From Rhodospirillaceae bacterium (lineage in GTDB: Bacteria > Pseudomonadota > Alphaproteobacteria > SMXQ01), in the NCBI GenBank assembly GCA_947474495.1, contig CANJIM010000017.1, positions 1 through 46,429 of the forward strand: a stretch of DNA of 46,429 nt, in the 5' to 3' direction. Below the pieces are notes generated by a model. The model was not told where the DNA came from. It was given only the letters and a program-made list of their open reading frames with translations, and ran no database searches. The position numbers and the translations under genes are program-made. Below are positions 1 through 46,429 of the stretch, in pieces. The number at the start of each line of letters is the position of its first letter. Position 1 is the first letter of the stretch.

Positions 1-59
1 GCCTTGCCCTGCGGATCGAGGACGCCGGTCTTCAGGGTAACGTGGACTTTGGCCTTCAT
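1..59 (-). CDS. purS: PurS, FGAM synthase small subunit (N-terminal fragment)
   Basis: Only the first 19 codons and part of the next are inside the window. The start ATG is at 59-57 on the minus strand and the reading begins MKAKVHVTLKTGVLDPQGK, the typical opening of PurS, the small structural subunit of the PurSQL formylglycinamidine ribonucleotide synthase (purine synthesis). It follows purC by 48 bp on the same strand, the usual purC-purS-purQ-purL order, so it is probably co-transcribed. The rest lies beyond the left edge. Confidence 0.85.
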   Translation of the reverse strand, partial: MKAKVHVTLKTGVLDPQGK

Positions 60-107
60 GGGACTTTCGCAGAAACGAGAGGGGAACGACGGATTATTGG
101 CCCGACC

Positions 108-872
108 TTATTGAATCGTCTTGGGGCCCTTGTAGTCGGCCTGGCCGCCTTCCGGGAGGATGCCGAGACGGCGCGCCACTTCCTGGTAGGCTTCCTCGAT
201 CTTGCCGAGGTCGCGGCGGAAGCGGTCCTTGTCCATCTTCTCGTTGGTGCTGGCGTCCCACAGACGGCAATTGTCCGGGCTGATCTCGTCGGCGAGCACG
301 ATGCGGACTTCCTCATTGTCGTAGAGGCGGCCGAATTCGAGCTTGAAGTCCACCAAACGGATGCCGATGCCGAGGAACAGGCCGATCAGGAAGTCGTTGA
401 TGCGCAGCGACATGTTGAGAATGTCGTCGATCTCGGGCGTCGCCGCCCAGCCGAACGCGGTGATGTGCTCTTCCGAGACCATCGGGTCGTTCAGCTCGTC
501 CTTCTTATAATAATACTCGACGATCGAACGCGGCAGCGCGGTGCCCTCGGGGATTCCGAGACGCTGCGAGATCGAGCCGGCGGCGATGTTGCGCACGACC
601 ACTTCGATCGGGATGATCTCGACCTCGCGGATGAGCTGCTCGCGCATGTTGAGGCGGCGCACGAAATGCGTCGGGATGCCGATGTCGTGCAAGCGCAGCA
701 TCAGATGCTCGGAGATGCGGTTGTTCAGCACCCCCTTGCCGGTGATGGTGCCCTTCTTCTTGTTGTTGAAGGCGGTGGCATCATCTTTGAAATACTGAAC
801 GAGAGTGCCGGGCTCGGGTCCTTCGAACAGAACCTTCGCTTTGCCTTCGTAGATTTGCTTGCGGCGGGCCAA
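108..872 (-). CDS. purC: SAICAR synthetase PurC
   Basis: Phosphoribosylaminoimidazole-succinocarboxamide synthase joins CAIR and aspartate with ATP in purine synthesis, in the cytoplasm. Visible motifs are the N-terminal [11 protein letters not shown] nucleotide loop (residues 8-18), [12 protein letters not shown] (30-41), LVDFKLEFG (173-181) and [12 protein letters not shown] (195-206). I chose the TTG at 872 because it follows GAGGATCA and gives 254 residues beginning [11 protein letters not shown], the standard family start and length. An upstream ATG at 914 in the same frame would add 14 atypical residues. Stop is TAA. Upstream of purS in the same direction. Confidence 0.93.
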
Positions 873-1031
873 GTGATCCTCACTGTGCGGGCGGGCGCCG
901 GGGAGGGCCGTCAAGATGACGGGCTGGCGCCGCGAGGAAGCCGCAACATATAGGACTCCCCGGGGCCCCGCAACGCCGCCGGCCCGCTGTGGATAACCTT
1001 GCGGAAAAGCCTGGAAATCCTGGCGAAACGC

Positions 1032-1778
1032 CTAAAGTTTGACCCGTTCGTAGGCCGCTTCGTCGGGCCGCCCGCCAGCGAACAGCCAGATCGGCGCTTT
1101 CGGCGGATTTTGCAGCTTGGGCAGGGCGATCAGCGACGAGGACACCGTGCCGTAGGCAGTGTCGGTGACGATGTTGAGCGCGCCGCGCGGCCCGGCGTCC
1201 GGCGCATGGCCGCGCTGGCCCATCAGGACCGGCCAATCGCCCCACTCCCCGGTCGCGGGGTCGGGCGGGCGGGCGGCCTGAAAGCGCGGCAGGTAATCGC
1301 GGATGCGCGGGCTTGTCATATCGTTGAGATCGTTGGCGGTGATCATCGACAGGCCTTCTGCAATTTTATGACCGCGGATGGTCGAACCGTCGCTGCGCAG
1401 CCAAAAGGCGTCGCGGTCGTCGGCGATCACCAGGTTGAACGGCCGGTAGGCGGCGGGATCGAGCTGGACGAGAGAGGCCGCCGCCATGTCGGCGTCGGCA
1501 TGGTCGAGCGCGTCGAGCACCAGTTCGCCGCGCGAGCGCTTGCCGGCGGCCGGGCCTAGGCTGCCGGGGCGGTTGAGAATGCCCGCGACCAGGCCGTGAT
1601 CATTGAGGCCGAGCCAGCTGCCGCCGGCGGTCTCGTCCAATCCGGCGACGACCTCGGGCCGGTCGTCCCAGTGGCGGGCGGGGGCTTTCCACGGGCGCGT
1701 GCCCATTTCGTCGCGGTTGGCGGCGAGCAGCAGCGGCCAGTCATGGCCCGGGCGGCGCAGAATCACGAGCGTGCACAT
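1032..1778 (-). CDS. NRDE family (TANGO2-like) protein
   Basis: The protein starts MCTLVIL and carries the diagnostic NRDE motif at residues 21-24, followed by a GGSWLGLN segment. These are the hallmarks of the NRDE/TANGO2 family, whose exact biochemical role in bacteria is unsettled. Cys2 would become N-terminal after Met removal, as in Ntn hydrolase-like folds (inference). I chose ATG 1778 over an in-frame start 210 bases upstream because the family begins MC. Length is 248 aa, normal for the family. The natural stop is TAG, which matters for judging the premature TAG codons elsewhere in this window. Confidence 0.85.
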   Translation of the reverse strand: MCTLVILRRPGHDWPLLLAANRDEMGTRPWKAPARHWDDRPEVVAGLDETAGGSWLGLNDHGLVAGILNRPGSLGPAAGKRSRGELVLDALDHADADMAAASLVQLDPAAYRPFNLVIADDRDAFWLRSDGSTIRGHKIAEGLSMITANDLNDMTSPRIRDYLPRFQAARPPDPATGEWGDWPVLMGQRGHAPDAGPRGALNIVTDTAYGTVSSSLIALPKLQNPPKAPIWLFAGGRPDEAAYERVKL

Positions 1779-1905
1779 GACAAGTTCGATAGCACCGCCA
1801 TCCTTTCTTGCCAATCGCGCGCTGGCGCGCCCGGCCTTGCCAATGCCGCGCAGAATTGCGCCCGGGCCCGCACGGCAGCGGTTGCCAATCGAGGTCCGGC
1901 ACACT

Positions 1906-2021
1906 ATGTCTCTGGTGCCATTTACTGAGGAGGAGCGCCCGATGTCTGGGTTCGACTGCGGCTGCTCTACGCGATCAACGAGGATCATCTGGCGTTGTCG
2001 CGCATGCGTCTGGGGTCATGA
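1906..2021 (+). pseudogene. possible frameshifted 38-residue small gene
   Basis: A short frame opens at ATG 1906 (MSLVPFTEEERP). If one base is restored near 1940 it continues as DVWVRLRLLYAINEDHLAL and stops at TGA 2019-2021. Both halves have protein-like composition while the unshifted continuation is Cys/Arg-rich. No homolog is recognised. This is weak evidence and may be chance. Confidence 0.18.
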
Positions 2022-2049
2022 CGGAATCATAAATAGGGAAGTTGATAAG

Positions 2050-2166
2050 ATGACGTTGCGAGAGAGTGATGCCTCTTTAGGTTTAGGTCTTGGGTTTCTT
2101 GGAATGTTCTTGGGCTTGTTCTGGCTGATCGCCGGGTTGATTTTAGGTTATCTGCTTTGGGGCTAA
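2050..2166 (+). CDS. small single-pass membrane protein (38 aa)
   Basis: A 38-residue frame with a short charged head (MTLRESDAS) and one long hydrophobic helix (LGFLGMFLGLFWLIAGLILG) ending YLLWG. It has an AGGGA about 10 bases before the ATG. The same frame is open upstream to an ATG at 1942 with a strong GAGGAGGAG, which would give 74 aa, but those extra residues are Cys/Arg-rich and not convincing. Local composition is more AT-rich than neighbouring genes. I recognise no family. A similar but broken small membrane frame lies just downstream at 2205-2296. Confidence 0.38.
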   Translation: MTLRESDASLGLGLGFLGMFLGLFWLIAGLILGYLLWG

Positions 2167-2204
2167 CGGACTTCGCTCGCGGAAGATGCAAACAGGCTCC
2201 TAAC

Positions 2205-2296
2205 ATGGATAAAGATGGAAAGGATGCTGCCGGCGTGACGATCGGCGTGGCGATGCTACCATTGGAATTTTAATAGGCTGGCTGGTGTGGGCTTAG
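2205..2296 (+). pseudogene. possible frameshifted small membrane protein
   Basis: ATG 2205 opens MDKDGKDAAGVTIGVA and then ends early at TAA. Restoring one base near 2254 joins it to ATIGILIGWLVWA ending at TAG 2294-2296. That would make a charged head plus one membrane helix, much like the gene at 2050-2166. The single-base gap suggests a recent frameshift or a sequencing error. No family is recognised. Confidence 0.25.
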
Positions 2297-2359
2297 CCTG
2301 TGCCCTGACGGCGCGCGAGCAGCTCGTCAAAGAGGCGTAAATCGCGCCCCAGACATGCG

Positions 2360-2390
2360 AAAAGGCCGCCCGTTCGGGGCGGCCTTTTTA
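2360..2390. terminator. bidirectional rho-independent terminator
   Basis: A 10-bp stem AAGGCCGCCC / GGGCGGCCTT closes on a short GTTCG loop and is followed by TTTTT on the plus strand and TTTT on the minus strand. It lies 20 bases after the purB stop (minus strand) and would also end plus-strand transcripts from the small membrane genes. Confidence 0.8.
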
Positions 2391-2409
2391 TTGGCGCGGG
2401 CCACGGCGC

Positions 2410-3744
2410 TTACTTGCGGGCGGCGGGCTTCTTCGCCTTGGCGGCTTTGCTTTTGCCGAACACCCGCTTGAAGATCGTGTCGACATGCTTGGTGTGATAG
2501 CCGAGGTCGAACAGCGCCGATAGCTCCTTGCGCGACAGATATTTCGTCACGTCTTTGTCGGCGGCGAGCAGCTCGAGGAAGCTGACGCGCTTCTCCCACA
2601 CCTGCATGGCGTTGCGCTGCACCAGTTTGTAGGAATCCTCGCGCGAGGCGCCCTTCTGCGTCAACGCCAGAAGCACGCGCTGCGAATGGACGAGGCCGCC
2701 CAGCATGTCGAGGTTCTTCTGCATGGCGTCGGGGTAGACGAGCAGCTTGTCGATCATGCCGGTCAGGCGGGCGAGGGCGAAATCCAGCGTCACCGTCGCG
2801 TCGGGGCCGATCATGCGTTCGACCGACGAGTGCGAGATGTCACGCTCGTGCCACAGGGCGACGTTTTCCATCGCCGGGATGACCATGCCGCGCACCAGGC
2901 GGGCGAGGCCGGTGACGTTCTCCGACAGCACCGGATTGCGCTTGTGCGGCATCGCCGACGAGCCCTTCTGGCCCGGCGAGAAGAACTCTTCGGCTTCGCG
3001 CACTTCGGTGCGCTGCAGATGGCGGATCTCGGTGGCGAGGCGCTCGCAGGAGGAGGCGACGACGCCGAGCACGGCGAAGAACATGGCATGGCGGTCGCGC
3101 GGGATGACCTGGGTCGAATGGGGCTCGACGGCGAGGCCGAGCTTGCCGGCGACGTATTTTTCGACGAAGGGATCGATGTGGGCGAAGGTGCCGACGGCGC
3201 CGGAAATCGCGCAGGTGGCGATTTCCTGCTTGGCAGCGACGAGGCGGGCGCGGGCGCGGTCGAACTCGGCGTAGAAGCCGGCGAGCTTGAGGCCGAAGGT
3301 GACCGGCTCGGCATGGATGCCGTGGCTGCGGCCCATGGCCGGCACCATCTTCAATTCGCGGGCGCGGCGCTCAAGCACGGCGAGCAGCTTGTCGACGTCG
3401 GCGATCAGGATATCGGCGGCACGCGACAGCTGCACCGCGAGGCAGGTGTCGAGCACGTCCGACGAGGTCATGCCCTGGTGGACGAAGCGCGCCTCGGGGC
3501 CGATATGCTCGGCGAGATTGGTCAGGAAGGCGATGACGTCATGCTTGGTCTCGCGCTCGATCTCGTCGATGCGATCGACTTCGAACTTGCCGCGCTTCCA
3601 CACCGCCTTGGCGGCGGACTTGGGAATCACGCCAAGGATGGCCTGGGCGTCGCAGGCGTGCGCCTCGATCTCGAACCAGATCTGGAAGCGGGTTTCGGGC
3701 GCCCAAATGGCGGCCATCTCGGGGCGGGAATAACGCGGGATCAT
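2410..3744 (-). CDS. purB: adenylosuccinate lyase PurB
   Basis: Cleaves SAICAR and adenylosuccinate, releasing fumarate, in purine synthesis. The sequence shows the fumarase/aspartase superfamily layout: TSSDVLDT (93-100), the GRSHGIHAEP catalytic-His region (138-147, His141) and the signature loop GSSAMPHKRNP (261-271). Length 444 aa is normal, with a Lys/Ala-rich C-terminal tail (KSKAAKAKKPAARK). It stands alone on the minus strand between two stem-loops, so it is probably its own transcription unit. A long open frame on the opposite strand here is a codon-bias mirror. Confidence 0.95.
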   Translation of the reverse strand: MIPRYSRPEMAAIWAPETRFQIWFEIEAHACDAQAILGVIPKSAAKAVWKRGKFEVDRIDEIERETKHDVIAFLTNLAEHIGPEARFVHQGMTSSDVLDTCLAVQLSRAADILIADVDKLLAVLERRARELKMVPAMGRSHGIHAEPVTFGLKLAGFYAEFDRARARLVAAKQEIATCAISGAVGTFAHIDPFVEKYVAGKLGLAVEPHSTQVIPRDRHAMFFAVLGVVASSCERLATEIRHLQRTEVREAEEFFSPGQKGSSAMPHKRNPVLSENVTGLARLVRGMVIPAMENVALWHERDISHSSVERMIGPDATVTLDFALARLTGMIDKLLVYPDAMQKNLDMLGGLVHSQRVLLALTQKGASREDSYKLVQRNAMQVWEKRVSFLELLAADKDVTKYLSRKELSALFDLGYHTKHVDTIFKRVFGKSKAAKAKKPAARK

Positions 3745-3819
3745 GGGATATCTCGGCTGTCGAAAAAAATGGGCCCTACGTATAGCGGTCCGGCATTCGG
3801 CAGGCGAATCTCAAATGCA

Positions 3820-3844
3820 AACCGGCGCCGTTTCGGCGCCGGTT
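3820..3844 (-). terminator. strong stem-loop after the EF-hand gene
   Basis: Perfect 11-bp inverted repeat AACCGGCGCCG / CGGCGCCGGTT around a TTT loop, 18 bases downstream of the minus-strand stop at 3863. The T-run after it is only three bases, so termination is likely but may be incomplete. It insulates purB from the EF-hand/lipoprotein pair. Confidence 0.6.
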
Positions 3845-3862
3845 ATCAAAGTCGTTAAAAGC

Positions 3863-4522
3863 TTACGGCAGCGGCTGGACTTGGGGGCGCGGCGCGGACG
3901 GGGCGGGCAGCGGGCTGCCGGCGGGGCGCGGCGTCATCAGCACTTCGGCCATTTTCTGCAGCGGCCCGAGGCGGCTGGCGAAACGCTGGCGGTTGACCGA
4001 TTTCTCGTCGGCGAGCACGACCCCGAGCGGGCGCTGGTCGAGCGTCACGTCGGCGAGCAATTCGGCCTTGGTCAGCTTGCCGTCGCCGTTGACGTCGTAG
4101 CTGGCGAACAGATTGTTGATGCCGACGCTATTGCTGGCCCACAGGCCCATGTTGAAATTGGCGCGTTCGCGCGCCGTCAGCGTGTCGCCCTTCCAGGCAT
4201 TCCAGGCGACGATCTGGTCGCGGATGGTTTCCACTTCGGCGAGCGAGAGGGTGCCGTTCTTGTCGCGATCGGCATAGGCCCAGCCGAGATCGACGCAGCG
4301 CCCCGAGGCTTCCGTCTGGCACGGCGCGGCCGAGGCGCGGACGAATTTTTCCAGCGCCAGGGCGCCCGGCGTCGGTTCGACCGGCGGCTTGGGCTGCGGT
4401 GCGACGCGGGCCGGCGGCGCGGCCTGGGCGTACTGCTGCGAAGCGTTTTGCGCCAGCGCCGGATTGGCGTCGAGCGCCAGCGCGAGGAAAAGCGCGGCGA
4501 GGCTGGTGGAGGTTGTCATCAT
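3863..4522 (-). CDS. secreted EF-hand calcium-binding protein
   Basis: The 219-residue product has an N-terminal signal peptide (hydrophobic residues 7-18, likely cleaved after ALA at 24), a Pro/Ala-rich linker (about 32-54) and two EF-hand loops: DRDKNGTLSLAE (85-96) and DVNGDGKLTKAE (143-154). Both keep the acidic residues at positions 1, 3 and 12, so calcium binding in the periplasm is likely. The function beyond that is unknown. The start ATG at 4522 follows GAGGCGCCCC. It lies 10 bases after the lipoprotein gene in the same direction, so the two are probably co-transcribed. Confidence 0.75.
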   Translation of the reverse strand: MMTTSTSLAALFLALALDANPALAQNASQQYAQAAPPARVAPQPKPPVEPTPGALALEKFVRASAAPCQTEASGRCVDLGWAYADRDKNGTLSLAEVETIRDQIVAWNAWKGDTLTARERANFNMGLWASNSVGINNLFASYDVNGDGKLTKAELLADVTLDQRPLGVVLADEKSVNRQRFASRLGPLQKMAEVLMTPRPAGSPLPAPSAPRPQVQPLP

Positions 4523-4532
4523 GGGGCGCCTC

Positions 4533-5117
4533 TTACTTTGTCAAAACGGGTTGATCGGCCCCGGGGTAGGTTAGGCGCAGGCGGTTGATGGCCTCGTCGG
4601 CGATGAAGAAATCCTCGCCGGGACGCCGCCCGAATTCCACCATCAGCGTCGTCTGCGCGCGCAGCCATACCGAGGTGTCCGGCCAGGGCGGACCAAAGTC
4701 CGGTCCGTAATAGGGCCGGCCCGGCGGGCCGCGGCGGTTGGCGTAGTAGGGATAGGAATCGTAGGTGCTGCGCTGCACGTCGACGTCGTTGTCGCGCCGC
4801 GTGACGCGGAATTCCTTCTGGCCGTTGGCGAGTGTGAGCGCGGCGGCGCGCCAGATCGCCATGTCGTTGCTCAATGTCAGCAGCGCCTGACGACGCTCTT
4901 CGACGGCATTGCGCGAATCGACCGACGAGCGCTGCGGCGAGACGTAAGTCACCTTGAAGGCGGCATCGGCGATCTTCTGCTCGCTGTAGCCGAACGTGCC
5001 GGTGACGGCTTGCGGCGAATAGAGCGGGTAGCTCGGACCGCTGGCGCAGGCGGCAAGCAACAGGCCGGCGGCGGCGACGAGTCCGATGGTGAAGGGGAAG
5101 CGTAGGCGTGCATGCAT
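4533..5117 (-). CDS. outer-membrane or periplasmic lipoprotein, CC0125/CC1285-like
   Basis: A 194-residue protein with a lipoprotein signal: hydrophobic core followed by lipobox LAAC (21-24), Cys24 being the predicted lipidation site. The mature part has a FGYSEQKIADAAFKVTY segment and a middle region rich in Tyr, Pro and Gly. The overall look matches the alphaproteobacterial CC0125/CC1285 lipoprotein family, function unknown. ATG 5117 is chosen because GGAGGA lies 7 bases before it and the signal peptide starts there. Upstream in-frame starts lack both. First gene of a likely two-gene unit with the EF-hand protein. Confidence 0.72.
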   Translation of the reverse strand: MHARLRFPFTIGLVAAAGLLLAACASGPSYPLYSPQAVTGTFGYSEQKIADAAFKVTYVSPQRSSVDSRNAVEERRQALLTLSNDMAIWRAAALTLANGQKEFRVTRRDNDVDVQRSTYDSYPYYANRRGPPGRPYYGPDFGPPWPDTSVWLRAQTTLMVEFGRRPGEDFFIADEAINRLRLTYPGADQPVLTK

Positions 5118-5252
5118 GATGGGGTCCTCCGGCAGACCATAGTCCATCATTGAATCATGGCGCAAGAAAGGCACTTTTTCAGGCCGCGCGCTGCATGACC
5201 GATCCGTTCCGTGGTGCATTCTATTGCAACGCAGAGGCCGGCGCTTGGTTCC

Positions 5253-5822
5253 TCAACTGCCGGGTTTAGGCGCCGGGATGACGGCGGTGCTGTTGTAACC
5301 GGCCAGGTCGCTGAACGATATGCGCACCCGCCACTGGTCGGCGCTGGCGCGATAGGCCGCCGGATTGGCGAGCGGGATGCGCGCCGTGGTGCGCGCTTCG
5401 CTGCCGATCGGATCGGCGCGGCCGCCGCGGCCGAGCGGAATGTCGAACAGCACGCCGACATTGCCCATGCCGCTGCTGCCGCCGGAACCGCCGACCCCGA
5501 CGCCGAGACCGCCGTCGTTATAGCGTCCGCCCGGCGCGATGCGCTCGCGGGTGATATCGCTCGTCAGGGTGCTGCGCCCGTCGGGCGAAATCAGTTCCAC
5601 CTTCTCGACGCGATAGGCGTTGTTGCGGTCCTGCACTTCGACCACAACGACGTCGCCGGACAGCGAGGCCCGCCAATGGACGGAGGGGCCGGCATCGGCC
5701 GCCGGGCCGCCGGCGCGTGAGGCTTCCTGCGGCGTGACGCTGCCGCTCTGGCGGTCGGCGCAGGCGGCGAGCAAGGCGAGCAGGGCGAGGGCGGCGAAGC
5801 GAAGCGGGGCGGAGCGAGACAT
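5253..5822 (-). CDS. lipoprotein of unknown function
   Basis: A 189-residue protein with a signal peptide ending in lipobox LLAAC (17-21). The mature part has a beta-rich segment (VVVVEVQDRNNAYRVEKVEL, 58-77), a very Gly-rich stretch (about 104-123) and a C-terminal RVRISFSDLAGYNS segment. I recognise no named family. It is transcribed divergently from alkB, separated by about 180 bp. The start ATG 5822 has no strong ribosome-binding site but is the only one that gives a signal peptide. Stop is TGA. Confidence 0.65.
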   Translation of the reverse strand: MSRSAPLRFAALALLALLAACADRQSGSVTPQEASRAGGPAADAGPSVHWRASLSGDVVVVEVQDRNNAYRVEKVELISPDGRSTLTSDITRERIAPGGRYNDGGLGVGVGGSGGSSGMGNVGVLFDIPLGRGGRADPIGSEARTTARIPLANPAAYRASADQWRVRISFSDLAGYNSTAVIPAPKPGS

Positions 5823-6006
5823 GCGGGAACCATTGACCGGAGGGATCGATAGAGGACCGGAGGGGATCGGCAGACTATGGAGCAACGCGCCGTTGCGCCA
5901 TAGCTATCCGTTGTGAACGTGCGGGTATTCCGCTTGTCCCGCGGCACAGCCGAAATATGGCGGCCGATCTTGGCGGGCGGGTCCGGCATGACGATATAGT
6001 GCCGGA

Positions 6007-6663
6007 ATGAGCCCAGCGCAGATGAGTCCGGATCTCTTTAGCACCCTGCCGCGCGACGAGACGTTGGGCGAGGACGCGCGCCTGCTCGGCGGCTTCGCCT
6101 TGCCGGTCGTGAATGATGTGCTGACGGCGATTGCGGCGGTGACCGCCGCTGCGCCGTTCCGCCAGATGGTCACGCCGGGCGGCTATCGCATGTCGGTCGC
6201 CATGAGCAATTGCGGCGCCGCCGGCTGGGTCACCGACCGCAAGGGCTATCGCTACGCGCCGGTCGATCCCGACAGCGGCAAGCCCTGGCCGGCGATGCCG
6301 ACAGTCCTGGCCGATCTTGCGCAGCGCGCCGCCGCGGCGGCGGGCTATGCGGATTTCGCCCCCGACGCCTGCCTGATCAATCGCTATGTGGCGGGCGCGC
6401 GCATGGCGCTGCATCAGGACAAGGACGAACGCGACCAGACGCACCCGATCGTCTCGGTCTCCTTGGGCCTGACGGCGACCTTCTTGTTTGGCGGCTTGGC
6501 GCGCGCCGACAAGCCGCAGCGCGTGGCCTTGGCGCATGGCGACGTCGTCGTGTGGGGCGGCGCAACCCGCAGGGTCTTTCATGGCATCGCGCCGCTGAAA
6601 GCGGGAGAGCATCCGCTGGTCGGTGCGCAACGCCTCAACCTGACATTTCGCAAGGCGCTTTAA
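6007..6663 (+). CDS. alkB: AlkB-type DNA/RNA oxidative demethylase
   Basis: An Fe(II)/2-oxoglutarate dioxygenase that repairs N1-methyladenine and N3-methylcytosine. The iron ligands are visible as HQDKD (His136, Asp138) and His192 in VFHGI. The 2-oxoglutarate-binding arginines fit RLNLTFR (209-215), six residues apart as in E. coli AlkB. The substrate-lid region with MSVAMSNCG (62-70) is also present. Length 218 aa matches E. coli AlkB. There is no Ada gene beside it. Its stop overlaps by 4 bp the end of the convergent ybaK gene, so the pair has no room for a separate terminator. Confidence 0.9.
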   Translation: MSPAQMSPDLFSTLPRDETLGEDARLLGGFALPVVNDVLTAIAAVTAAAPFRQMVTPGGYRMSVAMSNCGAAGWVTDRKGYRYAPVDPDSGKPWPAMPTVLADLAQRAAAAAGYADFAPDACLINRYVAGARMALHQDKDERDQTHPIVSVSLGLTATFLFGGLARADKPQRVALAHGDVVVWGGATRRVFHGIAPLKAGEHPLVGAQRLNLTFRKAL

Positions 6664-7133
6664 GCGATCAGCGGCGCGGCGACGGCCTTCAATACGCGCT
6701 GCGCGTCGGTGGGATTCAGCCGCACCTGCAAGCCGCGCTGGCCGCCATTGATATAGACAAGATCTTCGGCGAGCGCGACTTCCTCGATGGCGGTCGGCAC
6801 TTGGCGCTTCTGGCCGAACGGACTGATGCCGCCGACATGATAGCCGGTGACGCGCTCGGCATCGGCCGGCGGCATCATCTCCGCCTTCTTGCCGCCGAAG
6901 GCCGCCGACAGCTTCTTCATCGACACCTCTTTGTCGGACGGCACGACGACGCAGACCGGCTTGCCGTCGACCAATGCCATTAAGGTTTTCAGCACACGAT
7001 GGGGCGCCTCGCCCAAGGCTTCGGCAGCCTGCATCCCGATGCGCTCGGCGCTCGGATCGTAATCATAGTGGTGGACCGTGAAGGCCGCCTTGGCGGCGGT
7101 CAACGCCTGCGTCGCGCGGGTGGTGCTCGCCAT
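6660..7133 (-). CDS. ybaK: YbaK/EbsC family aminoacyl-tRNA deacylase
   Basis: A 157-residue protein of the YbaK family, which hydrolyses mis-charged Cys-tRNA(Pro). Family features seen are VLKTLMALVDG (47-57) with the conserved Lys49, VVVPSDKEVSMKKL, and the GYHVGGISPFGQKRQVP block. ATG 7133 gives the usual length and start. It is the last gene of the sfsA-map-radC-cupin-ybaK run, 34 bp after the cupin gene. Its 3' end overlaps alkB by 4 bp on the opposite strand. Confidence 0.85.
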   Translation of the reverse strand: MASTTRATQALTAAKAAFTVHHYDYDPSAERIGMQAAEALGEAPHRVLKTLMALVDGKPVCVVVPSDKEVSMKKLSAAFGGKKAEMMPPADAERVTGYHVGGISPFGQKRQVPTAIEEVALAEDLVYINGGQRGLQVRLNPTDAQRVLKAVAAPLIA

Positions 7134-7167
7134 GGCGTCAATCCTGGGCCAGTGAATTTTGGGGACG

Positions 7168-7500
7168 TCAATCCACGATGAAAAGCTTGGCGCCGCCGCG
7201 TGTCGAGGAACGATGGGCGGCATCGCCGAAGTCGGAGACTTGGTAGCTCATGCCGGGGGTCAGCGTGAAGCGGCGACCGTCGCGCAGTTCGGTTTCCAGT
7301 TCACCCTCCAGCACATACAGCACATGGCCGCGATCGCACCAATGGTCGGCGAGATAGCCGGCGCTGTATTCGACCATGCGCACGCGCAGGTCACCGACGG
7401 TGAATGTGCGCCACAGGGCCTTGCCGGTCTCGCCGGGATATTCGACGGCGGGAACGGCGCTCCAGTCGGTCGTGGTAAAAGCCAGCGCGGGAATTTTCAT
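7168..7500 (-). CDS. DHCW-motif cupin protein
   Basis: A 110-residue single-domain cupin. It has DHWCDRGH (52-59), the motif that names the 'DHCW motif cupin' family, then VLYVLEGELETELRDG and LTPGMSYQVSDFG forming the second cupin half. The His residues suggest metal binding, but the substrate is unknown. It sits 7 bp downstream of radC in the same operon. Confidence 0.75.
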   Translation of the reverse strand: MKIPALAFTTTDWSAVPAVEYPGETGKALWRTFTVGDLRVRMVEYSAGYLADHWCDRGHVLYVLEGELETELRDGRRFTLTPGMSYQVSDFGDAAHRSSTRGGAKLFIVD

Positions 7501-7507
7501 GCGGTTC

Positions 7508-8206
7508 CTATAGTTTTCCCAGCGCGCGTAGGCTGGCGTGGCCGTGGCGGCCGATGATGAGATGATCGTGCAGCGTGACGCCGAGCGCTTCGGCGGCGGC
7601 CCGCACCTCGCGCGTCATGGCGATGTCGTCGGCGGACGGCGTCGGATCGCCGCTCGGATGGTTGTGCACCAGAATCACCGCGACGGCGCCGAGCTCAAGC
7701 GCGCGTTTGACCACTTCGCGCGGATAGACCGGCGCGTGATTGACGGTGCCCTGGCCCATGCGCTCGTCTTTGATCAATCCGTTCTTCGAATCGAGGAACA
7801 GCACGCGGAATTCTTCCGTCGCGCTATGGGCCAGTTGCGCGCGGCAATGATCGAGCAGGGCCTGATGCGAGCTGATGACGTCGCGCTTCTGGGCATCGGC
7901 TGCGGTGAGGCGCAGGGCGGCGGCGCGCGTCAGCTTCAGCGCCGCGACCACGGTCTCGCCGACGCCGTCGACCTTTTCGAGTTCGGCGGGGTCGGCGGAC
8001 AGCACGCCGGCGAAGCTCTTGAAACGGGCGATCAGGGTTTTCGCCAGCGGCTTGACGTCGCCGCGCGGCAGGGCGAGGCAGAGAAGCAATTCAAGCAGCT
8101 CGTAGTCGGGCATCGCCGCGCCTTCGTCGCGCAGGAAGCGTTCGCGCAGACGCTTGCGATGTCCGAGATGGTGCGGCTTGTCGGGCGCGTCGGCCTTCCC
8201 GCTCAT
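7508..8206 (-). CDS. radC: RadC/JAB-domain protein
   Basis: A 232-residue RadC-family protein. The N-terminal half has a helix-hairpin-helix-like LEKVDGVGETVVAALKL (77-93). The C-terminal half is a JAMM/MPN+ metalloprotease-like fold with HNHPSGDPTPSADD (181-194), giving zinc ligands His181, His183 and Asp194. Its link to recombination is historical; the real activity is unresolved. ATG 8206 is preferred over a TTG at 8227 because it follows a G-rich ribosome site and a normal family opening. Stop is TAG. It lies 23 bp after map in the operon. Confidence 0.88.
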   Translation of the reverse strand: MSGKADAPDKPHHLGHRKRLRERFLRDEGAAMPDYELLELLLCLALPRGDVKPLAKTLIARFKSFAGVLSADPAELEKVDGVGETVVAALKLTRAAALRLTAADAQKRDVISSHQALLDHCRAQLAHSATEEFRVLFLDSKNGLIKDERMGQGTVNHAPVYPREVVKRALELGAVAVILVHNHPSGDPTPSADDIAMTREVRAAAEALGVTLHDHLIIGRHGHASLRALGKL

Positions 8207-8229
8207 GTCGCGCCCCCCGACGCTCAAGC

Positions 8230-9063
8230 TCAGAGCGAATAGGGCGGCCGGTCGAGGCCCTTGGGCGAGAGCGTGAAGATCTCGTAGCCCGTGGCGGTGA
8301 CGCCGATGGAATGCTCGAACTGCGCCGACAGCGACTTGTCCTTGGTCACAGCGGTCCAGCCGTCCTGCAGGATCTTCACCTGCCAGCCGCCGGCGTTCAC
8401 CATCGGCTCGACGGTGAAGAACATGCCTTCGCGCAGGGCGGTGCCTTCGCCGGCATTGCCGTAATGCAGGATGTTGGGCGCGGCGTGGAAGGTACGGCCC
8501 AAACCATGACCGCAGAAATCGCGCACCACCGAGAAGCGGTGGGCTTCGACATAATCCTGGATCGCCGCGCCGATGTCGCCGAGGCGGGCGCCGGGCTTGA
8601 CCACTTCGATGCCGCGCATCATCGATTCATAGGTGACGTCGCACAACTTCCGCGCTTTGACGCCGACATCGCCGGCGAAATACATGCGCGAGCAGTCGCC
8701 GTACCAACCGTCGAGGATGACGGTGACATCGATGTTGACGATGTCGCCCTTCTCCAGCTTCTTCTTGGGGTCGGGAATGCCGTGGCAGACGACATGGTTG
8801 ACCGACGTGCAGATCGATTTCGGAAAGCCGCGGTAATTGAGCGGCGCCGGAATCGCCTCATGGCCGACGATGAAGTCATGGCAGAGCTGGTTGAGGTCTT
8901 CAGTGGTGACGCCGGGCTTCACATGCTCAGTGATGAAGTCGAGAGTCTCGGCGGCCAGGCGACCGGCCTTGCGCATGCCGACAAAGGAGGCTTCGTCGTG
9001 CAAGACGATGTTGCCCGCCTTGCGCGGGGCGGGCTGTTCGCTGTTCGAGACATCCATGTTCAT
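8230..9063 (-). CDS. map: methionine aminopeptidase, type I
   Basis: Removes the initiator Met from new proteins. All five dinuclear-metal ligands are visible: Asp112 (VNIDV), Asp123 (GWYGDCS), His186 (CGHGLG), Glu219 (TVEP) and Glu250 (QFEHS), plus His94 in the VVCHGIPD segment. From ATG 9063 (AGGA about 11 bases upstream) the protein is 277 aa. That is slightly long for type Ia because of a 15-residue N-terminal extension. Central gene of the sfsA-map-radC run. Confidence 0.95.
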   Translation of the reverse strand: MNMDVSNSEQPAPRKAGNIVLHDEASFVGMRKAGRLAAETLDFITEHVKPGVTTEDLNQLCHDFIVGHEAIPAPLNYRGFPKSICTSVNHVVCHGIPDPKKKLEKGDIVNIDVTVILDGWYGDCSRMYFAGDVGVKARKLCDVTYESMMRGIEVVKPGARLGDIGAAIQDYVEAHRFSVVRDFCGHGLGRTFHAAPNILHYGNAGEGTALREGMFFTVEPMVNAGGWQVKILQDGWTAVTKDKSLSAQFEHSIGVTATGYEIFTLSPKGLDRPPYSL

Positions 9064-9113
9064 CTTGCGCGTATCCTGAAGGCCCAACGGCCGCAAAAAA
9101 AAGACGAGTGTAA

Positions 9114-9824
9114 CTATAACTCAACCGGCAGCGGGCGGCCCCAGTCTATGGACTCGGTGGTCACCCGGCAATCGTAGCAAATCGCCTCGACCCCATGGGC
9201 CATGGCCTCGCGCAATGCCTTGCCGTAGATCGGGTCCAAGTCGTCGGCGGTGGTGAAGCTGTCGCAGTCGCCGCGCTGGACGACATAGAGCATCACGGCC
9301 CGGTGTCCGGCGACGACCATATCGGTCAATTCGCGCAAATGCTTGGCGCCGCGCTCAGTGCGGCAATCGGGAAATTCGGCCACGGCTCCGGGCGTCGAGC
9401 CGCGCTTGAGGTGGACGTTCTTCACTTCGACATAGCATGTGGGTTTTGCGTCGTCCTGCAGCAAGAGGTCGATGCGCGAATTGATGCCATACTTCACCTC
9501 GCGGCGGACCGACTTATAGCCCTGTAATTCTTTGATTTTTCCCGCCGCCAGAGCCTCAGCGGCGAGCGGGTTGGGCCAGGCGGTGTTGAGCCCGACCAGA
9601 ACGCCGTCCACTTTGATCAGCTCCCAGCTGTAAGCGAGCTTGCGCTTGGGATTGTCCGATTTCGACAGCCAGACTTCGGAGCCGGGGGCATTGAGGCCGA
9701 GCATGGCGCCCGGATTGGCGATATGGGCGGTGATCTCGGAACCGTCGGGAAACTGGATGTCGGCGAGGAAGCGCTTGTAGCGCTTGAGCAGCGTGCCGCG
9801 CACGAGGGGCGTAGGGAATTTCAT
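9114..9824 (-). CDS. sfsA: SfsA family DNA/RNA nuclease
   Basis: A 236-residue SfsA homolog: it opens MKFPTPLVRGTLLKRYKRFL, has the HIANPGAMLGL block, KLAYSWELIKVDG, and the RIDLLL...CYVEVKNVHLKRG segment resembling a PD-(D/E)xK nuclease core. SfsA was named for sugar-fermentation stimulation; nuclease-like activity is known for the family, but its role here is not evident. ATG 9824 matches the family start. It heads the operon that continues into map 50 bp later. Stop is TAG. Confidence 0.9.
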   Translation of the reverse strand: MKFPTPLVRGTLLKRYKRFLADIQFPDGSEITAHIANPGAMLGLNAPGSEVWLSKSDNPKRKLAYSWELIKVDGVLVGLNTAWPNPLAAEALAAGKIKELQGYKSVRREVKYGINSRIDLLLQDDAKPTCYVEVKNVHLKRGSTPGAVAEFPDCRTERGAKHLRELTDMVVAGHRAVMLYVVQRGDCDSFTTADDLDPIYGKALREAMAHGVEAICYDCRVTTESIDWGRPLPVEL

Positions 9825-9871
9825 GTGGCGGGACCATAACGGCCGGCCTGGCGATTGGCAACGCAGGGCCA

Positions 9872-9915
9872 AAAACGCGGCGGGCGGCGGCCCGTCGAAA
9901 CCGGCCGCCGCCCGC
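9872..9915 (-). terminator. rho-independent terminator of the Bug-protein gene
   Basis: Inverted repeat of 13 bp (9880-9892 against 9903-9915, GC only). On the minus strand it is followed by GCGTTTTTGG, 35 bases after the stop at 9951. It separates the solute-binding operon from sfsA. Confidence 0.75.
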
Positions 9916-9950
9916 GCGCTGCCCCAGATGGGCCCCCGAGATGGGATCGG

Positions 9951-10985
9951 CTACTTCGTGCCGGTGTTGGTCAGCTCGATGGTCTTCTCGACGACGGCCT
10001 CAGGCTGCTCGTGCATGCGGCCGATCAGGGCGGTGACCTGCTCGCCGGTCATCGGACTGTTGAGGTCGATCTTGCGCTTTTCGGCTTCGGCCAGGAACAC
10101 CGGGTCGGCCATCGTCGCGTCGAAGGCGCGGCGGAGGACGCTAGCGACATTGGCCGGCGTCTTCGGCGGCGCGAAGAGCGGACGGCCCATCTCCTGCGGC
10201 GCGAAGATCAGTTCGAGGATAGATTTTTCCTCGGCGGTCTTGGCGAGGTCGGTGATCAGCGGCACGTTGGGCAGGTCCGGATGCTTGCTGAGCGAGAGCT
10301 GCAGCAGGATCTTGATCTTGCCGTCGCGCAGCATGTCGCTGTGCGCCGCCTTGATCGAGGAATAATTCCAGCTGGCGACGCCGTCCAATTCGCCGCGCTC
10401 GACGGCGAGCATGGCTTCGCGCGAACTGGCGTAGCCGCGGATGATGTCGAACTGCGTGCCGAACATGCGGTTCATCACGGTCGGCGCGATGACATTGCCG
10501 GACGTGGCGCCGCCGCCGCCGACGATGAATTTGCGCTTTTTGATATCCTCGATGCTGGTGACGCCGGTGGTGTGCCAGGCGATCGTCGCGGCAACCTCGC
10601 TGGTCATGCTGCCGATCCACACGAACTTGCTGGGATCGAAGCGGATGTTCGGCGTCTTGAACAGCTTGGCGGTCGCTGTGTTGCCGCTGGCGATGCCGAT
10701 GAAGGTGCCATCGGCCGGCGCCACTTCATAGGTGTAGTTGGCGGCCGCCAGCGTGCCGGCGCCCGGCACGCCCTGGACGATGACGGTCGGATTGCCCGGC
10801 AGGTGACGCTTGAAATGCGGCGCCAGCATTTGCGCGTAGGTGTCGAAGCCGCCGCCGACGCCGCCGCCATAGCCGAGGGTGACGGTCTTGCCTTTGTAGT
10901 CCTGCGCCCAAGCTTGATGCGGTGCAGTACCGGCCATCAGGGCCAGACCGGCAAGCACGCCGACGAAGATCCATGTCGTTTTCAT
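9951..10985 (-). CDS. Bug/TctC family tripartite tricarboxylate solute-binding protein
   Basis: A 344-residue periplasmic binding protein with a signal peptide cleaved near AWA-QD (residue 27). Family features are the GYGGGVGGGFDTYAQMLA loop after strand 1, GVPGAGTLAAANYTY (about 72-86), the RGYASSREAMLAVERGELDG block and GRPLFAPP near the C-terminus. No TctA or TctB membrane subunit lies nearby, as is common for expanded Bug families. The ligand cannot be predicted. A very strong GGGAGGAGACCAC precedes the ATG. It follows the NMT1-like gene by 66 bp on the same strand. Stop is TAG. Confidence 0.85.
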   Translation of the reverse strand: MKTTWIFVGVLAGLALMAGTAPHQAWAQDYKGKTVTLGYGGGVGGGFDTYAQMLAPHFKRHLPGNPTVIVQGVPGAGTLAAANYTYEVAPADGTFIGIASGNTATAKLFKTPNIRFDPSKFVWIGSMTSEVAATIAWHTTGVTSIEDIKKRKFIVGGGGATSGNVIAPTVMNRMFGTQFDIIRGYASSREAMLAVERGELDGVASWNYSSIKAAHSDMLRDGKIKILLQLSLSKHPDLPNVPLITDLAKTAEEKSILELIFAPQEMGRPLFAPPKTPANVASVLRRAFDATMADPVFLAEAEKRKIDLNSPMTGEQVTALIGRMHEQPEAVVEKTIELTNTGTK

Positions 10986-11051
10986 GTGGTCTCCTCCCAG
11001 AGAGTGACGCGCCGATTCCGGCGTCGTTGTTTTATCGGTTAGGTTTTGGCG

Positions 11052-11969
11052 TTAGCTCTTGGCATTCTGCGGCATGCCGGCCGGCGCCGGTGCGGGCAGG
11101 CCCGTCGCCTCGCTCCAGTAGCTCATGTCACAGAAGGTCTCGGTCGATTTATGCGGCGGCTTGTAATAGCCGAGCTCGATGCGCAGCTCGATGTTCTTGC
11201 GGATCGCTTGCGGGTTGATACGGCCTTTGGGCACGACTCGCGCGTAAGCCTCTTCGGCGCGCTTTTCCGAAACCTTCTCATGCTCCATCAGCAGCTGCAG
11301 GGTCTCGCGTTTGTTTTCGGGCTTCTGCAGCCAATCGGCGGCATTGGCCCAGCCGCGGATGAAGCGCACGACGGTGGAGCGGTTGGCCTCGACCCAGCGG
11401 CGCAAGCCCCAGCCGCAGGCAAGCGGCCAATCAGCGATGTGATCCTTGCCCTCGGCAAGGATATGACTGCCGGCCTCGACGGCGCGGTCGGTGTAGGGCG
11501 GCACCAGCATGGCGGCGGCGACCTTGCCCGCCATGAAAGCTTTGGCGCGGTGCGGAGTGTTGCCGAGGATATCGATGCGATATTCGTCTTCGCTGACGCC
11601 GAAATCGCGCAGGATTTTGTTGCGCACCAAATCGAAGTTGGAATCGACCGGATCTGCGGCGAGCAGCTTGCCGCGCAGATCCTTCGGTGAGGCAATATCC
11701 TTCTGGCCGACGAGTTGGACGTTCAATCCTTCCTCGGCCTGCATGAACATGACGTAATCGACGCCGTCCTGAGTGGCGCGCGCCAGCATGGTGTCGGCGG
11801 ACGACAGCGTCATATTCCACACGCCTTCGGCCATCTCGCGGTTGTGGTCGGGCGCGAGATCGACGAGATGGAAATCGACGTCGAGGCCTTGTTGCTCAAA
11901 GAAGCCTTTGTATTTGGCAACCAGGTGCGGCGGACGCCGGTAATAGCCGGTGACGGTCAGCTTCTCCAC
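11052..11969 (-). CDS. NMT1/SsuA-like substrate-binding protein without signal peptide
   Basis: A 305-residue protein with the periplasmic-binding fold of ABC-type NMT1/THI5/SsuA proteins: YKGFFEQQGLDVDF after strand 1, SSADTMLARATQDG, then KDLRGKLLAADPVDSNF and a MAGKVAAAMLVPPYTDRA hinge region. The start is GTG 11969 with AGGGAGA just before it. The product begins directly in strand 1 with no signal peptide, so export is doubtful. No ABC permease or ATPase lies beside it. The pairing with a Bug protein downstream suggests a shared substrate (inference). Confidence 0.75.
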   Translation of the reverse strand: MEKLTVTGYYRRPPHLVAKYKGFFEQQGLDVDFHLVDLAPDHNREMAEGVWNMTLSSADTMLARATQDGVDYVMFMQAEEGLNVQLVGQKDIASPKDLRGKLLAADPVDSNFDLVRNKILRDFGVSEDEYRIDILGNTPHRAKAFMAGKVAAAMLVPPYTDRAVEAGSHILAEGKDHIADWPLACGWGLRRWVEANRSTVVRFIRGWANAADWLQKPENKRETLQLLMEHEKVSEKRAEEAYARVVPKGRINPQAIRKNIELRIELGYYKPPHKSTETFCDMSYWSEATGLPAPAPAGMPQNAKS

Positions 11970-12104
11970 GCGTGTCTCCCTATGCGCGCGGCGCGATAGG
12001 CCGCTTTTATAGGAAAGGCCGTATCAGGCGCGATGGGATCGAGTCAATGAATGTAGCGCCGAAACCAGCGATGCGTCTTATAGAAGTGTTGAAGAGGCTT
12101 GTGG

Positions 12105-13997
12105 TTAAGCCTTGCGAATGCCGGCGTTCGCGGCGAGGCCGAGCGAGATCGCGGCGGGCGCCTGGCCCGGTGGCGGCAGGAAGATGCGGGTGATGTCCTC
12201 GGCCGGCTGCGGCTTGCTCAGCAGGAAGCCTTGCACCGCGTCGCAATCATGCGCTTCGAGGAATCGCAGCTGCTCGACGGTCTCGACGCCCTCGGCAACC
12301 ACCTTCAGGCGCAAGCTATAGGCCATGGCGAGAATCGCTTTGACGATGGCGGCATCATCGGGATTGACGGTGATGTCATTGACGAAGCTGCGGTCGATCT
12401 TGAGATTGTCGATCGGGAAGCGTTTTAGGTGATTGAGCGACGAGTAGCCGGTGCCGAAGTCATCGATCGAGATGCGGACGCCCATATTTGCCAGCAGACA
12501 AAGCGTCACAGTGGCTTCGTCCGGATTCTCCATGACGGCGCTTTCCGTCAGCTCCAATTCCAGGTTGCCCGGCGGCACGCGGCTGTCTTGCAGCGCGCGC
12601 GTTACCACGTCGAGCACGTTCTCCTGGAAGAACTGACGGCTGGAAAGGTTCACCGCCATACGCAGATCTGGATAGCCGGCGCTGATCCATGCGCGCGCTT
12701 GGTTGCAGGCGGCCCGGAGCACCCATTCGCCGATCGGCACGATCAGGCCGCTTTCCTCGGCGAAGGGAATGAATTCGCCCGGCGGGATCAGGCCATATTC
12801 CGGATGCCGCCAGCGAAGCAGCGCTTCGACGGCGGTGATCTTGTGCGTCTTCAGATCGAGTTGGGGTTGATAGTGCAACAACAACTCATTGCGTTCGACA
12901 GCGCGGCGCAGGTCGTTTTCCAGCGTCAGGCGGCGCGCCGTCTTGACGTTCATGTCGAGCGTGTAGAACTGGAAATGATTGCGGCCTTGGCTCTTGGCCC
13001 GCGTGAGCGCCGCATCGGCGCTGCGGATCAAGGTTTCCACTTCGTCGCCGTCGATCGGGAACAGGCTGACGCCGATGCAGCAGGTGACGTAGACCTCATG
13101 GCCCTCGATAACGAGCGGCAGGGTGAGGGCGTCGATCATCGATTGCACGATCGCACCCGCCGCCCGCGTATCGCGCACGCTGTCGATCAGGGCGATGAAT
13201 TCGTCTGGCCCGTGGCGTCCGATGAGATCGCGTGGGCCGAGACAGCTGCCGAGGCGTTCGGCGACCTCTTGCAGCAGCAGATCGCCGCGCTGCTGGCCGA
13301 GGGTCTCGTTGATCAGGCGGAAGCGGTCGAGGTTGATCATCACCACGGCCATCAAATCGTCCATCGGCACTTCGCCGGGGGCGCGGGCGGCTTCGCGCGT
13401 TGCGCGCGCGGCGACATTCTCGCCGAGCTGGCGGCGCATGACGTCGCGATTGGGCAGGCCGGTGAGATGGTCGCGATGGGTGAGGCGGTGGATTTCGCGC
13501 GCCAGCGTCATGCGTTCGACGGCGTGGCGCAGAGCCTGGCCGAGCAGGCGTTCGTCGCTGGCGCCGAGGGCAACGCAGTCCTGCGCGCCCCAGCTGCGCA
13601 CTTCGGCGGCGAGCGCGGGGTCGTCGGTGGCGGCGCAGAGCAGGATGGGGAGATGCGGATGCGCGGCCCGTAGGGCTTTCACGAGGGCGGCGTCCTGCGG
13701 CTCCGCCCCGGGGCCTGTCAGGGAGATGAGGGCGACATCGGCTTCGCCGCGCGCAAGCATGGCCTGCAGATTGCTGGCGCTGGTGGCCTCGATGACCGTG
13801 AAATGAGGTCCATGGGCGGACAATGCGGCGAGCAGAGCCTGCAGGCGGGCATTGAGCACAGGCAGAGGAACGAGGACGGCGAGACGCGGACATGCGACAT
13901 CGGCGACCGTTTGGTCGCTGATTGCGCGGGGCGCTGTCTGATGGCCCTCGTTCCGTCGCGGAATCCGGGCCGCTGAGTTGTGTTCGTCCTGAACCAT
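12105..13997 (-). CDS. degenerate GGDEF / intact EAL c-di-GMP phosphodiesterase
   Basis: A 630-residue cytoplasmic protein with three parts. Residues 36-160 form a receiver-like domain lacking an obvious phospho-acceptor motif. A GGDEF domain follows at about 165-345, and an EAL domain at about 352-605. The GGDEF signature reads GPDEF (263-267), so diguanylate cyclase activity is doubtful and a GTP-sensing role is possible. The EAL domain keeps EALLRW (391-396), Asn450, Glu482, DDFGTGYSS (512-520), Lys533, Glu569 and QGF (589-591), so c-di-GMP hydrolysis is likely. No membrane segment. It stands alone on the minus strand. Confidence 0.88.
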
Positions 13998-14224
13998 TTT
14001 CCGTCTCGTCGGCGTCCTGCCGGGGAGAAGCTCTATTGGTAAACCCTTGATTTCAGAGAGTTATTCTCATCATCACAGAATTTTGTGCCAGTAGCGCTTG
14101 CGGGCACTGTGCCCCGTCGCTCCTTACTAATTGATTAAAAGGCCCGACATATCCTGTGGACAGATGCGGCGCCGCGGCTTGTTCTTGCGGCTTATTTTCC
14201 TCCAGCTGTCTTGGATCGCACGAC

Positions 14225-14989
14225 ATGGCCCCTGTACCCGTCACTGCCGCCGTCATCTTGATCGGCAACGAGATTCTCTCCGGCCGGACGCAGGACGCCA
14301 ATCTCGGCTATCTCGCCGAGCAGCTGAACGCCGTCGGGGTGCGCGTCATGGAGGCGCGCGTCGTCGCCGACATCGAGGCGGACATCGTCGCGGCGGTGAA
14401 CGCCTGCCGGGCGCGCTATGACTATGTCTTCACCACCGGCGGCATCGGCCCGACCCACGACGATATTTCCTCGGCGGCCGTCGCCAAGGCCTTCGGCGTG
14501 CCGTTGCTGCTCAACGCCGAGGCGGCCGGGCGGCTGGAGCGGCATTATCCGGCGGGCAAGCTCAACGACGCGCGCTTGCGCATGGCGATGGTGCCGCAGG
14601 GCGCCAGCCTGATCGACAACCCGATCAGCGCGGCGCCGGGCTTTCGCCTGGACAATGTCTTCGTGCTGGCCGGCGTGCCGGTCATCATGCGGGCGATGTT
14701 CGACGGGCTCGCTCATACGCTGAGCGGCGGCGCACCGATGCGCTCGCGCACCTTCCGCACCAACTTGGCGGAAGGGACCATGGCGGCCGACCTCGGTGCG
14801 CTGCAGGACACCTATGCCGACGTCGAGATCGGCAGCTACCCGTCGTTCGGCCGGCCGGGCGAGCAGGGCGTGCGGATCGTGCTGCGCGGCACCGACGCGG
14901 CGCGCTTGGCGGCGGCCGGCGACGCCTTCGTGGCGATGGCCGAAGTGCTCGGCGGCAGCGCCGTCGAGATCGAGATCGCAGGAAAATAA
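14225..14989 (+). CDS. CinA-like MoCF-domain protein
   Basis: A 254-residue protein of the MoaB/Mog (MoCF) fold family, COG1058, usually called competence/damage-inducible protein A. Motifs are LIGNEILSGRTQDAN (12-26) and TGGIGPTHDD (71-80), the nucleotide/molybdopterin-binding loop. It lacks the C-terminal deamidase domain of full CinA, so it is the short stand-alone form, which may act as a pyrophosphatase (family knowledge). ATG 14225 gives the normal start. It ends 6 bp from the convergent histidine kinase. Confidence 0.85.
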   Translation: MAPVPVTAAVILIGNEILSGRTQDANLGYLAEQLNAVGVRVMEARVVADIEADIVAAVNACRARYDYVFTTGGIGPTHDDISSAAVAKAFGVPLLLNAEAAGRLERHYPAGKLNDARLRMAMVPQGASLIDNPISAAPGFRLDNVFVLAGVPVIMRAMFDGLAHTLSGGAPMRSRTFRTNLAEGTMAADLGALQDTYADVEIGSYPSFGRPGEQGVRIVLRGTDAARLAAAGDAFVAMAEVLGGSAVEIEIAGK

Positions 14990-14995
14990 ACGGGC

Positions 14996-16627
14996 TTAGC
15001 CGGCGATCAACCGCTCGGGCGGGAAGGTAATGGTGACCGTGGTGCCTTTACCGAGCGCGCTTTCCAGATCGAGCCGGCCATCGTGCAACTCGGCGAAGGC
15101 CTTGCTGAGCGGCAGGCCGAGACCGGTTCCGTGGTGCTTGCGGCTGAGCGTGTTCTCGATCTGGCCGAACGGCGTCAGCGCCGTCTGGATGTCGTCCTCA
15201 GCGATGCCGATGCCATCGTCGCGCACGCGGAACACCAGTTCGCCGCTGCTCTTCTGATAGACGTCGAGAATCACGCGGCCGCCCGGTGCCGTGAACTTCA
15301 CCGCGTTGGACATCAGGTTCAGCAGGATCTGCTTGATCTTGCGCGTTTCGCCGCGCAGCTGCGGCAATTCGTCCGGCACGTTCGTGATCAGCAGCACGCC
15401 GGCTTCTTCAGCGCGCGTCCGCAATATTCGGATGCAATTGGCGACAGAGCGGGGGATATCGATCGATTCCTCGTACAGCTCGATGCGGCCGGCCTCGATC
15501 TTCGAGAGGTCGAGGATGTCGTCGATGATCGAGAGTAAGTGGCGACCCGACAGATTGATGTCGCGCGCGTATTCCTCGTACTTGTGATGGCCGAGGGAGC
15601 CGAACATGCGATCGCGCATCATCTCGGAAAACCCGATGACGGCATTGAGCGGCGTGCGCAATTCATGACTGACGTTGGCGAGAAATTCACTCTTCGAGCG
15701 ATTGGCGACTTCCGCTTGTTCTTTTGCCGAGATCAGCACCGTTTCAGCGCGTTTCTGCTCGGTGATGTCAACGTAAGTGATGACGAAGCCGCCATTCGGC
15801 ATGGGCGCGCGGCGCACCAGCATGCAAACTCCGTTGGCGCGGGTATATTCGCGGCGATGATGTTCCTGCCGGGCGACCGAGGCGAGGTACTTGCGCACGG
15901 TTTCTTCCGGATCGCCGGGACCGAATTCGCCGCGCAGCGCATTGAAGCGCAGAATGTCTTCGTACTTGCGGCCGGGCACGGCGAGGCCAGGCGGCAATTC
16001 GAGCAACTGGCGGTGGACGTCGTTGCTGATCACCAATTCTTGGTTGGCATTGTAGACAACGACACCGTGCGACATGTGATGCAGCGTCGTTTCGAGCAAC
16101 GTTGACTGGCTGACGAGCGCGCTCTGGGCGCGGCGCTGCTCGGTGACATCGGTGAAGGTGCTGATGCAGCCGCTATCCGGCATCGGCCGTCGGCAGATCG
16201 CGAGCACGGAGCCATCGGCCCGCACGCGCTCGAAATCCAACGTCTTTTCAGGGCCGGCATGAAACACGATCCGTTCGGCGACGATCTTTTCGATGTCGCC
16301 GTCGCCAAAATCGCCACGCCACGCCAAGTCGCGCATCACGTCGGCCATCATCATGCCGGGGCGGATGAAGTTTGGGTCGAAGCCGAGCAGTTCGAGATAG
16401 CGCGCGTTGTAGCTGACGAGCCGCAACTCGGCGTCGTAAACGCAATAGCCCTGCGACATGTTCTCGAGGGCCGTCTCGCAGAGCGACAGCTTGCGCGCCA
16501 TGGCGCTGGCGCGCATCGTCGCCAGTCGTTTCGCGACCATGCCGCCGGTCGCGCGTTTGCGCGCAGCGGCCATCAGCGCGGCGCCGAGTGGACGTTTGAC
16601 CGGTGGCTGAATGGGCGTTCTAAGCAC
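14996..16627 (-). CDS. soluble PAS-PAS sensor histidine kinase
   Basis: A 543-residue kinase without a membrane segment. Two PAS-type domains lie at about 51-165 and 180-292. A HisKA domain follows with FLANVSHELRTPLNAVIGFSEMM (phospho-acceptor His321), and an HATPase domain with NLMSNAVKF, RDDGIGI and GTGLGLPLSKA boxes. It lies alone, with no response regulator beside it. The PAS-7-rich soluble kinases of alphaproteobacteria often feed cell-cycle or stress relays, but the partner is not shown here. The start is uncertain: GTG 16627 gives this length, and ATG 16573 would remove 18 basic residues. Confidence 0.85.
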   Translation of the reverse strand: MLRTPIQPPVKRPLGAALMAAARKRATGGMVAKRLATMRASAMARKLSLCETALENMSQGYCVYDAELRLVSYNARYLELLGFDPNFIRPGMMMADVMRDLAWRGDFGDGDIEKIVAERIVFHAGPEKTLDFERVRADGSVLAICRRPMPDSGCISTFTDVTEQRRAQSALVSQSTLLETTLHHMSHGVVVYNANQELVISNDVHRQLLELPPGLAVPGRKYEDILRFNALRGEFGPGDPEETVRKYLASVARQEHHRREYTRANGVCMLVRRAPMPNGGFVITYVDITEQKRAETVLISAKEQAEVANRSKSEFLANVSHELRTPLNAVIGFSEMMRDRMFGSLGHHKYEEYARDINLSGRHLLSIIDDILDLSKIEAGRIELYEESIDIPRSVANCIRILRTRAEEAGVLLITNVPDELPQLRGETRKIKQILLNLMSNAVKFTAPGGRVILDVYQKSSGELVFRVRDDGIGIAEDDIQTALTPFGQIENTLSRKHHGTGLGLPLSKAFAELHDGRLDLESALGKGTTVTITFPPERLIAG

Positions 16628-16736
16628 GCGGTGGATCCCCCGAGATTTTTTACGGCCTATAGGCGCCTATGGCCGGGCTGCGCGATGACTGCCAGGATCT
16701 GTGGGTTGATCTAAATTGGTTTAGGTTAATAAGGCG

Positions 16737-17051
16737 TTATGTTCGCTCTGAGGCGCCGGCAGCAGGTTTCACGACGGAGAGGGCGCGCCAGCTCAAAAGG
16801 GCTTGGCGGGCCGCGTCGAGATTGACGGCCACCCGCTCCGGCGCCTGACGGCGACGCCAGCGGCCGGCGCTGTCCAACAGACGCCAGGCGCGCGCCTGTT
16901 GCAGACTGGCGGCGTCAGCGCGTCGCGCGGCGGCGTGGGCGTCGCGCGAGCCGTGACGGAGGCGATCCCAGGCCTGCGGCGGCAACGGGCCATCGTGGCC
17001 CCGCTCAAGCGCGGCGAGAGTGGTCAGGACCGCCGCCGCGTCCACGCTCAT
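16737..17051 (-). CDS. small basic protein under the S24-repressor operator
   Basis: A 104-residue protein rich in Ala and Arg with a probable helical fold (AALERGHDGPLPPQAWDRL, then repeated AARRADAASLQQARAWRLL). I recognise no family. The start ATG 17051 has GAGGAGAGGCAGC directly upstream. It is read from its own promoter between it and the repressor gene; that promoter carries an operator nearly identical to one beside the repressor. This suggests it is a regulated effector of the repressor at 17160-17909, perhaps a phage- or SOS-type gene (inference). Confidence 0.6.
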   Translation of the reverse strand: MSVDAAAVLTTLAALERGHDGPLPPQAWDRLRHGSRDAHAAARRADAASLQQARAWRLLDSAGRWRRRQAPERVAVNLDAARQALLSWRALSVVKPAAGASERT

Positions 17052-17083
17052 GCTGCCTCTCCTCACCCGATTATGAAGAGGAA

Positions 17084-17112
17084 ATAGTAAGTAAATCTTA
17101 CTATTTTTTCAA
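17084..17112 (-). promoter_or_regulatory. promoter with embedded operator for the 104-aa gene
   Basis: On the minus strand TTGAAA (17112-17107), a 17-base spacer and TACTAT (17089-17084) form a good sigma70-type promoter ending 32 bases before the start at 17051. The spacer and first half of the -10 hold GTAAGATTTACTTAC, an imperfect GTAAG-N5-CTTAC palindrome. A second TAAG/CTTA pair sits at 17113-17122. The operator plus -10 matches 15 of 18 bases of the site at 17959-17976. Confidence 0.6.
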
Positions 17113-17159
17113 TAAGAACTTACGCAGTTTCGAGCCGGCAGCGGCGCATTTAAGCCGGC

Positions 17160-17909
17160 CTAACGCCGCGGCCGGTAGCGGCGATGCTCGATCAAGGTGC
17201 CTACGATGCGGCCGGGCTGCTCGGCATTGATCATCAGGGTGGGCCAATCGGGATTGATCGGCAGTAGCTCGATGATCGGTGCGCCGTCCTTATCGGACCC
17301 GCGCGGACGGTACTTCTTGAAGGTGGCTTCGTCCTCGCGGTCGAGCTTGGCGACGACGAAGTCGCCGGGCTGCGGCGCCACCTCGGGATCGATGATGATC
17401 TTATCGCCGTCGCGAAACTCCGGATCCATGCTCTCGCCGCGCACCACCAGGGCGAAGGCCTTGGGCGACAGCTCGAGGTCGGTGGCGATGTTGTTCATGC
17501 CGCCGCCCGGCGCATAAGGATCGGCGACGGCGTCCCATAGGCCGGCGCGGACATAGTCGATTACCGGGATTTGCCGGCGGGTGGCGGCGGAGGGGAACGG
17601 CGAGGGCCCGTCGGGCAGCGACTGGTCGCCGGCAGTGAGCCAGGACAGCCAGACATCGAGCGCCTTGGCGGCGCGCACCAGGTTGTCGAGGCCGGGCCGG
17701 GTGACGCCGGCTTCCCATTGCGCCACAGCGGCGCGGCTGACGCCGCACTGCTTGGCGAGCTTCTCCTGGGTCAGGCCGACGGCTTCGCGGCGGGCGCGCA
17801 GGCGCGTGCCGAGAGTCGCCGGCGATGGCGCGGCGACAGGCTCGGCTTCGAACGGAACAGGGCCCTCGTTCGGCTCGTCAGGGGTTTCGGTTTCCGACAT
17901 AGCACGCAT
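17160..17909 (-). CDS. XRE-S24 (CI/LexA-like) autocleaving repressor
   Basis: A 249-residue repressor. The N-terminal XRE helix-turn-helix is LRARREAVGLTQEKLAKQCG followed by VSRAAVAQWEAG (about 37-68). The C-terminal S24 peptidase has an Ala122-Gly123 cleavage site in DYVRAGLW, nucleophile Ser160 in VRGESMDPEF and the general base Lys198 in ATFKKY. Such repressors autocleave when RecA is activated by DNA damage. Start is uncertain between ATG 17909 and 17900; an ATG at 17936 lies inside the operator region. It is divergent from the unknown gene at 18007 and upstream of the 104-aa gene, each with a matching operator. Confidence 0.85.
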   Translation of the reverse strand: MRAMSETETPDEPNEGPVPFEAEPVAAPSPATLGTRLRARREAVGLTQEKLAKQCGVSRAAVAQWEAGVTRPGLDNLVRAAKALDVWLSWLTAGDQSLPDGPSPFPSAATRRQIPVIDYVRAGLWDAVADPYAPGGGMNNIATDLELSPKAFALVVRGESMDPEFRDGDKIIIDPEVAPQPGDFVVAKLDREDEATFKKYRPRGSDKDGAPIIELLPINPDWPTLMINAEQPGRIVGTLIEHRRYRPRR

Positions 17910-17948
17910 TATGAAAGCTAAACTTACGACGGTCATGGTAAGAATTAC

Positions 17949-17976
17949 TTGACTAAACGTAAGTTATAATTACTAT
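17949..17976 (+). promoter_or_regulatory. divergent promoter/operator region of the S24 repressor
   Basis: Plus-strand TTGACT (17949-17954), a 16-base spacer and TACTAT (17971-17976) lead toward the gene at 18007. The operator GTAAGTTATAATTAC (17959-17973) fills the spacer and the first three -10 bases. This is the same geometry as at 17084-17112. Further half-sites CTTAC (17923-17927) and GTAAG (17938-17942) lie by the repressor's own start, suggesting autoregulation. Confidence 0.6.
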
Positions 17977-18006
17977 GGGGTCCATCAGAAAAGCGCGGAG
18001 AACCCG

Positions 18007-18570
18007 ATGACGCCAGATGGAACGCCCCTGGCCGGCAGGATGCCGGCTGACTCGAAGGATCCCGGCAGGGCTGATTCAAACCAGCTTTCGACCGCGGTCA
18101 AAGACGCGCCGCGTCGAAGCCCGATGCTATGGCAGGGGCTCAAGCCCGGTGCAATCATGGGGGTGGTAGATACGCCAAACCGCCTTTGGTACTTCGACGA
18201 CCACACATCGAATCTGCCTTTCTTCCACTGGCTACCGGAAGAGATAGCGCTGGGCTATACGGCTCGCTGCGACCGCGACCTCATTAAAGATCTTTATAAG
18301 TTACCGGCGAGTGAGGGTGCTATTGGACTTCAGCGTTGGGGACGCGGCATCAGCTATCACGATTTTGAACTCGCGCTTGATGGCCTTCCGCCTATGAAGA
18401 TTGCTGCAGCCTATGGCCCGCATGAGCGGGCACGGTTCTTGCCAAAGCTTATCAAATGGCACGTCTCGGTAGACTACGCTTTCTACAAGACGCTTCGGCG
18501 CATCGCGCGTGAGTTGGATCCGGCTTTCTGCGAGCCGTATCTAGAGTTCTTGGCTAAAAAGCCGAATTAG
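18007..18570 (+). CDS. hypothetical protein divergent from the repressor
   Basis: A 187-residue protein with no family I recognise. The first 40 residues are polar and low in complexity. The rest looks like a compact globular domain rich in aromatic residues (NRLWYFDDHTSNLPFFHWLPEE, then QRWGRGISYHDFELALDG). No signal peptide or membrane helix. GGAG lies 7 bases before the ATG. Its base composition is more AT-rich than the core genes here. The operator-bearing promoter at 17949-17976 points at it, so it may be induced when the S24 repressor is cleaved. Confidence 0.6.
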   Translation: MTPDGTPLAGRMPADSKDPGRADSNQLSTAVKDAPRRSPMLWQGLKPGAIMGVVDTPNRLWYFDDHTSNLPFFHWLPEEIALGYTARCDRDLIKDLYKLPASEGAIGLQRWGRGISYHDFELALDGLPPMKIAAAYGPHERARFLPKLIKWHVSVDYAFYKTLRRIARELDPAFCEPYLEFLAKKPN

Positions 18571-18654
18571 CCCAGCTGGTGCAAGCATATTTCACCAACT
18601 CAGATTCGGTTTTTAGCTGGTGGAGCTAGGGGCAGGTTAAACATCGAGCCGCTA

Positions 18655-19371
18655 CTATTTATTTTGTCCGCTCAGAAAGATGAAGTTGCAAATATAGCCC
18701 TTGGTTTCAGGGTGCGCCTGATCCCGTGGTTGTCGGAAGTCTTCTAATGGGTGCTCGACTCCATGAGAGATGAATTTCCCACTGTATCCAAACTGCTTTA
18801 AATAATGAATCACACTAGAAACGGCATCTTTCCGGTGCCTTTCTTCGGCTTCAATGATCAGAGCGGGCTTGGATTTTTTTATTGTTTCAAAGGCACCTTC
18901 AAGAACCGCCAATTCATATCCCTCGACATCAATTTTCATGAGGGAAACATTCTCAAACTCAAATGAATCGATCGTGCGGGTCGTCACGGATAAATGAATT
19001 TGCTCGGCTTGTGGCCAAGTGTTTTCGCAACTGGCGTAACCGTATAAAGGGTTGCCCGTCACAACAGGTATGTGGATCTCCGTCGTCCCGTTGGTATTAG
19101 ACGCAGCAATCGGATGTACAGTTATCGAGCTCTTGAATCGCCGTTCTAAAGTCGTTGCCAACTCGGGAATTGGCTCAAAAGCCTCAACCAAAGCGCCCGA
19201 TCTCTTCATGAAGTAACTATAAGCGCCTGCATTCGCCCCGACGTCGATGCAGCGGCTCCCCGGTCGCGCCAAACGCGCGGCCATGCGTATCTCCGGTTCG
19301 CCGAGATACTTCTTCCAGCACCAGGCGCGATAGCGCAGGGCATCCGGCAGCATACGTCCTATCAAACTCAT
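18655..19371 (-). CDS. FkbM family methyltransferase
   Basis: A 238-residue SAM-dependent methyltransferase. The SAM loop is CIDVGANAGAYSYFM, followed by VEAFEPIPE (acidic end of strand 2) and the MKIDVEGYELAVLEGA block typical of FkbM proteins, which O-methylate sugars or polyketides. ATG 19371 has GGGGATTGG upstream; an in-frame ATG at 19440 would add 23 residues of unlike composition. The gene is clearly more AT-rich than its surroundings, a sign of recent transfer. No glycan cluster lies near it, so it may be cargo of the island ending at the tRNA-Leu. Confidence 0.8.
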   Translation of the reverse strand: MSLIGRMLPDALRYRAWCWKKYLGEPEIRMAARLARPGSRCIDVGANAGAYSYFMKRSGALVEAFEPIPELATTLERRFKSSITVHPIAASNTNGTTEIHIPVVTGNPLYGYASCENTWPQAEQIHLSVTTRTIDSFEFENVSLMKIDVEGYELAVLEGAFETIKKSKPALIIEAEERHRKDAVSSVIHYLKQFGYSGKFISHGVEHPLEDFRQPRDQAHPETKGYICNFIFLSGQNK

Positions 19372-19464
19372 CCAATCCCCCGTTGTGACCGCAATCATAG
19401 CGGCGCAGTCGGTGCCGGTCCATGCGCCGATGTGGTTCAATCCTCATTCATATAGGAGGCATCG

Positions 19465-19797
19465 ATGCCCCGTGCGTCGGCGAACTCGAAGCTTTCGCAA
19501 TCGCAGCTGACGCTGCAAACCCATGAACTGGCCGTCACGGCGGTGACCCGCATCGAAGCCCATGAGGCGGAGTGCAACCGCCGCGAGGCGGCCCGGATTC
19601 ATCGGGAAACGCAATTTCTGCGTCAATACGAGACGGATATCGGCGAGATCAAGCGAGGGCTCGATCAGGTCCATGGCCGTATCTCCAGCCTGGCCGGCGG
19701 CCTGCAATCGCTGGTGCGCGGCACCGGCGGAGCCTTGATCGTCGGCCTGTGCGGCCTCGTCGCCTGGCTTATTCTCAACGGCCGGCCCTGGGAATAG
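19465..19797 (+). CDS. small coiled-coil membrane protein (XhlA-like holin accessory)
   Basis: A 110-residue protein: a long amphipathic/coiled region (about 10-75, with IEAHEAECNRREAARIHRE and DIGEIKRGLDQVHGRISSL) followed by one membrane helix (GGALIVGLCGLVAWLIL, 88-104). This layout resembles haemolysin XhlA-type phage lysis accessories. A strong AGGAGG precedes the ATG. It is 33 bp upstream of the 3TM holin gene, so the two form a probable lysis pair. The family assignment is by architecture only. Confidence 0.55.
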   Translation: MPRASANSKLSQSQLTLQTHELAVTAVTRIEAHEAECNRREAARIHRETQFLRQYETDIGEIKRGLDQVHGRISSLAGGLQSLVRGTGGALIVGLCGLVAWLILNGRPWE

Positions 19798-19830
19798 CGG
19801 CTGCCCTTTCTGCTTCATCGAGGAGCACTC

Positions 19831-20241
19831 ATGACTTTGGCCGAAAAAATCCTGGGAGCGCCTGTCGGTGGCGCTATCGATGCGGTCGGCAATGTGCTCG
19901 ACCGCCTGTTTGCGAGCGACGACGAGCGTCTGTCGCGCGAAGAGGCCCTGACGCGGCTCGCCCAGGCGCTGCATCTCGCCCAGATCGAGCTGAACAAGAT
20001 CGAGGCGGCGCATCCATCCGTCTTCGTCGCCGGCTGGCGCCCCTTTATCGGCTGGGTGTGCGGTATCGCGTTCGCCTGGCATTTTATCGGCTACGATTTC
20101 TTCGTTTGGCTGACGCTGGCGGCCGGGCTGCCGGCGCCGCCGATTCTTGCCGGCACGGAAGAGCTGATCAGCGTCGTCGTCTCTCTGCTCGGCCTCGGCT
20201 TGCTGCGCACGGTGGAGAAATCCCGCGGCGTGACGAAATAG
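19831..20241 (+). CDS. GTA/prophage 3TM holin
   Basis: A 136-residue protein matching the 'holin of 3TMs, for gene-transfer release' type. A charged N-terminal region (LDRLFASDDERLSREEALTR) is followed by the diagnostic HPSVFVAGWRPFIGWVCG block and hydrophobic helices (about 74-95, 99-112 and 119-128). Holins permeabilise the inner membrane so phage or gene-transfer-agent particles can leave. No endolysin, capsid or terminase gene is visible, so it is a relic or a domesticated pair with the upstream gene. GAGGAG precedes the ATG. Stop is TAG. Confidence 0.78.
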   Translation: MTLAEKILGAPVGGAIDAVGNVLDRLFASDDERLSREEALTRLAQALHLAQIELNKIEAAHPSVFVAGWRPFIGWVCGIAFAWHFIGYDFFVWLTLAAGLPAPPILAGTEELISVVVSLLGLGLLRTVEKSRGVTK

Positions 20242-20263
20242 CTGATTTCGTCTTCGTCGCTGG

Positions 20264-20349
20264 TGCCCGCTCCCGGACTTGAACCGGGACAGCCCTTGCG
20301 GACCTACAGATTTTAAGTCTGCTGCGTCTACCAATTTCGCCAAGCGGGC
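20264..20349 (-). tRNA. tRNA-Leu(UAA)
   Basis: The minus strand folds as a class II tRNA. The acceptor is GCCCGCT / AGCGGGC with discriminator A. The D-arm is GGCGAAATTGGTAGACGC. The anticodon loop is CTTAAAA, giving anticodon TAA. A long variable arm and the T-arm CCCGGTTCAAGTCCGGG follow. CCA is encoded right after the discriminator (20263-20261). The 3' end points toward the holin, repressor and FkbM region, the side where tRNA-targeting elements usually sit. Confidence 0.95.
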
Positions 20350-20391
20350 ATTCCGGCGCGGTGCGCCGGGGAGCGACGGTGGGGCGGGATC

Positions 20392-20490
20392 ATGACGGAG
20401 CGTTGCGCGCTTTGCAACGAGCCGCGTGCCGGCCGTTTCGCGGCATCGTGCGAACGCTGCATTGCCGGGGCTGCGCCGTTTACATCGTGA
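20392..20490 (+). CDS. possible 32-residue CxxC/CxxC mini-protein
   Basis: A short frame beginning MTERCALCNEPRAGRF and continuing AASCERC has two CxxC pairs 13 residues apart, the pattern of a zinc-ribbon knuckle. The upstream GGGGCGGGAT is only a weak ribosome site. It lies between the tRNA-Leu and the isochorismatase-like gene. It could be chance in GC-rich DNA, but the four spaced cysteines make it worth keeping. Confidence 0.35.
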   Translation: MTERCALCNEPRAGRFAASCERCIAGAAPFTS

Positions 20491-20596
20491 CAAGCGCGCA
20501 ATGGCTCTCCTATCATTCCTCCGCAACTGGGCCGCGCATTTTGGCGTGGCCGCGTCCGGCCTCCTCGCCCTATCATTTTGTTTCTGCGGAGATACC

Positions 20597-21262
20597 ATGC
20601 TCGCCAAAACCAAACTCGTCGAAACGCTCGGTCCGGACCATACCGCTCTGGTGCTGTTCGATACGCTCAACGGCTATTTGCATCCGGCAGACCCGAAAAA
20701 ACAGGCCTTCCTAGCCGAGCGCAATATCCTCAAGAATATGCAGCGGTTGCTGAAGGGCGCGCGTAAGGCCGGCCTGACCACTTTTTATCCGATGGGCTCG
20801 CACACGGCCGGCGGCGTCGACACGGTCGCGCGCCTGACTGACACGGATATGGACCTCAAGCCGTTCGACAAGAAGAAGCAGCAAACCATCAAGCCGCGCT
20901 TCTACGCCGGCAGCAAAGAATCCGAGATCGCGCCCGAACTGGCGCCGCTGCCGACGGATGTGGAAGTGCCGAAGCATCGTTGGAATTCCTTCTTCCAGAC
21001 CAAGCTCGAGCTGTCTCTCCGTGTGCGAGGCCTGACCACCATCGTACTGGCGGGCGGCTCGACTGACGTCGGTATCGCCAGCACGGCCTATGCCGCGCGC
21101 GATCTCGATCTTGGCCTCGTCATCGTGCGCGACTGCTGTTACTCCGCCCGCGGCAACAACAATCAGTTCTTCATGGAGCGGATCTTTCCGCGCATGGGCC
21201 GCGTGATGGATACGGATGAAATCGTCGCGCTGATGCTCAAGGGCGCGAAAAAAAGCAAATAA
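20597..21262 (+). CDS. isochorismatase-like hydrolase lacking the nucleophilic Cys
   Basis: A 221-residue alpha/beta protein of the isochorismatase/cysteine-hydrolase superfamily. Asp22 in LVLFDTLNG is the expected catalytic acid. The segment LAGGSTDVGIASTAYAARDL (151-170) is the nucleophile loop, but the usual Cys is Gly159. True isochorismatases of the EntB type also lack this Cys; amidase members keep it. GGAG precedes ATG 20597. An upstream in-frame ATG would add a hydrophobic leader and is less likely. First gene of a run with the dienelactone hydrolase (13 bp gap) and SDR. Confidence 0.75.
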   Translation: MLAKTKLVETLGPDHTALVLFDTLNGYLHPADPKKQAFLAERNILKNMQRLLKGARKAGLTTFYPMGSHTAGGVDTVARLTDTDMDLKPFDKKKQQTIKPRFYAGSKESEIAPELAPLPTDVEVPKHRWNSFFQTKLELSLRVRGLTTIVLAGGSTDVGIASTAYAARDLDLGLVIVRDCCYSARGNNNQFFMERIFPRMGRVMDTDEIVALMLKGAKKSK

Positions 21263-21275
21263 GGGGACATTCGTC

Positions 21276-22091
21276 ATGACCACGGTCAATCAAGTCGCCA
21301 CCAAGACCGTCACGCTCGCTGGCGGCATGCCGGCTTTCGTGGCGGCTCCTGAGAACATGGGCAAGGTGCCGGTGATCGTGCTGATGCACGAGCGCTACGG
21401 CTTGGCCCAGCATACCCTCGACCTCGCCACCCGCTTCGCCTGGGACGGCTATGTCTGCATCGCGCCTGACTGCTTCTATAAGCATCCCGATCAGACGGGA
21501 CTGCGCGCCGGCTCTGCGCGCTACGACATGACGGATCCGGAATCGGTCGAGTATCTGAGCATCGCCATCGACTACGCCAAGGAGATCCCGCAAGCCGATC
21601 CGAGCAAGGTCGCGGTCAAAGGTGTTTGCCAGACTGGCCGCCATCCGCTGTTGATCGCCGCCGCGCGGCCGATCAGTGCCGCGCTGGTGTGGTATGGCGC
21701 CGCTTCGCCGCGCGAATGGGAAGTCACCAAGCTGTTTCCCAAGCCGCTCGAGGACGTGATCGCCAAGGTCGAATGTCCGATTCTCGGGATGTTCGGCGAG
21801 GCGGATCACATCATCTCGCTCGACGACGTGCGTAGATTCCGCGGCGTCCTCGAAAGCAAGGGCAAGAACTTCGAGATCAACATGTATCGCGGTGCGCCCC
21901 ACGGCTGGCTCAACGACACCATGCCGGGGCGTTATCGCCGCGTTCAGGCGGAAGCCGCCTGGGCCGATCAGCTGATCTTCCTCGACGAAGTGTTTGCTGG
22001 CGGCTTCGACGACGCGACGACCCGCGTGCAGCGCTACAACGCCGAGGTCGGCGCCGACTACGATTTCAAGAAAAACGTGCGCCTGGAATAG
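21276..22091 (+). CDS. dienelactone hydrolase family protein
   Basis: A 271-residue alpha/beta hydrolase. The triad is visible as Cys118 in GVCQTG, Asp177 in GEADHIISL and His209 in APHGWLND, with Glu39 in MHERYGL as the residue that steers the Cys in dienelactone hydrolases. The C-terminal extension (about 225-271) is a little longer than in the minimal family. The reaction is probably hydrolysis of a lactone or ester; the exact substrate is unknown. AAGGGGACA precedes the ATG. It sits in a run with an isochorismatase-like gene and an SDR, suggesting a small catabolic operon. Stop is TAG. Confidence 0.82.
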   Translation: MTTVNQVATKTVTLAGGMPAFVAAPENMGKVPVIVLMHERYGLAQHTLDLATRFAWDGYVCIAPDCFYKHPDQTGLRAGSARYDMTDPESVEYLSIAIDYAKEIPQADPSKVAVKGVCQTGRHPLLIAAARPISAALVWYGAASPREWEVTKLFPKPLEDVIAKVECPILGMFGEADHIISLDDVRRFRGVLESKGKNFEINMYRGAPHGWLNDTMPGRYRRVQAEAAWADQLIFLDEVFAGGFDDATTRVQRYNAEVGADYDFKKNVRLE

Positions 22092-22096
22092 CGGCC

Positions 22097-22873
22097 ATGA
22101 CCGCTCAGGGAGCCGCGAACAGTGTCCTGCGCGCCGGCGACGGCTTGGTCGTCACCGGCGCGGCACAGGGTATCGGCCGGGCCGTGGCGTTGCGTCTGGC
22201 CAGCCAGGGCGCCCGCTTGGCGCTGTGGGACGTCAAGGCTGACGGACTGGCCGAGACGGCAGATCTTTGCGGCAAGTCCGGTGTCGAGGTTTTGACCGCC
22301 AAGGTCGACATGGGCGAGGCGAGCGACGTCGTCGCCGCGGCCCAGGCGGTCGGCGCGGCTTGGGGCGCCCCTTTCGGCTTCGTCAGCAATGCCGGCATCT
22401 TTCCCCGTTCCGCTATTCTGGAGACCGATCCTGCCGTATGGGAGCGCGTGCTCAAGGTCAACCTGATCGGCGCGTTTCTGTGTGCGCGCTATCTGGGACC
22501 GATGATGGTGCAAGCCCAGCGCGGCGCTGCGGTAATGATCGCCTCGGGTCGGGCCTTGCAGGGCACCCCGCGCGGCGCCCATTACGCGGCCTCGAAGGCG
22601 GGACTGGTCTCCTTCACGAAATCGCTGGCGCTCGAATTGGCGCCGCAGGGGATCCGCGTCAATTGCGTCATCCCGGGCGTGACGGAGACGGCCCAGCCGC
22701 TGGAAGATTCGACGCTGGAAGAAGTGCGCGCGCGCGGTAGTCGCATTCCCTTGGGCCGCATCGGCCAGCCGGAGGACATCGCGGCAGGCGTCGCCATGTT
22801 GCTCAGCGCCGACGCAGCCTATATGACCGGGCAATCGATCGCGCTGAACGGCGGCGCCATCATGCTTCCCTGA
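22097..22873 (+). CDS. short-chain dehydrogenase/reductase (SDR)
   Basis: A 258-residue classical SDR. The cofactor loop is TGAAQGIG (20-27), with Asp45 after strand 2 suggesting NAD(H) preference. NAG lies at 98-100 and the catalytic residues are Ser150, Tyr163 and Lys167 (YAASK). The C-terminal PEDIAAGVAMLLSADAAYMTGQ block is typical. Substrate unknown. It begins 5 bp after the dienelactone hydrolase stop and ends the operon, which is closed by a strong terminator. Confidence 0.85.
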   Translation: MTAQGAANSVLRAGDGLVVTGAAQGIGRAVALRLASQGARLALWDVKADGLAETADLCGKSGVEVLTAKVDMGEASDVVAAAQAVGAAWGAPFGFVSNAGIFPRSAILETDPAVWERVLKVNLIGAFLCARYLGPMMVQAQRGAAVMIASGRALQGTPRGAHYAASKAGLVSFTKSLALELAPQGIRVNCVIPGVTETAQPLEDSTLEEVRARGSRIPLGRIGQPEDIAAGVAMLLSADAAYMTGQSIALNGGAIMLP

Positions 22874-22893
22874 ACTTTCTCACCCTGCGCAAA

Positions 22894-22926
22894 CAAAAGC
22901 CCCGGACCGTTGGTCCGGGGCTTTTG
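22894..22926. terminator. bidirectional rho-independent terminator
   Basis: Perfect 15-bp inverted repeat (22894-22908 against 22912-22926) around GTT, flanked by an A-tract and a T-tract so that it works on both strands. It sits between the SDR stop at 22873 (plus) and the Bug-protein stop at 22944 (minus). Confidence 0.9.
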
Positions 22927-22943
22927 TCATTTCAGCGTGCGTT

Positions 22944-23990
22944 CTATTTGGCGTTGTAAAGCGTGAGCATGCGCGCTTTGGCCGATTCCGGCGCATTGTA
23001 GGTTTCAGTCAGCAGTGCCGCGATGGCCTCGCCGGACTTGGGATCGGCATCGACTTCCAGGTTGGCCTTGGCGGCCGCCTCGAGGAAGTCCTTGTCCTTG
23101 AAGGTGTCCATCAAGGCCTTGCGCAAGGCGGCGACGCGATCTGCCGGGACATTCTGCGGCGCGAGGTACGGACGGCCCGCCTCGAGCGGCGCCATCGAGA
23201 CGTCGAGGAGGGCGCGATCCTCGTCGTTGGTCGCCATCTCGCGGGCGACCGGTACGTTCGGGAGTTCCGGATGCGGCTTACGGCCATATTGCACCAGGAG
23301 CTTCACTTTGTTCTCCTTGATCCATTCCGGTTTGGTCGCCTTTAGGCTGCTCCAGAAGGTGCTGGGATAGCCGTCCAACTCACCGCGCTCAATGGCGAGA
23401 AAGGCTTCGGTCTGGCCAGGATAGCCGCCGACCATCTTGAGCTTGGTGTTGAACACTTCGTTGAGCACGCGGGCGTAGAAGGCCGGGGTCGAGGCGGTGC
23501 CGGACGTGCCGACGACGGTTTCCATGGTTCTGGTGTCGGCGATCGTATTGGCTTTGGCCGTGTGCCACAGCAGCAGCAGGCCGATCTCCGTATTCGGCGA
23601 ACCCAGCCAGTTGAACTTCAACGGATCGAACTGTGCCGCTTTGTTGCCGAAGATCGGCTCGAACGGCACGGTGTTCTGCAGCGCGCCGATGACTGAGCCG
23701 TCTTTCAGAGCGATATTATAGAGATTGTTGGCGGCGGTGATGCCGCCGGCGCCCGGCATATTCTGCACGACGGCATTGGGCGTGCCGGGAATATGCTTGC
23801 CGATGCTACGCGCGATCATGCGCGCGTAAAGATCGTAACCGCCGCCCGGGCTCGAACTGACGATGATGGTCAGATCCTTCCCCTTGTAGAAATCGCTGAT
23901 GGCATCGGCCTGCACCCCGGTGGCGCTGGCGATGGCGGTGGCGAAGCCGATGAGCGGAAATGCGAACCGTGAGAAGCGCGAGGGGAGCAT
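22944..23990 (-). CDS. Bug/TctC family solute-binding protein (second copy)
   Basis: A 348-residue periplasmic protein with a signal peptide (cleavage near VQA-DA, residue 28). It shows the same landmarks as the gene at 9951: SSSPGGGYDLYARMIARSIG, NMPGAGGITAANNLYN, GYPGQTEAFLAIERGELDG and GRPYLAPQNVP. It is a paralog rather than a duplicate, since the two differ widely elsewhere. No TctA or TctB subunit is near, so it depends on distant partners or senses a ligand. The start ATG 23990 has a weak ribosome site. It converges on the SDR operon. Confidence 0.85.
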   Translation of the reverse strand: MLPSRFSRFAFPLIGFATAIASATGVQADAISDFYKGKDLTIIVSSSPGGGYDLYARMIARSIGKHIPGTPNAVVQNMPGAGGITAANNLYNIALKDGSVIGALQNTVPFEPIFGNKAAQFDPLKFNWLGSPNTEIGLLLLWHTAKANTIADTRTMETVVGTSGTASTPAFYARVLNEVFNTKLKMVGGYPGQTEAFLAIERGELDGYPSTFWSSLKATKPEWIKENKVKLLVQYGRKPHPELPNVPVAREMATNDEDRALLDVSMAPLEAGRPYLAPQNVPADRVAALRKALMDTFKDKDFLEAAAKANLEVDADPKSGEAIAALLTETYNAPESAKARMLTLYNAK

Positions 23991-24292
23991 GGGGGAGCCT
24001 TTGCATTGGGGGTCTATCGACGAAGCGCCATCCATATGGAGCGGCGCAGCAGAACGCGATGACAGTGAAGCAAGAGCCGTGCCGCTGATGAGTATGCAGC
24101 AATCGCTTAGCGTTGGATCGGCGCGCGTTAGCGGCAGCCGCTGATGCAGCTTCCTTTTTGTGCAAACTTTAGGAGTGGTGCCCGCAAGCGTCAATCGACG
24201 TAGGCGTTGCCGCGCGGGCTTTGCGGAACATGAAATTAACGCCGTTTCATCGTCGCGGACGACGAAACGGCGTTCATCAAGCGGTCTGCGTT
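23991..24292. other. intergenic region between TerC and Bug-protein genes
   Basis: About 300 bp between the start of the Bug-protein gene and the end of the TerC-like gene, both on the minus strand. It holds the TerC-side stem-loop (24238-24274). The remainder presumably contains the Bug-gene promoter, but I see no clear -35/-10 pair or operator. Confidence 0.5.
24238..24274 (-). terminator. stem-loop after the TerC-like gene
   Basis: Inverted repeat AACGCCGTTTC / GAAACGGCGTT (11 bp) with an inner CGTC/GACG pairing, 19 bases downstream of the minus-strand stop. It is followed by AATTTCAT rather than a clean T-run, so termination is probable but not certain. Confidence 0.6.
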
Positions 24293-25006
24293 TTACGCAG
24301 CTTCCGGGACGTCTTTTTTCGATGTCACGCGCCAGGCGAGATATTTGCCGAGGCCGACGACGAAAGCCGCACCGAGGATCTTCGCCGCCCATTCCGTCCA
24401 ATGGGGCAGATGGTGGACATAGTCGGCGAGCGCTGGATCGGTCAGGAAGATCTCACCGGCAATCCAACCGAGCAGGCCGCCGCCGAACATGACGAGGATC
24501 GGGAAGCGGACCAGCACCTTCAGCATGATGGTGCTGCCGAAGACGATCAGCGGCACGCTGATGACCAAGCCGATGATGATCAGGAGGACATGGCCATGCG
24601 CCGCCGCGGCAATGGCGATGACGTTGTCGAGGCTCATCACGGCGTCGGCGATAATGACCGTTTGCACCGCGCTCCAGATGTTGTGACCGGCTTTGATCTT
24701 GTCGCCGTGATCTTCATCCTCGGGGATCAGCAGCTTCACGCCGATGTAGAGCAGCAGCAACGAGCCGACCAATTTCAGGTAGGGCACGTCGAGCAGGTAG
24801 ACGATGAAAAGCGAAAAGATGATGCGCAGAACGATGGCGCCGACGCTGCCGGCGATGATCGCTTTGTTGCGCACGCCGTCCGCCAGGTTGCGGCAGGCGA
24901 GCGCAATGACCACGGCGTTGTCGCCAGAGAGAATGATGTTGATGCCGATAATTTCGAGCAGGCCGAGCCAGAAATGGTCCCCGACCGCCAAGTCCATGCC
25001 GAACAT
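24293..25006 (-). CDS. TerC/YjbE family integral membrane protein
   Basis: A 237-residue membrane protein with about seven hydrophobic helices. The family marks are two acidic motifs in helices: NIILSGDNAVVIALA (about 23-37) and ADAVMSLDNVIAIAAAA (about 120-136). TerC-family proteins are linked to manganese export and tellurium resistance. An acidic-His loop (PEDEDHGDKIKAGHN) separates the halves. I looked for a yybP-ykoY manganese riboswitch in the 140 bp upstream and did not find its core motifs. Start could be ATG 25006 or 24997. Confidence 0.85.
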   Translation of the reverse strand: MFGMDLAVGDHFWLGLLEIIGINIILSGDNAVVIALACRNLADGVRNKAIIAGSVGAIVLRIIFSLFIVYLLDVPYLKLVGSLLLLYIGVKLLIPEDEDHGDKIKAGHNIWSAVQTVIIADAVMSLDNVIAIAAAAHGHVLLIIIGLVISVPLIVFGSTIMLKVLVRFPILVMFGGGLLGWIAGEIFLTDPALADYVHHLPHWTEWAAKILGAAFVVGLGKYLAWRVTSKKDVPEAA

Positions 25007-25146
25007 TTGATCCGATACCGTAAGTTAATAGGTTCAAGCTCGCCGATATTGACGGCTTGTGTTTATACGGCCCCGTCATCGAAGCCGTTACCCGTATAGG
25101 AAGGGGTCAACGGGCTGTCCAGGAAATTCCAGCCGGCTTTAAGTCC

Positions 25147-26241
25147 CTAGGAATTATCCTGTGATTCCAATCGCTTCCATTTGCGATCCAGGTACTTAAA
25201 ACTGAGCGGCGCGACCACGACGGCTAGCACGATACGCACCAAATGGTGGATCGTGATAAAGGCGACGTCGATCCCGAGCGCCAAGGCGATCAGGGTCATT
25301 TCGACCAAGCCACCGGGCGACAGCGACAGCAGCAGCGCTTCGCTCTTAAAACCTCTGACCCAGTGGATGCCGTAGGAGAAGACCACGGCACAGCTCATCA
25401 GCACCAGCGCGGAGCCGAACGACACCTTCAGGGTGCCGGCGATCTCGCGCAGGCGCACCCCGACATAACGGCAGCCCAGGCTGGAACCGAGGATGATTTG
25501 CGCCAGAACGATCAATTCAGCTGGCGGTTTTGAAGCGGTGAGTTGCGTCAGATGGGCAATGGCGCTGGCGATCAGGGGGCCGGTGAAGCGATAGGCCGGT
25601 AGATGCAGCAGCTTGCCGGTGAAGAATCCGACCGTGCCGCAGGCAGCTAGGATCAGTCCATCGATCACGGCGAAGTGGCTGAGCGGCACGGTGTTGGAGC
25701 CGACACCGAGACCGCCTTGTGGCACATAGCCTTCGACTAGCCGAAACCACACGGGGATGGTGATGACGACGAGCAGAATGCGTGTGCCATGGGCGAGGAA
25801 GATCTTGCGGTCATCGCCGCCCATTTGGCTGCCCATGACGACCATTTCCATCAATCCGCCGGGGATCGACGCGAAGTAGCAGGTGGCGAAGTCATAGCCG
25901 CCGACTTTTCTGAAGTAGACCATGAGCAAGGCGACGGTGAAGACGACATAGAGCGCCAGCATCGTCATGCTAACCGCATATTCGCGGGAATCCTGTAGGG
26001 CATGCGGCGTGAAGGAGCTGCCGAGCATGACGCCGATGAGGATCACCATCGGTTCACGCAAGATATACTGCACGCGCACCTTGGCGCCGGCCAGGGCGAG
26101 GCAGGTAACGACGCAGACAGGGCCAAGCATCCACGGCAAAGGGAGCGTCATTGCGCGAAAGGCGATGCCGCCGAGTATGCCGGGGCCAAGGGCCAAAGCG
26201 AGCGGTCCAAGGTGCTGGACCAGGAATTGTCTGGGCCTCAC
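25147..26241 (-). CDS. AbrB family membrane protein (PF05145)
   Basis: A 364-residue protein with about ten membrane helices in two repeated halves. Each half carries a PGG motif: SIPGGLMEMVVMG (about 125-137) and LSPGGLVEMTLIALALG. This is the internal duplication of the AbrB/ammonia-monooxygenase-like family, a putative transporter of unknown substrate. It starts 42 bp after argE ends on the same strand, so it may be the last gene of a nadK-argE-abrB unit. Confidence 0.82.
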   Translation of the reverse strand: MRPRQFLVQHLGPLALALGPGILGGIAFRAMTLPLPWMLGPVCVVTCLALAGAKVRVQYILREPMVILIGVMLGSSFTPHALQDSREYAVSMTMLALYVVFTVALLMVYFRKVGGYDFATCYFASIPGGLMEMVVMGSQMGGDDRKIFLAHGTRILLVVITIPVWFRLVEGYVPQGGLGVGSNTVPLSHFAVIDGLILAACGTVGFFTGKLLHLPAYRFTGPLIASAIAHLTQLTASKPPAELIVLAQIILGSSLGCRYVGVRLREIAGTLKVSFGSALVLMSCAVVFSYGIHWVRGFKSEALLLSLSPGGLVEMTLIALALGIDVAFITIHHLVRIVLAVVVAPLSFKYLDRKWKRLESQDNS

Positions 26242-26283
26242 GGGGTGAAAGTCTCCCGAGAAAGAATAATGCTGGGGCGCCGG

Positions 26284-27465
26284 TCAGCGGGTGCAGATGC
26301 CCGCGACCATGTGAAGCAGAAAAGCTTCGCAACGCGCGAGTTGGTCGAGGGCGATGAATTCGTCGGGTTTATGCGCCTGGGCGATATGGCCCGGGCCGCA
26401 GACGATCGTGGGAATTTTCGCCCCTTGGTAAAGGCCCGCCTCGGTGCCGAAGCTGACTTTGCGTGCGATATTATCCCCCGTGGCGGCGAGGGCAAGCTTG
26501 AGCAGGGCATCATCGTCGTTCGGTAGCAAACCAGGGGCGCGCGAGAGCTCCTCAAACATGATCGCAGCATCTGGCGCGGTGCGCCGCATGTCGGATAGCA
26601 CGTCTCCAAGTGCGTAGCGTTTCACGTCTTCGAACAGCCCGAGCGGGTCTTGCGACGGGATATTGCGGATTTCAAAATCGAAACTGCAGTGGCGCGGCAC
26701 GATATTGAGGGCCGTGCCGCCCTCCACAGTCCCGGTATGCACGGTACTGTAAGGCGGATCGAAGCCGGGTTCGTGGGGGCCTTCGTCGCGTAGCCGCCGC
26801 GCCATCGCGCGTAAGCGGCCAATAATCTCGGCGGCCGATTCGATCGCGTTGCAGGCTTGCTCCGGCATGGCCGAATGGCCTTCACGGCCATGCACATGGC
26901 AGCGCATGGCGAGGCGGCCCTTGTGGCCGTTGACCACATGCATGCCGGTTGGCTCGCCGATCAGGCAAAAGGCCGGGCGTATCGGCATCTCGCGCAGTTT
27001 CACGGCAAGATCCTTGGCGCCGAGACAGCCGATTTCCTCATCAAATGTGAAGGCGAAATGCACGGGACGGCGGAGGTCTTGCCGGCGCAGGGCCGGCAGC
27101 AACGCCATGGCTACGGCGATGAACCCTTTCATGTCGCAAGCGCCGCGTCCGTATAGTAGATCGCCGCTTTCGCGCAAGATGAATGGATCGCTCGACCAAT
27201 CCTGGCCGTCGACCGGGACAACATCGGTATGGCCCGATAGCATCAACCCGCCGACGTCTTGCGGCCCCAATGTGGCGTAAAGGTTGGCCTTGGCGCCGCT
27301 ACCGTCGCGATAAAGCGTCGAATCGACACCATGATCGGACAAACGGTCGCGCAGGTATTCGATTAGTGCGAGGTTAGAATTGCGGCTCGTGGTATCGAAA
27401 CCGATTAGCCGGCGCAGCAGATCGACGGAATCGGAAACCCCCGCGCCGCCGGTCGGTTGCGTCAT
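26284..27465 (-). CDS. argE: acetylornithine deacetylase ArgE
   Basis: An M20-family metallohydrolase of 393 residues that removes acetate from N-acetylornithine in arginine synthesis. The dizinc site is visible as SGHTDVVP (His79, Asp81), GRGACDMKG (Asp111), [10 protein letters not shown] (Glu143/Glu144), IGEPTGM (Glu171) and a C-terminal [13 protein letters not shown] His. The closely related DapE is possible, but the IGEPTGM and GRGACDMKG wording fits ArgE better. Its ATG overlaps the nadK stop by 4 bp, implying translational coupling. Confidence 0.85.
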
Positions 27466-28229
27466 GGCTCAAATTGCTCCTTGACGATCCGCTCTTCGAG
27501 ATTGTGCTCAGGATCGAATAGCAATGTCATGTCGATGTCGGGCTCTTCGGTGACATGGACGCGGACGACATCACGGACTTCCGTGTAATCGGCGACGGCG
27601 CTGACCGGGCGCTTGTCATTCTCGAGAATGTCGAAGGTAACACTTGCCTTGCTCGGCAACAAAGCGCCGCGCCAGCGCCGTGGTCGGAAGGCGCTGATCG
27701 GCGTGAGCGCGAGAAGGCCGGCGCCGAGTGGGATGATGGGCCCATGCGCGGAGAGGTTATAGGCGGTGCTGCCGGCCGGCGTAGAGACCAGGGCGCCGTC
27801 GCAGATCAATTCATCCAGACGTTGCACACCGTCGATCGAGATACGGATCTTGGCCGCCTGACGGGTTTCGCGAAGCAAGGAGACTTCGTTGATCGCTAGG
27901 GCCTCATGCTCTTTGCCGTTGGCGGTGACTGCGCGCATGCGCAAAGGATGAACCGTCACCGGTGCGGCGGCTTTCAGGCGTTCGAGCAGTCGCGTTTCCT
28001 TGTAGGTATTCATCAGAAAACCGATAGACCCGCGATGCATGCCATAGATCGGAACCTGGCGCTTGATATGGCGATGCAAGGTTTGCAGCATAAAGCCATC
28101 GCCGCCGAGAGCGACGACGACATCCGCCTTGGCCGGGGTGACGTTGCCGTAGCGTTGGGTCAAGCGCAGCAGGGCTTCTTGGGCTGGCTGGCCGCGCGCG
28201 GCGACGAAGGCGATCTTGCGGTTCGGCAT
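27462..28229 (-). CDS. nadK: NAD kinase
   Basis: Phosphorylates NAD to NADP. The 255-residue protein has the GGDG motif (42-45), [10 protein letters not shown] (NE motif) and [15 protein letters not shown], the conserved nucleotide-binding block. The length matches the short alphaproteobacterial type. It begins a minus-strand unit that runs through argE with a 4-bp overlap. Confidence 0.92.
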
Positions 28230-28316
28230 GGGACAATCTGCAAAAAACGGCTGGCGGACGAAATGAGATTATCGCCAGATTACACCGCACGCGGCCAAAC
28301 AGCCAGTGGCTGGCGG

Positions 28317-30191
28317 TCAGTTGCGCGAGGCCGCTTGCATCAGCCGGATAGTTTCAGGGTTGCGCGCCTGGTTGGCGTAATCGAGCGCTGTTTTTCCGCT
28401 GCGGTCACGCAACGTTGGATCTGCCTTTCGTTGCAGTAAAACCCGGACGACGTCGGCATGGCCGTTCCATGCGGCTCGCATGAGCGCGGTGAGACCCTCT
28501 TGATCGCGGGCGTTGACGGGCACTTCGGCTTTTATCAATCTTTCGGAAATGGCCGCGTGTCCGTTGATCGCCGCCCATATGAGGGCCGTCTTGCCGCTGC
28601 CATCTGTGACCTTTGCGTCGGCGCCCTGCTCGATGAGTGCATCTAGAATTTTGCCGTAACCGCGCCATGCCGCTTCGATCGCCGCCGTACGGCCATCCTC
28701 ATCCGGCTTGTTGGCGTCGGATCCTTGGGCCAACAGAACATAGACGGCTTCTTCGTCGCCGAGCGTCGTGGCGATGCGCAAATCTTCTTCGAGCGGCTGT
28801 TTCTTGGCAGGATCGAGGACTTTCGGCTGAGATAGCACGAAGACTTGACGCAATTGATTGCGGCGCTGCCGCGCGCGCAGATCGTCGCGGACGGTCATCT
28901 GCTTCTCGAGTTCTTTCAGGGTTTCGGCAGCGGCCTTGCTGCCTTTCTCGGCGGCGATTGAAAGCCAGGCATGGGCCTCTGCAATGTCGCGTTCGGCCAC
29001 GCTGCCCTCGATCGCGATCGCCGCTGTCAACAATTGCGCCGGCAGGTAACCATTCATGCTTGCGCGCATGAGGTACTGCTTACCGCGCGCGACATCGCGC
29101 GGTTGGCCATCTCCCGTTAGATAGATTTCGGCGAGGCTGAATTGCGCATGGGCATAGCCTTGCTCGGCTGCCGTGGCCATGCGGCCAATCGATTGTTGCA
29201 GCGCCGGCGTGCCTTGAGCCGCGAGGCGTGCTGCGGCTGCATCGCGCGATTGAGCCACGAGAATTTCGCAGATGGTGCTGTCCAGTCGGGGCAGCGCGTC
29301 GGCTAGGGGCAGCAGCGTTTTCGCCACAGCATCTGCGTTGGCCAGAATCGCCGAGGCTGATGGCGGCGGTGGCGAGGCGCTGGGAGGTGGTGGCGCGGCG
29401 TTTGGCGGCGGCGCGGCGCTCGGCGGCGGTTCGGCTGGCGCATTGGCCGTTGCAGCGGCACTCGGTGCGCTGGCCGGCTGAGACGCTTGGCTCGGCAGAA
29501 ATGCGATAGAGGGTTGCGCAGGAGCAGCGGCTTGCGGCGGTGGTGGTTGCGGCGTCGCCGGTTGTGGCGGCAAAAGGGGAGTGGGCAGCAAGGGCGTCGG
29601 TTGCGCGACTTGCGGTACCGGCGGGATGGGTTCGGGAGGGATCGGCCGAACTGGATCCGGCGGCTGCGGCGGCGGCGGAACAACGTCCCTTACGGGAGTC
29701 GGTGGCGGCTGCACGACGGGCGGTTCGATCCGAGCGTCTTGCGGTTGCGGCTCAGATGGCAGCGTGGGCGCCGGCGGCGTCGGGTCGGTTGGAGGCCGTT
29801 CGGCGACGGCATCCGTCGGCGGCGGCGGCGTGGGCGGTTGGTTCGGCGTTGGGGTTTTTTCGTCGATCTTCGATTCGGCAGGGCTGGTCTGAGTGCTCGA
29901 TGCGGCACGGCTCTGCAGGATGGTCCGACGATCTTCGGGCGTTTCCGTATTGATAGCGTCGGTGCTCAAGCCGCTCTTGCCGCCGGTGGGCGAATCGATA
30001 TCCGGCAGCGGACGGGCGGCAGCCTTGTTGATGGCGGCAGATTCTTCGGGCGTGATGGCGGCGACTTGAATGTGCGTCGGCTAAATCGGCTCCGACTCTT
30101 CCACGAACCGAATGAGGCTGGGCAGGCCGAAGATGAGGCCAGCCAGCAGAAGCCCATGCAGTATGGCGGAAAAGGCACTGCCGCGAATCAC
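28317..30191 (-). pseudogene. TonB-like N-terminus / Pro-rich / Sel1 / ankyrin gene with in-frame TAG
   Basis: One continuous reading frame of 625 codons is broken only by TAG at 30083-30081 (codon 37). The frame opens at GTG 30191 (AGGA 7 bases before) with a membrane anchor (SAFSAILHGLLLAGLIFGLP, 5-24) ending FVEESEPI. After the TAG it resumes as PTHIQVAAITPEESAAINK and runs through a long Pro-rich linker. It continues with Sel1-type repeats (ATAAEQGYAHAQFSLAEIYL) and ankyrin repeats (GKTALIWAAINGHAAISERL; GLTALMRAAWNGHADVVRVL). TonB/TolA-like proteins share the anchor plus Pro-rich design. If the TAG is not read through, a downstream start such as ATG 29969 would give a 550-aa form without the anchor. 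Gln (CAG) is the likely original codon. Confidence 0.72.
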
Positions 30192-30288
30192 GATATGTCC
30201 TGATGACGGCGAGACGCGACGGGGTCGTGCGTCTAGTTCCTGCTCATTTTAGAAGGCAATCTTCTGATACGCCATATTCACCTGCATC

Positions 30289-31356
30289 TCAGGCGGCCGG
30301 GGGGAACAGCGCTACGCATTTGTTGGAGTTCATCGTGTAGGTCTCCAGCAGCTCGCAATAGGACGGCTTCTGCCCCAGTTCGGCCATGGCGCCGACAACC
30401 GGATACCAGTTGAGCAATTCGTGCTGGCCGGAGGCCTCCAGCTGGCTGAGGGGCAGGTCGCGCCAGGCGGCGTAGTTACCGGCCTTGAGCTCAGCAAAGC
30501 GCTCACGGTCGGCCGGCAAGTCGGGATAGAGCCTGTGGTTCTTATCGGTGAGGAAGGCGTGGGAGAAGCTCGCCGTCGCGACCAGGGCGATGCGCCAGGG
30601 GGTTGGCTTTAAAGCCCGCGCGATGGCGACGCCGAGATCGTAGCAGCGTTTCGGAGACGGGCCGGGCGGATCCATCTCGGCATCGTCGCTGCCGGCGCCG
30701 TCGAGACCGCCTTTTTCGCGGATCAAGGCCGAACCGTAGGCGTTGATGGCGAACGGCACGATGGGATAGGGCCACCCCTTACGCTCATGATCGAGGAACA
30801 ACAGGGTGTTGGCAAAGGCGTGGCCGAGATAGTCCTGGTGCGGCAGCGAATAGCTGTAGGCCGGATCGAAACCGTGCCCAAGCAAGTCAGCGGCGAGCGT
30901 CTTGGCGATTCGGGTGGCGCCAGGATAATCGATCACCGTGTCGAGAGGGTCGTTCCACATGTTGATCGCCGACCCGCCGATGCCGCGTGCCCGTTGATAG
31001 GGTTTCACCTGAAACTTGTCCATGATGAAGACGCAATAGGGCGGCACCAGGTCTTCACGGAAACATTCGTATTGGTCATCGCCGAAAATAATGACGGCGT
31101 CCGGCTTGAACTCGTCCAGCGCTTTGCGAATCTTGCCGACGCCGGCAAAGAACTCCGCCTTATGTTTGGCGGCGAATGCGGCGCCTTGATCATTGCCCCA
31201 TTCCTCGCGCATGCGCGCCGGCCAGTTGGCGGGATCACGCAAATGATCGGGCAGCTTCGGGCTCTTCATGGCGGCGCCGATGCGTGCGGCCATTTCCTCG
31301 TCGGGAAACATGAAGCCGCCGAAATGGGTCAAGCCGAGCCCGAGAATCTCCGCCAT
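30289..31356 (-). CDS. class III extradiol dioxygenase (LigB-like)
   Basis: A 355-residue protein of the LigB-type extradiol ring-cleavage superfamily, which uses Fe(II) to open catechol-like rings. Seen are GLGLTHFGGFMFPD near the N-terminus (metal-site His13), KPDAVIIFGDDQYE (84-97), YSLPHQDYLGHAFANT and LVATASFSHAFLTDKNH. The His and Asp residues fit the 2-His-1-carboxylate site, although exact ligands need a structure match. It is convergent on the TonB-like pseudogene and lies 27 bp after the LysR gene on the same strand. It is likely part of the aromatic cluster with the Rieske oxygenase. Confidence 0.8.
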   Translation of the reverse strand: MAEILGLGLTHFGGFMFPDEEMAARIGAAMKSPKLPDHLRDPANWPARMREEWGNDQGAAFAAKHKAEFFAGVGKIRKALDEFKPDAVIIFGDDQYECFREDLVPPYCVFIMDKFQVKPYQRARGIGGSAINMWNDPLDTVIDYPGATRIAKTLAADLLGHGFDPAYSYSLPHQDYLGHAFANTLLFLDHERKGWPYPIVPFAINAYGSALIREKGGLDGAGSDDAEMDPPGPSPKRCYDLGVAIARALKPTPWRIALVATASFSHAFLTDKNHRLYPDLPADRERFAELKAGNYAAWRDLPLSQLEASGQHELLNWYPVVGAMAELGQKPSYCELLETYTMNSNKCVALFPPAA

Positions 31357-31383
31357 AGGTGTCGCTCTCCGATTGAAAGATTA

Positions 31384-32337
31384 TCATCTGACTCTGAGAC
31401 GCATTCCGTTTACTGGCTGTGTCGTCAAGGTCTGCTCGTAATAGCTTGTAAGATGGTCCAGGAACACTTCAAGTTTGCGCGGCAAAGGCGCGGCTTGCGG
31501 ATAGATCGCGGTCAGGGTCCGCGTTATGCACATAGCCTCGGGAAACAGCGAGACTAGCTGGCCCGATTGAATATGGCTCTCGACGGCGGGGCGTAAAAAC
31601 AGACCGATCCCGCAGCCTTGCAATGCGGCTTCAATAATCGTTGAGCTGGTATTGCTTGAGAAAGTGCCGGACGGATGCACACCATACTGGCCCTGCGGGC
31701 CGTTAAAATACCACGTCGATTGAGTCGTCTTTGAGGAGTGCAGAAGGCAGTTGTGATAGATGAGGTCCTCTGGACGCGCAGGTTTTCCGAAATTGCGCAA
31801 ATACTCCGGCGAAGCGCAGGCCACGAGGCCAAAGCTGGCGATGTTTCGGTAAGCCACGCTGGTGTGATGAAGCGACGGATCCGTCGCGTTGGTCATGCGA
31901 ATCGCCAGATCGAGGTGATGCTCGATGAGGTTGATCAAGCTGCCCAGCATGAGATCGATGCTGATCGTCGGATGGCTGCGCATAAAAGACGAGACGACAG
32001 GTAGAACGAGCATTTGGCCGACGCCTTGCGTGCTGAACACGCGGAGGTGGCCGGAGACTTCCGCGTTGATGCGGCGGGCCGCCGCGATCGCGTCGCCGAC
32101 TTCGTCGAGGATGCGCGCGCAATAGATGTAGAAATCGCGGCCGACGTCGGTAAGCGAAACTTGCCGCGGCGAGCGCAGCAGCAGCTTCACTCCGAGATTG
32201 TCCTCAAGCCGCTTGATGCATTTGCTGACGAGCGACTGGGAAATGCCCAAGCTCATGCTGGCCGCCGTGAAGCTTTGCTTCTCGGCGACTTTCGCGAAAA
32301 TCCGCAGCGAATTGAGGTCCGGAATCTTCTCGTGCAT
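31384..32337 (-). CDS. LysR family transcriptional regulator
   Basis: A 317-residue LysR regulator: an N-terminal winged helix (LNSLRIFAKVAEKQSFTAAS with LGISQSLVSKCIKRLEDNLG) and a C-terminal ligand-binding domain (about 90-300). It is divergent from the binding-protein gene at 32622 and upstream of the LigB-like gene on its own strand, so it probably controls both arms of the cluster in response to an aromatic ligand. The 284-bp divergent region holds an inverted repeat at 32447-32502. Confidence 0.9.
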   Translation of the reverse strand: MHEKIPDLNSLRIFAKVAEKQSFTAASMSLGISQSLVSKCIKRLEDNLGVKLLLRSPRQVSLTDVGRDFYIYCARILDEVGDAIAAARRINAEVSGHLRVFSTQGVGQMLVLPVVSSFMRSHPTISIDLMLGSLINLIEHHLDLAIRMTNATDPSLHHTSVAYRNIASFGLVACASPEYLRNFGKPARPEDLIYHNCLLHSSKTTQSTWYFNGPQGQYGVHPSGTFSSNTSSTIIEAALQGCGIGLFLRPAVESHIQSGQLVSLFPEAMCITRTLTAIYPQAAPLPRKLEVFLDHLTSYYEQTLTTQPVNGMRLRVR

Positions 32338-32446
32338 TTGCAGGGGCCGGCAATCGGCCGGCCGTCTCCTTCATGGCTCCCCGCGCATCGATATCCCCGC
32401 TTTTTGGCTTGGGCGGGCTAACTTATTGATCCGCAAATCATCTTCG

Positions 32447-32502
32447 CCAAAATAATAACCGATGTGGCGACCCGGGCAAGGCTGGCGAGCCCCTCATTTT
32501 GG
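32447..32502. promoter_or_regulatory. inverted repeat in the LysR/binding-protein divergent region
   Basis: CCAAAAT (32447-32453) and ATTTTGG (32496-32502) are perfect inverted half-sites about 42 bases apart, in a local AT-rich patch that also includes GGAATAATTATC. LysR proteins bind extended sites of this kind between divergent genes. Which half is the recognition site cannot be settled from sequence alone. Confidence 0.35.
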
Positions 32503-32621
32503 AATAATTATCATTTTCTGGCTTCTACGGCTCAAGCCGCTAACCTATTGAGAAATCGGCCAGACCACGCCAGTGGCTGTCCGTAGCGCACATAGAGGCG
32601 CATAGCAGGGAGAGAGATGTC

Positions 32622-33761
32622 ATGAGCATAGCGAGAAGCCTCGCCTTATCCGCCATTTCCGTGGTCGCATTGTTGATCGGCGGGGTTTCGCCGTCGTCGT
32701 CCGCTGAATTGCCGGCGCCGACGAAGAAGATGTTGTCCGAGCTTAAGATGCAGGACTCTATCCTCTCCGGCCTCGATCAAGAGTTGGCCGTCCCCGACGA
32801 GTGGATTGTGGCCGCTAAGAAAGAGGGCGCGGTGCGGATCGGCGGCTCCTGGGATCCCGGCAACTTTAAGTCAATGATCGCCGCCTTCTCCGCCCGGTAC
32901 CCCTACATCAAAGTCAGCTATTCGCGCGGCAGTTTCCAATCGCGCGCAATCACGCCGCTGATGGCCGCCAAGGAAGGCCGTTATGTGGTTGACGTCGTCG
33001 GCAGCATCGGCGGCGCCTTGCCGCATTATTTTGAAGCCGACCTGCTGGAGAATTTGAACAACCTGCCGACTGCTGAAAAGGTGCCGGTCGGCATGAAGGA
33101 CCCTAAGGGGCGTTGGATCGGCATGCGGTTGCGTCATTGGTGCATGGCCTACAACATCGAGAAGGTCAAAAAAGCCGAGCTGCCGACTACGTGGGACGAC
33201 TTGTTGACTAATCCGCGTTGGCGTAATGGAAAAATTGGCATCAACAACTTACCGCAGGTCTGGCTGCTGCCGCTGTGGGGCGAATTCGGCGATGCCTGGG
33301 GCGCTAATTTCACGACCAAGCTTTTCCAAGACGTGCGTCCGCAAATTCGCAAAGAAGGTGCCAACGCGCTGGCGGAACTGCTGATCGCCGGCGAATTCGA
33401 TGTCGCCATCCCGGCTGGCGATCACCGTATCGGTGAGCTTGCCGAGAAAGGGGCGCCGATCAGCTGGCATTGCCCGGCGCCGACGCCGTCAGCTATCGGT
33501 GAGATCGCTATTTTGAAAGGCAGTCCCAACATCAATAGCGGACGGATTTTCGCCAATTGGTTGCTCAGCAAAGAAGGCCAGATCGCCCAATATCAATGGG
33601 AGCAGGCCAAGCCGGTTCATAAGGATTTGCAGTTGCCGATCTTTGAGAAGTTTCCCGAGGAAATTCTCGGCAAGAAGATCGCCTTTCGTGATCCGTCACT
33701 TAACGAAGAAGACAATAGCATGATGAGCTTCTGGAATAAGTTGTGGGAACAGAAGCGCTAA
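32622..33761 (+). CDS. ABC-type (iron/AfuA-like) extracellular solute-binding protein
   Basis: A 379-residue type-1 extracellular solute-binding protein with a signal peptide (residues 1-28, cleavage near SSA-EL). It has the EWIVAAKKEGAVRIGGSW opening of this family and MIAAFSARYPYIKVSYSRG, with ANWLLSKEGQ near the C-terminus. It partners with the fused permease at 35098. The ligand is unknown: iron-type folds of this group also bind organophosphonates and organic acids. AGGGAGAGAG precedes the ATG. First plus-strand gene of the cluster. Confidence 0.83.
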   Translation: MSIARSLALSAISVVALLIGGVSPSSSAELPAPTKKMLSELKMQDSILSGLDQELAVPDEWIVAAKKEGAVRIGGSWDPGNFKSMIAAFSARYPYIKVSYSRGSFQSRAITPLMAAKEGRYVVDVVGSIGGALPHYFEADLLENLNNLPTAEKVPVGMKDPKGRWIGMRLRHWCMAYNIEKVKKAELPTTWDDLLTNPRWRNGKIGINNLPQVWLLPLWGEFGDAWGANFTTKLFQDVRPQIRKEGANALAELLIAGEFDVAIPAGDHRIGELAEKGAPISWHCPAPTPSAIGEIAILKGSPNINSGRIFANWLLSKEGQIAQYQWEQAKPVHKDLQLPIFEKFPEEILGKKIAFRDPSLNEEDNSMMSFWNKLWEQKR

Positions 33762-33803
33762 TCCGCGGACGAATAAAATCTATATTGCGCAAAGGAGACT
33801 CTA

Positions 33804-34946
33804 ATGACACCCGAACAGAATGAAGTCTTAACGCGGGTTGGTCCGGGAACCCCGGGTGGCGAATTCTTGCGCCGTTACTGGTGGCCGGTCTGGTTCAGTC
33901 AGGAGCTGACGAAGAAGCAGGTCGAAGTCCGTCTTCTAGGGGAGAGTTTCGTGCTGTTCCGTAAACCGAATGGCGAAGCCGGGATGCTCGACATCGCATG
34001 TCCGCATCGCCGTGCGTCTCTGATCCATGGTCGCGTGGAGGATTGCGGTTTGCGCTGCTGCTACCACGGATGGCTTTTCGATACGGATGGCAAGTGTGTA
34101 GAAATGCCAGCCGAGCCGCCGGGTAGCAAGCTGCACCTAGAAGTGCATCAGCGCGCCGCCAAGATCGAAGAGGCGGGCGGCTTGATCTTCGCATATCTCG
34201 GACCGGATCCTGCTCCTGTTTTCCCACGCTACGATCTGCTGTTCCGGGAGAACTGCGATCGCACCGTCTGGGCGAAGGAAGACCAGTGCAACTGGGCACA
34301 GCGCGCTGAAAACGGCGTCGATTCGTTCCACAGCATGGTGCTGCATGCGCCGGTCTATCCCTCCATGGCCATGAAGCGGCCAGAGGTGACTTGGACTCAG
34401 ACGCCGCAGGGCTTCCGCATGCATTCGGTCTATCCGGGCCGCAAGGAAAACGTCAGTCACCATATCTTCCCGTCGACCTCGCGCCGGCGCAACGAGCGCA
34501 TCGGTTCGGCGCCCAGCGACTTCATGCATTTCCGCGTGCCGAACGACGACATCCAGACAACAACCTTCTACGTTAAGGTCGTCACGAAGACGGAAGGGCC
34601 CTACAAACAGGAATGCAAGGGCATCGAGCGTCCGCCTCGCGGCATCTACGAGCAAGTCGACGACGGATGGTGGGGGCTGGCATCCAGCGAGCAGGATCGT
34701 GCGGCGCAAGAAAGCCAAGGCCTGATACACGACCGCACCAAGGAATTCCTTGCGACCTCGGATTACGGCGTGGTTCTGTGGCGCAATCTGGTGTTCGAAT
34801 CGATCGAGGCTGTCAAGAGGGGCGCGGACCCTTATGGCATCATGCGCGATGACTCCGCAAAGGATAAACTCATCGTGTTCGATGCCGGCAAGAATTTTAC
34901 CGATCACGACAAAGATCATCCGGTTGAAGAGAACGCCTTGGCATGA
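33804..34946 (+). CDS. Rieske non-heme iron oxygenase, alpha subunit
   Basis: A 380-residue aromatic-ring hydroxylase or demethylase alpha subunit. The Rieske 2Fe-2S ligands are CPH (Cys66, His68) and CCYH (Cys85, His88). The mononuclear-iron site is VDSFHSMVLH, giving Asp173, His176 and His181. The C-terminal domain resembles LigXa/phthalate-type oxygenases. It lies between the binding-protein gene and the permease gene, so the transported compound is probably its substrate. No ferredoxin reductase gene is visible, so electrons must come from a partner elsewhere. AAAGGAGA precedes the ATG. Confidence 0.88.
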   Translation: MTPEQNEVLTRVGPGTPGGEFLRRYWWPVWFSQELTKKQVEVRLLGESFVLFRKPNGEAGMLDIACPHRRASLIHGRVEDCGLRCCYHGWLFDTDGKCVEMPAEPPGSKLHLEVHQRAAKIEEAGGLIFAYLGPDPAPVFPRYDLLFRENCDRTVWAKEDQCNWAQRAENGVDSFHSMVLHAPVYPSMAMKRPEVTWTQTPQGFRMHSVYPGRKENVSHHIFPSTSRRRNERIGSAPSDFMHFRVPNDDIQTTTFYVKVVTKTEGPYKQECKGIERPPRGIYEQVDDGWWGLASSEQDRAAQESQGLIHDRTKEFLATSDYGVVLWRNLVFESIEAVKRGADPYGIMRDDSAKDKLIVFDAGKNFTDHDKDHPVEENALA

Positions 34947-35006
34947 CGACAGGCGTCATGGTGCGTATGGAGCGAGTTGATGGCACGCTCCTCACGTGCC
35001 TGTCGT
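34946..35006. repeat. nested inverted repeats between Rieske and permease genes
   Basis: ACGACAGGC (34946-34954) pairs with GCCTGTCGT (34998-35006). Inside it GGAGCG (34969-34974) pairs with CGCTCC (34986-34991). The outer arm starts on the last base of the Rieske stop. On the plus strand it is followed by TATAAAAAAAG, not a T-run, so it looks more like an mRNA processing or stability element than a terminator. Confidence 0.5.
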
Positions 35007-35097
35007 TATAAAAAAAGAAGACCAAGTGATGGGAGGCGTTTTTGCTGAGGAATGTGATGCGAACAGTTGACAGCCAGCTGCTCGAAGGAAGGACCGT

Positions 35098-36873
35098 ATG
35101 ACCTTGGCCGTTGCCGATTTCCGTCGTGCCCGGCTCACCTTGCCGAAGATATGCGGCGCATCGATCTGGCAGCATGCAGTATTGATAGTGGTCGTTCTGA
35201 TGGTTCTGACACCAGTTTTATTCCTGGTGCTCGGCAGCTTCAGCAAGGCACGCATGCCGTCGGAGTTCTCGTTCTGGACGCTGAGTTTCGACAATTACGC
35301 CAAGGTCTGGAGCGATTCGAGCACCTACGGTGTGCTCGCGAACACGTTATGGTTCGCAAGCGGCAGCACCGCTGTGGGGCTGCTCTTGGCCACGGGATTG
35401 GCGTGGCTCGTCGAACGCACTAATCTGCCCTTCAAGATATGGGTCTATGCCGGCGTGCCGATGACGCTCGCCATGCCTGGGATGCTGCAAGCTATGGCAT
35501 GGGTGCTGCTTGCCAGCCCGAGAATCGGGTTCTTCAACAAGATTTTGATGAGCGCGTTTAACTTGGAAAGCGCGCCCTTCAATGTTTACACCCTCAGCGG
35601 GATGATACTTATCGAAGGTCTGCGCATGGTGCCGACGGCATTTCTAATGCTGGTGCCGTTGTTACGGAGCATGGACCCCTCGTTGGAAGAGGCCGCGGCC
35701 ATGTCAGGGGCTCGGCCGACATCAACGCTGCGCAAGATCACGCTGCGCCTGATGGCGCCGGGCCTGATCGCAGTGGCTATTTATCAGTTCACCAGCGCGC
35801 TGGAAGGTTTCGAGGTTCCCGGCATTCTGGGCCTGCCGTCCGGCATTTTTGTCTTCAGCACGAAAATATATAATGCTTTGCATTCCGCATCGTCCTTGCC
35901 CGCTTATGGCGATGCGAACGCGCTCGGTGTGGTCTATCTCGTCATCGCCATCGTTGCGACATATCTCTATAGCCGCGTCATCTCACGATCAGAGCGCTAC
36001 ACCATCATTACCGGCAAAGGCTATCGGCCGAGGATCACCGATCTTGGCGTATGGCGCTGGCCAGCGTTCGGTTTGGTAATGCTGTTTCTCATCGTTTCAA
36101 TCGTCATACCGTTCCTCGTGCTGGCTTACGTGTCGTTCCTACCGTTTCTTCAGGTGCCGTCGGCCAAGGCCTTCGCCACGTTCTCCTGGGCGAATTACCT
36201 CAAGGTCTTCAGCAATGACACTCTTGGAGTCATCCTGCAGAATACCTTCATGGTAACGGTTGCCGTGGCGATCGGCACGATGATCGTCTCCTTCTTAGTT
36301 TCTCTTGTCGTAGTCCACAGCAAGTTCTGGGGATCGAAGCTGCTAGATCAATTTGCCTTCATTCCTCATGCGATCCCAGGCATGGTGATGGGACTGGCTC
36401 TTCTGTGGATGTTCTTGCAGGTTGACAAGATCGGAACGAATCTCTTTGGATCCATTTGGTCGCTCTCGATCGCCTTCGTCATCGGCTACATGGCTTACGG
36501 CACGCGGGTGATGAACTCGGCGATCATGCAGATCCACAAAGATCTCGAAGAGGCCGCGCAAGTCAGCGGCGCCCGGCAATGGCGCGTCATGCTGCGCGTC
36601 TACTGCCCGCTCTTGATGCCGGCCATGGTCGGCGTCTTGATTTGGACGATTTTGCATGTAGTGCGTGCAGCCGGTTTGCCGCTGATGCTGACCGAAGGCC
36701 AGGAGAACACCGTGCTGGCCGCAGCCATATGGAACATGTGGGACGACGGCCTCATCGGCACCGTCGGAGCGATTGGCACGATGTTGATGCTGGTGCTGCT
36801 CGCGTTAACCTTGGTTATGCGGGTGATAGGATTCGGCCGCAGCGTGAAACTGCAGGATGCGTCAAAATCCTGA
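35098..36873 (+). CDS. fused two-domain ABC permease (FbpB-like)
   Basis: A 591-residue inner-membrane protein with two homologous permease halves of about six helices each. Each half has an EAA loop for ATPase contact: EEAAAMSGARPTSTLRK in the first, EEAAQVSGARQWRVMLR in the second. This fused layout is seen in ferric-ion and related importers. AAGGAAGGACC lies before the ATG. The binding protein is two genes upstream, but the ATP-binding subunit is missing from the cluster. A 151-bp gap with strong hairpins separates it from the Rieske gene. Confidence 0.87.
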   Translation: MTLAVADFRRARLTLPKICGASIWQHAVLIVVVLMVLTPVLFLVLGSFSKARMPSEFSFWTLSFDNYAKVWSDSSTYGVLANTLWFASGSTAVGLLLATGLAWLVERTNLPFKIWVYAGVPMTLAMPGMLQAMAWVLLASPRIGFFNKILMSAFNLESAPFNVYTLSGMILIEGLRMVPTAFLMLVPLLRSMDPSLEEAAAMSGARPTSTLRKITLRLMAPGLIAVAIYQFTSALEGFEVPGILGLPSGIFVFSTKIYNALHSASSLPAYGDANALGVVYLVIAIVATYLYSRVISRSERYTIITGKGYRPRITDLGVWRWPAFGLVMLFLIVSIVIPFLVLAYVSFLPFLQVPSAKAFATFSWANYLKVFSNDTLGVILQNTFMVTVAVAIGTMIVSFLVSLVVVHSKFWGSKLLDQFAFIPHAIPGMVMGLALLWMFLQVDKIGTNLFGSIWSLSIAFVIGYMAYGTRVMNSAIMQIHKDLEEAAQVSGARQWRVMLRVYCPLLMPAMVGVLIWTILHVVRAAGLPLMLTEGQENTVLAAAIWNMWDDGLIGTVGAIGTMLMLVLLALTLVMRVIGFGRSVKLQDASKS

Positions 36874-36907
36874 TTTTCTTGGCGAAGTTTCAAGAAGGGA
36901 GGACGTC

Positions 36908-37363
36908 ATGAACGAAGAGTCGGGTCACCCTGTTAAGTATGAGATGAGCGAGGCGGAGCATCTGGCCGCCGAGGCTATGATGCAGCCGTTTTCGTACAAG
37001 AAGCCGGACACGTCGGAGCTCAAGCGCTCGAAGCGGTTCGACCTCGGCAAGACCGACATCGTGCGCGGCGTCATGCAGGTCTGGAAAACGGGCGGTGAAA
37101 CCGACCTACACTATCACGCGCTGACCGACAGCCTGTGGATCGTCATCAAAGGCCGGGCGACGTTCTACGGGCCCGACAACGTGCTGATCGGTGAGTTCGG
37201 CGAGCAAGAAGGCGTCATCATGCCGCGCGGCGCGCGCTACTGGTTCGAGAACAGCGAGGAAGACGACCTCGAAATCCTGCAGGTCGTGTCTTCGTCGGTC
37301 AAAGGCGCCAAGGGCAGCAGCCGCACGATCATCGGGCCGGCGAGACAGGACGGAGCCTGCTAA
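36908..37363 (+). CDS. cupin-domain protein
   Basis: A 151-residue single-cupin protein. The first motif region includes ETDLHYHALTDSLWIVIKG (75-93) and the second GVIMPRGARYWFENSEED. Metal ligands (His and Glu in the first motif) look intact. It may be a ring-modifying enzyme, isomerase or ligand sensor for the aromatic cluster; sequence alone does not say. AAGGGAGGACGTC precedes the ATG. It follows the permease by 34 bp and ends the plus-strand cluster. Confidence 0.75.
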   Translation: MNEESGHPVKYEMSEAEHLAAEAMMQPFSYKKPDTSELKRSKRFDLGKTDIVRGVMQVWKTGGETDLHYHALTDSLWIVIKGRATFYGPDNVLIGEFGEQEGVIMPRGARYWFENSEEDDLEILQVVSSSVKGAKGSSRTIIGPARQDGAC

Positions 37364-37385
37364 GCCAGTTGCTGAGCCGCGCGGA

Positions 37386-38375
37386 TCAGCCGCCGGTGAC
37401 GCTCATGTGACGCGCCAGCGCCGGCTTGTCCTGTCGGCGGTCGATGATGAAGTCATGGCCCTTGGGCTTGCGCGCGATCGCTTCGGCAATGGCGACGTCG
37501 AGCAGCTTGTCGTCGGCGCCGGCGCGCAGCGGGGCGCGCAGATCGGCGGCGTCGTTCTGGCCGAGGCACATGAACAGCGTGCCGGTGCAAGTGAGGCGCA
37601 CGCGGTTGCAGCTTTCGCAGAAGTTGTGCGTCAGCGGCGTGATGAAGCCGATCAGGCCGCCGGTTTCGGCGATTCGCGCATATCGCGCCGGGCCGCCGGT
37701 GCGGAAATCGCTTTCGTCCAGCGTCCAGCGACGCTGCAGACGGGCACGCACCAGCGAGAGCGGCAAATATTGATCGGTGCGATCCTGGTCGATCTCGCCG
37801 AGCGGCATGGTTTCGATCAGCGTCAGGGTGAAGCCTTCGCGGCCGCACCAGGCGATCATCTCGTCGTACTCGTCTTCGTTGACGCCCTTGAGCGCCACGG
37901 CATTGATCTTGACCTTGAGACCGGCTTCTTTTGCGGCGCGCAAGCCGTCCATCACGACGGCGAGATCGCCGCGCCGCGTAATGTCACGGAAGCGCTGCGG
38001 ATCGAGCGAATCGACGGAGACGTTGACGCGCCTGACGCCGGCGCGCACGAGATCGTCGGCGTATTTGGCGAGCTGCGAGCCGTTGGTCGTCAAGGTGAGT
38101 TCTTCCAATGCGCCGGTCTTAAGGTGGCGGCCTAGCGAATTGACCAGGCTCATGATGTTCTTGCGCACCAGCGGTTCGCCGCCGGTGAGGCGCAGCTTCT
38201 TTACGCCGTGGCGCACGAAGGCGCTGCACAGGCGGTCGAGTTCCTCCAACGTCAGCACGTCGGTTTTGGGCAGAAAGGTCATGTCTTCGGCCATGCAGTA
38301 GACGCAGCGAAAATCGCAGCGGTCTGTCACGGAGACACGGAGATAGCTGATATGGCGGCCGAACGGATCGATCAT
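37386..38375 (-). CDS. moaA: GTP 3',8-cyclase MoaA
   Basis: A radical-SAM enzyme that starts molybdenum cofactor synthesis. The N-terminal 4Fe-4S cluster binds to CDFRCVYC (Cys20, Cys24, Cys27) and the C-terminal cluster to [13 protein letters not shown] plus a later Cys (CxxC-x13-C). The conserved C-terminal GG is present. Length 329 aa is normal. It stands alone, with no other moa genes nearby. The cupin and MoaA genes converge with a 22-bp gap. Confidence 0.95.
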
Positions 38376-38459
38376 GACCGTTATATTAGAACGGATACGT
38401 CCGACTTCAAATGCACGTTTGCGCGAAGCCTTTGCCGTAAAACGGCAAAATCGGCGTTT

Positions 38460-40118
38460 TCACGCCAAATTGTAGCCGTCGATAATCTTGACGGGCTTGG
38501 CCAAGGGCAACGTCAGGGTAAAGCGCGAGCCGCGGCTGGGGGAGCTTTCCACCGTCAAATCGCCGCCCATGAGCTGAGCCAGATGGCGCGAGACGCTGAG
38601 GCCAAGGCCTGTGCCTTCGGGACGCTGGCTCATGACGTCGGCCTTGACCTGATAGAAGCGCTCGAAGACCCGATCCAGCTCGGCGTCCGGAATGCCGATA
38701 CCGGTATCCCATACGGTGATGGCGAGACGGCCGTCGGCATATTCGCGGGTGTCGATGCCGATCGAGCCGCCGTCGGGGGTGAATTTGACAGCATTGTTCA
38801 GCAGATTGACGGGAATCTGCCTAGTGCGCAGCCGGTCGGCGAGAATCGTCCAATGATCGGCGATGTCGACGGCGTCGATATTCAGGCACTTTTCTGCTGC
38901 GCGCATGGCGATTAAGGCTTTCGCTTCCGACATCAATTCACGGGCACGCACTGGCGCGACACTAATCGTTAGGGTCTGCGTCTCGATGTTTGCCGTGTCG
39001 AGAATATCGCTGATGATGGCGAGCAGGTGTCCGCCGGCTTTGTGAATGTCGCTGAAGTAATCGACGTAAGGATCGCTCAGCGGTCCAAGCACACGCTGAA
39101 TGGCGGCGTCGGAAAATCCGATGATGGCGTTGAGTGGCGTGCGCAGCTCATGGCTCATCATGGCGAGAAATTCGATCTTGGCGCGTTCGGCGGCGCGCGC
39201 GTCCTCCAGAGCGAGATCGAGTTGCGCGTTGCGCGCCGTCAGTGATTGCATCGCCTTGGCGAGCTCGGCTGAGGTTTGACGCTCAGCATTTTCTGCGATC
39301 TGCTGGCGCGTCACGTCCGTACCCGTGCCGCGGTAGCCGAGAAATTTTCCGCTGGCGTCATCGAACACCGGTACGCCACTGAGGTGGATCGAGCGCAATA
39401 AGCCTTTTTCATCCGGCATGACAAATAGCGCCTGGCGGAACGGCAAGTGACGCTGCAGCAACTCCTTCGGCGCCTCATGATCGACGGCGGCGAATTGACC
39501 GAGGCTTATCAGGTGGCGGCCTTTCAAAGCGTACGGCGGCAGGCCAATTGTCTCCGCGATCCGCGCCGATACGAAGGTGAGATTGAGATTGCCGTCAGTC
39601 GCCCAGATCTAATCAGAGGCGGAGCGCACGACATCCTGGAGCTACGTTTCCATCTGGCCGGCACGTTGCGCCGCCTGATTGAGCGGTGTCACATCCGTGA
39701 AGCTGCCGCCGAAGCCAACAATTTCACCAGTTGCGTCCTGCAAGGGAAAGTGGCGGCCGACGAACGTCCGGTTAGCGCCCCCGATATCGATGGTTTCCTG
39801 GGTTTCGATCGGCCGGCGCGCGAGATAGAGCCGTTCGATAATGCGCATCAGGGCGACGGGAGTTTCATCAATTGCCTGCGCTTCGGCAGGCAATTCAAAC
39901 AGAGCGCGGGCGATTTGCGCGAACGCAGGATTGGCATAGACGATATTGCCAGCGGCGTCAGCGGCGTCAGTGGCGTATGCTGGCGATAGGCGTTAGCAGA
40001 GTCCGCGCAATAGGTCGCTCTGCGGATCATTGCCGATCTGGCCGATGGCGATATGAGGCGGTGGCGGCTCGGACGGGGGGAGCGGAATGGAGGCCGCGCC
40101 TGGCGTCTTCTTACCCAT
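38460..40118 (-). pseudogene. PAS-PAS histidine kinase with three in-frame stops
   Basis: One frame of 553 codons from ATG 40118 to TGA 38460 is broken by TAA 39995-39993, TAG 39644-39642 and TAG 39611-39609, without any frameshift. The pieces read as a coherent kinase. The first PAS domain has ATDAAGNIVYANPAFAQI. The second starts LQDVVRSASD, where a stop sits at the position usually Trp, then IWATDGNLNLTFVSARI. A HisKA with FLAMMSHELRTPLNAIIGF and an HATPase with NLLNNAVKFTPDGG, DTGIGI and GTGLGLSVSRHL follow. If translated from ATG 39527, only the second half of the second PAS plus the catalytic core would be made. Confidence 0.8.
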
Positions 40119-40196
40119 GGATTTCGACTTAGGCGGGGTCATGCAAGGCCCCGTGCCGTTCGCCGCAAATGCCGATGTAATGCGCAGTGACCGTTA

Positions 40197-40406
40197 CTAA
40201 GAATGTGGGCAGAGGCATGCGAACGGCGGCGTGAAGATGCGCTGCAAGACGCGACCAGCAGAGCCGGCCCCGCGTTTCCGCTCAACATATTCTTTCCCCG
40301 GCTTCAGCAACCACTCATGGCCTAAGATCGGCCACATCAACGGAATTTGCGACAATTTATAGATGTGCCCAGAACCGTTCAAGCGCAGGGGTTGCAGAGC
40401 GGCCAT
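40197..40406 (-). CDS. hypothetical 69-aa protein
   Basis: An open frame of 69 residues (opening MAALQPLRLNGSGHIYKLSQ) with balanced composition, ending in tandem stops TAG TAA. It fills the gap between the DUF3553 gene and the kinase pseudogene. It has no strong ribosome site and no family I recognise. Some of the C-terminal residues (FTPPFACLCPHS) look non-coding. It may be an unrelated open stretch. Confidence 0.3.
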   Translation of the reverse strand: MAALQPLRLNGSGHIYKLSQIPLMWPILGHEWLLKPGKEYVERKRGAGSAGRVLQRIFTPPFACLCPHS

Positions 40407-40432
40407 GATTTTTGGACATTAACCAATTCATC

Positions 40433-40621
40433 TTAGCTGATGTCATCAAGACGCATGGGCACAAGGTTAATAACGGCGGCGTTGATCAGCTGTTTGCCGA
40501 CGTTCTCGAAATTAACGGTAATGCGCATGCCGATAGCCGATTGAATCTGGCCTATTCCCCATTCCGGATGATCGGGGTGGCGGACGTAGGTTCCAGGGGT
40601 GAGATCGGCGGCATTGGACAT
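40433..40621 (-). CDS. DUF3553 protein
   Basis: A 62-residue protein with the DUF3553 pattern: TPGTYVRHPDHPEWGIGQIQ, then RITVNFENVGKQ. This small beta-rich domain resembles the SH3-like module that follows UvrD-type helicases and often stands beside chpT in Rhodospirillales, divergently as here. Its function is unknown. Complete and apparently intact, unlike its neighbour chpT. Confidence 0.72.
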   Translation of the reverse strand: MSNAADLTPGTYVRHPDHPEWGIGQIQSAIGMRITVNFENVGKQLINAAVINLVPMRLDDIS

Positions 40622-40797
40622 CGTTGGATTAGCTCTTAAACATCATCAGTCTGACAGTCGCGGGCTGGTTGGCGTTTTTGCTTAGGCTGTTGTCATTCGC
40701 CGGTGGCTGCGGCAGTTTAGACCGTCGCGTCGGGTCTCGCCCGAAAAATGGCGGCTCAGTTCATCGACGAAGGAGGCGGCTTTGTGCCGCCGGTGAC

Positions 40798-41448
40798 ATG
40801 GATCAGCGTATTGAACCCCGGCTGTTCGAACTGCTCAATGCCCGGCTGTGCCACAATCTCATCAGCCCTGTCAGTGCCATCAACAATGGCATTGAGCTGA
40901 TCTTAGAACTTGCAGACGATCCTGGCGGTGAGGCATTGGGATTGGTCGCCACGAGCGCCAAGGAAACGGCGCGCCAATTGCAATTTTTCCGCTTGGCCTT
41001 TGGCTCAGTCCGTTTGCCCTCTGGCGCCGATGCCGGATTGGCTTAAGCGCGGGCCGCCATGCTGGATTGGCCCTTTGGCGATCGGATCGCTGTTGTATGG
41101 CCGGAGGGGGGGGCTTCTCTCCCCATCCCGCGCATCGGCGCTAAATTGATGCTGCTGTTGGGTTTGGTCGCGCTTGATTGCTTGGGCGGCGCCGGGCAGC
41201 TCATCTTCTCGTCGCAGGCGACAGCCGATGGATTGTTGTGGAGATCGAAGGCGATGGGAGAGCGGGCAGCCCTGGCGGCTGATATGGCCGCGGCGTTATC
41301 CGGGCAGGCGGGGGTGGGGGATTTGAGCGCGAAAACGGCGCCGGCTGCTTATGCCATGGTGCTGGCGGAGGGCTTGGGCGCACGGATATCGAGCATGGCG
41401 GCGCCCGAGATGATCAGGCAGGAGTGCCTGATCCCGGCGACAAGCTAA
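40798..41448 (+). pseudogene. chpT: histidine phosphotransferase ChpT interrupted by in-frame TAA
   Basis: The frame from ATG 40798 encodes the ChpT dimerisation/HPt part (FELLNARLCHNLISPVSAIN, with the phospho-accepting His in RLCHNLISP). It stops at TAA 41044-41046 (codon 83). The same frame continues as ARAAMLDWPFGDRIAVVWP and then DLSAKTAPAAYAMVLAEGLG, the degenerate ATPase-like C-terminal half of ChpT. It ends at TAA 41446. So the only break is one nonsense codon. ChpT passes phosphate from CckA to CtrA and is essential in many alphaproteobacteria, so truncation would be a strong phenotype. The first 82 residues keep the helical hairpin that bears the His. Confidence 0.8.
41412..41433. 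other. perfect hairpin with GGAG loop at the chpT 3' end
   Basis: GATCAGGCA / TGCCTGATC (9 bp) closes on the tetraloop GGAG. It is inside the last codons of chpT and 30 bases from the ctrA stop on the other strand. No T-run follows on either strand. A GGA in a hairpin loop is the CsrA-binding pattern, and csrA is encoded 2 kb away, but this is inference. Confidence 0.4.
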
Positions 41449-41462
41449 AAACTGCTGAACGC

Positions 41463-42188
41463 TTAGACGGGGGCGACCACGCTGTCCGTGCCCGTGGCGA
41501 GGTGCGGATCTTCATTGGGATCGCGCAGCACGTAACCACGGCCCCAAACGGTCTCGATGTAGTTGTCGCCGCTCGTCGCGGTGGCCAATTTCTTGCGCAG
41601 CTTGCAAATGAAGACGTCGATGATCTTCAGCTTAGGCTCGTCCATGCCGGCATAGAGATGGTTGAGGAACATCTCCTTGGCCAGTGTCGTGCCCTTGCGT
41701 AGCGAGAGAAGCTCAAGGATGCCGTATTCCTTGCCGGTCAGATGAAGCGGCTGATTGTCCACTTCGACCGTACGGGCGTCGAGATTGACGACGAGGCGGC
41801 CAGTACGGATGACCGATTCGCAATGGCCCTTGGAGCGGCGGATAATGGCGTGGATGCGGGCGATCAACTCGCCTTTGTCGAACGGCTTGGTCAGATAATC
41901 GTCGGCGCCGAAGCCGAGGCCTTTAATCTTTTTGTCGGGTTCGGTGAGGCCGGACATAATCAACACCGGGGTGTTGATGCGAGCGGCGCGCAAGCGGCGC
42001 AGGACTTCATAGCCGTCGATATCCGGCAGCATGAGATCAAGGAGCATGAGATCGTAATCGTACAGCTTGCCGATCTCGAGGCCATCTTCGCCAATATCTG
42101 TGTAATCAACGACGAAACCTTCCGACTTCAGCATCAATTCGATGCTCTTCGCCGTGGCGCTATCGTCCTCAATCAGCAAAACACGCAT
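41463..42188 (-). CDS. ctrA: cell-cycle response regulator CtrA
   Basis: OmpR-type master regulator of alphaproteobacterial cell cycle and motility, 241 residues. The receiver has the acidic pair EDD (7-9), phospho-acceptor Asp51 ([14 protein letters not shown]) and Lys101 (YLTKPFDKG). The C-terminal winged helix includes [12 protein letters not shown] and [11 protein letters not shown]. Its sequence is intact and typical, in contrast to chpT and cckA here. ATG 42188 follows GGGGATCC. It is divergent from dksA and convergent with chpT. Confidence 0.95.
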
Positions 42189-42600
42189 GACCGGATCCCC
42201 GCAATTTCTTCGGTGGGCCTTAACCATAGAAGTCATTATGGGGGGGGGGCAAGTTAACAAAACCTTTACTTAAAGCTTCCTCAAAGGCCGATTTTTATGG
42301 GCTTTCTCGTGAAGCGCCTGTGGGCCTGATTGGCAAAATTCGGTCCTGGCTTCAGTGAATTTTAAGCAGTTAACGACATTATGGGGTCGTGCCGGTTGGG
42401 CCGCCGTTGAACTGGCCAAATACGGCCCGCGCGTCTGATTGGCTGCCCAGGCCTGCTCGGTTCCCGGCCCTGCCCCAACAAGCTATTGAAATTAATAGAT
42501 AAATTTGCTGCAGCCCAAAGCGCCCCGGCCTTGCCGTGACGCCCGCGTCTCCATATACTCCGCGCGCTTTACTGCGCTTGTTCCTGGGGTGGTGTTCGAG
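42189..42600. promoter_or_regulatory. ctrA-dksA divergent intergenic region
   Basis: A 412-bp region with no gene. On the ctrA side it has TTAACCAT (42220-42227), identical to a known Caulobacter CtrA half-site, the G10 tract (42240-42249), GTTAAC at 42253-42258 and TTAAGCAGTTAAC near 42362-42374. These TTAA half-sites fit CtrA autoregulation, though none is a full TTAA-N7-TTAA. No clear -35/-10 pair is assigned for dksA. Confidence 0.5.
42240..42249. repeat. G10 homopolymer in the ctrA leader
   Basis: Ten consecutive G on the plus strand (C10 on the ctrA strand), about 52 bases before the ctrA start. Such tracts slip during replication and can tune expression; they also cause sequencing-length errors. 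Confidence 0.85.
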
Positions 42601-43017
42601 ATGTCCGTGACGTTGTCTCCCGATTACCGGCCGTCCGATGACGAGCCGTTCATGAGTCCGAAGCAGCGCGAGTATTTCCGCCGCAAGCTGCTGGCCTGGA
42701 AAGAAGAGCTGCTCTCCGAATCGACAGAAACCCTCCTGCATCTGCAAGAGGGCGGTTTCCGCGAGCCCGATCTCGCCGACCGGGCGTCGCTTGAAACAGA
42801 CCGCTCGCTCGAGTTGCGCACGCGCGACCGGGCCCGCAAGCTCGTTTCCAAGATCGACGAGGCTTTGGAGCGGGTCGACGATGGCAGTTACGGTTACTGC
42901 GTCGAGACCGGCGAGCCGATCAGCTTGCGCCGGCTCGAAGCCCGCCCTATCGCCACTTTGAGCGTCGAGGCCCAGGAGCGCCACGAGCGTCTCGAACGGA
43001 CCCGTCGCGACGATTAA
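42601..43017 (+). CDS. dksA: DksA-type RNA polymerase regulator with one cysteine
   Basis: A 138-residue DksA/TraR-family protein: coiled-coil region (about 20-95, with RDRARKLVSKIDEALERVDDG) and a C-terminal globule YGYCVETGEPISLRRLEARP. Only Cys100 is left of the four zinc Cys, so it is the Cys-poor form known from alphaproteobacteria, which works without a full zinc site. It binds RNA polymerase with ppGpp to control stable RNA and amino-acid genes. Divergent from ctrA. Confidence 0.9.
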   Translation: MSVTLSPDYRPSDDEPFMSPKQREYFRRKLLAWKEELLSESTETLLHLQEGGFREPDLADRASLETDRSLELRTRDRARKLVSKIDEALERVDDGSYGYCVETGEPISLRRLEARPIATLSVEAQERHERLERTRRDD

Positions 43018-43187
43018 ATCGAAGCGCTCGCTGTACGAATCGAAAAGGCCCCCATCTTGCTCAGGGCTCGCCGTGGCTTTGACGGCCTGGGCGTCGGTCG
43101 GTCGATGCGGAGTCTGTCGGTCGGGCAAAGCAATCCCCGTTCATGCGCCTCATGGGCGCGGCGCCGGATGCGGCCGGGCAGAAGCCT

Positions 43188-43220
43188 CACGAGCAGACTC
43201 GTGCAATATGCTTAATTTTT
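43188..43220 (+). terminator. hairpin with T-run downstream of dksA
   Basis: CACGAG / CTCGTG (6 bp, CAGA loop) followed by CAATATGCTTAATTTTT. It is 170 bases after the dksA stop. The stem is short and the T-run is displaced by 12 bases, so it is a weak candidate. Confidence 0.4.
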
Positions 43221-43226
43221 AGTTAA
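43212..43226. promoter_or_regulatory. perfect CtrA box TTAA-N7-TTAA
   Basis: TTAATTTTTAGTTAA has the exact CtrA full-site spacing of 7. It lies between the 3' ends of dksA and csrA, not at an obvious promoter. The AT-rich context makes chance possible. Confidence 0.45.
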
Positions 43227-43271
43227 AGGCCTGAAAGCGCGGCGAAAATAACGGCTGTCCTGCAGCTGGCC

Positions 43272-43514
43272 CTAGTCGCCCTTGGGCGGCTTGACGAGGC
43301 TGGGCAGGTCGAGCCCTTCGGCGGGCAGGTCGGTTGCACCCGCGGCCTTGTTCTCTTCCTTGATGCGCTCATGGATTTCGCGCCGCAGGACCGAAACTTC
43401 GGGCGGAAAGACAAAGCCGAGCTTGATGGATTTGCCGCGGACCTCGACGACGGTGACCTCGATCGTGTCGTTAATGACGACCGATTCGCCCACCTTACGC
43501 GTCAGATACAGCAT
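43272..43514 (-). CDS. csrA: carbon storage regulator CsrA
   Basis: An 80-residue RNA-binding repressor of translation. The opening [20 protein letters not shown] and the GKSIKLGF strand are typical, and REIHERI follows. The C-terminal tail (about 52-80) is longer than in the 61-aa E. coli protein. GGAGAACCA precedes the ATG. CsrA in alphaproteobacteria is often encoded with flagellar genes and controls flagellin; here the neighbouring flagellar gene survives only as the FlgB fragment at 43774. Confidence 0.92.
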
Positions 43515-43773
43515 TGGTTCTCCTTCGCCATCCTGGCGCCCGTGGCGTTTCGCCCACCTGGCCATCCTTGCTGGGGTAGGGGAAGGGTCCCCCGGGGCCG
43601 TGCGGAGATTAGCCTCCTTTACTCTATTTTAACAGTGGCCCTGCATTATTTGCCCATCGCCGCCCCGGTCGGCCCCTTTCAGGCAAAGGCCGGGCCAAGC
43701 GGCAGCTGCTGCAGCCGAAGGCTTCACCTGGGTTTTAAACGATGGATTTAATAAAATTCCGCTGTTCTCGGCC

Positions 43774-45063
43774 ATGAGCCGGCGCATGACCTGGCTCGGT
43801 CAGCGCCAGGAATTGCTCGCCCAGAACATCGCCAACGCCGACACGCCAGGCTACACGGCGCAAGATCTCAAGCCGCAGAATTTCAGCGACGTGCTCAAGA
43901 GCAAGATGGGCGCGTCGCTGCAGATGGCTTCCACGTCCGGCGGCCATCTCGGCGGCGTCGCGCATGACTTCAACAACCTGCTCACCGTCATGATCGGCTT
44001 TTGCGATCTCTTGCTGCTGCGCCACCGGCCCCGCGAGCAGACTTTCGCCGACATCATGCAGATCAAGCAGAACGCCAATCGCGCGGCGAACTTGGTGCGC
44101 CAGCTGCTTGCCTTCTCGCGCCAGCAGACCCTGCAGCCGAAAATTCTCGACGTCACCGACATCCTCGCCGAGCTGTCGAACCTGCTGCGCCGCCTGATCG
44201 GTGTGAACATCCAGCTCAAGGTGGTGCATGGCCGCGACCTCGGCCTGGTGCGCGTCGACCAGGGCCAGTTCGAGCAGGTCATCATCAACCTGGTGGTCAA
44301 CGCGCGCGACGCCATGGCGAGTGGGGGCACGCTGACCATTCGCACCGCCAACGTCATGCTCGATCACGAGATCCAGCGCGGCGTCGAGATCATGCCGGCG
44401 GGCGACTATGTGCAGGTCGAGGTCATCGACACCGGCACCGGCATTCCGGCCGAGAACCTGGAGCGCATCTTCGAGCCGTTCTTCTCGACCAAGGAAGTCG
44501 GCTCCGGCACCGGCCTCGGCCTCTCCACCGTCTACGGCATCGTCAAGCAGACCGGCGGATTCGTCATGGTCGACAGCGTGATGGGGCAGGGCTCTACCTT
44601 CAGCATCTATCTGCCGCGCCATCACGCCACCGCCGCCGAGCGCGTCGTCAGCCATGACGACGAGGCCAATGCCGGCGCGGCGCGCGACCTCACCGGCGTC
44701 GGCACCGTGCTGCTGGTCGAGGACGAAGACGCCGTGCGCCTGTTCGGCGCCCGCGCCCTGCGCAACAAGGGCTACAAAGTGCTCGAGGCCAGGAACGGCG
44801 AGCATGCGCTGGAAGTCATCGCCGCGGCGTCGGAGCCGGTCGATCTCGTCATCACCGACGTCGTCATGCCGGTGCTCGACGGCCCGGAACTGGTGCGCCG
44901 CGTGCGCGAGGCCAATCCCGAGATGAAGGTGATCTTCATCTCCGGCTACGCCGAGGACAACCTGCGCGAGAAGCTGGCGGAAAGCGCCAACGTGCATTTC
45001 CTGCCCAAGCCCTTCAGCCTGCAGCAGCTCGCCGGCAAGGTGAAGGAAGTGCTGGCGGGGTGA
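43774..45063 (+). CDS. FlgB-CckA fusion: flagellar rod N-terminus joined to kinase core and receiver
   Basis: A 429-residue open frame. Residues 1-58 are the N-terminus of the flagellar basal-body rod protein FlgB ([20 protein letters not shown], 16-35). From residue 62 it is the CckA catalytic core: HisKA with [20 protein letters not shown] (phospho-acceptor His64), HATPase with [17 protein letters not shown] and [12 protein letters not shown], and a receiver with Asp362 in [12 protein letters not shown]. The CckA sensor part and the rest of FlgB are missing. The join is at about 43939-43956, where FlgB-like GGHLGG and the CckA-type GQLAGG sequence resemble each other. The true FlgB start ATG 43742 is one base out of frame (A4 tract at 43753-43756), so ATG 43774 is the in-frame start. 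It may be a soluble CckA remnant or an assembly join. Confidence 0.85.
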
Positions 45064-45122
45064 GGGCAGGCGGCTAGAATGGTCGCAGACGATTTCCCGC
45101 CCAGCTCCCCCGCGAGGTTCCC

Positions 45123-45650
45123 ATGCGCTTTGCCAAAAATCTCATCGCCGCCGCCCTTCTGACCGTCACAGCCGCCGTGCCCGCCTTCGCGCAGAACGCC
45201 GCACCGCGCGAGACGCTCTTGATGGAGACGAGCAAGGGCCCCGTCGTCATCGAGCTGCGCCCCGATCTCGCACCCAAGCATGTCGCGCGCATCAAGGAGC
45301 TGACCGGCAAGGGCTTCTACGACGGTCTGAAGTTCCACCGCGTCATCGAAGGCTTCATGGCGCAGACCGGCGACCCTAAAGGCAACGGCACCGGCGGCTC
45401 CGGCGTCAAAATTCCGGCGGAAATCTCCAACGCGCGCTTCACGCGCGGCACCGTCGGCATGGCGCGCAGCCAGTCCTTCGACTCGGCGGACAGCCAGTTC
45501 TTCATCTGCTTCAAGGACTGCGCGTTTTTGAACGGCCAATACACCATCTGGGGCCAGGTCGTGCAGGGCATGGAGAACGTCGACAAAATCACCCGCGGCG
45601 AGCCGCCGCGTACGCCCGACACCATCGTCAAGATGACGGTGGCGAAGTAA
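45123..45650 (+). CDS. secreted cyclophilin-type peptidyl-prolyl isomerase
   Basis: A 175-residue cyclophilin with a signal peptide (cleavage near AFA-QN, residue 21), so it acts in the periplasm. Core motifs are FYDGLKFHRVIEGFMAQTGD, the MARSQSFDSADSQFFICF strand and LNGQYTIWGQVVQGM. GAGG lies before the ATG. It is 59 bp after the FlgB-CckA frame and upstream of recA, so recA may share read-through but also has its own regulated promoter. Confidence 0.9.
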   Translation: MRFAKNLIAAALLTVTAAVPAFAQNAAPRETLLMETSKGPVVIELRPDLAPKHVARIKELTGKGFYDGLKFHRVIEGFMAQTGDPKGNGTGGSGVKIPAEISNARFTRGTVGMARSQSFDSADSQFFICFKDCAFLNGQYTIWGQVVQGMENVDKITRGEPPRTPDTIVKMTVAK

Positions 45651-45694
45651 TTCGCGGTTTTCTGCCAAACAAGCCGCTTTCGCTAAATTTGTAG

Positions 45695-45709
45695 GAACAC
45701 CCTGAGAAC
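45695..45709 (+). promoter_or_regulatory. LexA (SOS) box before recA
   Basis: GAACACCCTGAGAAC is the alphaproteobacterial SOS box GAAC-N7-GAAC, about 120 bases upstream of the recA start. An AT-rich inverted repeat (TGAATTAT / ATAATTCA, 45716-45735) containing a TATAAT-like element lies just after it and may be the -10 region. Confidence 0.8.
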
Positions 45710-45831
45710 ATAGACTGAATTATTGTTATAATTCAATCTATTAACGACCCCCCTTGCAAAAGAGAACAAACCATGAATATCTGATCGCATTGCGCCGGTC
45801 GGGGCGCCATGGAATAAGGAGGGTCAAGCCT

Positions 45832-46429
45832 ATGGGCGTCACCGCGTTTCCCCTGGAAAAAGCAAATATGGACAAGAACAAAGCCCTCGAAGCGGCGCTC
45901 GGTCAGATCGAACGCAACTTCGGCAAGGGCTCGATCATGAAGCTCGGCCAGCGCGAGGCCTCGGTCGAAGCCGAAGTGGTTTCCACCGGCTCGCTCGGCC
46001 TCGACATCGCCCTCGGCATCGGCGGCCTGCCGCGCGGCCGCATCATCGAAATTTACGGCCCGGAAAGTTCGGGCAAGACGACCCTGGCGCTCCATGTCGT
46101 CGCCGAGGCCCAGAAGGCCGGCGGCACCTGCGCCTTCATCGACGCGGAGCACGCGCTCGATCCCGGCTATGCCCGCAAGCTCGGCGTCAAGATCGACGAC
46201 TTGCTGATCTCGCAGCCCGACGCCGGCGAACAGGCGCTGGAAATCGCCGACACGCTGGTGCGCTCGGGCGCCGTCGAAGTGCTGGTGATCGATTCGGTCG
46301 CCGCGCTGGTGCCGCGCGCCGAACTCGAGGGCGAGATGGGCGATTCGCACGTCGGCCTGCATGCCCGCCTGATGAGCCAGGCGCTGCGCAAGCTGACCGG
46401 CTCGATCTCGCGCTCGAACTGCATGGTCA
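45832..46429 (+). CDS. recA: RecA recombinase (N-terminal part)
   Basis: The frame is open to the right edge, giving the first 199 residues. The Walker A motif is GPESSGKT (76-83); the [10 protein letters not shown] and [12 protein letters not shown] (Walker B) blocks are present. The start ATG 45832 follows AAGGAGGG with 8-base spacing, and the alternative ATG at 45868 lacks one. RecA drives homologous recombination and the cleavage of LexA and S24 repressors, including plausibly the one at 17160. A LexA box lies upstream. Confidence 0.96.

Follow-up and report, generated by a model that had tools for sequence, protein, structure and literature searches.

ChpT and CtrA signalling is essential in Caulobacter. 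The oldest role of the CckA–ChpT–CtrA pathway is thought to be motility (PMC8116508). Members of the relay are missing to varying degrees in the Rhodospirillales, where the occurrence of CckA without CtrA was left unexplained (Brilli et al. 2010; PMC2877005), and chpT, cckA and divL were each present in only 27–36% of the Rhodospirillales genomes of a later survey (PMC8116508). Here we describe a chpT gene with an internal stop codon in a window of 46,429 nucleotides, which is the complete contig C17 of a Rhodospirillaceae assembly (G000, 96% complete). Our reading, to which we assign a probability of about 0.88 on one assembly of the species, is that this chpT became a pseudogene recently and that its interruption is among several fresh lesions through which the lineage is discarding CckA–ChpT–CtrA together with the flagellum. 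The features of the chpT region are as follows.

40433 to 40621, minus strand: DUF3553 gene, intact, a conserved chpT neighbour across the family
40798 to 41448, plus strand: chpT pseudogene, 217 codons including both stops (PF10090, family ChpT profile, congener alignment)
40855 to 40857, plus strand: AAT, encoding Asn20 where Asp is otherwise conserved, directly after the phospho-acceptor His19 at 40852–40854 (alignment)
41044 to 41046, plus strand: in-frame TAA at codon 83, where the congener has GAA (Glu) (alignment to G001)
41047 to 41445, plus strand: ChpT C-terminal domain 3′ of the stop, still open (PF10090)
41463 to 42188, minus strand: ctrA, open reading frame intact

In the chpT frame, 82 codons precede the TAA at 41044–41046 and 133 follow it, up to the terminal TAA at 41446–41448. 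A profile of four intact ChpT proteins of the family, which itself matches the solved ChpT chains 4qpj, 4fmt and 4fpp, matched the whole frame (positions 1–217 of 218, E = 1.7e-80) with one TAA inside it. The part after the stop matched Pfam HPTransfase (PF10090, E = 7e-14), the C-terminal degenerate ATPase-like domain; because of the TAA at codon 83, the two ChpT domains do not lie in one uninterrupted frame. A search for close relatives with the ChpT profile returned only G001, the sole congener in the comparison (record CAMAVH010000009.1), in which chpT is intact and occupies the same gene neighbourhood. The alignment of the two genes is 216 codons long and gap-free, with 215 sense pairs and the TAA opposite GAA, and the proteins are 71–72% identical overall and 84% identical in the N-terminal half. 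The PF10090 match, the family profile and the gap-free alignment together confirm the preliminary description of the gene as chpT with one in-frame TAA and no frameshift. That description had guessed Gln or Glu as the ancestral residue, and Glu is most likely, because G001 has GAA at this position of the gap-free alignment. It had also called for a check for a second chpT, and a profile search of the G000 assembly found none. The C-terminal ChpT half was searched for in the named genomes without a match, and the first ATG 3′ of the chpT stop has no evident ribosome-binding site in front of it.

The N-terminal hairpin with its phospho-acceptor His is present in G000, and His19 aligns with that of all relatives. 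In Caulobacter ChpT the hairpin spans residues 20–83 and the linker residues 84–91 (PMC3433190). With an offset of 14 relative to that protein, the G000 stop falls near residue 97, just past the hairpin and linker, and on these limits the first 82 codons, already said to keep the His-bearing hairpin, span the whole of it. A second lesion was overlooked at that stage: G000 alone has Asn directly behind the phospho-His, where all of the other ChpT proteins have Asp (22/22; 23 copies in total). The 22 comparison copies had been chosen via the C-terminal domain and are therefore unbiased at this site. Among the positions that are invariant across the congener and three outgroups, G000 differs only at the stop and at D20N, and no faster rate of amino acid change was found in G000 chpT. 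Since D20N is the only other change at fixed sites, the break in chpT is taken to be recent, too young to have left a difference in rate.

A second interrupted gene, a two-PAS histidine kinase, sits close to chpT, between moaA and the DUF3553 gene.

38463 to 40142, minus strand: two-PAS histidine kinase pseudogene (sensor kinase beside chpT), 87% identical to the intact G001 gene, with three stops
39609 to 39611, minus strand: TAG in the PAS kinase, TGG in G001 (alignment to G001)
39642 to 39644, minus strand: TAG in the PAS kinase, TGG in G001 (alignment to G001)
39993 to 39995, minus strand: TAA in the PAS kinase, GAA in G001 (alignment to G001)

All three nonsense codons lie within the N-terminal sensor part of the kinase; the kinase core is open and there is no frameshift. 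The cckA gene of the same genome is also damaged, as a fusion to flgB.

43741 to 43752, plus strand: native flgB start region, with one T fewer than G001
43774 to 45063, plus strand: FlgB::CckA fusion relic, FlgB residues followed by CckA DHp-CA-REC
43945 to 43962, plus strand: flgB/cckA joint region around the repeat CGGCGGCGT(C)

G000 has just one close CckA homologue, and it begins as FlgB, with 62 residues that are 90% identical to G001 FlgB. Its CckA part has CckA NF046020 as the best NCBIfam match (E = 1.8e-170, profile positions 467–867 of 868), although the match stays under the cut-off for the whole protein, since the first half is absent. The N-terminal membrane and PAS sensor half is absent, with FlgB residues standing in its place, and the joint also takes the first turns of the CckA phospho-acceptor helix. 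The remaining core keeps its catalytic motifs and contains no stop, which again would indicate recent decay. In G001 the gene order is flgB, flgC, fliE, fliQ, fliR, flhB, cckA, with cckA ending at the contig end (the names between flgB and cckA were read off translations, not taken from a profile search), and G002 has the same spacing from flgB to a full cckA. Because the joint falls at a repeat common to the congener flgB and the cckA of relatives, the simplest origin of the fusion would be a deletion of about 4.6–4.7 kb between short repeats. Loss of the single T puts the native flgB ATG out of frame with the fusion, so that translation could start solely at an internal ATG, which has no evident ribosome-binding site.

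Besides the FlgB stub, no rod or hook gene was found in G000, and FlhA and FliG were not found either; G001 retains FlhA, FliG and the rod and hook genes missing from G000. Among the 11 family genomes, FlhA and FliG are present in G001 and G002 alone, and chpT is intact in both. However, chpT is also intact in G007 and G008, in which neither FlhA nor FliG was found. The coupling between flagellum and relay is loose, because these two genomes keep the relay where neither flagellar protein was found, and 11 related genomes are too few for statistical support.

Similar damage was seen elsewhere in the family. G005, which belongs to another genus, has a separate chpT pseudogene, stops in the PAS kinase (two TGA), a FlgB::CckA remnant (L107:10890-11513, G005:C2) and an open ctrA, as in G000, but it has decayed further. 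Its chpT is frameshifted near codon 16 and the C-terminal half is unrecognisable, while CckA is reduced to REC with the phospho-acceptor Asp replaced. In CtrA of G005, one residue of the acidic pair near the N-terminus is gone, as is the Pro after the phospho-acceptor loop. Because G008, the sister of G005, retains all three relay genes, the G000 and G005 scars are judged to be independent. In G004, chpT and ctrA have been lost between DUF3553 and dksA within one contig, and CckA is represented by part of REC only. On this evidence G005 and G004 each lost the signalling chain separately. In four further genomes (G003, G006, G009 and G010; L100, L101, L104 and L105), ChpT, a close CtrA orthologue, FlhA and FliG were not found; these genomes have a full-length CckA with flgB/flgC upstream. 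Several of their contigs end near the expected chpT/ctrA site, and the absence of chpT and ctrA there is therefore not counted as loss. The essentiality ascribed to ChpT in the preliminary description does not transfer to this family, given the chpT pseudogene in G005, its deletion in G004 and the frequent incompleteness of the relay in the Rhodospirillales.

A shortened but working relay would be another way to read these genes. The 82-residue product could act as a minimal phosphotransferase in which two hairpins dimerise and pass phosphate between CckA and CtrA. The fragment spans the full hairpin and linker (PMC3433190), its half of the protein is 84% identical to the congener and the CckA core motifs are kept. 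Yet the Asp beside the phospho-His has been lost in the G000 copy alone, the CckA fusion has neither its sensor half nor an in-frame native start, and the equivalent hairpin remnant in G005 is frameshifted. We therefore consider a functional fragment very unlikely. The earlier suggestion that a short fragment may work was structurally fair, but function is improbable given D20N, the state of cckA, the broken kinase and the lost flagellum. With these gene lesions, transfer of phosphate from CckA through ChpT to CtrA is unlikely in G000.

The extent of decay was sampled by comparing 0.85 Mb of G000 with 1.48 Mb of G001, and an omega filter gave 105 pairs, each a G001 gene whose full-length G000 counterpart is clearly constrained at the protein level. 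Before filtering, the 58 of 167 reading frames scored as ‘disrupted’ were mostly wrong-strand frames and over-long starts. Among the roughly 105 pairs, stops well inside the frame occurred in chpT and the neighbouring kinase only, and in the remaining flagged pairs the stops lay close to the 5′ end, the pattern that over-long ORF starts would give. Genome-wide decay was rejected, as no comparable breaks were present in the sampled orthologue pairs. Because the pairs sampled elsewhere show no such decay, breakage appears to be concentrated in one neighbourhood and, counting cckA, in one pathway. One more gene, in L216:18644-20000 (G000:C1), matched a 457-aa frame of G001 with a possible frameshift near codon 144, at about 19.6 kb.

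This distribution also bears on whether the stop arose through misassembly or wrong base calling, or entered the consensus from a minor strain. A single base separates the TAA from the congener codon and there is little other damage in the rest of chpT, as an error would predict. An error at 41044 is nevertheless improbable because three nonsense codons lie next door and cckA is cut by a deletion. The four nonsense codons of chpT and the adjacent kinase, D20N, the cckA/flgB deletion and the 1-bp loss all agree with one another, and the sampled genes elsewhere are free of such breaks. The TAA in chpT looks genuine, and we give an artefact or a minor allele little chance.

Both the CckA core and ctrA have kept open frames, which counts against decay of the pathway. 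CtrA of G000 has both its receiver and its DNA-binding domain (NCBIfam NF045991, 416 bits against a cut-off of 350) and is 95% identical to the G001 protein, with a dN/dS of ~0.05. Of the CtrA sites that are invariant across three outgroups, five are changed in G000 (L36I, L82M, S127C, T174A and G184A) and one in G001; this excess points to a possible loosening of constraint in G000 but is not significant (P = 0.22).

Decay of the whole pathway would account for these observations as follows. Motility may have been lost or become useless, which would have removed selection on the relay. With the flagellar operon directly upstream of cckA, the deletion that cleared the flagellar genes could also have taken the sensor half of cckA, and chpT and the nearby kinase would then have picked up their stops. 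While the lesions themselves are visible in the DNA, we infer their order and cause. A CckA unable to feed ChpT, and a ChpT unable to feed CtrA, would leave CtrA as an orphan regulator. Judged from the sequence, the relay in G000 is probably no longer working. The chpT stop had initially been thought to change CtrA control; it is better read as part of a discarded pathway than as altered control in a living one.

Retention on purpose of a relay without sensors, in which the soluble CckA core made at the flgB::cckA scar, the core of the neighbouring kinase and a hairpin-only ChpT drive or drain CtrA in a non-motile cell, seems to us most improbable. That the stops are read through or recoded to make whole proteins is the least probable reading. 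In its favour, missense changes at conserved sites are few beside the stops (two nonsense and two missense at invariant columns), but this count is small and comes from genes picked for holding stops. Each of TAA, TAG and TGA terminates intact genes of the window and the in-frame stops replace different residues (grounds on which stop-codon reassignment was also rejected), and read-through could not mend the cckA deletion.

If the pathway is decaying as proposed, G000 is shedding the relay one gene at a time together with its flagellum while the sister lineage keeps both, and this provides a natural test of the idea that motility came first, as well as of the role of CtrA without its relay. 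The locus also suggests a simple route to the loss of cckA: in this family the gene immediately follows flagellar genes, and a single deletion can remove it with them.

Compared with the phosphorelay of Caulobacter, Brucella and the Rhodobacterales, G000 has the orthologous chpT, a cckA core and ctrA, and in its family chpT adjoins ctrA. Unlike in those systems, its chpT is interrupted and carries D20N, its cckA is without the sensor half and the flagellum is gone. G000 also resembles the incomplete CtrA relays of the Rhodospirillales and Rickettsiales, in which members are missing to varying degrees and chpT and cckA are often not found (PMC2877005, PMC8116508). Those surveys record presence and absence, whereas in G000 the genes can still be identified as pseudogenes of recent origin, and a sister lineage has them intact. 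The literature comparison group is the Rhodospirillales, and the G000 family may lie outside that order. Loss of the relay is already known in the Rhodospirillales; what is new is that it has been caught half-way, with a flgB::cckA scar.
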